From Paramacrobiotus metropolitanus (Eukaryota; Tardigrada; Eutardigrada; Parachela; Macrobiotidae): a stretch of 64,000 nt of DNA. The position numbers and the translations under genes were made by a program. Below are positions 1 through 64,000 of the stretch, one piece after another. The notes beneath the pieces are model-generated. The model had not been told where the DNA came from. It searched no databases and saw only the letters and a list, made by a program, of their open reading frames with translations. Where the stretch lies: assembly GCF_019649055.1 (NCBI RefSeq), contig NW_026570375.1:1-64000 (forward strand), read 5' to 3'. Positions within the stretch are counted from its first letter, which is position 1; each line of letters opens with the position of its first letter.

Positions 1-286
1 GTGAGTGTGTTGTGAACGAGAATTTATGTTGGTTGCATTCTGTGTTATACTCTGTACAGCGGAAGCTAATAAACATTCCTGCTCTACGATGGAACATCAT
101 TATTTTATTCAGTTATTTCCCGCAACCGTAACCTTGAGAAGCGTGCCACACAGACTGCGTATGAAAAGTCCAAGCATGAATTTAACTGTTATTAACGTGA
201 CATACAAAGCATGCTGTAGCCAAAAAAGGATATACTCGTAAAGCACCGACAACGCAACGCCCGTTCATCAGCGAATCAAACAGAAA
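1..286. other. Edge segment with no supported gene
   Basis: This stretch lies past the 3' end of GST gene 1. It has a short open frame on the plus strand but no recognisable motif, splice structure or homology that I can see. Confidence 0.5.
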
Positions 287-2818
287 TTAATTGTTGTTCC
301 ATTTGGCAATGGCTCCGTTCAGCACTTTCTTGAAACGGTTGGAAGTGCGGAATTCCTTAATGCCCTTCAGATTCTGCAAGAAATAAATACGCACTCAGTC
401 TTCAAATAAATGGATTCTTTTCCTTAACTGTTAAACTAATATGTTTTAAAACCGGATAAGGATTTTTTATAAACATTTTTGTAAACAATCAGAAAAAAAC
501 AATAAACATGCCACTCCCGAATTGGAAAAAAATGCGCGACAAGAAATATCTGGAAAATTAATACTTGTACTGGTAATTTCCAATTAATTACGATCAATTT
601 GAAAGCGGTGAAAAACGCATTTAATCGCATAATAACAGACGTTGTAGCTGCGCATATAAAACTGCAAATTTCAACTTTTTTCACAATATGCACATCAGCG
701 AGCACAACTCAGTAAATAGATTCAAATGAAGAATTTGTGATTCAAATGAAGAAACTGCAAATGACAGGAGATAATGGCGATGACGTACGTCACGTAACCA
801 TAAACTTGATTTAACTGTACCGACTGCAAGTCATTTCAAACGAAGTAGCATTCCAAATTTCCGACCCAACATACTCTTGTTCTTAAACGTGTTTCACAAA
901 CACGACAGTACCGCGAATTTACTGTACTCACCCCGATACGTTCGTGGAATTTCTTCAGATTGGGAAAGTTATCGAGGATATCGGGGAACATAATCTGATT
1001 GCCGTCCAGGCGCTAAACAGATAACAAGCCGGCTGGTTACTTGTTTATTTGATTAATCTATCCAACTACCACCACGTCCAGCACCGACTCAGACGGATGG
1101 AGAAATAAATACTTAAATGCAGGAAGTGTGCGTTACATACCTCGTATAGAACAAAGTCGGTGTAGGTCAGATAATTCCCCACGCAGTATTCACGCTTGCT
1201 CAGATGGTGTTCCAGCTGTTTCAGAATGGGAGTCAGCTGTTCGCTGCGGTAGGCCGCTTTATCCTTCTCCTGGAAAAAAAATAAAACAAAAATTAATACA
1301 AATACAAATGTGCAATACATAATGAAATGTTTACCAACTACAAATCGTAATGAGCAAAATAATTATTCTAGGACTGTAGACTGTAACAGAAACACAGTGA
1401 GAAACCTGAACACTGGATTCAATTAATGGGAAACATTAAAACAAATTCTACTGAATTAATGGAAAACAAATTAAATACTGCTGAATTCGGTCACGAAAAA
1501 CATAAAACATTTTGAATATTTCAAAATGTGATTTAAAGCGTGCAAAAAACCAAAATAATTCCAGGCACTTACCAAATCATTGGCGCCATAGCACAGCCAA
1601 CCCCATCGAATGATCAGATCGAAAATCACACCGTCAATGATGTCCTGCTCCAGCGCGTCTTTATCGTTCTTTGCAACTGCAAACGTATCAAGTTACAATC
1701 CCTAAACACCTTGAGCGCAGTTGCACTGACATTAAAAATTAAATGAACTCAATTTAGAATCCAAAACAATTCAAATAACTTTAAAATCGAAATATTTCAA
1801 TTAACTTTCAACATGCATCATGATACATGCACTGATGCACAAAACAAATGATTGTATTAGAGTTCAAAACGGCGCATAAAATTTTTCGCCACATTTTGCA
1901 GTTATTTTACATTCATTTTTTCGATAATATTTTAATAATTAGGCTGTCAAACTTAAAAACAAATACGCAGATTATCTGTAGTTGCTACTAAAGATCCGCT
2001 GGTTACAGTTTATCTGTCTAAAATCGTGGAATTTATTTGAAATAAGATAAAATTCTGATTCAACCGTAACTACAGCAGTAAATGATGACAAAAATTAATT
2101 ACTTATTTAATACAAAAAATCGCAATAAACCGATAAAAGCTGGACTTACTGAGACCGTGCTTTCGCGCCAAATAACGGAGGATAGCATGCGACTGCGTCA
2201 GCTTCTGATCGCCATCGATGTAGTATGGCAGCTATAAACATAATAAATTTTTCTCACATAAATTGACATAATGTTTTCGCTTTTTTCTGCTTTATTTGCG
2301 TAATTATTTCAACCATTTTTTTAAGTGCTTACTGCTAGCACTAACTGCTACTAATGCAGTGCTTTTATGGGAAAAGAAAACTTCAGAAACGAAATACTTA
2401 AATATTTACACATGACAAGCTGGAAAACTGGCAAAAATTACGAGAAATATCGAAATATAAGATACTCACGTTGGGAAACTCCATTCCCAGCTTTTCCTTG
2501 TTGTTTTTCCATTCTGCGGAGAGGAAAATGTTCAAAAACAACTGTGACACCGTAATATGGGAAAAATATCAACAAAGCAGCGGACCATCGGCATTTTCGA
2601 AATCGTATCCTTTCCATTCGTATTCCTGTCCGACATGCTCCAACAGGTAGCGGATAGGAGTAACCAACTGCAAACATATGGTGTTGGTTCGAATATTTCT
2701 TATTTATGCGGAATGAAAATGCGTCAAGTCAAAGTGACTATCATCAAATTTTCACAAATTAACAAGTAAGAGCAACACATACTCCACGGATGTTCCAATA
2801 TCCCAAAACTGGTGCCAT
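287..2818 (-). CDS. Glutathione S-transferase, mu class (copy 1)
   Basis: Eight exons on the minus strand: 2818-2783, 2667-2586, 2513-2470, 2231-2150, 1676-1573, 1269-1141, 1012-932 and 373-287. All borders are GT-AG and the phases agree, giving 214 residues, the usual mu-class length of about 217. The N-terminal thioredoxin-like domain starts [12 protein letters not shown], with the catalytic-type Tyr in GYW. It continues with LPYYIDGD and [18 protein letters not shown], the glutathione-binding TQS segment. The helical C-terminal domain contains [12 protein letters not shown] and [12 protein letters not shown], which match the mu-class pattern LTYvDFl...FPNLkdF. Family knowledge: a cytosolic dimeric enzyme that conjugates glutathione to electrophiles. 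Copy 2 (10073-11667) and the partial copy 3 (from 63649) share its exon structure, which marks them as duplicates. I am confident of the class; the substrate is unknown. Confidence 0.93.
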
Positions 2819-4553
2819 TTTGTTAACGAAAAGGAAAAGATACACGAAATCAAAAAGCCGAAATGGAAAAATCTACGACGAATCCAAGCTGAACCAGCGC
2901 ACTCGACAGCAGAAAGCAGACTATCAGCTGGTTGCAAGCGAAGGGATTCCGTTTTATAGGCAAATTTCTCGGTTGCGTCTGTGCACGCGATTTTAATCGC
3001 GCGATGCCTGGGAGTGGAGGCTTGATTCACGTAGTACGTGCACCTACCCTGCGCAGTTGACAGGTGTGCGCAAGCGGATATAAAAACGTATTAAATACCG
3101 ATGTACGTGCAAGTACGTCACCCATTTGTACGTACTAGTAGCCTTTGCCTTTTTAATTCTCGCGATGGCACTCGTACAGCGTGTTCAACACAGCGGCATA
3201 AAATTATTTTTTATCTAACGATAAATTTAATAATAAACAGTACAGAACGGTACCAACAGTCTACAGATAATAATAATAATTAGGTACATTATAATAATAA
3301 TTATGGTAGTATATGGCAATTTAAAGTACAATACATCGATACGTTTGCGCCTGATTTTAAACGTACAGATACTACTGGCGACTCCTGATACTTAATATTA
3401 TTTTCTGCAATTCCGCATGACTGTAGATGATAATAATGGCATCCAGGGAAGCATGTTCAAAAGAGAAAAATCGCATGCATAAGCGCAAGAGAAAAGGATG
3501 GAACCGGTTTTGATTCTTTGAAGAGCCCTTGAATGGCTCACTCTGTTTTTTTTATTTTTCCATTGTGCTGTAGTCATTGCGATGAAGTCATGCTTCATGG
3601 AACTGAATGTGCAAAGGAAATGTAGCGATAAAGTTACCGGCAAATCTTAAATAAACAGAAGCGAATATCTTGTTGTACATGTAATGCGTTTCGCTTAGGC
3701 ATTCCGCATTTGCAAATGGCAGTGTCGTCATTAGTGCATTAGCGCTGCAACTTGTATGTGTACAAATTACGCATGCATACATATAACTAACGTTAGAACC
3801 GCCTGAAAACTGGCTTGTATGTATGGGTCGGAACGTGTTTGAACGCGCTGGTGTGCGGCATGGCAAGCTACTTCGCATATACACATACAAGTAACCGATC
3901 CGACTGCCAGTCGATGTTGAAAATTTATCGAATTTAAATTTTAATTGTCACGTTTTTTAGTGTCATTTGAAGCACTAGGTTCTTGATGTTTACACCTGAT
4001 TGTAGATCAGATCAATTCTGTAGCTTCTGATAAAGTTTAGTTTGTGGTATAGTTCTGCACCTTTTATTTCTAAAGTGTGTCAGTCAGGTGCAATCTGAAC
4101 TGTGTGATCAGCGAAGAACCGAGCTTTGGTCGGCGGATTCAAAATGGTGTTTATTCCACGCAGCGTGTCGCGTTTGTCCGTACGCTCTGATACGGCCAAC
4201 GTTTCGGGAGACACAACGGGTAAGTTTATTCAAAAAATATTTCTGTGTTTCGAAGACTGGATTCCGAAATGACTAGTGTCCGAAATGACTGGTTTCCGAA
4301 ATGAATGATTTCGGTTATCGTACAATGCTTTGCACATACTTGCTTTTCACTTTTGCACTTGCTTTTGCGTTGTACTGTGTTGATTTTGTAAAGTTTGATT
4401 TTATAGATATCGAGACTCTCATGCAGGAGTGGAATACGTCCGACAACAAAGCAGAGGCTTTTAAAAAAGTGGAATCAGGTAAGACTTGGTTTAACCTGTG
4501 CCTGTATCGCGCTTACGTATATGATAAAAACGTATGGCTCAGCTTTCAAGCGG
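2819..4553. other. Intergenic region between GST 1 and the Harbinger element
   Basis: No gene could be supported. The sequence has many GTAC and CGTACG words, for example around 3090-3140, and three nearly identical 12-mers (tccgaaatgact-type) at about 4262-4305. The left end of the Harbinger element probably lies somewhere here, but I could not find a convincing terminal inverted repeat. Confidence 0.4.
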
Positions 4554-5193
4554 ATGGCTGCAGCGAGCGCCGATGTTATTCCGGCTGGAGCAGAAAGCGA
4601 AGAGGAAGAGACGCCGAGTGAGCGCGCAAAGCCTGGCACTCCGGCTGAGCCAGGATATCCGGCTGTGCAACGAGGTACATAATTATTAGAAGTTACTGAC
4701 TTTTTGGCGTAGTTCTTCCTATTGTAGAAACCCAATACGTGTGCTTCAACTGTCGAAAGCCAGACCCGGGGCACACTACCAGTCAGTGCCGCCGTTGGAA
4801 CAGTCGCCGATTTCAGCCACGTGACGGGGAACGAGCAAAAAAATTCAAGGAATCTTTGGAGGTAATACTTAATTTCAGCACACAATTCAGCCAGGATATC
4901 CGGCGATACTGCAGAGGCAAAGTTGAAAATTAAAACAATTTATAATTATTTATTGATTGCTGCTGTTTCAGGAAAAAGAACGCTCTGTGCGCCGCATGGA
5001 AGAGGATCGCAGAGCGGAAGATGCAGAAATACGTGCCCTACGCGACAACGAAACTCGCGCTGAGCGAAACGCCCGTGAAGAGCGCTATCGACGCGAGGAC
5101 CGCGAGCGGGCGGAACGTCGCCGTCGCGAAGATCGCCAGTGGGAGGATGTCTGGGCCGAAAAATTGCGTGCCCACCGAAACATTCGTTTCTAG
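4554..5193 (+). CDS. Zinc-knuckle and charged coiled-coil protein of the Harbinger element
   Basis: Three exons, 4554-4674, 4728-4861 and 4972-5193, join in phase to give 158 residues. The N-terminus is acidic (residues about 15-25, ESEEEE). Next come two PGxPA repeats encoded by two copies of the element's 16-bp motif. A CCHC-like knuckle follows (CFNCRKPDPGHTTSQC, spaced C-x2-C-x6-H-x4-C). The last 70 residues are almost entirely Arg/Glu and should form a long helix or coiled coil. I chose the ATG at 4554 because it is the first in this frame that keeps the acidic exon. The knuckle suggests nucleic-acid binding (inference). It lies about 440 bp upstream of the transposase on the same strand. 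I do not recognise a named family. Confidence 0.7.
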
Positions 5194-5631
5194 GTAATTA
5201 TTTTAAATAATCAATCTGCTCTACCGAACGTTAGCGAGCCGGATAACCTGGCTATTCACCTGATTACAGGTTTGCAAATGCAAAAGCCATGGAATGATTG
5301 GATTGTTTTATTTTTTTCTCACTGGAATCTGTGGTGTTTTGTTAACGCGGTTTTGTGTTTACCTCCTCGCATATTTACATGAAAGTTTAGTAACTGGCAG
5401 TGATTCTTTTATTGAGTGTTGTTTGATGAAAAGCTCAACGATAAGCCGACAGTAAGTTCCAAGTAACCAACGTGACTCTGGAAATGATTAAATTCTGAAA
5501 CTGATCAAGTTTACGTAACTGCAGATCGCCGGCGGTACAAAATCGTACACAAAAAGTCAAATTTATTCCCAGCAAACAGTTTAATATAGGGTTTTAAGTT
5601 ATTTTGTGAACCTTATCTAAGTTTTGCCAAA
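5194..5631. other. Spacer inside the Harbinger element
   Basis: A non-coding gap between the zinc-knuckle gene and the transposase. It contains one inverted-orientation copy of the 16-bp motif at 5238-5253 and presumably the transposase promoter. I recognised no TATA box. Confidence 0.4.
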
Positions 5632-6863
5632 ATGGCGCGCAAGAATGACACTTCTTTGCGATTTAAATTGAAACAAAGGCGCCGAGCTCTGATTACTAAG
5701 GGACGACAAAAATACAGCCGGAAAACCTGGCTCCTACTGCTTTATGCCGCAGCAGCGTTTATCGTGGATCGTCAAGAAAAAGAACTGGAGAAGTTTTATG
5801 TGAGACACGAGCTGGATTTGCGATCCATGGAAAACGACAAGTTCAAGCATTTTTTTCGACTAGAGTGCTACAATGATTTTGAAAGGCTGTACCGTGCACT
5901 TATGATACCGAGTGTCATCCACTGCAGCAACAACTCGAAGGTGAGCGGACGCTTCGGCCTAGCTGTCGTCTTAAGAAGACTTGCTTATCCAAATCGATGG
6001 GGAGATTGCATGGAGCTGCTCGGTCGTGAAAAAAGCCAGTTATCAAGAATTTACAACGCGACAATTAACATCATTTACAGTAAGCACGGCCACCTTTTAA
6101 ACTCGTTGACCCAACCCTGGTTGTCGAAAGAACGCATAGCGGTCTACGCTGCCGCTGTGAAAAGAGCAAGCGAAGGAATTTACGGTAACGTTTAAGCCTG
6201 GTTAGCCGGCTGATCATGGGTGACCATGAAGATAACATTTTGAAAACATTTTTATAAATTGCAGGCAACTGCTGGGGTTTTATTGACGGCACCGCGCGTC
6301 CTATCTGTCGACCAGGATTTTTGCAACGATTGTACTATTCCGGTCACTGCCGCGGTCACGTCATGAAATATCAAAGTATTGTTGCTCCGGATGGACTCAT
6401 TATAAACATGTGGGGACCGTGTGAAGGTAGCCGACATGACGGATATATGGCTCGTGAATCCAGAATACGTGAGCGATTGCAAGTGAAAAATTTTGAATGG
6501 GGAAAGCCGTACTGCTTATTCGGCGATAAAGGGTATTGCCTTTCTGAGGAAATACAAGTGCCTTATAAAGGTCCGCGAATCACACCAGCGGAAGAACGAT
6601 TTAATCTGGTAATGTCCAGATGCCGAATAGCAGTGGAATTGGGGTTCCAAAGGATTTGTTCATTGTTTGCGTTCAGTAATTACCGAGAAAACAACAAATT
6701 ATTCTGGCAGCAGACTGGGAAAACCTATCTTGTTTCTGCTATACTTGCCAATTGTTTGACTTGCTTGTACGGGTTTCAGTTAATTTATCAAAAATATTTC
6801 GTACTTCCACCATCACTGGAGGATTACCTTCGCACAAAGGAACACCGAAGAAAGCCTGGATAA
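5632..6863 (+). CDS. PIF/Harbinger DDE transposase
   Basis: Two exons, 5632-6184 and 6265-6863, with an 80-bp GT-AG intron, give 383 residues. The N-terminal half is basic and helical. The DDE nuclease domain lies mainly in exon 2. The first Asp is in the family hallmark FIDGTARP, directly after the splice junction. The second is in FGDKGY, and the Glu is in RCRIAVELGFQRI. The spacing and motifs fit the DDE_4/HARBI1 superfamily (established knowledge). The enzyme would cut and join transposon ends, normally with a SANT/Myb partner such as the convergent gene at 6940-8929. One 16-bp motif lies in the intron (6196). Another overlaps the stop codon (6854), so the protein ends in KPG. An AATAAA at about 6922 is a likely poly(A) signal. 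Confidence 0.9.
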
Positions 6864-6939
6864 CCGGCTGAAGCCTGGATAGCCGGCGGTGATTTTAACG
6901 TTTTATTGTCAAGTATTTTTCTGAATAAAAATAAAATGT

Positions 6940-8929
6940 TTACTCAGCTATTTTAACATTTTCAGACGCCTGAGATTTTTTTGTAGTTTTAGATTTTTTA
7001 AGAAAATCGCCCATGAATCCAATTAACGTTTTGACTTCATCCGATCGTTTTTCTTGCTCTTTTTCGCGATGTTCCATTTCAATTTTAAACCGCTCAAGCT
7101 CCAATTTTCGAACGGCTTCTCTTTCGGCTCTGTCTCGTTCCTCTTTTTCGATTTGCTGTTGTCGAATTAATTCTCTTTCCGCACGGTCTTCTTTGTCCTT
7201 TTGAATCCGCTCCGCTCGATCAGCATCGGCTTTTTCTTTTTCCGCAGCACGATCTAAGGCCCGCTCTTCCCGCTCCATAGCGCTAGTAATGCGTTCTCCG
7301 TCAGACATCTTTTCCACTGCCGATTGCAGCCCACCAGCCAAAGCAGCTATTTGCTGTCTGCTACCGCGAATGTGGGTTGCTTTTCTTCGCGCTGCTTCAG
7401 CAACTTCTTTAATGCCTTTGAAAGGTGACTTTTTCGGTGTCTGAACACCAGCCGGCTTTCCGGCTTTTCTTGCAGTAGCCATAGCGCCTTTCATAAAGCT
7501 TTCATTCGCGACTGAGATTTCTTCGCTGGAACTTTTCAAAAGGCTTTTTTCGTCGCAGCCGGATAGCCTGGCTTTTTTATCCAGCGTGGAAAATGATTCA
7601 AATTGACCGTCCTCACCAACTGTCAATAACTCGTCCTCTGCAAAGCAGTAACGAGTCTTATAAGTACAGCAAAAAAAACACCCGTTGACTCGAGCAGGGT
7701 AAATAATTCAAAAAATTTGCATTTTTTCAGTATTACGTACTGTCAAATCGCATGTCATCGCAGCGTTCGGCTAAATCGCCATTCTCAAAATCTGCATCGT
7801 AGCTGTCTGTATGGCCACCTAATCCGTTGTCCATTAAGTCGCCAAACTTTTCCACGGACATTCCACTTGTCATTGCAAGCTTAGTTGCCCTTGCACGTAT
7901 GGCAATGGCAGCATCTTTTTTTGCCTTTTCAGGTTTGCGAATAGCCAGAGGTGCCGATTCTTTATAATTAGAAATTTGCTCCATGACCTGGTCAAACGTA
8001 AATTAGCAAATTATATACACGTCAAGCAAACTACGCACAGAAGTTCAAATGTGAAAGCGCAACAAAAATTCTGAAAAATATAAATACAAACTTAATTAAC
8101 AAAAAAGGGAGAACGCTGCTTAGTTAACGATAAGTAAATATAATTTTACGACATTAACGTAAATGAGCCTGGATAGCCGGCTGCATAAGGCAAGCACATC
8201 TACGTGTTTAAACTAAAACAAATGCAGAATGAAACAGCTAAAACATTCAGGATTTACCTGCATATATTCGTCAAAGACTTCGATGTCTCTTTCCGTTCCC
8301 GTAGGGCGATCTTCGTTATCGATGGATTTATACGTCTTCAAATGTCGTTGCACCACAGCTTTGATGGCATTTATGTCGGTCTCTCTAACGTTGATTTTAT
8401 CATCTCCGTTGGCTAATTTTACAGCTGAAACCCACGCTTCTCTTCGCTCCACTGATTTTTCTGGATAGTCAGATGGATTCTTTTCCAGCACCGCTTTCAG
8501 CTTATTCAAGGTTTTTTCGTCTGCAGGAATTCGCTTGCGTTTGTACCTGGTTTGCGTTCCGAGAGCCTCTTCTCCATCGCCCGATTCTTCAATTTCAGCC
8601 GGATCTCCAGGCTCAGCCGGTTTTCCAGGCTTTTGTGGATTGTCGTAATCACCTTCCGTTTCAACTTCAACATCTCCCGGAAGTCCAGTGGAATAAGATG
8701 GAACTGGAGCTTGTACTGCACCTGGCTCTGATTCCTTTTCCGACTGTGTGCCAGCAGTGGATGGCTGGTAGGATTTCATGTAGGATTTACGATAGGCCTC
8801 TGCTAAAGATGTACTTTGTCCGTTCGCCGGTGCGTTTTGATTGCGCTTAATCGCAAACACTTGCCCGGGTTTATTAGGGTCGGTAAAAAATATATGCGTA
8901 TCCGCTGAGATTGGTTCTTTTGCAGACAT
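6940..8929 (-). CDS. Harbinger partner protein, SANT/Myb-like with C-terminal coiled coil
   Basis: Three exons on the minus strand, 8929-8258, 7987-7741 and 7637-6940, give 538 residues. Residues 1-130 are hydrophilic and Pro/Glu-rich and include PGKPA and PGDPA, encoded by two copies of the 16-bp motif (8598, 8616). Residues about 135-224 form a compact helical, Trp-containing region that could be the SANT-like DNA-binding domain; I infer this from position and context and cannot see the repeat clearly. The last 110 residues are a Glu/Arg/Lys coiled coil ending in a short hydrophobic helix. In known Harbingers the partner protein brings the transposase to the ends and into the nucleus. The start at 8929 is the first ATG; an in-frame GTG lies two codons earlier. 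Confidence 0.72.
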
Positions 8930-9577
8930 TTTCACTAAATGAAATTATTGGAAGTAAATTGTTGATTTTTTAATTCAATCAAATAACAAAGAACTATAAA
9001 GTTTTCAGAAATGGGCAGCTCGGTAATTTTCGGACATTTTGCCCATGGATTTACTACACGGACAAGTGCTTACTGCTTCGTAGCTGCACGATATGTATGC
9101 CAGGTCCAAAAATGCGCAAGAGGTGGAGTTATCATCCATACACGTAAGGCCCTTATGTGTATGGATTTTTGGTTCCGCCCTCATCCAAACATACATCTAA
9201 TTTGCGCGGCAGCGAATCGCCGCGTTGTGGGTTCGGTCATGACGTAACTTGTATAGATGGATTCTTACTTGTCGGCCATACAAGTAACCAACGCACATGG
9301 TCTATTTATATATGTACCGATGTATCGAAGGATGACAACAAAAATAACTAACAGCCTAATTTAAAACATTTAAATCAATTTTAATCACATTTAATCACAT
9401 TTAAAACATAATTAATGCTGACGATGTGCAATTGTGGTAAAATATCGTTAGGAAAATCTAACTTTAACTTTCTAATAACGTACGCAATACGCTAACTTCA
9501 TTATCTCATTGCACGTGTGCATCAACGGTGAGATGTCACTACCGGCATCGTGATCAGGTAATGTAATTCATTTTACA
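8930..9577. other. Gap right of the Harbinger genes
   Basis: No coding sequence could be supported. The right end of the Harbinger element should fall here. The sequence is AT-rich with scattered short CATAC/GTATG words, and I found no clear partner to the left flank. Confidence 0.35.
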
Positions 9578-9579
9578 TA

Positions 9580-10006
9580 CCGTAAAACCCGATATTAACG
9601 CCCCCCCGAAATTAACGCCCCGTGCGGTTTTAAACGCCCCCTCCCGTAGGTCACGAAATAATAAAAGCCCCCCCGAAATTATCGCCCCGGGGCGCCTATT
9701 AAGATGCGGCGCCGCGCTTTTTTAGCCTGTTGTCGGTACAGTCTGAATGGTACATTTTGCTAAGTTCATTAATTCCACTTATGCACACCCTTTAAACCAT
9801 GATTTTCTAACGGATATCATTTTTACTGAAGTATTCCTGTAATGTACATACATATTAATCTTGTTAAAGATGAAATAACATGAGCGCGTTATTCATTTGA
9901 AACATTAGACGCCCCCCCGTAATAAACGCCCCCTGCGGTTTTAAGCGCCCCCTCCCGAAGCTCTCGAAAAAATAAAGGCCCAGGGCGTTAATATCGGGTT
10001 TTACGG
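9580..10006. mobile_element. MITE with 25-bp terminal inverted repeats and TA target duplication
   Basis: The ends are inverted copies of ccgtaaaacccgatattaac, followed by gcccc. They are flanked by TA on both sides (9578-9579 and 10007-10008). At 427 bp with no ORF it is non-autonomous. Inside, two direct repeats of about 70 bp (about 9598-9670 and 9908-9980) carry runs of C broken by gaaatta or taata words and the shared block tgcggtttta. It sits just past the 3' end of GST gene 2. The TA duplication suggests a Tc1/mariner-like or similar mobiliser; the family is not certain. Confidence 0.82.
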
Positions 10007-10072
10007 TATCAATAATATGTTTTGGTATTTTGCAAAAATCATAGCGCGTCACAGAGTTCACATCATAACGCC

Positions 10073-11667
10073 TTATTTATCATTCCATTTGGCAAAATCG
10101 GCGTTGAGCACCCGATTGAATCGCTTGGAATTGCGGAATTCTTTGATGCCTTTTAAATTCTGAAATTTAATTACACGTGTTAAATAAACCATAACCATAA
10201 AACTCCATAAGTAAGCAAAAAACTAGACAACGGTACAGTTATTTATAATACTAATTATTATATTATTTTACTCGTACATAATATTATGACTACTTACGCC
10301 TATGCGCTCATGAAACTTCTTCACATTGGGATAGTCATCCAGAATGTTGGGAAACAATTCATTATTGCCGTCCAGACGCTAAGGATAAACAATAATATGG
10401 AAATTTCAGTTTTCATAAAATATTGGAAAATAATTGACTGCACCTCGTATAAACCGAAATCGGTGTAAGTCAGATAATTCCCCACACAGTAATCGCGATT
10501 CTGTAGATGTTTATCGAGTTGTTGGAGAACTGGCATGAGCTTGCCACTGCGGTAAGTCTGAAGTTCTTTGTCCTGGAATAATTTATAAAACAACAAAAAA
10601 GCACAGAATAGAAAATAAAAAATACGAATTTTCATGTGGCTGACATACAAAATCCGGTGTAAAATAACACAGCCAACTCCACTGCACCATCAGATCCCAC
10701 ACTATACCGTCTATAGTGTCCTGTTCCAGAGCGTCTTCATCGTTTTTGGCAACTACAAAAGATTCGATTAGTGACGAAGAAATTTTTATCTTCTTCCACT
10801 ATCAGAATAGCGCGTACGAAGAAATTTTCTCTGATGAATATTTTTCTCAAGCTTATTAACATACATAGCTAAGTCAGATAATTTATACTGCAGTTACTTA
10901 CGTAGCTTATAGTTAAAAATTTAATAAACTAGCTCACAAAAGATTTATCAAGAATGTTAATCCCACTTTCTCCAAAAAGTCGGCGGCACCAGAAATAAAT
11001 TGCGTTATTTCAACTTTATAATTTAACAAGCGCCATAATTTTGTACATACTGAGCCCATGCTTGCGCGCAAGGTAACGAACGATGGCGTTTGACTGGGTG
11101 ATTTTCAAGTCTCCGTCGATGAAGTAAGGCAGCTGTTTAAAAAATAAAACCCGTACATTACCTACAAACTTGTACAATTATTTATTAAGTTCCAAATACT
11201 GTAGTACTCTAAAGAGGTTGTTCTTAAAATTAATTACTCACGTTGGGAAACTCCAAGCCGAGATTCTGCTTATCATTCTGTCGCCACTCTGCAAAAGAAA
11301 TAATTTTTACTGCTTCAAGTAACTGTAAGTAATTTACGTACAGGTGCTTGCGATGCGCAATACGATGCAAGGACGTTATAAAAACCGCAACAAATAATTA
11401 CCATTCTGGTCATTCAAGTTGTAGCTCTTGAATTCGTATTCCTGTCCGACGTATTCCAGAAGGTAGCGAATCGGCATAACAAACTACAACACTCAAATGT
11501 GCTGCATTTCAACCAAAAACTGCACCGTAGAAATATCAACAAAACAGCCAGGAAACTACTCTGGAATAAATAAAAATCTGATATGTTGTTTAAACTTTAT
11601 TATACACATTACACATTTTTCAACTTACCCCGCGAATCTCCCAGTATCCCACCACAGGCTTGGACAT
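10073..11667 (-). CDS. Glutathione S-transferase, mu class (copy 2)
   Basis: Eight exons on the minus strand: 11667-11629, 11483-11402, 11288-11242, 11132-11051, 10752-10649, 10572-10444, 10378-10298 and 10159-10073. The product is 216 residues. Six of the eight exons have exactly the lengths of copy 1 (82, 82, 104, 129, 81 and 87 nt); exons 1 and 3 are one codon longer. Motifs: GYWEIRG with the catalytic-type Tyr, [38 protein letters not shown], and the C-terminal NLKGIKEF block. No stops or frameshifts were seen, so the gene should be functional. It faces the same way as copy 1, with the Harbinger element lying between them. Confidence 0.93.
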
Positions 11668-12670
11668 TTTCGCGGTAAAGGCAACCTGAAACTTATGTAA
11701 AAATGAGGCTTTAATGAAAATCAATCAAGATTATTGACGCGAAAAGTATTTCTACACACGCGAAGAAACGTTTCTATATCCAGCTGGTTGTCGGCTGACG
11801 ATAACCGGTTTCACCGATAGAGGCTTTTCTAACAGCTGTGCAAGATGACTCTGCACTTTGCAGTATGCTGTTGCCAGTGTGCACAGCATGTGTAAACCGA
11901 CCACCTCTTCACTTCCGGTTGTACTACAACAAAGCATGCGTTGTGGTACACTGGTACTTGAACTTTATAGCGTGCAAAAATACTCATTACTCTCAACTTG
12001 ACGAAATAATATCCATATTAACTATTACTGATGAGATTTAAAATCATGCAGCAGAAAAAGCGACAGCAAGCACGTAATAATTATAACACCGTAATACTGC
12101 ATGAAAATGCCGCAGTTTAGTTTATTATAGTTCTGCAAAGTTAATTCTACAATAGTATACTCGTATCAATATTGGCAGTCCTACTTGTATTTTTATCACA
12201 GCGTTCCTTTCTGTAACGAACGAACCTAAAATTGACCGTACGAGATAATTACCTATTTTGCTGCAAAATTTATACTGTACAAATTTGTAGCAGCCAGAAT
12301 GTGCCCCAAAGACATACAAAACACATAACATCAAAACAACGGCAACGGGAACACTTCACAATGGTGTATTTTTTGCAGTGCGAGGTCAAAGTGTATTGGC
12401 GCAAGCGGGTTCAGGGCAGTTGGGAGCCGTATCATGTCTATTTTATTAGGAGTCTAATTGTATCATTGTATGTAATAAGCTTATAAGGCTGCAGTAATAA
12501 TTTAAGCTGCAAAACATTACAGGTATTTGGGTTTGTAAATGTTTATGCTTGCACAATTATTTGCAACCCGTAAAATTGATACATAAATAATATTCATCAA
12601 AAGAAAGTAACTACCGAGACTATACTAAAGTGTCCCGATTTCGCTGGCTGGATACGAAAACGGTGCTATA
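11668..12670. other. Intergenic, between GST 2 and the lipocalin-like gene
   Basis: This contains the divergent promoter space for GST 2 (minus) and the lipocalin-like gene (plus). A short plus-strand ORF at about 12361-12486 has no recognisable features. Nothing else could be supported. Confidence 0.4.
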
Positions 12671-13994
12671 ATGGAAATTGCAGCAGCACATTTTGTCCTG
12701 GTACTTGTCTTCCTGCCTATCGGTACGTGTAACGGTACTTCTGTGTCACTCTAACGAAAATTCCTGGTCGCCAGTATACATACAATCGAATTCCTTAATT
12801 TTATTTCATGCACACTGTTACAGACTTGGTCTATGTATTCACATTATCTCATAGCATTCTGAACCAACAGTTCTTACTGCTGTATTTGTATGTATTTAAG
12901 TGTTGCTGTAACGAAGGAAGTACGATGTAATTATTTTCAGGAGATTCCCAAAAGAGCCCTTTGTACCAAACCGGCAATGCGTACGTGAACTATAGCAGTC
13001 CTTCTCGCTACCGGTGTGGCGTACCTAACGTTATTCCCAATATACCCATTATTCCAGAGCAGGTACTTACTGGCGCATGGTTTCAGAAGTTCTTGTATGC
13101 AACCAAATTACGCACATGACACTGTGTTTTTTTTTTCAAATTTCAGTATCTGGGTACGTGGTATTTATACCGCAATAACTACGATGGAACCCCAGTGAAT
13201 GGAAGAATGAACTTCGAATTCCTCGGAAATGATTATGCTTTATACGTCAATCAGCGTGCAGTATCCCAGCTGGTCACCGTGATGTTCAATGATTCTCCGG
13301 ATCCCAACAAACCTCACTGCACTGCGGAAACCTGGGTGGGGAAGGTCATCGCCAAAGGGGCTCTTCAAGGTCTCCAATGGATAAATAATGCAGATACCCC
13401 AGGTACGAACCTTGTCGTGCTTGAGCTTTTGGAATCGAATCTTTGGCGCCGTTAGTTTTGCTCTAGTGTATCAAAATACTCTAACTATTACTAATTATTA
13501 CGCTAACAGTACGCAAAGTATTCAAGCATCCGCACTACAGTTTCTACCAGCAACAAGAGTAAATGAACCTTTACCATTTTCACCTGTTTCGGATGGATAT
13601 TTTGTTTTTCCGATAGTTTTCGGATAGATATACAGATACGTCTTCGGATAGTATTTTGTTTGTCGTAGTTGAAGGATTCTATCAAACGGTGTACTTCGAA
13701 CCGGATAGTGTGTTCCTCAAGTATACCTGCGCCAAACCCAACTTCAATACCGGTATTTGCGAAAAACCACTTTTCGACGCCTTCACGCGAACACGATGGA
13801 CGCAACTGGATGCGAGTACACTGTACCGCATAGACCAAAACTTTAATATTGCATTGTCCCCGTTTTGCATGTCCGCCCAGGATCTGCCTCGTAAGGATCA
13901 AAATGCAAATTTTCTCGAATGCCCGACTCCGCCATTACCGAACTGCTCTGCCAATATTGCTCGTGGATATCGCGCTGCAGCAGCAGCTTCTTAA
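12671..13994 (+). CDS. Secreted lipocalin-like protein
   Basis: Four exons, 12671-12722, 12941-13062, 13147-13402 and 13669-13994, join in phase to give 251 residues. Residues 1-17 are a signal peptide with a hydrophobic core (HFVLVLVFLPIG). Exon 3 opens with YLGTWYLYRNN, which resembles the lipocalin GxW motif at the first beta strand. Exon 4 has VFLKYTCAKPNF followed by a Cys/Arg segment, like the later lipocalin strands of ApoD-type proteins. Several cysteines suggest disulfides. Lipocalins carry small hydrophobic ligands outside the cell (family knowledge). The assignment rests on two motifs only, so another secreted beta-barrel family remains possible. The gene ends in an Ala-rich tail. 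Intron 3 holds three ttcggatag words just before its acceptor. Confidence 0.62.
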
Positions 13995-14848
13995 ATACTT
14001 GTTGTTTGTCTCTGGCCTTTAGTCATTTATACAGTAATAATTTCTTCTATGGCTTAAGAAATATGGCTGCAAACACAGAATGGAAAATCTTTCTTGTACA
14101 CACTGAAAGTTGCTCGAATACAGTATGCGCATTTTTTGCTGATTAATTTTAACCATTCGCTAAAATTTTTATTTGCACGCGTAGCTCTGCCCAGTTTGAT
14201 CCGTATATTGTCTATCAAGCCGCAAAATGCACTTTATGGTCGAAAAGTCAAGATCTGAATGCACAAACAATATGAACGTTGTACGTCTCGCTAACGCAAC
14301 GTACCGAGATATTTTTACAACAATGATCATCGAACCGTAAAAACCGCTTTTCACCTCCCGAGACAAAACGTATCAATGTCGTGGTATCCGGCTTAAAAAG
14401 GCTCGTAAACTGCAATCATTCGTGAAAGCAAAGCCAAAAGGTCTGACAAATAAGGAGATTTACTGCTTGCGCAGTTCGTAACAGACTAACAGTTGTGTCT
14501 GTTAATTGTTATAGTGAAATGGATACAGTTTCAATCAAATAATTTTACTATGCGGTTCGATCCACTGTATTGTGCGCGGTGGCCTAAATTAACAATGCTT
14601 ACACAAGTGAGCAAATAAATAAGTATATGCTCGCCGTAATTGCTGGACTTCCAGCATCGGACTGAGCGCAAACAATTTTTTGGTCATGACTGAGTACAAA
14701 ATAACAAAGCAAATAACAGCAGATGCAAGCGACAATTTTTGCATGCGTTTCATTTCGCGCTTTGGATAACTTCGACCCGTGTACATTTCAAGAGCAGTCA
14801 CACAATCACTGCATCTCTTAAAGCAAACATTAACGCTATTTCAGCAGG
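13995..14848. other. Intergenic, upstream of HAD phosphatase 1
   Basis: No gene could be supported. A short minus-strand ORF around 14589-14801 has one hydrophobic stretch but no other sign of being real. The gap probably holds the promoter of the HAD gene, whose ATG is preceded by a possible acceptor (ttcag) at about 14844, so a 5' non-coding exon is possible. Confidence 0.35.
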
Positions 14849-16198
14849 ATGCGCCGGTTACTCGCTGCTTTAGCGTGTTTTCTTAGCAGCGTTACTGGAC
14901 AATCACTACCTCTGTTTTACGGTGCCGAATCACCAGATTACAACATCGCCGCTATCAACAATGTCCTTAATTCCGTGTCATACATACGCCAACCGGGAGA
15001 AGCGTATGCACTGTATGACTGGGACAACACCTGTATGTATGGCGACATTTCCGAATCGTCCATCTACTATCAAGTCCAGAATCTCAATTTCCGTATTCTC
15101 CCGGAGCAATTTGCTACCGTCTTCGCCATGGGATATAACGCGAGTAACGGTGATCAGTGTTTACCGCAAGGCATCAATACGGTTATCGGGAAGTCAGCAA
15201 CCCAGGCACTTACACTGCAGTCACTGATACAAGATGTTTCTCAAGATTATTTGAAACTTTTTTACGCTTACATCGGTCCAACGTACAACCTGCAATCCAC
15301 AACCGCTCCGCCTTGCTTTACAACAACGCTGCAGGCCAACATGACCTTAGCTGCCGTTCGCCAAACAACGGAATATAACGATTTTGTCGCTAAATTCGGA
15401 AACCTTGTTTTTGCACTGGAAAATACCAACGGCGGGGATGATTTTCTTCCGTGTGCTCAGAATCTAGCAATGACAACTTTACCGCAGTTATTAGTTGGCA
15501 TGACCGAAGCCGAGATCAAGGATCTTATTCGTCAGAGTATCCGCTACAACTTGAACGCGGCCATTAGCACCCTGTCGTTCACCTCGTCCAATGGGATTCA
15601 AGGGAGCTATCCAACGGGTGTGCGCATCTTCAACGGCCAGGAAGCCAGCATGCGGGCATTCCAGGGACGCAACATGAGCGTCTACGTTATCTCCGCATCG
15701 CCGCAGTATTTCGTCGATGTGGCCGCCACCTTCTACTCCCTGACGTACAACGTCCCTAAGAATAATATTCTCGGGGTGCGGTTTACCATGGACAACGGGA
15801 AATTCACCGGGAAGTTGGTGGGCGGGGACTACCCCATCACGTGGGGACCGGGAAAAGCAACGGTTACCAATAATATTATTCGTCCGCGACACAACGGCAA
15901 AGCGCCCGTTTGGGGTAGCGGAGATTCGCAAGGAGACTGTGCGTTTCTGGCGCTGGTGCAGGATGGTATCGTTCTGGTCAATAATCGGTTACAAACGATA
16001 GGCAACTGTATGCAGCAACTGTATGAGAAAGCTTGTCAGCTGTTCAATCAAGTGGATTCAGCTACCAATACTCGATATTTACTGCAAGGTCAAGACAAGC
16101 AGCTCGGATCGTGGATCAACTCCGGATGGACGACCAAAGACGGGGTAACCTACACTTCCGGCACAAATTCCGATTGTAGTGCATACAAGTTTATTTAA
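14849..16198 (+). CDS. Secreted HAD-superfamily phosphatase (copy 1)
   Basis: A single exon encoding 449 residues. Residues 1-18 are a signal peptide (LLAALACFLSSVTG). HAD motif I is DWDNT at 57-61, with Asp57 as expected nucleophile and Asp59 as acid/base. Motif II is the Ser of SASPQ at 282-286. A motif III Lys is K336 or K351. Motif IV is GDSQGD at 358-363. The large segment between motifs I and II is a cap domain. This layout resembles secreted phosphorylcholine-phosphatase-like HADs (family knowledge), so a small phosphorylated substrate outside the cell is plausible; the true substrate is unknown. It lacks introns in the coding region. A paralogue lies at 49180-51344. A more distant hydrolase of the same fold is the alternative. 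Confidence 0.85.
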   Translation: MRRLLAALACFLSSVTGQSLPLFYGAESPDYNIAAINNVLNSVSYIRQPGEAYALYDWDNTCMYGDISESSIYYQVQNLNFRILPEQFATVFAMGYNASNGDQCLPQGINTVIGKSATQALTLQSLIQDVSQDYLKLFYAYIGPTYNLQSTTAPPCFTTTLQANMTLAAVRQTTEYNDFVAKFGNLVFALENTNGGDDFLPCAQNLAMTTLPQLLVGMTEAEIKDLIRQSIRYNLNAAISTLSFTSSNGIQGSYPTGVRIFNGQEASMRAFQGRNMSVYVISASPQYFVDVAATFYSLTYNVPKNNILGVRFTMDNGKFTGKLVGGDYPITWGPGKATVTNNIIRPRHNGKAPVWGSGDSQGDCAFLALVQDGIVLVNNRLQTIGNCMQQLYEKACQLFNQVDSATNTRYLLQGQDKQLGSWINSGWTTKDGVTYTSGTNSDCSAYKFI

Positions 16199-17337
16199 TT
16201 CAACCTCTCAGAGTTCAGTATCTTGCCTGGTACGTGAGTTGCGTAGAGGCTTTGTTCCAAGGAGTATATCTTATTTGCATGTTTTGTATAAAGCGATATC
16301 GTTTGCCGACGTACAGATTACCTGTAAACAGTAACTGAACGTAGTGTCAATATACTTTGCGCAGCTACACACAGCCTAACTTGAAACCGCGGGGTAATAC
16401 TCGTGCGGAAAATAGTTGCACGGTCAAACCCAGAAAACCTTATTATTTCTATAAGTCCGACTATGGACAGTACTGAAATCGCTTCTGCATGTCACTGCTG
16501 CATCTGAATTGCGGTTGCTTGAAAGTTTTCGTGTAACATACTGTTAAACCAAATTTTCGAGTGAAGCAAGTGCAACTGCTATCACTATGTGTACATACGC
16601 AAAACATCCCAAATTTAAGAACTTCTGCTGCCCTTTGATACTGTACCTCTATAATTATGCTGTAGTGTTAGTTATCAATGGTGCTACAAAAAATGTGCTT
16701 CTAAGAATGTTCTTTGTTTGAGTACTCGTACGTGTGTTTGGAATGTCTATAATTGCAGCGCTGTACAACACCACGCGGCACAAAGATACCGTCATATGAT
16801 CATGCTATAATACATAATTACATATATCATGCTCGTATATGGTTGACCTGTAGTCAATGTAGTGGCGATTCCGTCGTTTGTGGCATGACCGCTTCGGCGG
16901 AAAACTGGTTCCGGTCTTCTGGCAAGACATCCAACTCCAGGTAACGAGTTTTTAATTTAGTGACATACTGGCAACTTCTATCCAGTCGACTTTATAACCA
17001 ATTAAGCCATACCAAAAATGTAAAAGAGAGAAACATGAAACTCGTACTCTGTACAGAGCTGATATGCATGATGCAGCTTGGTTGTTCGCGTTCCGATAGC
17101 TGTCTTTTGCACAGTTATTATTGTTGTATTAAGGGGGATATTAGTAGTACATTTAAAATTTGCTTCTGTCGCATTCGTATTTCGTACACTGCATAGCGCA
17201 CATGCATCATGCGTTACAGAAAAAATATTAAAACAAAAGTTGTACTGTATACTATATGAATATGTAACTACGTTATCCCAACTTATTCGATAAAATCTTG
17301 CTTACTTCTGCGCTCGAATAAACAGATATGCGTAGGG
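16199..17337. other. Intergenic after HAD phosphatase 1
   Basis: No coding feature, RNA or repeat could be supported. Short ORFs at 16753-17293 look like chance frames. Confidence 0.4.
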
Positions 17338-17829
17338 GCAGTGTGCGTTCATCACGGCACGGCAAAAGAAGAAGCAAGTGCTACGAGTGCCATCTTGGAA
17401 AAAGTGGACACATCCACTCGTCTCATATCAACATCCGTCCAATTATATTCACTGCCATCGGACCGGAAACCAGAGTACCTACAAAACTGCACGAATAAAT
17501 TTTAAGTAAGCCTTCCGTTAATTCTTTGCCAAACCTACAGCTGAAAGAAGCGTCGAACTGAGCGCCACTGATTCAGATAATCCAGAACGTTCACCCAGCG
17601 CCGACAGACTGACCGTACGTGATCGTACACGGTTGCATCAATCGGAGGATGGTGCATCTCCGCCGCTGCTAAAAACTTGCGAAGTATGCCGGTTTTGTCA
17701 TATTCGGAATGCAGAATTAGATACGGGATCGTAATCGGAAACGTATGACATTTATCTGACTTCCTGGCCCAACCAAGTACTTCCCCTGGGCACTCGGCGT
17801 AATCGAACAATTCATCCATATTACAAGTA

Positions 17830-18774
17830 CGAGGGTTACTCGGAAAGTAATGATAACTATCGCACGATTTTTTATTGCATCAGCGCTTTCCTCGTATTTT
17901 CTCAAAACAATGTCCCTTAATCTCTATACAACGCAAACAGCTAAACAGCCACTCATCAAACGTTTTCGAAAAGAAATTAGGCGGTATCTTAGAGATCGGT
18001 GTACTGATATTTTCTTCCAGTTATTCATAATTTCAAACTTTTTGCCCCGCAACAATTTTTTCAAGCCAGGAAATATTTGGAACAGATAAAGGACTAAGGT
18101 AAACTAAGAAAAATAATGTGGAACGATAATTTTACTCCAGGCCGAGAAAAAAATAAATCAGGGACGGGGTGCTTATCTGTGGATTTTCGCGATATTGCAC
18201 CACACGGATGATACCGTGCCAGAAACCATTTTCTTCTGCGTTATCAGTAAGCAGCTGCAGCACACTCTCGACACCTTTCCTTCCATAATGATTAGACCCT
18301 CTGCTATTGCTTCGGGGTCGGAAAAGGATCCTTCTCGATCAGGGTTTTGACTATGATTACTTTTCGAAAGTGGAAACTCAAAAAATATTCCAAAATTTGA
18401 GCACCGTTGTCAAAACGGAGTGCTCAGTGGGAGTTCGCTGGAACCAACTGGCAACATCAGCAAAGAATGGTCCTTATTAAGGCGACAGAACAGGCAATAC
18501 AGCATGAAAAATTCTACACTTCTCTCTGCAAATCAATTTTTCGAAATAATATCATGAAAACTGGCCAGTAATTAAGGCAACGCTTTCAGTGATCAGTGAA
18601 AAATCAGCGCTACCCAGCCATGTTCAGAGCCTTGCTAGCCGCCAACCTTAGGCGGTATGGCCACGGCCATTGCCCTATGATCTAGTTATGAATGCTACAG
18701 TTTTTAAAAAATCAGTGCATAATTTTATGATTATTAACTGATACTGATTATCATTACTTTCCGAGTAACCCTCG
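17830..18774. mobile_element. TA-flanked inverted-repeat element, mariner-like
   Basis: The terminal inverted repeats are about 25 bp (cgagggttactcggaaagta at the left, its complement at the right). They are flanked by TA at 17828-17829 and 18775-18776. Length is 945 bp. The uninterrupted site is visible in paralogue B near 45172-45190 (ttacttgcaatattctg against ttacaagtaatatcctg when the element is removed from A). No intact transposase was seen, so the copy is non-autonomous or decayed. The end sequence resembles mariner termini in style (inference). Confidence 0.78.
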
Positions 18775-20466
18775 TAATATCCTGCACCGTATAATTCCGC
18801 AGAACCACACACCGACAAACGGTGATGAGTTTGGTTAAATTATGACATTTCCACACAGGCTCTGCATTTTGATCTGTAGGTTCCGGCGAGCTGTAGGTGG
18901 CAGAGTATTTCGTAATACCTTCCTCTGTGAAGCCATCTTTAATTAGGATATAGTGTAGCTGAATCGATTTGGCGGTCAGTAGCGCTACGAATATGCCCGT
19001 AACGTTACGGTGGTTAACTCTGTGAAATGGGGATCATCGATTATAGTCAGGCTTTCCGTTTCAGCGGTAACGGCTTCGTTTAGGGCCCAGGTTAAGCTAT
19101 ATACGCTGTCGCAGCGAAGAATATAATCACAGAATGCTTTCGGCAGTGTTGAGCCTTCAATATGACAACGTGTCGGCTAGCGAGTCGGTCGGATAAAAGC
19201 TGATGCCACAAGATGCAGACCCTTTGAACAACTTTCGCTGTTATCATAGTTTGGTGTGTTATGCTTTTTCTAATGCATAAAAATTGGCACTAACAAAGTA
19301 CACACTTAACTGGGAGAACCAAACACGAACTCAAACACACTTAATTGGGAGAACCATTCCGTACCTTTATGCCTTGGCCTTAGTGTGCAGGTCCAAGCTG
19401 AAGAGAACGTAGGCCACAATCGAATGCGTCACAATGCCGATCCATCCCTCGTTATCTACAATTTCATAAAGCGAACGTTACTTTTCTGATAAAAAGTTTT
19501 GCTTCTGTAATCGCAAGCTGGAGAGAAAGGCAAAAAGGTCCAAAAATTAATAAATCGACATTTATATTTTTGTTATTTTATTTTTCAATAAAAATGTTCC
19601 GTAAAATTCGGGACAAAACTTGAGAAGCACGTTTTACTGTTTTTCTCAAGCAGCGTTTTAGCTTGGGTTCTATGTTATATTTTTATGATAGAAATATAAG
19701 CATACCGAAACTTGATAGTTGCGGGACTTCAGCAACTGCATTATCTAACTGTAGCTGCTTCGGAACAGAGTAAAATCTCTCACACACTTGAGTTAAGTTA
19801 TCCAGATTCCATTCGGCACGCCCGTTATATGAATCGCCACGGACCTGGGCGCAGATAAAACGGAGAAAATCTCCCCTCACAGCAACGTAGATTCGGTATG
19901 CTACGTAGCGGTTACCAGAAGCATAGCCTCCCATTCTTCCCAACGGGATTTCTGCGGCCTTGGTCAGGCATTTACGTATGGCAGTCACATCCAGCTTCTT
20001 AATCCGGTGAGCATTGGTGAAAGGTACGGTAAATTTGCGATAGTACACTCCGCTAGTTTTCTTGTAGAGGGGTGGCCCATCAAAAGCGGGATCAATCGGG
20101 GTGGCAATCTGCCATAGGTGAGCCACCATACGCTGCGGCATAGTCCCCTCGCTTCCGGGGTCCAGCTGGACAACGAATAGATTCAATTCAGTCGTTGGTT
20201 TAAGGAGTTGGGCTGGTCGATAAACATGTGGTCCGTTCGGTGTGTTGCGCAGCGCTATTTGTACGCCACTTCCTTGTCCAATATGTACCACATTTCTGGA
20301 TCCCTTACAAAGCGTTGAGCGCGGACGTGATGTGAGTGGATCCAGCTGGCGGGAGCCGTTGTGGAATCGAAATTAACAAACATGAGATCCTCATCGATAT
20401 CCTGCACGTATCCCAGCCACCATTCCCCGGTGTCTCGCTGCACCATCACCGTGTTCCCGTAATTAA

Positions 20467-21142
20467 GGGAAGTGGCCCGGTACATGGTACCAAATTCGTG
20501 TACATGCACGAAACCTTTCACTTTCGCGCACTCCCAAACCCTTTTTCTCTTGTTTTATGACATTCTGTAGCCAAATGATTCGTATACACTGGCCCGAAAA
20601 CCGTTTGCGCACGCAACATCCGGTTCGGGAGTTATGGCTGTTCGCAAATTCCAGAAAGTTTAAATGCATTCCGGTGTACCAAAAGTCTCATTATGGACCG
20701 ATTTCATTCAAATTTTGCACGTAAATGGACAGGGCCATGAAGATCGTTTTTACACCGATCCAGACTTCCACGATTTTTTTCGAATTTTAAAACGAATTTT
20801 AAAATTTTTGAAATCCATTTTAAAATTTGAAAATCATCTTAGAACAGTGGATCGGTGTAAAAACGTTCTTCGTGGTTATGTGCATTTACGTGCAAAATCT
20901 AAAAGAGATCGGTCCATAATGAGACTTTTAGTACACCTGAATGCATTTAAACTTTTTGGAATTTTCATACAGCCATAACTCCCGAACCGTATGTTGCGCG
21001 CACAAATTGTTTTCACGCTTGTGTATACAAATCATCTGGCTACACAATGCCACAAACCGAAACAAAAATGTGCTTGCGAGTGCGCGAAGTGAAAGTTTCC
21101 GTGCATGTACACGAATTTGGTACATGTACCGGGCCACTTCCC
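20467..21142. mobile_element. TTAA-flanked foldback element with arms of about 300 bp
   Basis: The two arms (about 20467-20763 and 20851-21142) are imperfect reverse complements along their whole length, separated by an AT-rich loop of about 87 bp. The ends are gggaagtggcccggtacatg and its complement. TTAA lies at both borders (20463-20466 and 21143-21146). In paralogue B the same place reads ttga with no insert, so this is a clean insertion inside a former exon. TTAA targets are typical of piggyBac and some Kolobok elements (established knowledge); the mobiliser here is not known. Confidence 0.88.
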
Positions 21143-22205
21143 TTAATCTCGCGTGGCCCGCACGCTATACCTCGAAAAGGATACGATGTTTAATAGTTTA
21201 ATAGTTTCATCTCGGTAGCAGGTAACCCATTAACCTGCTGTGTTTTGCATACACAGCATGGGAATTTAAACCTGGCCGAACACAACACACGCTCATTACC
21301 AAATCCGCTACAGAAGGCATATGATACAACACAGCTCAGAATTGCAAGCATTATTTGACTCATGCACTGGCACACTAGACAATGGCTAAGCACTGACATA
21401 AACGTGTATAAAGCACGCAGACTAAACGCTATAGACAACAAGATCCGTATCGTTCGGCCGTATCCGTAGTTGAATGAGGAATGGAGCGCGGGTGCTTTAT
21501 CCTGATGCGACGAGCGAGTTGAACCATGGAGGATCCGTTTAAGCCCAGGCGTCGAAGAAACGTACACGCCACTCAGTACGGTCAGCGCTGATGCCGACTA
21601 ACCACGTCGCACAAAGCCTTGCGGGCCATGCACTCGCAGCCTGAACTCAGAGTGGTCACCCATCCAAATCCAAACCGCGCTCGATCTAGGCTATATTTCA
21701 AAATCCGAAGATCCATCCATTTAGCTACACGGAGTGTGGCTGTAAAGGCGCTCATGGCAGCGCAAGTCTATAAGGAAAATCTGATAAACGGGATTTGCGG
21801 AGTAATCCAATGTTGTTTGGTTAAAAACCTCAGCGCAGTTATCTTTAACATATCTATATACCAACCACCTGTACGAGTAGCCGAATCGAACTAAAGTTTA
21901 CGTTTGAAAGGTGACAGAATTCTTACTACTTGTACCCCTCAAATTACTGCGTCTAATTTTTGGCACTGGCTAATGTTAAATAAATGCTCTGCAGAGGGCA
22001 GGCTCTGGTTTGGAGAATCGTAGTCAGTCGCAACAAGTAACCGAGGATTTGCTCCGTTAACCGTTCGATATCCGTTATTCTACCTTCAAAGTTCAACTGC
22101 GCTCGCAAGCATAATGGAAACGATTCTGCTTGTGAAGTATTCAAATCATGTATGTGTTGCGATTCTGTGATTACAAACGGTGTGTTGACTGTGTTCTGTT
22201 GTTAG

Positions 22206-22540
22206 ATTTTAGTGAAGGAAGCGGTTAAGAATCCCGGCGCACAGATGGTGGAAAAGTTGTTCATTTTTAGTGGCTGTACAAAGCTGTACATGTCCCTGTA
22301 CATTGAAAAGCTGTACAAACAACATGGCTTCGCCGTCCCGAAGATCATTTTCTGGAATCTACGCGATACGCACAAGTCATTCCCGGTTGAAAAGATGCAG
22401 GTGGGCACTGCGCTGGTCAGTGGTTTTTTAGCGCAACTGATGAAGGGTTTCCTGGAGGCCAAGGAAGACAAATTCGATCCGAAAGCGATTATGGAGGATG
22501 TGTTGAGTATGACGGGGCTCGGGTGGCCGAAGTGGAGATA
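22206..22540 (+). pseudogene. DUF2828 / vWA-like C-terminal exon relic
   Basis: An open frame following a possible acceptor (gttgttag, ending 22205) encodes about 110 residues. It contains EKLFIFSG, then PKIIFWNLRDTHKSFPV, then VGTALVSGFLAQLMKGFLE. These match the C-terminal vWA-like part of DUF2828/DUF7788 proteins (FSDM, P-x-hhFWNLR..PV, hSGFS..hhK.FL). The Asp of the usual FSDM is replaced by Gly. No other exons of a DUF2828 protein were found around it, and the frame runs into a short local repeat (ttttgttagtatg, at about 22543 and 22573). I read it as a fragment, possibly a captured exon. Confidence 0.6.
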
Positions 22541-24014
22541 TTTTGTTAGTATGTTAGTATCATATAGATATTTTGTTAGTATGTGCTATGAGTATAAGAC
22601 TGCACAAATCGACAAACTTATACTGTGGCGTCGACATACTTATACTTATACTGTAAGATCTTTTATCACAAGCTGGAAAGTATTTGCTGGGCAACGATGT
22701 ATTCAAGTACAGTAATCGCGAGATTCGCACGCAGAACGAGAACAAATGCCTGCGTTTTTCAACTGAAGTTGATAATTAAAGCAACGAGTCAGGCCGACTG
22801 ACGGTCCATTATTGATTTATGTACCTCATCACTACTAGACTTAATAACATCACTGAAGATCAGTACCTCACGTAAAGAACCATTTTGTCAGACCAATTAC
22901 CATTTCATAGCGACGGTACGTACGACGGGATAAGTGGTGGGAAAGGTTTCCCGAGAGGATTTTGCCACGGACTGGAGTGAGGAGCACGTAGCTGTAGGCT
23001 ATAGGTCAGAGTCAGGTACGGCAATGAATTCAGTGTTGTTATAACTGTACTTATACATTGTTCTTTACTGTACAGTACCGTGTGGGCAGTACTCCTTGGT
23101 AGTTCTGACGTGTCCAGAATTTTTAAAAAATTAGAGACTGAGCATGGATATTTCTTGATAAGGTGTGGGTTTGTTTTTGCAAAAAATTAAAGTTAAAATT
23201 CGGCTGCGGTTTCCTGCGTTGTAGGTTGTACCGCAGAAATGTGACTAAAAAAGTTGCATAGACCATGAACTATCATACAGAAATAAGAAAAAGATTTTCG
23301 GATTCAATGGTAGCAAAGGGGAATTTTTTGTTAGTGCCCACACTTGGTGGGATTGACTTGTAATCTGATCGGCAATGGGCGAGTTGGGGTGACAAAACAC
23401 GAATTTAATGGTTAAAGCGTTATGCTGTACGTAATGTAATTTTCCGGAGCGGACTGACAGCAGATGGGAGTCGGTTAAACTAGAATACATAATTACAAAG
23501 ACTAGTCTTTGTACACTATTTAGTTTACGGCTTGTTTTCGTCCGGTCTATGGAAAGTCTGTAACCAAAATGTTACACGGTTCTAAATTACCGTGTTTTGT
23601 TGCAGCCTGTCATGCAGCAAAAGCAATATTCGTAAAGATGATTAAAAGTTAATAAAAAGTCGGCAATTTTGTAAAACAGTTTAAAATGATGGAAAATTAA
23701 GATGCTTCATATGAATAATGAATGATACAAAAGTTTGGGGTTCAAAATCCGGTCAGAATACGGTTGTGCACGATTTCAGTTGGCACATATTTTGGGTAGT
23801 GTGGTATAACTTTTCAAAAATTGGTGTTTAAGTTTAGTAGCTGACAAAATTTGTGATATAATGTGGTTTGCCTTTGGTTTATGTGAAATCCTTGCTGTAC
23901 AAATGGTTAACAAACAGCAATCAAAAAACGGAGACCGGCATGTTGTTACGGTACTTGGTATCTGTTGTCGATCTAAACGCTGGATTCATATAAAAAGGTA
24001 CTTGTAGGTAACGA
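22541..24014. other. Gap with a segment shared with the Helitron flank
   Basis: A small open stretch at about 22676-22780 could be a 3' exon of something unknown. Its neighbourhood gives no further support. The part at about 23436-23585 is clearly similar, in reverse, to about 44335-44500 beside the Helitron: shared words include ttttccggag, agactagtct, acggcttgtttt, tctatggaaa and gtaaccaaaatgttac. No gene is evident in 23000-24014. Confidence 0.55.
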
Positions 24015-24785
24015 ATGGAATGTTTCTACCGTACAAAATGTTTTTACGGGGACCAGTACGAAGCGAAACGTGTTATGGAAGATGCTACTCGAGAAGGCAG
24101 ACCTTCGTTCCCGATAGTGGTTTACGGTGACAGTTTCGCTCGCTACTGGATAAAAAAGATTGTGAAAATTCGCGACATGTTTGTTTATATCGAAAGCGAG
24201 TCTGGTGCTGTCGCATCGGATGTTTTAGATGCTGCCCAGTGGAACTTGAATAATTCTTGCCGGAAAAAAGTCGTCGTAATTCAAGCAGGCGCGAATGACC
24301 TGACTGCATTTCTGAAAATGCATACAGCGGGTGCGTCCGAGGAAGAAGTTTGTACATTCGTTGCCACTCTTGTAACAAGATTCGTCGAGTTTTGTGAGGA
24401 CAATTCCGAAAGCAGCGACAAATTTCTTGTGTTAGGACTGTTTAATCGGCACATGCATGAGGAGAAGTATATGCAAAACTTAGCTGATAATGTGATTAAG
24501 GTTTACAATCAGTGTCTTCGGGAATGTTGCAGTGCACGAAATATATCGGTCTTGATTCCTTCCGGTGTGTTTAAAGATGATAATCTTACAGAGGATGGTA
24601 TTCATCTTAAGTATGCAGAGTACTCTTCTATTGGAGCGCCTCGTCGTGCATTTGCAACTGCTTTGCGTCATAAGTTACTAAGTCTATTACTAAGCATGTT
24701 TAATTTTGTTCGTTCAGATAAAATAAATATCACGAGTTGTCAGTTACAGATTTGTTACATATTTCGTATCATATACGATATATAA
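24015..24785 (+). CDS. SGNH-hydrolase-like protein
   Basis: A single open frame of 256 residues. Block I is YGDS at 37-40, with Ser40 as the expected nucleophile. Block III is GAND at 92-95, with the oxyanion Asn. Block V is DGIHL at 194-198, with Asp194 and His197 completing the triad. The order and spacing fit SGNH/GDSL hydrolases (esterase or acyl-hydrolase fold). There is no signal peptide, so it would act inside the cell. SGNH domains are also carried by some mobile elements (established knowledge), and this ORF lies between a Helitron-like flank segment (about 23.44 kb) and the P-loop gene at 26.15 kb. The last 30 residues (hydrophobic, after HKLLSLL) may be read-through beyond the domain. 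Confidence 0.75.
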   Translation: MECFYRTKCFYGDQYEAKRVMEDATREGRPSFPIVVYGDSFARYWIKKIVKIRDMFVYIESESGAVASDVLDAAQWNLNNSCRKKVVVIQAGANDLTAFLKMHTAGASEEEVCTFVATLVTRFVEFCEDNSESSDKFLVLGLFNRHMHEEKYMQNLADNVIKVYNQCLRECCSARNISVLIPSGVFKDDNLTEDGIHLKYAEYSSIGAPRRAFATALRHKLLSLLLSMFNFVRSDKINITSCQLQICYIFRIIYDI

Positions 24786-24815
24786 TAGTATTACTGTAGT
24801 ATCATCGTCTGTTTT

Positions 24816-25440
24816 TCAGTCTTAGCGAACTGCAGTGCATTTCTTTAGTACTGTACTACGAGCTTGTAGGAGATAGAGATATATTAGTAAATTGATAGAC
24901 ATATACTAGTAAATTAATGCTGTATGTTGTAGACGTAATGCCAATCTAATACCTAATTGTGCGCAGCTTCTTCGCGGCACGGTATTAGGTATAATAATTG
25001 GCATTTAGCATTAGGTCCATGTACAGACTTTGGTCTTTCAGTCTTAGCGAACTGCAGTGCATTTCTTTAGTACTGTACTACCAGCTTGTAGGAGATAGAG
25101 ATATATTAGTAAATTGATAGACATATACTAGTAAATTAATGCTGTATGTTGTAGACGTAATGCCAATCTAATACCTAATTGTGCGCAGCTTCTTCGCGGC
25201 ACGGTATTAGGTATAATAATTGGGTATTACTGCATTAGGTCCATGTACAGACTTAGGTCTTTGATTGCTAGCGAGCTGCGGCGCAATACCTTAGTACTGT
25301 ACTATCATCTTGTAGGAGATGGACATATAATAGTAAATTGATAGACATATATTAGTAAATTGATAGACATATACTAGTAAATTGATACACGTATACTAGA
25401 AAATCTAATACCTAATCGTGCGGAGCTTCTGCGCGGCACA
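24816..25440. repeat. Tandem repeat of about 222 bp, nearly three copies
   Basis: Copy 1 starts near 24816, copy 2 near 25038, and a diverged partial copy 3 near 25260. Copies 1 and 2 differ at only a few positions over the unit. Each unit contains an inverted pair, ctaatacc and ggtattag, enclosing gcgcagcttcttcgcggc, so it can fold. The array lies between the SGNH ORF and the P-loop gene. Confidence 0.88.
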
Positions 25441-26151
25441 TGGGTTTTGGATTTGTAATGTTGTTTACCAGCGTAGTAGTTTTTTTTTGAGCGTACTATT
25501 TCTGCGCAACTGTACTTTTACGTACTTTAGGATATGAATTTTTAAACCTGCGCAAATACTACAATGCCCAACACCCGGAACAGTGCCTTTAAAGTCTCCT
25601 GCTATACGGCGGCTACCAAGTGTGCTAATGCGTCATTCGACCTTAGAAAAGTTTTCGGGAGGACATATGGTAACTAGATTCCACAACATAAAACAGATAA
25701 TCAAATTACTAAAGTTAATCGTTAACAGGGAATATATTGCAATTGTATGCCAAGGCAGTAGGGAGCACACCTGAAATACTCTTCGCGGTGATGGCTTCCG
25801 CGTTCGCTGTTGTGCTTGACAAATGCAGCGCTGAGGTTGTATGAGGCATAATATATTAATAGGCATCCGCCGTGTCCAGAAAATTCAGATTTTCGTTCTA
25901 TGTTCCTTAGATTTTGTGCTTATAAAATGAAATAAATACATAAATGTATAAGTAGTTATAAAACATTTTTAACCGCAGAGTTTAGTAGACCGTAAGTTAA
26001 TACCCAAGCTGTTTCTCCGATTTCAGTTTTTTTGTTTGAAAAGACCAACAAATTATATTTCGAATAAAGGAGGAATAAAATCGATTTTGAATAAATAGTT
26101 CGAATCTTTGTATTTTGTTGCTTTTGAGGTACGACGACACTTTTTCAATAG
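25441..26151. other. Gap before the P-loop gene
   Basis: Upstream exons of the P-loop gene may lie here, but I could not identify any. The sequence is AT-rich; short ORFs at 25583-25866 have no supporting features. Confidence 0.35.
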
Positions 26152-28002
26152 GATAGAAAAAGCGTTGGCGTTGTAGGTGAAAATAATAATGTAGTTTTTC
26201 TTAAGATACCTTTTGGACTGAAGACGACAAAGCTGAATTTAAGTCTGCTTGTGGTCGGGCCAAATGGGTGCGGGAAAACCGGCCCAATGGATATTTTTGA
26301 TTGGGTTGACGAGGTTATGCGCGAAGACGACAATTACGCAAGGTATATCCAAATGGGTATTTAACCCGTTATATAATATAAAGCAATAAACCTCTCGCAT
26401 AAATGTATAAGTGTCTAATATCGTAATAATCTTCCTGGGATGATTTCTTCAGGATACGGGCACCAACAAAAGCCGGTCTGCAAAATTTGGTTTTTGGTTC
26501 AGATACCACAGGGGAATGTCGAAAAAACATTCTGCTCTACTGTGATGACTTTGAGCAGGCCGCGCATAAAGTTTTCAGCAATAAAGAGAGTGGCATAAAA
26601 GATTTTATGCTACAGATGCATAACGGATGTAAATGGTCGTCTTTAGATGGCAGAAATGGTTTTTTAGTATGTCCAAGTTGGAAGTACCCGTCTTACCAAG
26701 GGACGCTATTTAACCTGTTTTTCTGTAATAGGAAACTGAAGATATATACTTTAACAGCCTCTTGGTGCTGCATCCGGATGGGTTTTTGAAATTGCTTAAT
26801 TCGAAACTGGGGGTTATGGACGGGCTTGTCAGTAGACAGTTGGTTGTTGGTGGGGCTAAGTCTCAAGTTCCCGCAAAACTCGTTAGCAGTTCTGCAAAGC
26901 AATTGAAAAATGGAAATATTGATATGGGAATTATAATGAAGTCCGCTTTACGAATGGCCAAGAGCGTTTTTAATGGGAAGAAATTTCGGATGTCGAAAGA
27001 AGCGGAGACATTTTTGATCAAATTGAACGATGAATACATGTAGGTGTTCAGATAAATTATTGGTTAAACTATCGTAATAAATATTTTTACAGTTTAGAAT
27101 CAGAAGAGCGAGAGCGTTTGGCGCGGAGTTTGACCACCGCCGCTAACATTTTCTGCACTCGGAGCAGTAAACATGGGATAAAAATGTCAAGGCTAGCGTT
27201 CGTCAGCCATGTTATGGTTGAATGTTTTGTAACGATATATCAGATCGCATTTGAAAACAGAGCCATTGAAGTCTTGGAAATGGCAAACGGTTTGTGCAAC
27301 ATGCTTCAGTATTATATGATTACTAGATTTCGATTAGTATTGCGTTTTCCAGAAGTACTTATACAACTTGGTATCTGCAAATCTGTGACCCCGTTCTACG
27401 ACCTCACAGAAAAAGCTAAGGGGGCTTACCTCACGGTAATGTTCGTTTATTTAACTTTTATCGCTTAAAAAACTTAAAACAGAGACCTTGGTAGGTCAGA
27501 GCTGGCGGCTTTCCTGACATTTGGGGATAAACTAACAAAAAAATAAATACTGGTAAACATATTATACAGTAGTAATGTACTGTGTTATTAATAGGAATTG
27601 TCTTATCCGACCGACGAAGCGGCTCTGGCAAGAATGACTACGTGTCCGTGGGTTAAGATTCTGCGCTTGCCGGGAACAGCCTACCCTGCTGCATTTTTTA
27701 AAAAACGGAAATACGGACATGGCGCTGAAAATTTCGATACGGAATTTGTGAAAAAATGTAAACGAAAGGACGGCTTAGGAAAGTGGAAGACGTTCCAAAA
27801 CAGGGGGCAACCAAGTGATATTTTTTTTAGAAACGTGCCAAATCAGATTGGTAATGAGCTGTTGGAATACGCTTGTCTTACAAGGCACGAGTACGAATTG
27901 AACTTTAAGATGAAAGAGTGCAATTTGAAACCCTATGTTAAGAATATGCAGCAGTTTTTAGCTAACAAGCAACAGTCGCCTTACTTGGCGAAAAAGAAAT
28001 AA
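26152..28002 (+). CDS. P-loop ATPase of DUF3987-like type (5' end not found)
   Basis: Five in-phase exons, 26152-26342, 26453-26666, 26732-27039, 27093-27435 and 27595-28002, give 487 residues up to the stop. Exon 1 holds a Walker A motif, GPNGCGKT, at about residues 34-41. Exon 2 has LLYCDDFEQAAHKV, where the DD could serve as Walker B. Exon 3 has LHPDGFLKLL and LVSRQLVV, like the second half of DUF3987 ATPases from replication and primase contexts (family resemblance, by eye). The last exon is Lys-rich. The donor of exon 2 was chosen for phase (TTA, then gtatgt). The first exon begins mid-protein after an acceptor, so an N-terminus is missing. It may be mobile-element cargo rather than a host gene, because it sits in a region that shares a flank with the Helitron. 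Confidence 0.6.
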
Positions 28003-28540
28003 ATGATGCAGTGGAATATGACATTAATAAAAGTTGTAATTATTGGTTATAATCCTAAAGCAAATCTTTAAGCATAAAAATGTTTTCCAATGATATATCA
28101 TATCGGGCACTAAGGTCCTTACGGCCGGCCTGGATACCTACTGAGTTACGATGCCCGCGTACAAAGGTATCCAGGTTTGGGTACACTGCCTGCCACGTCC
28201 CCGCCGTGTACCTGGTAACAAAAGAACGTGTTCTTTTGGCTAAGTGCAGGTATTATTGGTACTAAGTACAATTATATTGATATTCCAGACGAAACCTATG
28301 AAAATAATTTTTAATATTTTACTTAACACAAGTGATTTTTGAGGTATTGAGTTATATAGTCTAAACCGCAACTCGCTTCCCCGAAAACTTACCTGTGACG
28401 TAATTAAAACCTTTGAACCGTCACAGAATGAGGTATAAAAGCTTGGGGACAGTGGTACATCGTTGGTTGTCTATTTCCTACTTTTTACTAACGTTGGTTG
28501 ACTACTACTACTTTTTGTCTACTTGTCGTATATGGAGATT
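28003..28540. other. 3' flank of the P-loop gene with two hairpins
   Basis: A poly(A)-like run follows the stop. An 11-bp inverted repeat (cctggatacct / aggtatccagg) lies at about 28129-28173. A perfect 9-bp-arm hairpin (caaaagaac-gt-gttcttttg) lies at 28219-28238, followed one base later by CTAA. A hairpin followed by CTRR is how Helitron 3' ends look, though the spacer is usually longer. Confidence 0.45.
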
Positions 28541-28541
28541 C

Positions 28542-28830
28542 ATGATGACTGGATGCGGTAGAGGCGGCAAAGCCAAAGGAATGGCCAACGCCGGATCCAG
28601 CCGCAGTTTGGACTGCAGTTTGGTGTTGGTTGTATCAGTCGTATGTTGCGCAATGGAAATTAGAACGTATCGGTGTTGGTGTGCAGCAGGTTACGATTAA
28701 TTGCATGGATCAGCAGGATGCCCGGATGCTCCAGGAAGATACGGCCCATACCTGGCTGTTAGCAATGGATTCTAAGGTTAAGCAAAAAATTTCGCAATGA
28801 AGAAATGAACAAAGAAGCCATTAATCATCA
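28542..28830 (+). pseudogene. Histone H2A pseudogene
   Basis: Pieces of H2A are recognisable in order but in different frames. GRGGKAKG...SSR (N-terminal tail) starts near 28552. GLQFGVG, then ISRMLRNGN (the start of the histone fold), follows after a frameshift and runs into a stop. ERIGVGV comes next, and FRNEEMNK (counterpart of the conserved IRNDEELNK near the C-terminus) appears at about 28788-28811. The central alpha-2 helix region is scrambled. There are no introns, as in replication-dependent histones. The copy is clearly dead. Confidence 0.8.
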
Positions 28831-30150
28831 TTCCTTAATGGGGATATGGAACTAGCTAACAGTTTACAACTATAAGCAACAACAATCTAACAAAAACAAA
28901 CGAAAGCTGTGATCTGGAGAATAAATTACAATCCAGGTATTGTATTACATCGAAGTACTGTACTGCTACACTGCACTTGACCAGACTTTTGTACGGTATG
29001 AGCCCCCTGTACTGTAGGCGAGTGAGAGCTAAAGCCGCTCACGTTCAGTCAGCTGCCTGCAGTCTGCACGCAGTTGCAGGCCGTGTACGTGAATCGTGAA
29101 CAGCGCTCGTACAACGTACGTGCGCATGCACTGCGAACTAAATGGAGAAGTGCAGGGTAGCAGCACAATAATTATGACAGTTCTTAGGTACAGTACCACC
29201 AAATAAAAATCCGAAATAACGCACAAATTAAATAGTTATAATAATACAATGTCTGTACGTGTACGAGTACAATGTTAAAACGCTGTAATATAATATGTAG
29301 TTTGCCGTAGAAACCGAATTACAGATAAAAGTACTCGTACTTGTACAAGTACGAGTACGAGTACTTATTAATTTTTGAATGTAAATGGCAGCAGTTTTGA
29401 CAAATGGTACGGTAAGGACTCGGTTTCCACCCCCTTTCGCTTTCACCTGGTGTTGTTTACATGGATAAGATAATGTCCTGCGTGTACATACCGCTGTTTT
29501 TTCGTCTACTTCTATAGCTATTGTGTTTACTTGAATATATTTCGATATTAAGGTAATGACTCAGCTCTTTATTGCGGTGTTCCATTTGTGGTAATAATTC
29601 CCAGTCTGAAGTTGTCCAGCGGCGTGTGCACTGGACAAAGTGTAGATAACTTAACATACTGGCAACTTATCTATACCAAAATCTATTAGTAATAACCTGC
29701 GAAAACATTTCGTCGTAACTAGCTCTGATAACCCTTCAAAATCACAAATAACTCTGCAGTAAACACAGTACACGAAGCAGAGCCGCTTTCCCGAAAATAT
29801 TATCTTCTTTTACAGACGCAAATTCCATTGCAATGAAATCCCACTACATTAACATAAAAGTATTGATATACCAACAATAATTCCAGAATTCGCAGAAAGG
29901 CAAAAAATAAGAGTCAAACTGTTGTTGAAGAGTAAAAATAATCATATACAATCGCGATCGTAATCACACGTATCCGATCTCATTTGGGAAGCTGTGCCTT
30001 TGCATACTGGTTCGGCACGCGCGACAAGCTGTTATCATCTTGCACAAACGCCAATTTCATTATCCTTTGGCTCATTAGGCTCCTGGGCATGATCGGACAC
30101 AATTTTTAGCAATGAGCAATTCGCATGATTTCGAACATAACGTATTTTAT
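28831..30150. other. Intergenic, GTAC-rich
   Basis: No gene could be supported. The stretch 29255-29370 is unusually rich in gtacgagtac and related self-complementary words. It lies downstream of the minus-strand gene ending at 30151. Confidence 0.4.
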
Positions 30151-30656
30151 TCATAAACTGGAGATTGGATAAGGGATTATTATGATGCTCATGCCGTCTC
30201 GTACTGTGTCGGTTTCATCCTGCTGTATCAGCGGTTCGTACATGTGGTCCGCCTCGTCAAACCTATTAAGAAAAGGAGAAAACGGTTGTAAAAATGAAAT
30301 TACAATAAAAACTTGGGATACAAACCTGCTCGTACACTGTTCATACTGAAACCAGGAGATTATTAATACAGCTAGTGACAGCAAGTAATAACAATATTAC
30401 AGCGGACGCGGACTAAAAAGTCCAGAATAAAAGATAAAATGTGTGAATTTATTGAAGCGAGCTTGAACAACGGCAAAACATTCAAATAATTAAAAAACTA
30501 GCAAAAAAGGGACTATCTGAGACAGGAGGAAAGGGAATGTACCTTCGTCTCCCAGGTTCTTCGCTTTTTGTCCAAAAACATTTTCCAACAGTTCCAGCAC
30601 CTCTTCGCTGAGGCGTAGGCGTTCTTCCTTGATTTTTTTCAGGCGATCACTACCTT
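30151..30656 (-). CDS. 3' exons of an unrecognised protein
   Basis: Three minus-strand exons, 30656-30543, 30371-30326 and 30262-30151, have GT-AG borders and matching phases (1, then 2). They give about 90 C-terminal residues before the TGA. The first exon encodes a charged helix (DRLKKIKEERLRLSEEVLEL). The second is short (46 nt). The last is acidic, then ends with a hydrophobic IIIIPYP segment. I do not recognise a family. Upstream exons should lie above 30656 but were not found. An AATAAA (minus strand) lies about 5 bases after the stop. The phase agreement over three exons is the main evidence. Confidence 0.45.
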
Positions 30657-32609
30657 CTAAACAAATTGCATGTTTAGTTTGTGGGATGGACTTATATTTT
30701 TGAAGTGATAAAATCGATAAAAATAAACAGGTGGACGAGCAAGACCTGCCGTGCCACAACCAAATATTATACAATTTCAAGATTACGAGATTACCGTGCC
30801 AGGATGCCATGATTCGTCGCAACAAAAACGACAGTAAGATCAAAGGAAATAATTATGCAGACGATTCAAAATGCGGTACAGAGCCGAGAGACGAGTTGTT
30901 TTCGACCCAAAAGTGACGCAGTTTTTATTGCGCTGCATTGTTTCTGGTCTGGATGGTAGCTGTGCGATGGCAAGCCGATTGCTGAAACAGACCATTGCAT
31001 TAGTTTCCGCCTCCCGGGAATAGGCTGCCGTATATTCATACGGTATAGGGACTACTGGCCATGTTACCCTACAGTTTTGACTTGGGTCATATAGCGCAGG
31101 GAAAAGATCAAAACTGCAGGGTGCGGAGTGTAAATTCGCACTTAATTTATGTTTACCTTAATGAGTTTGGTTGTTATATGATTACGGTACATCTGTTGCA
31201 GGTATTTGGGACGCTTTCAGTTTACAAGTTCGTAATTTCGTGCCATCACTCTTCGTGCTAGCGTGGGTTTTGGCCTGCCATACAAAATTTCAGTAAAACT
31301 GAAGCCACTCGAAGTTAAGAATTGACCTTTAGGTTTTTCCTAGATAAAAGGCGAATTTTGAAATGTTATGGGAATTTGGAAATAATTTTTTGGTATGCAG
31401 CATTGGCACTCGAATGTTAATGACGCCTTTGCCTTATTCGGATTAGATCACTCCTCCCAAGACATACACCGGAAGGATAGGTCATGTATTATCGTAGTTC
31501 AAGAACATTAAACTGCAAATACCTGTTTATTTGCAGGTATTTGGGCCGTTTATTTGCCTCTTTCAGGATGTCGGGCCAAGTACTTGAAAGCGGACGATCT
31601 CCAAACGGTCGCACCTGAACGGAGCCGATGCTCGCCGACTTCCGTTGAGACGAGCCGCGCCGAACACTCCCAAAGCGTAGCCGCGGCCCCAATCGGAAAC
31701 GCAAACAAGTGAAACAACACAAACCAACACGGCATGTGTGCGATCAAGAAAATAATAAGAACAACCTTATACTTCACTGAACAGGTTTGCAATTCGAAAC
31801 GTAAATCTCCAGGAGCCGTAATCCAGCAGGTTGTACAGTTGCGAATGTGATACGACATGTGGCAGAGGAATGGTTTGTAGCGTAGGGTTTAATGCGTACT
31901 AAAGCAACCGATAAAATGATTTAGCGGTTCTAAGGTTAAAATTTTTTAATGTTTGTTAGGTCTGAAGTGGGCGGGCACCGGGCACGTCTTCTGTTGTGTG
32001 GCACCTGTTGCTAGAACATTTCAAGAAAGCAAAATTTTGTATTAGGAGAAATGATTCTACATTACCCAACTGCACGAAACTGGGGGCATTACAGACAATA
32101 GAAATCGTGGCACTGTTTATTCGGCAATACTTGTGTGCGATGCTGAAGTTGTGGAGACAATTTCGCGGAAGTTAGCAGGGTATTTATCAATTGCACCTAG
32201 AGGATATTTCCATATTGTATTACTACAGTTTACAAATCCATATTGTGTCAGTAATGGTACAGTACGTAACGGTAAATCTTGTGGTCCCTGGACGTCGTGC
32301 GGTCAACTTGGGTCGGAAGTTTAACTTCTGCAGACGATTTTGTGGGTCGATATCAGTGAGGCTATCAGGTGTACGGAAATGGATATTGTTGTAGCTGAGT
32401 TTACGAATGTGAGTAATTTCACATTCACAAATAGTCTAAGCTCTGGTCCCTGGATGTTATGCGGTCAACCAGGAGGTTTGTGTGGTTGGTTAATGGATTT
32501 ATTTTTAATCATGAAAGTCAAAATACATTCGTCAGTTTTACTGAAAACTGAGGATTTTAATTATTACGTTTTTTGATATTATTGATTGACCAATATTTGG
32601 CTGTCTTGA
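30657..32609. other. Gap; no supported gene
   Basis: Several short ORFs exist but none carries a motif. Two short similar blocks lie at about 32278-32312 and 32440-32473 (ggtccctgga...tgcggtcaac), a local duplication. 5' exons of the GIY-YIG gene might be hidden here. Confidence 0.35.
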
Positions 32610-33148
32610 TTGTTATTTATTTGTCAATATGACTATGTTTATGTTCTTTGCGATTTGAAAGATTTTCACGTCTCTTTTGACAGATTTGTTGCTTCTGTTT
32701 TTTACACAGGGAAAGGTTCAAGAAATGGAAACAATTATGATCGACCCGGTGCCCACATGAGGATGGCTCGGAAACCCTTCGTCGTTAAGGTACGTAATGC
32801 GAATTTTAGTAAATGTTTTTATTGACTTTTTTGTTCAAAAACCTTGATTTGAAGCGGAATCGTAAAGTCGAGAGAATTCAACAAGTATGGCGGGATGGCG
32901 GGGCGGTTACTGTTATTTCCGCATGCGAAAATTCTTCGTCAGGAGCTGCCCTGACTGCAGAGGCGTGCTTAATTCGTCACATCGGATTGAAGAAGTTAAC
33001 TAACCAGAGAAATGTTACTTTTAAATACGTACCATATGGATTCAAAGCTTCCGACATACCGAATCGCGCGAAGGTACTTCTTCGGAAGTTATATCAGGAA
33101 TATCGTTGTGGGAAAATTAGGCGGTATACTCGAAAAGGCAGAAATTGA
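32610..33148 (+). CDS. GIY-YIG endonuclease domain protein, ANKLE1/LEM-3-like
   Basis: Two exons, 32610-32789 and 32855-33148, join in phase 0. The start of the protein is not certain and may lie upstream. The first exon has DYVYVLCD and VFYTGKGSR, equivalent to the GIY and YIG strands (here YVYVL and FYTGKG). The second exon has RKVERIQQVWRDGG, then LTAEACLIRHIGLKKLTNQ, where the Glu in AEA is at the position of the metal-binding Glu and GLxxLTNQ is a hallmark of the ANKLE1-type branch. In animals ANKLE1 cuts branched or bridging DNA (established knowledge). Similar nuclease domains also travel with mobile elements, and this ORF has no visible ankyrin or LEM domain. It ends with a basic RRYTRKGRN tail. 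Confidence 0.68.
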
Positions 33149-34919
33149 TTCTAGATTGAGTACTTATATATTCTTCAGATGTATTAAGGATACGTTAAAG
33201 TGATGACCTTTTTACCATCCGTAATTCGGTTTTTGCGATGTTACTTACGTTCTTGTACCAGTGTGTTAGTAGTGGTGTGTTTGTCAAGAGACGCACTGCG
33301 CTTGTGTTTTTTACTTTTGTTTTGCTATCATTTCTTAGTTACGCAGATGTATTTTTACTTAACTAGTATGTTGCTAATGTGCATGGAATTGCGGTTGAAT
33401 AAAAACCAATAACTTAAAGCATGCTCTTCCACGTTATTTAAAACATCTTTGTTGTTGAAGATTTTCCCTCTTGTTTTGCATGTATTATGTAAACTACTTT
33501 CACCTTATTGTTTAGAATTTATATTTTAATGACATTTTACATCAAATGACTTTGATTTATCACTTGTGAAACAGCCTTTATACACAAAAAATAATCGTAA
33601 AAGGCAAACGCAGACACACGCCAACAAAATTAGTTGAGGTGTTTTGGTATGCAAAGAGCATGTTTAAAATTTATAACCAGCCTGTTATGTAACTTAGAGG
33701 TGATTCGGATGTAGACTGATAACAGATCGATAATATTTCCAAACGGGTGGATTCCGTGGTGTCCGATGGAAAATGGGATTATGCAAACGACTTTGTAGCA
33801 ATGCGTACGCTATTAATCGGCGGCGCAAAATGGGATTATAGATTAATAAGCACAGCCATCATGTGCAGTCCATTGTAAAGGCGATGGAAAATTTGATTGT
33901 CTGCAAGATGGAGTTAAAGTAAGTTCGGTTATTTACGAAATTATATTAAACTAAACCTAAGTAAATTAGACAATAGCAGAAACACAAGTGTAATTACTGT
34001 AGTATCAAGAACCGTCAATTTGGAGAATCGTTTGGGAAAAATCGGTGAAGCGGCATTTAGTAATTGGTTACCCATATTTTATATGCCGCACTTCTTATTT
34101 AAAACGTGTGAAAAGAAAAACGAGTTTGACTAAATTCGTTGAACCATGAAATTGCTTTTTAGCTTAAACGGTAAATAAACGTTAAAAAACTTAAATTATT
34201 TAGCAATTTTAGACCACCACATATTCATATGTTATTACCTATTCGTATGTACATGGACATGGCTGTCGGCGTAGCCCAAAGCCGACTTTGAACAGCTCCC
34301 GCGAATTTCGGGATGGAGGAGTTGCTATAGTAGCTTCTACGTACGTCGGATAAGAGCGGCGATCAATTCTGCGGCAATAACATCGCTGGTTTATCAAGAT
34401 GGCTTCTCCGAAGATATTGTTGGAAATCGTAATCTTTAGTTTGACCTGCAGAAGGTACATGTTATTGGAGGTACCACAACAAATCGTTTTAAGTTATTTC
34501 AAAACCGTGGGGTTATTGAAGAAAACATACCACAACGCTTTAAAATTAAAGGTTTTTTTCCATATTTACCTGAAATGGTAACAGGATGAAGCAGATGACG
34601 CGGAGAAGGATGGGAACTTTAGACATTTTTGATAACAAGAAGTTGTATCAGGTACGAAAAGTTTTCACAAATCAGTTCGATACTAAATGCGGTGTCGAAC
34701 ACGGCTGTCTTTTCCTTCTTTCAGAGTTTGTAGAAATACCGTTGGCGGTAATGATATTGCACATCGTGTTCACTGAGTGTCTCATTTGATTGGTTTGTTA
34801 GTGATTAGTGAATCAACAGAATGCTTTGGGCACGCCAAAATTGTTTAATTCCTAATCTCGGCAATTTATTTGCTGTGAAGGAATTTGATGATTAAGTTTG
34901 GGCAAGTTGCATTTATCGG
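33149..34919. other. Gap with weak coding signals
   Basis: Possible small exons at about 33735-33900 and 34399-34581 have plausible splice borders but no recognisable domain. I do not call a gene here. Confidence 0.3.
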
Positions 34920-35102
34920 TACGAGGACATTTGGGTGCTGTGAACATACCCTGCACGATTAGGCTGCGATGAACAGCCGGCTAAATTTATAGCCGTTTGC
35001 ATTTACACTGGGATATCAGTAGCGTTGCGAGCTACGGCTAACCAGCTGTTCATCGCAGCCTAATCGTGCAGGGTATGTTCACAGCACCCAAATGTCCTCG
35101 TA
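34920..35102. repeat. Perfect 58-bp inverted repeat (183-bp hairpin element)
   Basis: Arms 34920-34977 and 35045-35102 are exact reverse complements, separated by 67 bp. Just inside the arms the complementarity decays (gccggctaaat against ggctaaccagc). It has the form of a small foldback MITE. No target duplication was recognised. Perfect identity of the arms suggests recent origin or gene conversion between them. Confidence 0.9.
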
Positions 35103-37040
35103 GACCTTTGAAGAAGTAATTGTCTTTGCCTACAGACCGGTGCATCCGTTTGTTCCCGTCGTTAATTCTTGTGCGTCGGCGAGAAGCAAGATCTTCTAAG
35201 TGAGCATTTTTACCAGCTGTGGCGTTTTCGTGAAGTGGATCTAATCGTTCAGTGTTCTGGTCAGTGTTAATGAGTTTGGCGGTCTGTCTCAACTAATTAT
35301 GGGAATAACAAGTTAACGGTCCATACTGTCTCTTATAAATTGTTCAGTCGCTTAGTTAATGTCATTGACAATGCGGTGGTGAGGCTGTAACTGAACTGAT
35401 TTCTCTTTGTACTAGTGCCGCCCAGATATTAACCACGGAACATTAATTGCCTATAAACGTCTTTTTACATCTGGACAGGATCACCATGCATTATTTATTA
35501 AAGCGCGTGGCGTTCTGCTCATCCGAAATTGATTAATGTGGCGCATTTGTGAGAGCACATTGGTGCAGTACTGTCCGAAAAATCCCATTAACTCAACTTA
35601 AACAGTTTGGTTTACAATTACAATAGTTTATTTGCAATTTAAAATTAAATGGTTGCATTTATTAACACTACAGATAAGAATAAAATAGGCATGAAACTGT
35701 AACATTGCATTGAAATGAATGGGATTAAAAGTAGCCAACTATGTATTCGTAATGAAACCCGTTTAGGTTGTGCAAAAACTAAAATTTTTTAATAACTTCC
35801 GTATTCTCCAAAATATTCAGTTCTAATTTATCATATTGCAATCGTATATTTTTTGGTAAGCTAATTTTTCAAAATTTATATCCGAATTTGTAATTTTGAT
35901 TGTATTATCAAATCAAAAAAAGGAAATTCTGGTTGACGCGAAAAGGGGATTACGATCATTTTTACGGTATTCATATGATGATTACTTTTAAAGCACGTAT
36001 TAGCAAACATCACTGAGCTGCTTAGCGATGTGCTGTATCCGGCGTGGCCAAAAATGAGAAACGCATTTTTGGCGTGTTTTCGCTTTAACAGTACCAACTA
36101 AACATGACAATTAACCAGATAACATACGGTATGGAAGCGCGGTGACTATTTTAAAATTACTATTATTTTGGGACCTAGAGTAATTACTTTTAAGGCAGTT
36201 TGAGATAGTAACGGTATCATGATTGTGTTTTGATCTGTGGTTAACAGTCCGATGCATTTGTGACCTTTACATTTTTTTGTTTGTCCGTTGAATCATTGCT
36301 TACCTACTCACATAGCGGCGACATTTTTAATCTGTTTACACTAAATTTTAGTAATGAATACGGTAATGCTATCTACCATTCCAGCTGACGGCAACAACAA
36401 GCACACGCTGTCACTTGCGATATTTTTGTTATAATATTGACATTAAGTACACCGCAAAAACACATTAATGAAACCCAAATGCAATATTGACAGTAGACAA
36501 TGCTACACGCAAATGCTGCATGAAAATACTAAATGCTAAATGAAAATGCTAAATGCGGTAATGGAATTTTTTTGGTATTTTTAACATAAAACTAAAAATA
36601 CGATGCCGTACTAATCCAAATTCAAACAACCGCCATCCACTCAAAAAATCAAGGTACATAAGCATAAGATATGTATCAAATGAAATCCACAGAGCTAAAG
36701 GAGTATAAGGATGCTGAGTCCGTGCTAACCGAAATGAATCCATCTCAAAATGCAAATTTGACAGCGTGGCATTCTTTTAGGAGTGATCAGGACGTACGAG
36801 TTCCACCAAGTGCTATTTCCTCAATGTTGCCTGCGTAATCATAATTTGTCAGCATACATGTGCATGACCCAAACTTGAAAGTATTTATGATCTGGTATAG
36901 TTTATTCAGTACGTAGTACATACGTAATAACGTTTTTGGGCATAACCAACAAGTAATACATTAATACTATTCATAATTTTACTTGTAACAACGTATTCTT
37001 TCTACTTACTTCTACAAGTAACTTGGCATCAGTGACCCAA
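35103..37040. other. AT-rich gap 3' of the RPA-like gene
   Basis: No gene was found. The 3' end of the minus-strand Helitron should lie in this interval or just beyond. I did not find an unambiguous hairpin plus CTRR. Confidence 0.35.
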
Positions 37041-38632
37041 TCATTTGCGTCCGCGGATGTTATTTTCATTTTTCCGTTCTGCAAAACACATTTGTACAGT
37101 GTTGTAAATGTTCCACAATTAATAGCTTTGCGGATCACCTGGTGTTGGTGGAATCGCTGCTGATGGGCCGGCATTCAGCGCGTCAGGCGGTTTATTTTTC
37201 CCATCAGTTTCCGCTATAAACGAAAATTATTATTATAAGATGTTCTAGGTTGCTGATTCTCAGTTATTTTCAAACCTTTTTCCATTTTGATCCAGTACCA
37301 ACGAATAGACGGACCTTCCTGTTGGAATCAAATAATATTTGGAAAAAAGCTTTAAAAGCACCTTACTTTTCACTATATGTTACATATATCACTTACGGCG
37401 CCCTTTGACCACTGGCATTTCAAGATATTTTTTGTGATGGTCGTCCAGTCGTAATCAGCGTTCGGTATGGCGTTAGCAGGGCCGAAAAACGCAGACAATA
37501 TTTCGTTTCCAGCCAAAACAGTTAACTCCCCGGTCTTATCGTGAAGGGTCACCTTTCGAAAATAACGGACTTTTTACAACACAACGTAGTGATGGTTCTC
37601 GTATAACACAGTCAACACACTTAACAACAGAGAGTGATTGTTCCGTAATATGCCATTAGTTAAAAGTTATGTTATACTATTATATTACAGCATTAAGATA
37701 GTATTTAAATGATCATAAAGTAAGTGTATTGATTTTGTTATACTTATTTCTAATTATTAGGTATTCGCTAAATTCAGTTTATCATGTTTTCGCTCCTTTT
37801 ACTCGTTTTCTTACCTGCATCTGCTTGTAAGTGAGTTTGCAGTTATTCCCGGATTCGGTTTGACATCCAGAACAGAAGATTGTACCGTTTTCTGGATCCT
37901 CCAACAGCTTGCTCTCGCACAATCCACAAAAGCTTTCCATCTCCACGGTGCTTAAATCGACAACCCTTGCAGCGCAGTACACGACCACGTATGCCGTCGG
38001 CTTTTGGTAATTCACTGTAATGTCGGTATGTTGCGCGATGGTAACAGCCTTCAGAAAGCCTGAAACATGATTATATGAATTTATAAAGCAAAGTTCCTTG
38101 TCGAAGGTACTTTTAATGCTAATTAAGGCTGAAGTAACGTACGAACAACATATTTTATTAAAGGTCTTCTGTGTCAGTATTTAAAAGAAATACCTTTTTC
38201 TTCTCTTTTTGTGATGTCCATTCCGTAGCCGGGATTCAGACTTGGAATGAAATAACAGCTTCCGTCGCCGCTTGGCTTCCCTGCCTGAACGGTGCCCTTC
38301 TCAAATCGAAGCAAATAGGTGCATCCGACGCATAACTGCTCTCCGTATGATTTCAGAAACTGTTCGTTTATCCACATGGGCAACATACCAGTCCCATCTG
38401 CAAGGGTCACCGATTGGAACTTCCCACCGGTTCCACCGCTTTTGCGCGTTCGGATTGGCGTCTTTTCAGCAATCGTAACAGTCAGCGTAAACCTAGATGA
38501 ATGTACTTTCGTGTTGCCATGGTCTTAACTATGTATGATGACCGACATTTCTCACCTGTCTGGTTTTTTCACAATCAATTCTGCAACTGAAAAGGCGGCC
38601 GGTGGTCCTTTAAATTTTTTTGGGGACGCCAT
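37041..38632 (-). CDS. RPA1-like single-strand DNA-binding protein, Helitron-associated
   Basis: Seven minus-strand exons, 38632-38556, 38492-38194, 38059-37815, 37552-37397, 37318-37276, 37213-37139 and 37078-37041, all GT-AG and in phase, give about 310 residues. The start MASPKKFKGPP is followed by an OB-fold-like region (VTLADGTGMLPMWINEQFL). Next comes a zinc-ribbon-like CGLCESKL...IFCSGCQTE (two CxxC pairs) and a second OB-like segment (VTLHDKTGELTVLAGNEIL). This order matches the C-terminal DNA-binding part of RPA1. Helitrons of several lineages carry RPA homologues thought to coat single-stranded intermediates (established knowledge). The gene lies just downstream of the Rep/helicase on the same strand. 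The last two exons are the least certain; an alternative frame at 36971-37174 is also open. Confidence 0.75.
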
Positions 38633-38721
38633 TTCTCAAAGTCTGGATGTCTGATAATTCATCATTTTTTTTATAATTGAAGGTCACGATATTTTTCAGG
38701 TTCATAGACTTTTTCAGTTAT

Positions 38722-41700
38722 TCAGTTTCTCAACAGAGTTTGTAGGCGACGAATTTCAGAGAGTGCGGCTTTAGAATAGGCAAACGATTCTGGCGTATAA
38801 TCTAGTAATATAAATGCCGAGCAATTCGGGAATCTCGATAGCGCCACGTAGAAACCACCCTGTGGCCTACACTTTCCAAAGTTTAAGTCAATTGCGCCAC
38901 TCAGTATAGTCGCCCCTTGGGACTTGTGGATTGTCATTGCATACGCAAGACATACAGGAAACTGAGTTCTTCGCATTGATGATTTATTTACGTCATAAAA
39001 CCAAGACGTCGTTGGTGAAATGATAGACGGCTCAGTATTGCCGTCGAACAAAATGCTGATACTGCTCGGCATTTTGACCTTTATGGTGCTTTCCAGATTG
39101 ACTTCCGAACACGCACAATCAAACAACTCAGGCACATTGCTAGCAGCCTGATTGTCTTCTTTGAACCATAATACGTCAATCAGCGTTCCCATAGCACCGT
39201 TCACTAAACCACTATTTACATCAACATTTTGTGTCAACATTATTCTGCATCCTTTAGTTAGATGAACATGCTCGGCAAGACCACCAGTCTTTCTCGAATC
39301 CTTTGATGGCTTTAATGAATCCTTACAAATTTTACTTTTGCTGTTTCTTCCACTATCGCGTACATCTTTAGCTTTTATCTCATATACGGGAACCCCCGAA
39401 TTTTTTGCTAACTCGCAAAGGGCATTTTGATTGAAGTTCTGTGTGCTATTTACTCTATAGAAAAGATGAAGACCATTCCTAAATTTATCCTCGTACTCTT
39501 TTTGGATTTCTCTCCAACCAGTAGGGTTTACATTTGGATTAAGACACCGTTTTCGCAAAAGATTGTCAAACTCGGCAGATAGCTCCCCATCTCTTAAGGA
39601 GTTCAACCCATCACGAAAACTGTCGTCCGATACCTGTCTCATGTTTATTGAGAAGAACACAGGTGTAAACAGTTTCCAAAGATCTACCAGTTCACCAGAT
39701 TTCTCGAAGATAAATTTTGCTTGTACCGGACGCAGTTGGAATAAATCTCCAAAAAGAATTACAGGAACATCGCCAAAAAATACACCTGGCGTGTTTATTT
39801 TATCTCGAACTTCGTTCAGACGTTGGTTAACTTGATAAAATAATTTCCGCCCTACCATTGATATCTCATCAATTACCAAAATCAAACTCCCATCTAATTT
39901 ATTTCGTAGATTGTTAAGTTTTTGTCCGGTAGCTACACGATAATTCTGAAAAGAACCGTTTTGGACATCCAATCCGAACAATTCGTGCAAGGTTGCACCC
40001 CCAATGTTGTGAGCTGCGCACCCTGTCGGAGCCGCTAATAAGCATCCCGCTTTGTGTCAGCCATAGATACTATCCCTTTTTCTGCTATGACAAAATTTTT
40101 TACAAGTTTTTTTATACATTTTATTAAATATGTCTTACCGCACCCAGCCGATCCTTGAACAAACAAACGAAAGGGCTCTATACGCTCTGGCTGTTTTCCA
40201 GCCGCCAATTTTCTACGTTCTTGCAACAGACGATGGAGATACGATTCAACCATCTCATAAACCGCATTTTGCTCTGATGTGAATTTGCTCTTATCGATTA
40301 CTTCGGAATGAAAACATTCTTCTCTTTCATCAAGATCTAACAAAGAGCTGTCAGTCAAAGCGGCATGTCTTTTCTCAGCAAAATGCTGCCTTTTTGTTGC
40401 CATCGATCTGACATAATCATTTTGCTTAACCATTTCGAGTTCTAAAAGTATCATTGCTTTGTACGTCTCAGGTAACAACTCGGCATTTGCAGTTATAACC
40501 GGAATTAGTTCCCTAAATGCTGACAAAAATTCGTCGTCATTTCCCTGCAAATTGTATACTTCACTAACTTCATCACCAAAAGGCAAAGTTAGCATGCATA
40601 TTCCGTAAAGCTTCTCACGAACATCTTTGCTGTTTAATGCAAATGCGACATTCTTTGGTATTCTACGCATTCTCAGTTTCGTCCCCTTAGCAGTCATTAT
40701 TCGCGGAAGGCAGTGACCTTTTACTGAAATAAAAGGTGGGGCATTCTCTTCTAATTTCCACAACGGGTTTTTCTTGAAGTCCGTTATCTCGAAAACATCG
40801 TTTTAATCAATATCTTCTTCATCAACATTCTCTTCTATGCTTTTCTTCTTTTTGGCATCAACAACAAACCATTGCAAAAACTCAAAAAGATTTAAAGATT
40901 TGAGAAAATCATTAACTTCTACATTGTTCCATCTCGATATACGATTAATATAATTCGTTAGCATGGTAGGTACGAAGTCTGTCTCCGAAAACGTTGCCTT
41001 GCACGACGTAGTACGCTTCAGCAACTGGGACCTGCCTTCAACGCTTTTCAGATCAACATAAACCGATGATGTCGAGCAATAGTACAAAGGGCATTTCAAA
41101 ATAATCATCGCCGCTTCAACCTTTCCAACCTGTCTATTAGATAGTACAGCATTTGCTGCTTTAAAAAGCGTACTTTGAATAGTACACTTGTCATTTGGGT
41201 CGTTTACAGTTTTCTCAAAAACTTTCTTCAAAATTTCATTATCCTTCTGTTCTGGCTTTGCGACATAGCTAAATAAGTACTCCATTGCTGCCCAAACATC
41301 GCACACAACTTGCACATCCATATTGCTCCTAAACAATTTCAGCCAGCTGACGTTATATGGAACGATATCCATAGATTCATCTGTTAGTCGCCGTAACGTA
41401 ATTTCCTTATCCCCTTTAACGCGGTTTTTCCATTCTTTAGATGTCAGAAATCTTGTCCTTTCTGATTTTATATGAGGATAACCAAATCTACATAACATAC
41501 GTTCCACTGTAACATTCCGTTCCTTTTGGTTCCCAGAAATTTCCTGTTGATCATTGCAATTACAACTACTTTCACAAATTTCTTCCCTATCTACTTCCTC
41601 ATCAGTCTCAGACGCTATGCTAGTTTCTGCAACCGTCTCGCTGTTGTTTTTCTTGCCCAACGGGTTCTTATTCCGCCTGAAAATCTTTTTGCCTTTGCGA

Positions 41701-43788
41701 CAAGTAAACGTATGAACATGCTTCTGAAACTTCATCACCAAACTCTTTTCAATTTCATCTGAAGGAACCTCGGTAGTTAAGAAGCTATCCAAAAATTCGG
41801 TTATCTTTTGCTTTCCACTTTCACATTCGTAATTAAAGCCCACATTAAGCCATACCAAACAATGTAAGTGCGGGTAGCCAGCCCGCTGGAATTCAATCTT
41901 TGTAAACACATCTTTTGCATAAATACCATTTGGAAAAGCACCCGAGTTTTTCGATTTCAAAAATGTTACAAAACTCTCCGCTCTACGTTGAAACATTTTT
42001 GCAGCGACTCCACAATTATCATTAATGACCTTCAGAATTTCTTCATCCGCAGCACTTTCTAACTTTTCTAACACTGGGTTTTGAATATCTCCATATATAT
42101 CTGGTCGAGCGTAACAAAGCAGTTCTGGACAATACCGTAAATTTATGCTTACAAACAGTTGTGGTGGTCCTTTGCATTTAAACATGTTCTTCATTTGCCA
42201 TTTTGCCCTATCGTAGTATGCCTGCGTCCCTCGCAACACCGCACCTACTTTTGGGTACAAAAACCGCGAAATATCAAGGACAGCCTCCTTACCCTCTGCG
42301 AACTTTTCGGCTTCTTTCAATACATAATTTATCTCTTTACGCATTAATTCCCTTTGATATACGTTAAGGCATCTGAAGACATATGAAGAATCCTTCTGAA
42401 ATCGATTATCCTTGCTTAGCAACCGAATTTCAAAATACTTTCCGTAATCAACATGGTATTCTCGATTATCTTCAACACCTCCATAACCATCAGGAAATAA
42501 ATTAGGGTAGCATTTTTCTTCTACTCCACTGCTGCTTATGAAATTGAAGATTGGCACATTCTGATAAGGAAGGGTTCCTTCTGGTCCCATAGTAAATTCT
42601 TCAGGAATAACATCACCAAAATTTACCAAAGCATGGCTATCGTGCACGTCTATTCTGACTAATACCTCAGCACTTACTTGATCATTATAGTCAGTATTAT
42701 CTCGCGCCCTCACATTTACGTTTTTATAATACCTATTATTTGCCAATAAAAAATTCAGTGCCCGATAAACGGTATCCATATCAACAGAATAATGCGCTGT
42801 CACCGCATGTTCTCCTTTTAGCTGATTGACTGCTAATAAGCAATCAGATACTGGTACCGGAAACAAGCTGTTGACGCATTTTGTCACATCTGATACGATA
42901 TGCAAGAACTGTCCTGCCGAATGGGGCATACTTTTAGACCGAAATAAAATCGTGGAGAATGGAAATATCATCCTTACACACTGTAACTCCATGTATCCCA
43001 AGTTTAACTCGTCAACCTTGCCCCCGGGATTTAAATTATTTAATGCAAAACTGCGGTAGCAAAACTCCCTTCCCTCCCACGGTTCAAATTTTCCACATTC
43101 ATGGCACAATACACAATCTACTGGTAGTTCTGGATGACCTACACCATCATTTTTTGCACACTGATCTGTTCTTTCAACAACAAAACAACACTCGCATTTC
43201 AAATATTCAACATAAACCGACTTTATATATGCTGATCCAATTTTTTCCCCGACCTTGATCTCTTTTTTACGCTTATTTTCCGACAATTTTTTAATTTCGC
43301 CCTGTACTCCCGCATATACAACTTTCGTTTTTCTTTTCGGTCTGCTGTAGCATCGCGAACCTCCTCTTTTTCTTTTGCACTGCACTCCTTATAACGTTCG
43401 CTTTTTTTTTGTGCCCGGTACCGCCGCATATACTCAGTCCGATTTTTCTTTACCTGGTTGTGACAACCTGGTTTATTTGGGTTTGGTCAGCCTCGTGCAC
43501 CATCATATCTTCCCCACAATTACTGCTATTTGAAACGGGCATTTCGATGCAATCGCCCAATCTCTTCCCATTCTTTTTTTTAAAAACATTTCTTACAGAC
43601 GACTTGATAACCTTCTCAGTCTTAGCCGACTTAGCATTTACTGTAATTCTCTGAATTTTACTTTTTCTATGCGCAATTTTCCGCCCATCGGAACCATTAC
43701 GCCGAGCAGCCCCATCACGTTTTAGCAGGTTTTTCGACCCATATTCACCATACTCTGGTATACTTGCTCTCGATTCCATTAAGAGCAA
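38722..43788 (-). pseudogene. Helitron Rep/helicase (RepHel), degenerate
   Basis: The minus-strand open stretches are 43788-43450, 43429-about 43260, about 43260-40803, 40802-40035 and 39990-38722. They line up as one RepHel of about 1,600 residues. The basic N-terminus (EYMRRYRAQKK) is typical. The Rep domain has the HUH-type PHLHC (41860-41873) and the two-Tyr motif YLFSY (41265-41279). The Pif1-type helicase has Walker A GSAGCGKT (40131-40154), Walker B IDEIS (39856-39870), LFGDLFQLRPV, TIHKSQGA and VALSR. Breaks: frameshifts near 43450, near 43260 and near 40040, and one TAA at 40803-40805 with the same frame continuing beyond it. The protein would nick and unwind DNA for rolling-circle transposition; this copy cannot do so as one polypeptide. 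Confidence 0.9.
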
Positions 43789-44636
43789 TTATCCATATCA
43801 CCACGCCATAAATTAAACGATTTGAAAACCAAATTAAACGAACCGATCATATCCCTGCGCTACCAACACTATTTTACAGCATCAACCAATTGTATAGTAC
43901 TTATTTCTTATACAAAGTTTAGCGATCTTGCGCTAAATCTTACCTCACTCCAAAACAACGCAAAATCACACATCCGCACTTATTGTTTCGGAAAAGATAA
44001 TTTTATTCGCACAGCAGTTACTTCCATCCACACAAATCTTCGACTGACCGTTCGCATCTACACAACTGATCTATACATGCCAACCGGATCTTCTTCAAAC
44101 AGGCTCGTATCAGCTGCCACACCACTGCAATAATTGCGCCCGCCTTTGGGCAGGTATCGTAAGCAGTTTAATCCAATCTTTAATCTTCACTCCAGTATTC
44201 AGGCGAATCTTACAATTACGACACCTCCCCGTGTTCTGCAGTCAGTTTTACTAAGCACTCAATCAACTTGCATTACGCCCACTCTACCAGCTGCCTCCCA
44301 TTTCTTTCTTTGAAGAACTCACATAACATTTCCCAAACCGCTCCCCTTAATCTCACCAATCACATCGATGTAACATTTTGGTTACGAATTTCCATAGACA
44401 AATCCAAAACAAGCCGTTAACACTATTCTTATGGGAAGACTAGTCTTCCTCTTTTCATAGTGTTAAGTCCTGCATCTGTGTGCAGTCCCTCCGGAAAATA
44501 ATTATATCGCGTGGTGATGCGGTTGCTGTTTAGCGCATATCAAGTGTACACGTAAGAGAAAAAAAACACATCTCTGATCAGTTCGCTTACTCGTAAGCGA
44601 ACTGAAATCAAGAAACACTAGATGAAGATGTGTAGT
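43789..44636. other. Helitron 5' flank with palindromes
   Basis: There is no gene. 44411-44462 is an inverted structure: ttaacactat ... atagtgttaa surrounding the palindrome ggaagactagtcttcc. 44579-44604 is a perfect hairpin. 44335-44500 matches the 23.44-23.58 kb segment in reverse. Confidence 0.6.
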
Positions 44637-47600
44637 GGCATTAAGCGTTCATCGTGGCATAATAAAAGACGAATTAATTGCGGCAACGGCTAGCTTAGTA
44701 AGACTGGACACATCCACCTGCCTCAAATCAACATCTGTCCAGTCACGGTCACTACCATCAAGTTGAAAACCACAGTACCTACGAAATCATAACAATTTCA
44801 GTTTGAAGCCATATGCAGTCACACAGTCACATAGTTACCAAACTGAACAAACTTACAGCTGAAAGAAGCATCGAATATTGCGCCATTCAAGTTGGGATAT
44901 TCCAGAACGTTCACCCACCGCCGATAGATTGCCCGCACGTTGTTGTATACTGTTGCCTTAACCGGAGTTTGATTTTCCCCCTGTACTGTTCCACAACTAG
45001 GACTTTACCGAAAATTTATCTCCGCCGCTAGTAAAAATTTGCGGAGCATACCGGCATCCCCGTCGTCGGAATGCAGCAGCAGGTATGGAATCGAAACTTT
45101 ATGGCAGTTGCGTTGAATCGAGGTCCAACGAGCTTTTCCAGTGGAAAATCGTCTTTACGAAACAAACACCCCGTGTTACTTGCAATATTCTGGATCCTAT
45201 AATTCCGCAGAATCAGATGCCGACAAACGGTGATGAGTTTCGTTACATTGCAACACTTCCAACTAGGCACGATTTGGTTCTGGTTCGGTTTAGGCAAGTC
45301 GTACCAGTCGAACATCGCGATGCCTTCGCGAGTGAAGCCGTCTTGGATTAGGATATAGTGCAGCTGAATATCCTTGATGGTCAGAAGCGGTACCAGCACT
45401 CTTGTAATCGTGGTCAAGTGACTGAGGTTATAGAAGTTACCAAACGGGAGGAATCGATCCCAATAAGGCTTTGGGTTTCAGCGGTTACGGCTTTGTTTAA
45501 GGCCCAGCTTAAGATGTAAACGCTATCGCAGGGAAGAACGTAATCTCTATCAGATAGTTTGTTCCGTTGCAGTTTTGAGGCATCGATGATAATGTGTCGG
45601 CTAGCGCGTCGGCCGGATAAGAGCTGATGCCACAGTGTGCAGACCCTTTTGGACATCGTTTTGTAATAGCATATAATCCATATTCATGTTATACGGGTAT
45701 ATTTTATTGAAACACTTTTAATCCGCATATTACGTCTGCACTCATACACTTGTGAGAATGAATTTAAATTTTCCAAACAAACCAGCAAACTTTAGGAAAA
45801 ACAGACTTTGTGTGCTGTGACCTATCTCACTGGGATAAATATTCCTTTGTCCTTACCTTTTTGCCTTTTGTTGAGTGTGCAGATCGAAACCGAAGAGAAC
45901 ATCAACCATAACTGAATGCGCCACATCACCGATCCATCCGTCATTACCTGGAATTCGAAACGCAGCACATGACATATTCTTAAAAGTTTGCATAATTACG
46001 AAATAATCTAAAGTTAATACTGTATTCTCTTTATTCAGTAAATCCTAATTATACAAAATCTGACGCGCCAGTCGGTGGAACCCGGCTGTGCGCAATCAAA
46101 AGCTGTTTGCCAATAATATTATTATGTATGGTACCCGTACTCTGTATATGATTTCACATGCGGGGTCATTTGGACACTTGAGTGACTTACTGTAGATGCT
46201 GGCTGTTAATTAAGATTCTTGTCTTCTACAAGCTGCAGCAAGCGCTGTTCAGTTCATTATAGAAAACATACTATCTATAAATTATAATATTTATTATTTC
46301 GTAGATACAAATATGAAAATCTGCTCGTACCGAAAATTAATCCTTGCTGAGCGACCTCAGTCATAATATCGTCTAACGGTGGCGATTCCGGAACAGGATA
46401 CCAGCTCGCACACGCTTCTCGTAAGATCTCATCATTCCATTCGCACGTGCGTTAACTAGATTATTATCATGGAGCTGGGCGCAGAACAAAACTGAAGGAA
46501 TTCCCAGTAACTGCAACGTAGAATCGGTATGCCACCCAGCGATTTCCCGGAGCATCGCCGTACGGGTATTTGGTTTGTGGCTTTGTACAGGCATTTACGT
46601 ATGGCGGTCACATCCAGTGCCTTAATCCTGTGAGCATTCGTAAAGGGTACGGTGAATTTGCGATAGTACAGTCCGCTGATTTTGTTGTAGAGCGGTGGCA
46701 CATCGAAAGCGGTATCAATAGCAATGGCTATCTGCCATAAATGGACCATCCAACACTGTGGCCCGCCGTCCAACTGAACATAGAAAAACCCCAGTCAAGT
46801 AGTTGGTGCAAGGAGTCGGGTCGGACGAAAAATGTGTGGTTCGTTCTCCGTGTTGCGCAGCGCCACCTGCACTGCATAACTGCCGGTTGCTGCTACTTCC
46901 TCGTCCAATTTGCGCCCCATATAAAACACATCACTCAGAAAACGTGGAGCCCGGATGTGGCGTGAGTGGATCCAGCTGGCGGGAGCTGTTGTGGAATGTG
47001 TCTTTATTAGCACAAGCCAGTCACAATGCAAATTTTGTAATTAAAACAAGATTAATTATAACAGGAAAATTTCTCTTAAGTTGTCCGTTACATCCATAGT
47101 TCCAAAAACGGACACCGCATTTCCCCGTTGAATTTCGATAGACAGACGCTGGCGTAGAAATTCATGTGATCGCGGTTCACCAGTGTGCTGCTGCAGTCGC
47201 TTGCCGATTTCCTTCACTAGAGCGGATGCCGACTTTCCCCATGGCCCGAGTGTTTCGAAGGCTAAGGGCGCGAAAATGTATCTGCCGTCAAGGTACGCGT
47301 ACAGACTGCTCTTCCTGTCTTCGGCATGGGCAGCGGCGGATCCAGCGGTTGCCGAAGTGGACTTGATGTGCGATGGGGCGACAGTGTCGACGCAAGTGAC
47401 GTCCCAGGCTAAACACATGCCACGTTTCCAGGCGAACGTCGTGCACCCGTCCGGGCGACGATCGGACGTGTGGGATGTGCCGCGGGGCTCGAACTTCGCT
47501 GGGATACCCGCCGAAACTAATGATCGGCAGACAATACTGTTTAACCCGCCATGGCGAGCGTGTCTACCGGCAGAGAAGGAGCATGACAACCCGTGGTGGC

Positions 47601-48420
47601 CATGAACGTCAACTGGTTTGCGGCATTTTGCACATGAGTGTGCTTCACAGATTACTGCGCCCAGCCTTAGACCGACTGAAATCTTTAAAGTATCGTCATC
47701 GAGGAGGTTTCCAATGTGTGCCGAAGGCAGCGCATTTAACCAGATGCCGGCTTCTGGTTTAGACTGGGCAAGGAGGCGCGCTCTGTTAATTTCATCGTCG
47801 CGAAAAACGTTCAACAATGTTGACAGCGACGCATTGCATAGCGGTAGGTCCCATGATCTCTGAGACTTTTGGAAGTTGAGTTCGGGGGGATCTGTCTGGC
47901 CACTCTCTTGTGGAATCAAAATTAATAAACATGAGGTCCTCGTCGATATCCTGCACGTATCCTAGCCACCATTCCCCGGTGTCGCGCTGCACCATCACCG
48001 TGTTGCCGTAATTGATCTCGCATGCCCCGCACGCTAGACCCCGAAAAGGATATGTTGTGATAGCGTCCATGGCACTGTACATAAGTGTATCAGGAAAATC
48101 CGATAAGCGAGCGCAGATAACTTCTTCAGCTATATCTGCGTAAACCACCTGGCGCCGAACAGAGTCAACGTGGGAAAAAATGGTAGATTCAGCAACAGGT
48201 GGGTAGTTTAGTTGCACAAATCACTGTGGTCAAATTTTTGGCACTGAATAATGTTAAATACAGATAGGTAGTAGTTCTGGAGAATTAGGATTGCAGACTC
48301 GCGTAAGAAACCTATATGTATACCTAACCGAAGACAAGCTGCGTTGACCGTCACTTGCATACGCGATTCTGCTAAAAGAGTGGAACGGGTGCAACGCGTT
48401 TGAAATTCGAGCGGTTGTCA
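44637..48420 (-). pseudogene. Pseudogene B, paralogue of pseudogene A
   Basis: Colinear with A from about 48420 down to 44637. The 5' part is open (48217-47917) and contains GEWWLGYVQDIDEDLMF. It is interrupted after FDST by a 910-bp LINE-like fragment (46998-47907). The frame resumes at 46996 with TAPASWIHSRH and runs through VALRN and KFTVPFTNAHRIKALDVTAIR, with a likely further frame break near 46800. The 3' part has VCTLWHQLLSGRRASRHIIID (45600-45656), F-box-like in style, and the blocks at 45028-45417. B keeps the pre-insertion states of both mobile elements found in A, and A keeps the uninterrupted state of the LINE site in B. The function of the intact family is unknown to me. Confidence 0.7.
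46998..47907 (-). mobile_element. 5'-truncated retroelement fragment with endonuclease domain, 9-bp target duplication
   Basis: The fragment is flanked by ttgtggaat on both sides (46989-46997 and 47908-47916). On the minus strand it encodes about 280 residues: WLNALPSAHIGNLLDDDTL, CAKCRK...GHHGLSCSFSAGR, RPDG, WDVTCVD, and RLSIEIQRGNAVSVFG. I know this as the C-terminal, PD-(D/E)xK-like region that follows the reverse transcriptase in a retroelement type common in aquatic invertebrates (recognition from memory, not searched). The reverse transcriptase itself is missing, as expected of a 5'-truncated copy. The 3' end has aataaagac and no poly(A) tail. Confidence 0.8.
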
Positions 48421-49179
48421 ATACGGATCTATCGGATCTCAAAAATGACGAAGCAAGACTATTTGTGCGAGGTCAGGTCATATATACCGTACATAATAAA
48501 ACTGCATAAAGGTCATGTATATATACTAAAACTTTCATCAGTAACAGGATTTTGCGCTGTTTTTAACGCCATATTGTCATAATAATTATGGACAATTGCT
48601 TTGTGTTTCGTTTTACCGTGTGGTTTTGTGAAATTGTACCGTATCTCCAGTGCGGTTGCTCGGGCCGCACTTTGACGCCATTGCGCAATTATTTTCCGTG
48701 ATTAGACAACTTTAAATATCGGTTGGTCAGAGGAAATGTGAGCTGAGCAAATAAATCTGGGATTTCCAAAAAAAGTATGCGGCCTACATACGTATTGGCC
48801 GTTATTTTGAAGTGGTCTATCTAATGACCCATTTGATAATTCAGTGCGCGCAATGCGGCATATAATAATTGTAAGATTTTTGATGGCATCAAAATAAAAA
48901 CTTCTCGTATCAAGGATCGCCGTTACGGAAAAACGATGCATTAGGTAATGTATCAAATGCTTACTTTTCGGTTGCGCAATATCTGCACAGTCACACTTCT
49001 GAATGCTATAAACTCGGTTTATTAAAAAGTTTCACGCTTTTAACCCTCTCATAACATTGGTCATCGCGATCACTAAAAACGAGAACCGGGCCGCAAAATT
49101 AGTGCTGTTCTGACCGGACGATTCCGATTAGGACTTGTACAGCATCGATAAATTTCCATTTTATAGTTTTTCGTGGGAA
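48421..49179. other. Intergenic before HAD phosphatase 2
   Basis: No gene or repeat could be supported. It should contain the promoter of the HAD gene. Confidence 0.4.
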
Positions 49180-51344
49180 ATGACTAGCATGAAATCTTAT
49201 TTTGTTCTTCCAATACCAAATGTTCTCCTCATACCAAAGGTGAACTGCATCGGTTACTTCGGCAAAAAATTTCGGAATTCTATGACAATATTTTGTAAAA
49301 TATTTTTGCTTGTTCCAGATTTTATTACTTGTAGTCGGTGGGTGTTCGGCGGATATTGATCAAAACAATCCCTACCGGAGTCCTGCATACCCCCAGCCAG
49401 TGGGAACCTATAATAATTATCATCAGCCAGCGTCAGCCGCAGATCAAGTAGGATGGTCGCCGTATGACGGTACGTACGCACATATATCAGGCATAATTAA
49501 TTTTGTATTTCTTTAAAATATATATTTATTACGTATGCCTTGACATTCCAGGCCTACCGTACAACAATCGGATGAACTACGACGTCCGCACCAAAAATGA
49601 TTATAGCAGGGACTACGGGAGTGATCCGTACATCACAAAGGTCAATTATTATGAATTACCTTCTTTCGGCGCTCACAATCCAAGCACACATCCCGCGGGT
49701 GACAACAATCCATCGCGTTACGCTAATTTTGGCAGCAGGAACGGTCCCCACGACAACCGGGAAATAAATTACTCATACAATAAGAACGGATATTCTTACG
49801 GCAGTACTAACAATGGGAGACGGTTAACGTCCTTAAACCAGCCTTATGGATGGAACGGTGATTTCAACAACTATGGAAGCGTTGCTTACATTCGCTCGGA
49901 TTACCGACAATATCCAGCCACAAATATGGTGTGTTGCGCTGATATGCCCAGATCCTTATTTCGTTTTAGATAACCGCGGTTTCATTTGCACTACTTTTTG
50001 TAGTCGAAAGCTGTTTATGCGGATCGGAACACCTGCCAGCCGACGGCTCAGAAACCACTGTTTTGCGGTGCCGAATCCCCAGAATACAACATTGCCGCCA
50101 TTAACCAGATACTCAATTCCGTTGCCTGCATACGCCGACCGGGAGAAGCGTACGCGTTGTATGACTGGGACAATTCGTGTATGTTTGGGGATATCACCGA
50201 AACGTCCGTCTACTATCAAGTCCAAAACCTCAACTTTCGCATTCTCCCAGAACAGTTCGCCAGCATTTTTGCCCGAGGATACAATACCAGTAATGGTGAT
50301 CAGTGTCTACCGCAAGGAATCAACACCGTTATCGGGCAGTCGGCAACCCAGACATTAACTGTTCAGTCACTAATACAGGAAGTACTTCAAGAGTATCTGA
50401 AGCTTTTTCACGCTTATATTGGTCCAAAATACAATCTGCAGTCAACAACCACGCCTCCTAGCTTTACGACATCCCTTCAGCCTAACATGGCTTTAGATGC
50501 CATTCGCCAGACAACGGAATACAAAGACTTTGTCGCCAAATTCGGCAACTTGGTTTTTGCGCTGAACGACGCCAACGGCGGGGATGATTTCCTACCGTGT
50601 GCCCAAATTCTGGGATTGACAACTCTACCGCAGTTGTGGGATGGCATGACCGAAGCCGAGATTAAAGATCTTGCTCGGCTGAGTATCCGATACAACTTGA
50701 ACGCGGCCATTGGTACCGTGTCGTTCACATCGTCCAGTGGGATTCAAGGGAGCTATCCAACGGGTCTGCGCATCTTCAACGGCCAGGAAGCCAGCATGCG
50801 AGCGTTCCAGGCGCGCAACATCAGCGTCTACGTCATCTCCGCATCGCCACAGTATTTCGTCGATGTGACCGCCACCTTCTACTCCCTGATGTACAACGTT
50901 CCCAAAAATAATATTTTTGGGATACGATTCATCATGCAGAATGGGAAATTCACCGGGAAGTTGGTAGGAGGAGACTATCCGATCACATGGGGACTAGGGA
51001 AAGCCCTTGTCGCCAACAACATTATCCGTCCACGGCACAACGGCAAGGCTCCCATCTGGGGCACGGGAGATTCCCAGGGAGACTGTGCGTTTTTGTCACT
51101 GGTGCGGGATGGGGTGGTTCTAGTTAACAATCGATTACAAACAGTGGGAAGCTGTATACAGCAGCTGTATGAGAAAGCGTGCCAGTTGTTCGGTAAAGTG
51201 GATCCGGTCACATATAACCGGTTTTTACTGCAAGGTCAAGATAAACAGATCGGTTCGTGGATCAACTCAGGATGGACGAGTACGGACGGGGTGACCTATA
51301 CTTCCGGTACCACTGCCGACTGTAGTGCTTATAAAATTATTTGA
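49180..51344 (+). CDS. HAD-superfamily phosphatase with Tyr/Asn/Gly-rich N-terminal extension (copy 2)
   Basis: Four exons, 49180-49239, 49319-49469, 49552-49928 and 50004-51344, give 642 residues. The last exon is the HAD enzyme, closely similar to copy 1: motif I DWDNS at 250-254 (Thr to Ser, both Asp kept), motif II SASPQ, and GDSQGD as motif IV. Residues about 20-195, encoded by exons 2-3, are a low-complexity linker rich in Tyr, Asn, Gly, Ser and Pro (for example YNNRMNYDVRTKNDYSRDYG), absent from copy 1. A hydrophobic ILLLVVGGCSA near residue 21 may serve as signal peptide. The first exon is the weakest part: its ATG was chosen for phase and a usable donor (AAG, then gtgaac). The donor at 49929 (gtgtgt) is non-optimal. 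AATAAA lies at about 51501. Confidence 0.78.
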
Positions 51345-51956
51345 TTTTACATGTAATTGTTTTAGGCAAAAGTGCTTGACGTAAGCGCATGCGATTGTTA
51401 AACGAAAACACGACGATCGCGGTTTGATTTTTGAATAATGCATATGACTGATGGTTAAGGAGTGGTGCGAGGCAATCGACATATAACGTCGTCCCAGATG
51501 AATAAAAATAGTTACAAGTCTGTGTAAGTATTTAATCGATGATTATCACATTTTCGTATTTGTGTTTGAGTAGGTCAACCGGCAATACCGTTTAAAACTA
51601 AGATTTTATAGTTATAAATTAGATGTACACATTTTCCAATGCATTGGAAGGCATTTTCCAAAAATGGTTAATTTTTTGTATGAGCGTACGGTATGGATTA
51701 TAATTTAGTGTTTGTTTCCGAAATTAGTTTGTTATTATTTTGTCGTTGGTTGAATGACAGCTTAATTGTGTTGGAAAATTTCGCTGATATCAAACGCTGT
51801 GATTAAGCGACCGCAGGGTACTCGATAACAGACACGAACTTACTTAAATAGTGTCAATCGCATTCAAATATACTGCGCAGACCGCACAAAAATAAAAAAA
51901 TAATTAGTCTCAAAATTAAACGCCATCAGAATACGGTACTCATCACATTTTTAGCA
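51345..51956. other. Gap between convergent genes
   Basis: The 3' ends of HAD 2 (plus) and the disordered-protein gene (minus) face each other here. Nothing else was seen. Confidence 0.4.
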
Positions 51957-53989
51957 TTAGCCGGGAAACGAATATTTTCCCTGCATGCGGAAATACTTCG
52001 TCACCGGCGCGTCGTCCCTCGCACCGGCGCTACCCGTCCGACCGGATGCACTTATCCGATGCCGCTTAGCATGCGCTGTTACTTTCGGCTTAAGCCGGTC
52101 GCGTGGCGATATGACATTCCCGGTCTTGATCGGTTTGACTTCCAAACTAGCCGATACCTCCGCTGTTCGGGTTTTAGCTTTACTGGGAAAGACCACACCC
52201 CGTCGCTCCACTGACCTTTCCTGTCGGCCACCATACTGAAGGGGGACCGCATCAAAATGCAGCGCGTTCAACGGATCTGTCCGATTCTCCTGATTTTCTG
52301 CCGGCATTTTCGGACCGGAGCTGCTGTCACTGTTGGAATCATCCGAATCACGGACGTTCATATTCGTCTCCGCGACCGGCTTCGGATTGTTTATATTATT
52401 CATATTGGGCATAACTGCCAGCGCTTCTTTGGGTGGATTCACCGATAATGGTTGTGGTTGTGAATGGAAATTCACGGGATAATTTACCGGTGGATACATC
52501 GGTCCGCGGTTTAGCGGTGTGCCTAACATCTGACCGGCACCCAACGGTTTCATCACCGAGAAGTTGATATGAATCTCCGGTACGGCTTGCTTCTGTTTTT
52601 GGAACTTATTGGCGCCCTGCGCGTACGTTTTAACAGGAATGGGTTTTTCGGTTTTCTCTATGGTGTTCTCTGATAAAGGTCGCGTTTGTTGAGCTGTCTT
52701 GACGAGATTGGTGTAACTATGGCCGATAGGTGGGTAGAAGGGAACGACAGCTGCGCGGATGTTTTGGTGCTGCATGGACATATCGTACTGGAGGTCACCA
52801 GGTGATGATGGGCGCAGCTGGGAAGCATAGTTTTCCGCAGGTTGCTGAATTTTTTCCGGTTTGGTCGGATAAGATTTGGATGCGCTGTTGTCAGACAGGT
52901 AGAGTTTGGAGCTGATCTTGTTGCAGGTTATGCCGCAGGCGATAAGAGGCTGAGCAACTGGTACCGCAGCTATCACTAAACAAACCAGAACATTATTACC
53001 TCAAGTAATGGGAACATCGTTATTAAAAAACTAGTGAAAGCCGGTAAAATTGTAGCGATAACTAGCGATAACCAATAACTCAGAAGCTGCAGGATTGCTT
53101 AGAAATTAAAAAAGATTTCACAGTGTCATTTACAACATACATATATAATATATGTACAATTATACAAATGTACAGTATATTCATTGCTACCGTTTTAAAG
53201 CCTTCACGAAACTTGTTTATGTTAAAAACTCAAACTTGTTTAATTTAACTTCATAAAATTTCAAAGGTGAATAGGTCGTTTACTGGACGCAATGAAATCA
53301 CAAATATTACCAGGACGTTCATGAAGCCAAAATATTGTTACGGATTACTCTAATCACGAGACTTGTTTACTGTTAGTCTGTTAAAGTATACACTCACGTG
53401 CAGCACGTTGTACCGGAGATCCGAACATGGCCGACAACTGCGCGCTAACCGGATCCGGGAGCGGTCCAATTTCCGGTACACGCGCACTCGGCCCATTACC
53501 GCTATTTCCGTTGCCACCTTCCTTGTTCGATCCACCGCCCTGCTCCTCTTCATTCTGACCAGCCTCATTATTTTCCTCTTCGTTGTTCGCCGATTCCGAT
53601 GATTCCGAACTCTTTGAATCGCTGTTATCCTCATTATCACTGCCGTTATGATCGTCATCCGACTCTTGCGCATCCTGTTCCTCCTCCGCCGCATCCTTGG
53701 CCTGATCGCGATTAGGATACTGGTTGCCAGTGGGATAACCCGTGGGATGGCCATTCGGTTGCCCGGAGGTCAGCGGCCGCGGTTGCCAGTCATTTAATGG
53801 AACGTTGACATTCGTATAACGGTTCGGTAAATGATTGGCTAATCCATCTTTTACACTGGCGGTGAAATTCCCGGTTATCTGCGCGGTGTGCTGGCTCTGG
53901 ACTTTTACGGGATAATCCGGTTGATCGCCGCTAACATATCCGAGTCCGACGCATATCCAAACGGAAGCAAAGATTTGTCCATACATCAT
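51957..53989 (-). CDS. Secreted, intrinsically disordered acidic/Pro-rich protein
   Basis: Two minus-strand exons, 53989-53398 and 52975-51957, give 536 residues. The N-terminus has a signal peptide (IFASVWICVGLGYVSG). Residues about 75-100 contain GHPTGYPTGNQYP-like Pro/Gly repeats. Residues about 100-170 are a long run of Glu, Asp, Asn and Ser (EEEQDAQESDDDHNG and similar). The second exon is Pro/Gln/Asn-rich with a second acidic Ser patch (DSDDSNSDSSSG) and a basic C-terminus. There are two or three cysteines (IACGITC) near the start of exon 2. No folded domain was recognised. Composition suggests an extracellular matrix, cuticle or mineral-binding role, but that is only inference. Confidence 0.7.
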
Positions 53990-55628
53990 TGCACTGTGTG
54001 ATAGAAAAACCGTGAATGGCGCAGCGAGTGGAAAAAAGCCGCAACTATAAGGCCGCCTTGCCGGCTAATCAGATTCCATATTGATGATGTTTATCACACT
54101 GGTCACTTGTGGTAAGAGGAAGGAAAGATGTACCGTTACTTCCGCGTCAAGTAGCCCTTGCAACAGCCACTCGAAATGGCAGGCTCAATGCACGTGTAAA
54201 TCAGCCAATTTACAATTGTAATATCCACACTGTCGGCAAGATGATACAATGGTTATCGCTGCATGCGTTAATACGGGTTTCCAGTAATGCCGGCTTTTTC
54301 GACGACTTGTTACATTGGAATGATAGTCAAGAGAAATGGTCTTGATCCAGTTCTACGGCTACGTCTGCAGCGTTGCAGTGATGCTGCACAATCCGCATCA
54401 ATTCATAAGTACTGAAATCTGAGCCGCATCCATCTCAAACAGGCATCATAAATTAGTTTATGTGCTGCAATAATTTCTTTCGTAAAGCTAAGATTTGCGT
54501 ACCCGAAACGTGCACATTAAAAATCCATCCAGCGAAAATTTAAAGTAATATTATGACGAAGCCTACTAAGTATCTACTACCGGCACTTACCGCTATAGGC
54601 TTAACGGCTTTCTGGTTTTGTTAAAAATACGAGGTATGTCAGTAATCTTGGCCTTATGTGTTATAAAAAAAAATAAACTGCAAGATGACCAGATCGTTAA
54701 GCATTGTTACTTAAAGATACATATACCACAGCATAGACAGTGATAACTACAACATTGCAAACATACTAGCTTTGCTGTTTAATAAAGTCAAATGAACTAC
54801 AGTATGTACCGGCAAAACTACTGCAAAGAAACTCAGATGATCTCTGTAAGCATAATTATGATACGTGCTGTTTTCAGAGAACTACTGTATTACTCAAAGC
54901 AGGGACCACGGTACGCGCTGTGAGTGTCACGAGTGACCTTGCCTCAGTTCCATTCCCAGTAAATACTCGTACATGGTACACCGTTGTCCGTATACCGGTT
55001 ACGCCGTCACTTACACGCAATGGAAGATATGGTTGCATGATGCATGTACAGTAGCGTTTGCATCTAGTTGTGGTTGTAATATAAAGCTGAATGCACAGAT
55101 GAAATAGTGGCGTTTTGGCACGTTGTCGTGTACTACAGGTAATTTTCCAGTAAGGTTTGCGAATTAGTAAATTGTTCAGAGCAACTTCTGTCAGTTTGTG
55201 CGGCTGCTATTGTGAATTCTGGATCCGTGAACCGCCAGCCGAACGTGTACAGTATTTGTGTGGAGCAGCACGTAACTTCGTTTTATCACAACCGGTTTTT
55301 TCTGCATTGCGAAGTACAGATAAATCAGTAAACGTTTAATACACTGTATAAAAACTTAATACACTGTAATGTCTGTTGTACAGAACTGCTTGGAAAGTAA
55401 ATAAAATCAATACGAAAACTTGCAATTATTAAATGCTGACGCTTTTTTTCCGGCGTGCTCATGCGCACTGCACAGCTATGATTGCGGACACCGTGTGCAG
55501 ATACATTCTTCTTTTGCGAATGTACAGCAGAATGCATGCCACAGTGTATGTTTCCACCGGTCGCAGTTTCCACGAGGCACAAAACTAACAGATTCTGACC
55601 AATGTACAGCAGCAACAGAAGACACTGA
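53990..55628. other. Intergenic
   Basis: No gene, RNA or repeat could be supported. Short ORFs at 54109-54345 and 55157-55339 lack motifs. Confidence 0.4.
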
Positions 55629-56725
55629 TCACGCAGAGCAAGTCGCATCCATCTCCCGGCATTCCCGCTCTTTTGCCTTAACGGTGACGCGATACGTGGA
55701 TCCGATATACAGGATACACCACGCACTGCCGCCTTCCGCCCGTCCACGGCATTCCTCTTGGTAGCTGCAAGCGTACACCCCTTCGTCGGCCAATTTCACG
55801 TTCTGTATCCACAAATCGCCATCCGGGATGCGTCGCAGCCGACAATGACCATCCTCACAGTGGGCGCTAAAGGCTGCAACACCTTTTTGACGATGGAGTA
55901 TTCGTTGCTGACCGTCTTTGATCCAGTAGTATGAAGGCTTCAGTATGGGGTTCTCGCGGGTGACGTCCATGGCGATAACGCGGGTGGTCCTGGCGAAAGG
56001 CAGGCAGGGCAGTTTGACAGTATTACCTTCCCAAGCTGTAACAGGCGTGGGAGCCGGTGCACTGTCTGTTTAAAGCAAGGGATTTTTCACCGCTAACGAT
56101 GACGGTTGACAAACTGTGGATTGCATCTCTACTCGAGTAGAGAGTGGTTAAATCACAATATTCATACTAATTTTAATAAAAAAGCTGAAAGAGTTTCGCT
56201 AATCCCTGTTATTTCGTTCCAGATGATCAGTAATGAAGATATAAAAAACCACAGAGGTATCCACGTCACTCCATAAACTCGGCAACGAATATGAGTACAC
56301 ATACAGATGTAGAAGGAAAAATAACCGTTGCTACTCAGTACTCACACTGACAAAAAGGAACGAAAAGGTTATTTTGCAACCACTTTTTTACGTTCAGATT
56401 CTTACTAAACGAGCAATTAAATGAAGAAGACTTGAAAGGTTGAATTACAATTCATTTACAACACATTAATTAATATAACCGGAAAGCGGTCGCTTAGCAG
56501 CTTTCTTTTCTACGCACCTTTTGTTAGTTCTGTGAGCATACAGCTGGTAAACCTACGGTCATCGAGGGATCCTACGAACGCATCGCGGCTGATCGCGTCA
56601 CATTTTCTCATCGTTTCCCTATAAGCATACAGCTGCCATGGCGAAAAAAATGTCGAACACGAACTGACTTGGCGCGCGCCGGTTAGCAGTACCAGTACGA
56701 TAAGTGCGATAAATAAGCGAAACAT
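55629..56725 (-). CDS. Secreted single-Ig-domain protein (copy 1)
   Basis: Two minus-strand exons, 56725-56518 and 56065-55629, give 214 residues. Exon 1 encodes a signal peptide (LFIALIVLVLLTGARQVSS) and a short Cys-containing region (KCDAISRD...FTSCMLTELTK). Exon 2 is an Ig-like V-type domain: VKLPC, the core YYWIKDGQ with Trp, and the DEGVYACSY motif with the second conserved Cys. Two extra cysteines (EDGHC, EEC..WC) suggest a second disulfide. It ends soon after the last strand with no membrane segment. A head-to-head paralogue lies at 57390-58751. Secreted Ig proteins often serve recognition or adhesion; the role here is unknown. Confidence 0.75.
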
Positions 56726-57389
56726 AGTGAAAATCGTTGTACAGCATATGATTTCGCCTTTTTTTTACTTAATTCATAATATAGACTTGCTGGCTGCATC
56801 AAAAGAGGTTAGCAACTGTTGAAACCAGCTCAGCTCATCATGTAACGTTTGGAAGATCTCGATTCGAAATTCGAATGCAAGATTGGCATGATCGTGGAAT
56901 GCATGGAAATGATGGAATGCACGCAATGGCAGAACTTTAAAGTTAAGGATTCCTACCGAGTAAACTAGCGCTCATTGTTGACAACGCACCGTTGTTGTTA
57001 TTTGGCTCGCAACACGTGGATTCGATGTCCTGGCAGAAGGAAATTTGGTGCCAAAAATTTGCACTAGCTTGATTCGACTTTGACTTCATCTACTCCGTAT
57101 TTGTGTGTACGAACTACGGAGCTAATGCCAACTGGTACTGCTCCTGCAATAACTGACCCAATGATATCAAGTACTGCACGCGAATATTATTACATCGTAA
57201 ACCGTTAAAAATTTCTATACAGTGGTTAATTCTTTAACTGTATACCGTCTCCAGTGTAAAACTAAATTCTGTTCAACAATTGTTACTGAACGTTTAGAGT
57301 TCAGTGAACTTCCGTTTCGCCAACTTATTGTTTACTGAATTTTTCTGGCTTTAAGTTAATAAGTTGTGATAGTTGTGATAAAGCAGACC
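56726..57389. other. Bidirectional promoter region of the two Ig genes
   Basis: 664 bp between the start codons of two divergent paralogues. No coding sequence was seen. If the pair is still expressed, regulation could be shared (inference). Confidence 0.45.
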
Positions 57390-58751
57390 ATGTTGATCTG
57401 GTCTGTGGTCGTCACTGTGCTGATCGCTTTTCCATTCAGAACTTGCTGTCCTGTTACAGGTCCGCCATGGAAGCAGCAACCTTACCGAGCAACAATGAGT
57501 AAATGTGACGCGGCCCACAGGAATTCAGGAACGGGAGCTTTCGATCACCTGGGTTTCACCAGCTGTATGCTCTTGGAGTTGACCAACAGTAAGACTAGAT
57601 TCTGCAGGTTTATCTAGCGCGAATGCCTCCTGCAATTAAGTACCCATCCTGAACTGGAAAATTAAGCTACGTTGTGATTTGCGCCGTAATAAAATAGCCT
57701 GCCAATTTTTTAGTTTTCGAACACTTTAGTACTTTGTAACTGCAGTTGTACGACTTACACTAGCTGACTGTGCACTGTAAACCGCTTAAACATAAAATAA
57801 TGTTGACAACAACCGCGTAATTTAACGCTTTAAGATTCTTATGAAATACTTATAATAATTCTGATAAATGTACAAAGGTGACTTGGCTTTGTGAAATATA
57901 CGCAGGTAAGGTTGATTGCAAAGAATTCACCGGTTGAATAGCCGCAAGCGTATACTGTACAATGCATGCGGAAGCCGAAATATCATTGTTTAATTTTTCT
58001 AACGCTACATATTAGAAGCAGTGATACCACTCTCACTCTGTACAATCATACAAATTAACCGAAACTGTTTAGGTCAATCGGCGGCATCCAGGGAAGGAGT
58101 GAACGCACTGGATGGCGAGGCAGTGAAGCTTTCATGTAAGCCATTCAAGTCGTCGACGCGTAAAATTGCAATGGATGTGACATCAGAAACGCCAACGCTT
58201 CATCCTACTTACTATTGGCTTAAAGATGGCCAAATGTACGCTTAGCGGACTGAAGGGGACGAATACATGGCAGTCCGTTGCAAACAAGGCAACTGCAGCG
58301 TCACCGGTCGCCTCCCGGACGGAGAATTATGGTTTCAGAGTATTCAGCCGAGGAGCAGCGGATTGTACGTTTGTGCATACTTGCAAGATTGTTCAGGCCT
58401 TGCTGACGCCGGTGTAGCCTGGTGCAATCTGCATACTGGACGTTCCTTCCAGGTTAAGGTAACACAACTGAAAGGTAAGATTATAGCGCGTTGTTACACA
58501 CATGCAACATACTTTCTGTAAATGACTTTATGCAATTTTTTTGACTGCCTACAGAAAAGTCTGTCGAACGATCATGGGTCACAACTACCACCAGGACACC
58601 GTTGCCGGTACCGTACGCTACATCCAGTGCAGCGTCTCGGACAGTTGCCGTCTTAACAAACTCTCTCAGCGCATTCTTGCCACGAAAATCTCAGTTGCGA
58701 CCCAAGTTAGGTATGTTTGTAACAAATGATAATAAAAATATTTCCATATAA
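57390..58751 (+). pseudogene. Secreted single-Ig-domain protein (copy 2), in-frame stop
   Basis: Three exons, 57390-57588, 58073-58474 and 58555-58751, join in phase. Exon 1 gives a signal peptide (LIWSVVVTVLIAFPF) and the same Cys region as copy 1 (KCDAAHRN...FTSCMLLELTN). Exon 2 is the Ig domain (VKLSC, YYWLKDGQ, SSGLYVCAY). A TAG at 58243-58245 follows KDGQMYA, and the same frame continues to the end of the domain. Exon 3 adds a Thr/Ser/Pro-rich tail not seen in copy 1. The stop would cut the domain before its second Cys. I call it a likely pseudogene, though a single-base assembly error or allele cannot be excluded. Confidence 0.68.
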
Positions 58752-59383
58752 TTATAAGTTAAACTAAACGGTATTGACATGCTATGCGGGCGACAACCGC
58801 ACTACGATATTGGAGCCGGTTGAGTTGCCGAACGTGGTTTTAAAGAATAATCATCTGTAAAGATTTAGCAATGCTGTATATCTTCCGACTTACAGATTTT
58901 GTTTTAACTAAAGCAAAAATATTGACATGCTATACGGCAGTCGCACTACGACTACCGTACTAGATGGCCAAACCTACTCAATCGGTAGAGTGGGAATATG
59001 CTCTGGACTCCGTAAGTGGTACTGCTGCCTACTTCCGCTAGGTACGAGCGGATTGCTGTGGCTAACGAAAGTTACCGAAACCGAAACACCCAGGAACTTC
59101 CCAAATGTTTAATCACCAAACCGAACGAACAAGCAAACAGAACAGAACAGAATGAGATATGAACTTCCTTCTAACCTAGAGTCACACGACCTTTCAGCTA
59201 GAAACAAGCTCACAGATTTAGTTGAGGTTAGAAACTTCAGACTGATTAGTTAAACCAGAATCGTGGATGGAATTAGAGATCAAATCCGTTATATAAGAAC
59301 AGCACATCGTACGTAACGGAACAGACAACACGTACGTCATAACACGTACGTCGCGCAAACTACGCATAGCGCGTTAGTATACG
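58752..59383. other. Gap before the TIR element
   Basis: No feature could be supported. The short ORF at 58927-59112 has no motif. Confidence 0.35.
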
Positions 59384-59392
59384 GAATGTTGG

Positions 59393-61788
59393 GGCCAGGT
59401 GCTTATGGCGGGCCCCCGCCTTGGCGGGTGCGATAAGGCGGGCATCAATATCAGTGGCGGGCACAGACGAATTGCACACTGCACTGAGGCATCAGTTGCG
59501 CTGCACTTGCCTAATCGCTAGTGCACTTCTACTGTGTCACGAGCCTTTTCGATTTAAACAGCTTTGTGTATTCGCCTTTTTGTTTTTCGTGACTAAACAG
59601 TTTTTTCAATTTTTAAGTCATAAAACCGAACGTTTACACATTTCTTGACATTCATACATCTAGGGAGTAGGTTCATACACATTTTACGTTTACACAGAAA
59701 ACCGATTAAAAGCCGAAAATGATGTAAAGCTATTTGACATAGATCGCTTTACACTTTCAGACTTTTAAATAAGATTTCCAAAAGTCAACACGAAAGACAC
59801 CATATCCTGACAGCATCCCAATTTTTCGAAGCAGCCGTTTTTATCTGCTTCAAAGCACCTAACAAAATAAAAGAACATTTGTGAAAAACTAACGGTAAAT
59901 TAAAAATAGTAAGTCACGCAGATCAGAAAAAGTGACCACATTTAAACATAACAGTAGGTTCGTAAATTAGCCGCAGTACGTACAGAACAATATTATAGAT
60001 GTTAGCAATTTACCAAGCATAATGCATTTCAATGCTCAAAAAGCTATTGACCGTATTTTCTCCGAATCTCGTGAATATCGTAATGCCGGAAGGTTGAGAA
60101 GTTATTTCTCTAATAATCTTAGTTTTCTGTTGCTAATAGGAAAACTTCAAGAGGTCTTCTAACCATGCCGTAAAAATCTGCGGGACAGTCAACCGAACAG
60201 TCAGTGATATGCAAACCAAAAACGCAAATCGATCTATTAACAGTTTATATATAATATGTAGTTTTTGCGATACCCAATAGTCCCCATACAGCTCGGTTTA
60301 CACCCACAATGGTTTCGAAACACAAATAAAAGAAAGTTCCATATGTATGAATTAGATGAGGTGAGTAAAGCGCGATTTGTCGCTGTAACTTTCCGAGTGT
60401 TTTTATTAACTGAGGCTACAGCCTAAGTTTTCTGACTTCCGTTCACTTCTTTCACAAAACCTTTCTCCCAACTGATTCTATCTCAGAGTACAAGCGAAAT
60501 AAGAAAGAATTATTTGGTATGCATTTCTTGATATCAAGACACAATTATTGATTTAGGCTGTAGCCTAAGTTGCTATTTTATTGTTTTCCAAAACAATCTT
60601 TTGAATTTAGGTTGCAGCCTATTATATTGCGGTATACTACAAGCTTTCCCTTTTCTGTGTCAATAGAAGCTGCGACTTATTTTTTTCCGAATATGTAATT
60701 TTCAACGGTGAGACCACCTTTAAGCTGAAGTAAGATACTCTTTGTGAGTCAAAGTACTTTTTTCTTCGGCTTTATCGAAAACTGTTGCCATTTTTTAATT
60801 GTTGCTTTTATCGGTTTTTGTTTAACCAAATACCGGTACAATAGTTTTGTTGTTCTTTAGCGATGAATGCTGCATGTTAAAAACATGCTAAAATTATATG
60901 CTAAAAAAACTGTGTCATTTGCTTGTTTTTTCATTGTGCATGTTATTGGGACTTATAATAAATTAAAATTCGGTCCTAAGTGGGCTCATTAGACACTAAA
61001 TTACAAGACAAACTGCAAACATTAAAGCATGTGTTATGGTTTGCTATATGGTAATAATGATTTTCACCAGTGCGTAAATGCTGAAAATTGACAGCACTGT
61101 GGACAATTACATATTAGAAGGCAAAAATAACAGGACAATAGTCGTCGTAAATAACAGGACAATCGCTGCAAACAATGGTCGTAGATATTGGTGTGTGTGG
61201 TCAAGTCAGCTGAAGTTGTTTTCTTTTTAAATGCGGGCTTTGAATTTATTTAGTAGTTTTGCACTGCTTGTTTTAATGTCATAGATTTAATCGCTCACGG
61301 CTGGTAACTTATGTAGGCAAACTATATGTATTTAAATATTTTGCGACTATGCCTTTTACGTTAACAATCGTGTAAAAGAAATAGGTTTTCTGAAATTAAA
61401 GGCATAAAAATTCTCTGGCAACTTAAGTGAGTCTCTCGAAGCCATTAAAAATAAGTGGTTTACCAAAGTAGCAATCACTGGGACATGACCTGCATCTTGC
61501 ATTACGCATTTTTTCAGATTACAACCAGGTTGCCCAACAAAACGATTTAGAAAGATCTGCGTATTTTTTTGTAAACACTGTTGCAAGGGGTGATTTTTGA
61601 AGGTCTCAAAGTTATAAAGCGTGCAGCAGCGTGAGCAAATATAGTGTATATGACCTGCACTGGCGGCAAGGACGCGCTCTAGTGGGAAGGTGCGCTGTGC
61701 AAATGCATTTCTGCAATGCCCGCCTGATGGTTAAGACCCGCCTCATCGCACCCGCCAAGGCGGGTGCCCGCCATAAGCACCTGGCCGA
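59393..61788. mobile_element. 2.4-kb non-autonomous TIR element with 9-bp target duplication
   Basis: The left end reads ggccaggtgcttatggcggg and continues through cccgccttggcgggtgcgat. The right end is its reverse complement, and similarity extends about 100 bp inward with gaps. The flanks are gaatgttgg (59384-59392) and gaatgtggg (61789-61797), 8 of 9 matching. A 9-bp duplication is typical of MULE-type elements (established knowledge). The interior is AT-rich without a long ORF. It contains three copies of a 12-bp palindrome-like word, aggctgtagcct or a variant, at about 60414, 60556 and 60610. Confidence 0.82.
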
Positions 61789-61960
61789 ATGTGGGGAATG
61801 GGAGCGCACGACCGTATAGCCTTAAAATATTGCATTTAGGTTATTGTTGCTTCGAAACAAGTAACGGCGGCAATCTTTACAACGTTCATAAAATTTTCAA
61901 TGCATGCAGTTTTTGCCAATTAGCAAGCAACTAAACAGCACGCAAATCAACATACATCAT

Positions 61961-62070
61961 ATCCGCGTTACAGGGATGCAAGTCATGCGCCGGGGTCAAG
62001 AAAGATACGTATTATCGTGCGTATTCTTTTTTGACCCCGGCGCATGACCTGCATCCCTGTAATGCAGATA
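61961..62070. repeat. Small inverted repeat, arms of about 45 bp
   Basis: Left arm about 61961-62008, right arm about 62022-62070; both contain gcgccggggtcaa or its complement and the word cagggatgca. A few mismatches, loop of about 13 bp. Form of a short foldback MITE. Confidence 0.8.
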
Positions 62071-63300
62071 TACTCGTACATGTATATTATTACGATTTTC
62101 AGATAGATTCTCTGGAATCTTCTCACATGTGGCCCGTCAAGTCCAACAAACAGCAAACTTATAATCTGACAACCAGGGAAGCCAGCACAAGTGTCACAGA
62201 GATTACGGTGACCAGCAATCGACTCCCACCACGTCAATGTTTTTCCCGTTGACACTGGACAGCACTGGCCACAGATATGCATCAAGAACGTAAACCCATG
62301 TTTACAACAATTACTTTAGCTTGGGATTTCAATATTTTTGCCTTGGGACTCCTTGGGATACCTTGAAATTCCAATATTTTTTGCCTTGGGACTCTTTGGG
62401 ATTCCAATACTTTTGCTTCGGCCTTACTCTGCTTCGTGTCCTCATTAACTGACAATTTACTTACTTATACGTATTATTAGTGAGCCAGTTCATTTTTAAC
62501 TGCGACGTTTGTTTAAGGTCCAGTGCCTGTATTTTTCAGTTCTTAATGTTCTTCAGTTCTTACTGTTCATCAGTTCTGTGCTGCAGGACTAAACATTTTT
62601 GACGGAAATCTTTTGACCACGTCTAGTTTGGCGGGAGCAGGTATGCGCGATTTTTGCAGCCTAAATATTATTAGCCAACCTCTTTTCTCCACATTCACAT
62701 ATTATCGCAAAAGTGCCAGTGTCTCTGGTTTTAGATATAAATATTACGTCCACTTCGGAAATGATGCCAAGATCGGCAGATTACAACTTTGCGGTCGCTA
62801 TCCAACGGCACCGGCTATTCGATTCCGTGCTTCCACGCATCTACTCTGTAGTCTGTAGTCTGTACCACTGAGGCACATTACATCGTCGGTCTGAATAAAA
62901 AAATCGTATTTTGCAAATACCTGTTCATGTTTCATAAATATTTAATTTTGCAAAAAAGTGTCATATAACCTACTCAAACATACCGTATAATACTTTGTAC
63001 AAATCTTTATTGATACTGGTATGGCTACGGTATTTACGTATCGTCTGTATCGATAAACTCCAGCAAGAGGAATACCCAGTTACCGATGGAAATGGGAACC
63101 CTGAAGCATCACAGAGGCTGAGCTGGACGGAAACTTATTACAACCAACGTAGATTTCCTTACACGGAGGAATGCCCAACATGCACCGGCAACTGCTCCTG
63201 TCCACCATCCACGCGCAAGCGCGCGTTGTAGATTAACTTTCGGGAGTGTTGAAGTTTGAACCTTTCTTTGAAATTGCCAAACTGCACGTGCTAGCATAGC

Positions 63301-63387
63301 TTGCATTCTGATGTTAGCTGCAATTTGAAGGTGAGCGTTTTAGGTTAAAACGCTCACTCTTAAATTAGAGCTAATATCAGAATGCAA
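63301..63387. repeat. 87-bp foldback repeat
   Basis: The outer arms ttgcattctgat / atcagaatgcaa and the inner arms gtgagcgtttta / taaaacgctcac are exact. About six mismatches lie between. The loop is three bases. Confidence 0.85.
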
Positions 63388-63648
63388 AAGCAGCTCTATC
63401 GCTTTGTAGCCTGTGCTGATCCCATTTAGCGTTCTGTACTGATCCGATAATTTCGATACGAGAAACTTAACGAATATCTCATTTAAAAGTCGTAAAAACC
63501 AGCAGCAGTTGTACGTAGCAAAATTCAACAGCGCTTTGCCGAACATCGGATTCGTATAAAGTTACATCAACGCGAATAATAATACAACGTAATAATCATA
63601 ATAATAGGCAGAAGGCAGCTAGCGCTTGTAGCTTGCAATTTAGGATTA

Positions 63649-64000
63649 TTATGTGTTGTTCCACTTGGCCATTGGTTCGTTCAGCACCCTGATGAACCGA
63701 CTGGAGTTGCGGAATTCTTTTATTCCCTTTAAATTCTGTAGGAGAAATTGCTTTTGAACTTTCTCAATAATATATATCATAAAAAGTTCACAATTCAACC
63801 TCACCTCAATGCTTTCGTGGAATTGCTTTAGGTTCGGGTAACTATCAAAAATCCCAGGGAAACGAATCTGAATGGCATCCAACCGCTGCAAAACAACGCA
63901 TGTATGAATACTATTAAACAGACATCTTTCTTGTCCAAAGTAAGCAGAGCGCGATGAAGCAAGTCTTACTTCGAATATGCAGAAATCCGAGTATGTAAGA
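63649..64000 (-). CDS. Glutathione S-transferase, mu class (copy 3, partial)
   Basis: The 3' end of a third mu-class GST on the minus strand: exons 64000-63970 (continues past the window edge), 63885-63805 and 63735-63649. The last two have exactly the lengths of the matching exons in copies 1 and 2 (81 and 87 nt). The visible protein is LTYSDFCIFE, RLDAIQIRFPGIFDSYPNLKQF and [14 protein letters not shown]...KWNNT. No stops were seen. The rest of the gene lies beyond 64000. Confidence 0.9.
   Translation of the reverse strand, partial: LTYSDFCIFEVRLASSRSAYFGQERCLFNSIHTCVVLQRLDAIQIRFPGIFDSYPNLKQFHESIEVRLNCELFMIYIIEKVQKQFLLQNLKGIKEFRNSSRFIRVLNEPMAKWNNT

Follow-up and report, generated by a model that had tools for sequence, protein, structure and literature searches.

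Mini-hairpins dispersed through a clade of tardigrade PIF/Harbinger-type transposons are probably kept for base pairing

It is through their ends that DNA transposons are generally considered to be recognised. Why, then, should one short motif recur through the interior of such an element, in exons, introns and spacers alike? In the window, the 64-kb stretch of DNA analysed here, exact matches to GCCWGGNNNNCCGGC number 12, occur in both orientations and all lie within positions 4631-8630, against a shuffle expectation of 0.01. The preliminary description, which had reported about eleven copies of a 16-bp motif, was right about this confinement and about the lack of a full copy in the other 60 kb (across the 64 kb there is no exact copy outside the element), but the count is 12 and the length 15 bp. 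Allowing up to two mismatches raises the matches in the window to 26, where about 9 would be expected, and the 14 extra matches, all outside the host element (element A), look like background. The motif has the shape of a bulged hairpin, GCC-W-GG-N4-CC-GGC. This symmetry is an addition to the preliminary description, as are two unbulged hairpins, at 6215 and 7451, in the same element.

The host had been taken for a Harbinger element, and its transposase agrees, matching DDE_Tnp_4 in Pfam (PF13359, E 6.9e-22, 78.2 bits against a cut-off of 24.8). Its parts are as follows:

3733-9303 (5571 bp), + strand: whole element A, DDE_Tnp_4, PIF/Harbinger-type; edges from the 99% identical copy C83, with by-eye reading of the ends of C83, C16 and C322 and of two MITEs
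4144-5193, + strand: gene 1, several exons, approximate; open reading frames 4407-4682, 4700-4933 and 4957-5193, start and splice sites by eye
5632-6863, + strand: transposase, with exon 1 at 5632-6184, intron at 6185-6264 and exon 2 at 6265-6863; open reading frames and DDE_Tnp_4, splice sites by eye
6955-8929, - strand: gene 3, about three exons near 8929-8260, 7987-7748 and 7638-6955; open reading frames and conservation in C16 and C322

A 3-bp duplication, ATT, flanks the element at 3730-3732 and 9304-9306, and A(A/C/T)T duplications were read by eye at 8 of 8 loci (window ATT, C83 ACT, C16 ATT, C322 ATT, L015 AAT, L016 ACT, C84 AAT, C2 ACT), which is not strictly TWA, the PIF/Harbinger consensus. 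The gene 1 product carries a CCHC-like knuckle followed by an Arg/Glu-rich part; that of gene 3 looks Myb/SANT-like, by eye only, before a charged coiled-coil-like part. Neither has a Pfam match above the cut-off, and for gene 3 this includes the Myb, SANT and MADF domains. Single-sequence AlphaFold modelling of gene 3 exon 1 gave a mean pLDDT of 48.6. No relatives of the transposase were confirmed among viral contigs.

The hairpins lie within and between these genes:

4631-4645, + strand: bulged hairpin, gene 1 exon, in tandem with 4649
4649-4663, + strand: bulged hairpin, gene 1 exon, in tandem with 4631
4890-4904, + strand: bulged hairpin, gene 1 intron
5238-5252, - strand: bulged hairpin, spacer, 45 nt past the gene 1 stop
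5717-5731, - strand: bulged hairpin, transposase exon 1, 85 nt past the ATG
6196-6210, + strand: bulged hairpin, transposase intron
6215-6228, unstranded: unbulged hairpin CATGG-N4-CCATG, 19 nt past 6196, shared with C16
6854-6868, + strand: bulged hairpin spanning the transposase stop codon, in tandem with 6873
6873-6887, + strand: bulged hairpin, directly past the transposase stop
7451-7464, unstranded: unbulged hairpin GCCGG-N4-CCGGC, gene 3 exon 3, shared with C16
7558-7572, - strand: bulged hairpin, gene 3 exon 3
8167-8181, + strand: bulged hairpin, gene 3 intron
8598-8612, - strand: bulged hairpin, gene 3 exon 1, in tandem with 8616
8616-8630, - strand: bulged hairpin, gene 3 exon 1, in tandem with 8598

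Judged by open reading frames and splice sites read by eye, the motif sits wherever it had been placed before: in spacers, in the transposase intron (6196), over the stop codon and in exons encoding PGxPA. Coding sequence is overlapped by 7 of the 12 bulged sites; the pairs 4631/4649 and 8598/8616, in accessory-gene exons, encode PGxPA, 5717 and 7558 are exonic in other reading frames, and 4890, 5238, 6873 and 8167 are non-coding. The outermost 898 and 673 bp of the element are free of hairpin sites. In gene sense the bulge is 5' at 9 of the 12 sites; at 5238, 5717 and 8167 it is 3', and conserved that way.

Between copies, the flanks diverge and the hairpins stay. Copy C16, at 69% nucleotide identity, retains 12 of 12 sites and 120 of 120 fixed motif bases, against 166 of 290 flanking bases (57%), so that the motif is better kept than its neighbours; windows of the same shape elsewhere in the alignment are fully kept in 274 of 5242 cases. 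Over seven exon stretches, 9 of 9 fourfold-degenerate bases are retained under the motif versus 141 of 323 elsewhere. Fragmentary copies are less complete: C87 keeps two of three sites, neither of the two in its stretch survives in C91, and the broken copy C322 differs at three. That selection acts on nucleotide sequence and not on protein is well supported by these alignments. The preliminary description had read conservation as selection on DNA, which holds for selection at the nucleotide level; a plain duplex-DNA binding site is the less favoured reading, since in a sister family, B, the arms vary from site to site but match inside each one, and in family A the W is bulged.

Across the whole genome the single motif is not special to element A, occurring 226 times in exact form against 117 for a reversed-pattern control. 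Tandem pairs, searched for with two patterns only, the A type and the B type of the sister family, are another matter. Those of the A type, two motifs 1-8 nt apart in the same orientation, occur at 12 places, every one in a copy or fragment of element A (C16, C83, C87, C155 and C322 bear them), against none for the control, and those of the B type at 6 places, in B copies only. Confinement to the element, when extended from the window to the genome, therefore holds for tandem pairs and fails for single motifs.

The sister family speaks to base pairing. Family B, known from four copies (C84, C41, C67 and C2) that are not all separate, C84 and C2 being near-identical, has a single A-type bulged motif per copy. 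Perfect hairpins of the form NNNGG-N4-CCN'N'N' number 17, 17, 16 and 14 in C84, C41, C67 and C2, where shuffles average 0.16-0.20 and reach 3 at most, and stems of 5 bp with a GG core reach 15-19 at loop 4, whereas loops 0-3 and 5-8 have 0-4. The arms vary between sites and match within them. In C41, 17 of 30 GG-N4-CC sites have complementary arms, where 5000 arm shuffles averaged 2.2 and peaked at 8; over the four copies, 17, 17, 16 and 14 complementary sites compare with means of 1.5-2.2 and the same maximum, and in none of them did any of the 5000 shuffles reach the observed value, even without the commonest arm. At four B arm pairs two Watson-Crick states occur, two of these (columns 405 and 1515) at sites intact in both compared copies. 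Only 10 of the 17 C41 sites are fully kept in C67 (156 of 170 bases).

Matching arms of this kind are explained by base pairing; half-sites acting independently in duplex DNA do not account for them, and arm covariation likewise disfavours a symmetric duplex dimer site. In family A, moreover, the bulged W shifts the outer half-palindrome by half a base pair relative to the inner one. A base-paired hairpin, in RNA or single-stranded DNA, is a better fit than a symmetric duplex site. Against this, folding energies were only mildly lower than in shuffled sequence, with z from -0.49 to -2.82 across 14 windows, and ten folded A windows gave the expected bulged hairpin in six cases, a G.U form without the bulge in two and tandem pairs merged into a longer hairpin in two. 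An excess of sense-strand wobble pairs was considered as proof of RNA and set aside: over three B copies, counted without C2 because it nearly duplicates C84, the mismatches read in gene sense comprise 4 G.T, 8 A.C and 13 other pairs, and the + strand tally is 8 G.T and 4 A.C, counts that give gene-sense RNA no support.

Two further families extend the pattern. Paired 2-bp arms flank 14 of 20 GG-N5-CC sites in family D, where the loop is 5 nt, and 9 of 19 GG-N4-CC sites are paired in family C; none of 2000 shuffles reached either figure. Many hairpins stand in tandem pairs, and each of the four families has some close to the start, the intron and the stop of the transposase. The hairpin-bearing families form a single clade (98/98); the decayed C121, which falls within it, has no clear hairpin set, and C309 only a weak one. 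Nine more distant relatives (L012, L017-L024) gave no standout excess of G/C-rich 4-bp stems, the lone repeated arm being the CGGC that L021 has four times at loop 3; nor did 52 kb of the window show a hairpin excess. Two MITEs with the same ends, from at least 13 short loci bearing both ends (40 of 110 candidates scored), contain neither the exact motif nor a GG-core 5-bp stem with loop 4. With none in the outer ends of A and none in these two MITEs, the hairpins are seemingly dispensable in cis for movement, and a cis requirement for transposition is disfavoured.

The hairpins, then, far exceed chance, persist in full copies of A and of B that have otherwise diverged, occupy the gene-bearing interior and differ in type by family. 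That they are maintained by selection we regard as almost certain, and the selected form is very probably the base-paired hairpin. Such selection would act within one clade of PIF/Harbinger-type transposons on a set of hairpins with stems some 4-6 bp long and a loop of 4 or 5 nt closed by GG/CC pairs, often in tandem 15-25 nt apart. RNA is probably the molecule concerned rather than single-stranded DNA, and we lean slightly towards a reader encoded by the element; the CCHC-like knuckle of gene 1, present in A copies and with no match found in B, is not a general one. The hairpins may work in element pre-mRNA and mRNA as handles for a family-specific protein, by which element RNAs could be distinguished from host RNAs in processing, export, control of translation or escape from silencing. 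As a whole, the reading of the A motif as one family's version of a dispersed mini-hairpin set, kept for base pairing and acting as transcript recognition handles, is tentative, at somewhat less than an even chance.

The chief competitor, which we think unlikely, has duplex DNA sites binding an element protein such as the gene 3 product and recruiting it along the element to keep it active, after the manner of the VANC motifs of Arabidopsis VANDAL elements. These are 9-base motifs, mainly non-coding and arrayed in one orientation, which are short, numerous and dense, partly intronic, family-specific and coevolving with their protein, changing between families (PMC5735166). The family-specific motif here, tandem pairs limited to their own family and the use of both orientations would suit such sites, and the wobble test is neutral; the hairpins differ from VANC motifs in lying in exons (the 7 of 12 overlapping coding sequence), in both orientations, with covarying arms (PMC5735166). 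Also in favour, a zebrafish Harbinger Myb-like protein binds a 9-bp subterminal motif (PMC9710019). Against such sites, element A has no hairpin in its outermost 898 and 673 bp, the bulged W of family A breaks dimer symmetry, and arms differing from site to site but matching inside each one are, again, beyond independent half-sites.

Hairpins in single-stranded DNA, exposed during transcription, replication or transposition, would fit arm covariation equally well, as they would an A motif in both orientations, but no long single-stranded stage is known for cut-and-paste transposition, stems of 4-6 bp are short for extrusion from duplex DNA, and the two MITEs share the ends and lack the hairpins; we rate this decidedly unlikely. 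Still less probable are mobile mini-palindromes that once invaded the element. The short tandem hairpins, together with an 18-nt indel that separates B copies in gene 1, do resemble mitochondrial double-hairpin elements, from which they differ in belonging to one transposon clade, in corresponding in position between copies and families, in persisting while flanks diverge, and in that the searched A and B tandem pairs occur nowhere else in the genome. Least probable is a by-product of PGxPA coding repeats combined with mutational repair perfecting quasi-palindromes: PGxPA is encoded at 4631, 4649, 8598 and 8616, and AGxPAG repeats in B gene 1, but the same hairpins stand in introns, spacers and other frames with fourfold sites kept, on which grounds a coding explanation is rejected, and the 52 kb and nine distant loci lack the excess.

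Seen against PIF/Harbinger elements at large, the clade shares the DDE_Tnp_4 transposase, further genes, 3-bp duplications and MITEs with common ends, and departs from them in its A(A/C/T)T duplications and in covarying hairpins throughout the genes and, in A, away from the ends. Among the best literature matches listed, no title concerned dispersed hairpins in DNA transposons. The nearest likeness to hairpins acting as transcript handles is with the packaging signals of single-stranded RNA viruses such as MS2, whose packaging hairpin has a bulged A on the 5' side together with a loop motif (PMC6281560). There too stem-loops are dispersed, with a common core and variable stems, those here being potential only; there an RNA genome meets a coat protein, and here a chromosomal DNA element carries a DDE transposase, with no coat-protein Pfam match above the cut-off in the seven A and four B stretches scanned (PMC6281560 for the viral side).

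Possibly, though we lean against so full a version, this is a transposon lineage with an RNA recognition code, in which tandem mini-hairpins over all genes, in introns as in exons, let an element-encoded reader mark the element's own transcripts, and in which hairpin type (bulge, arms and loop length) and reader coevolve. If true, a cut-and-paste element would, like some RNA viruses, also put a label on its own RNA (or single-stranded DNA), and related families within one genome would keep separate labels.

Exact matches to GCCWGGNNNNCCGGC, a 15-bp motif of the form GCC-W-GG-N4-CC-GGC read in either orientation, number 12 in the window, where dinucleotide shuffles expect 0.01. The preliminary description had counted about eleven; its confinement of the motif to this one stretch of the window, at 4631-8630, stands for exact matches. 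All sites lie within element A, whose transposase matches DDE_Tnp_4 and which is bordered on each side by ATT, and 3-bp duplications of the form A(A/C/T)T were seen by eye at all eight loci whose ends were inspected.

Features of element A and its surroundings (exon boundaries placed in part by eye)
300-2830 and 10090-11670, minus strand: a pair of multi-exon genes on either side of the element, by eye resembling glutathione S-transferases
3733-9303: element A
4631, 4649, 5717, 6854, 7558, 8598, 8616: motif sites overlapping coding sequence (7 of 12)
4890, 5238, 6196, 6873, 8167: motif sites outside coding sequence (5 of 12)
4727-4800: CCHC-like knuckle in gene 1, matched in the C16 and C322 copies; no match in family B loci, nor visible in the gene 1 reading frame of the B locus L005
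9590-9990: C-rich repeats just beyond the element (two copies of a 29-nt unit separated by 67 nt; further similar stretches by eye)

The 170-Mb genome holds further copies of this family (A), one on contig C83 at 99% identity and those on C16 and C322 at 68-69%, as well as C87 and C91 fragments and MITEs that share its ends. Exact motifs number 12 in C83, 13 in C16 and 10 in C322, the last with two more at one mismatch. Motif bases are more conserved than their neighbours: from the window to C16 all 12 sites retain all ten fixed bases (120/120, against 166/290 in the flanks), loop and W positions are identical at 52/60, and only 274 of 5242 same-shape windows elsewhere are fully kept. Taking C16 as reference, 12 of 13 sites are kept in the window; from the window to C322 the figures are 10/12 sites and 118/120 fixed bases. 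Across seven exon stretches, 9/9 fourfold-degenerate bases are retained under the motif versus 141/323 outside it. The copies that have lost sites are damaged ones. The transposase match of C322 is broken into three overlapping pieces, and this copy differs at three sites; the C87 and C91 fragments, each without a transposase match, keep 2/3 and 0/2. The pattern fits decay without selection, on small numbers. Genome-wide, tandem pairs are special to the element, found at 12 places, all in C16, C83, C87, C155 and C322 (control 0); the single motif is not (226 exact matches versus 117 for the reversed control).

The motif pairs with itself, leaving one base unpaired. When bulge base and arms are left free, the bulged layout recovers the identical 12 sites in element A, with bulge A/T and arms GCC; family A has unbulged hairpins too, one at 6215 and one at 7451, and C16 shares the two of them. 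Family B, sister of A by transposase (about 67-69% identity to the window transposase in whole matches; A+B support 94/96), carries the exact bulged motif once per copy and is rich in perfect unbulged hairpins, NNNGG-N4-CCN'N'N' (N' the complement of N): 17 in C84, 17 in C41, 16 in C67 and 14 in C2, against shuffle means of 0.16-0.20, C84 and C2 being 99.6% identical, so that at most three separate copies are sampled. Stems of 5 bp with the GG core number 15-19 per 8-kb B locus at loop 4 and 0-4 at loops 0-3 and 5-8. The arms vary among sites (GCT, GCA, GTC, GTA, ACT, TCT, CCT, ATG and others), and still they match: across every GG-N4-CC of C41 regardless of pairing (n=30), the outer three positions pair in 24, 23 and 21, and 17 arms are fully complementary versus a mean of 2.2 and maximum of 8 after re-dealing the 3' arms. 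The corresponding counts are 17/35 in C84, 14/34 in C2 and 16/33 in C67, and in each of the four copies 0/5000 shuffles reach the observed value, with or without the commonest arm. Among 23 aligned hairpin columns, with 25 mismatched cells, four arm pairs occur in two Watson-Crick states (229, 405, 744, 1515), the hairpin being intact in both compared copies at 405 and 1515 and damaged in one at 229 and 744. Because C41 to C67 keeps every base at 10/17 sites, and 156/170 bases versus 173/344 in flanks, B arms are conserved in their letters as well as in pairing.

Comparable excesses extend to families C and D, represented by one whole copy (C36) plus the diverged C309 and by one copy (C40), so that between-copy conservation figures cover A and B. 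In C36 the arms pair over 2 bp at 9 of 19 GG-N4-CC sites, as GCGG or GAGG (shuffles average 2.7 and peak at 7; 0/2000 reach 9), and C309, also with loop 4, has 7/25 (6/2000 shuffles reach that). The loop in C40 is 5 nt: 14 of 20 GG-N5-CC sites pair through arms CT, CA, CG and TT (shuffle mean 4.7, maximum 12; 0/2000 reach 14), and six pairs are spaced 15-16 nt. At loop 4, C121 has 3/12 paired, reached by 133/2000 shuffles. In a transposase tree of 19 rows, two assembled from pieces and some on long branches, A-D and C121 form one clade (support 98/98), and nine loci outside it have no comparable hairpin excess.

Hairpin sites match by gene position among families A-D despite differing letters, a correspondence given without a probability because of the common descent of the families and the post hoc choice of landmarks.

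Hairpin positions by transposase landmark (B-D: position of GG, transposase-sense orientation, in loci L005, L007 and L008; landmarks and spacing judged by eye, to about 90 nt)
Near start: A 5717; B 2937/2961; C 3078/3098; D 3011/3027
At intron: A 6196/6215 and B 3516/3533, inside it; C 3627 and D 3533, in exon 1 ahead of it
Near stop: A 6854/6873; B 4154/4173; C 4304; D 4285/4301

Catalytic exon 2 is without hairpins in A and B, save the A site over the stop, and holds one in D (4102). Element A has none in its outermost 898 and 673 bp, and none were found in two MITEs with its ends (L015, L016). Short non-autonomous loci with both family A ends number at least 13; L015 and L016 have duplications AAT and ACT.

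The preliminary description suggested selection on DNA, for example as protein-binding sites. Arms that match within each site would not be expected of half-sites acting independently in duplex DNA but would be of base pairing, and a base-paired hairpin is well supported by these sequence patterns as the probable basis of the sites. The strand bearing it would be RNA or single-stranded DNA. We favour transcripts, since the sites sit in the interior that bears the genes, and there are MITEs that lack them: the hairpins would act in element transcripts, recognised by a putative reader specific to the element family. This reading is not well supported, and against it stand gene-sense mismatches in family B (4 G.T versus 8 A.C), a bulge on the opposite side in 3/12 A sites, modest folding z-scores and two A tandem pairs able to fuse into one longer hairpin.

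Among known systems, VANC motifs are family-specific and coevolve with their protein, but are mainly non-coding and in a single orientation (PMC5735166), whereas element A sites overlap coding sequence at 7/12 and occur in both orientations. Nearest in form are RNA packaging signals, dispersed stem-loops with a common feature, of which the MS2 hairpin carries a 5' bulged A (PMC6281560). A Myb-like protein of a zebrafish Harbinger binds a 9-bp subterminal motif (PMC9710019). In rice, regions inside mPing and mPong influence transposition and have no sequence in common (PMC9921582). The open literature searched yielded no description of dispersed covarying hairpins in any DNA transposon, which does not establish their absence from print. 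Each known kind of dispersed motif that was compared differs from the hairpin set in one or more of the features tested; should duplex binding prove true, the set would be a variant of the VANC kind.
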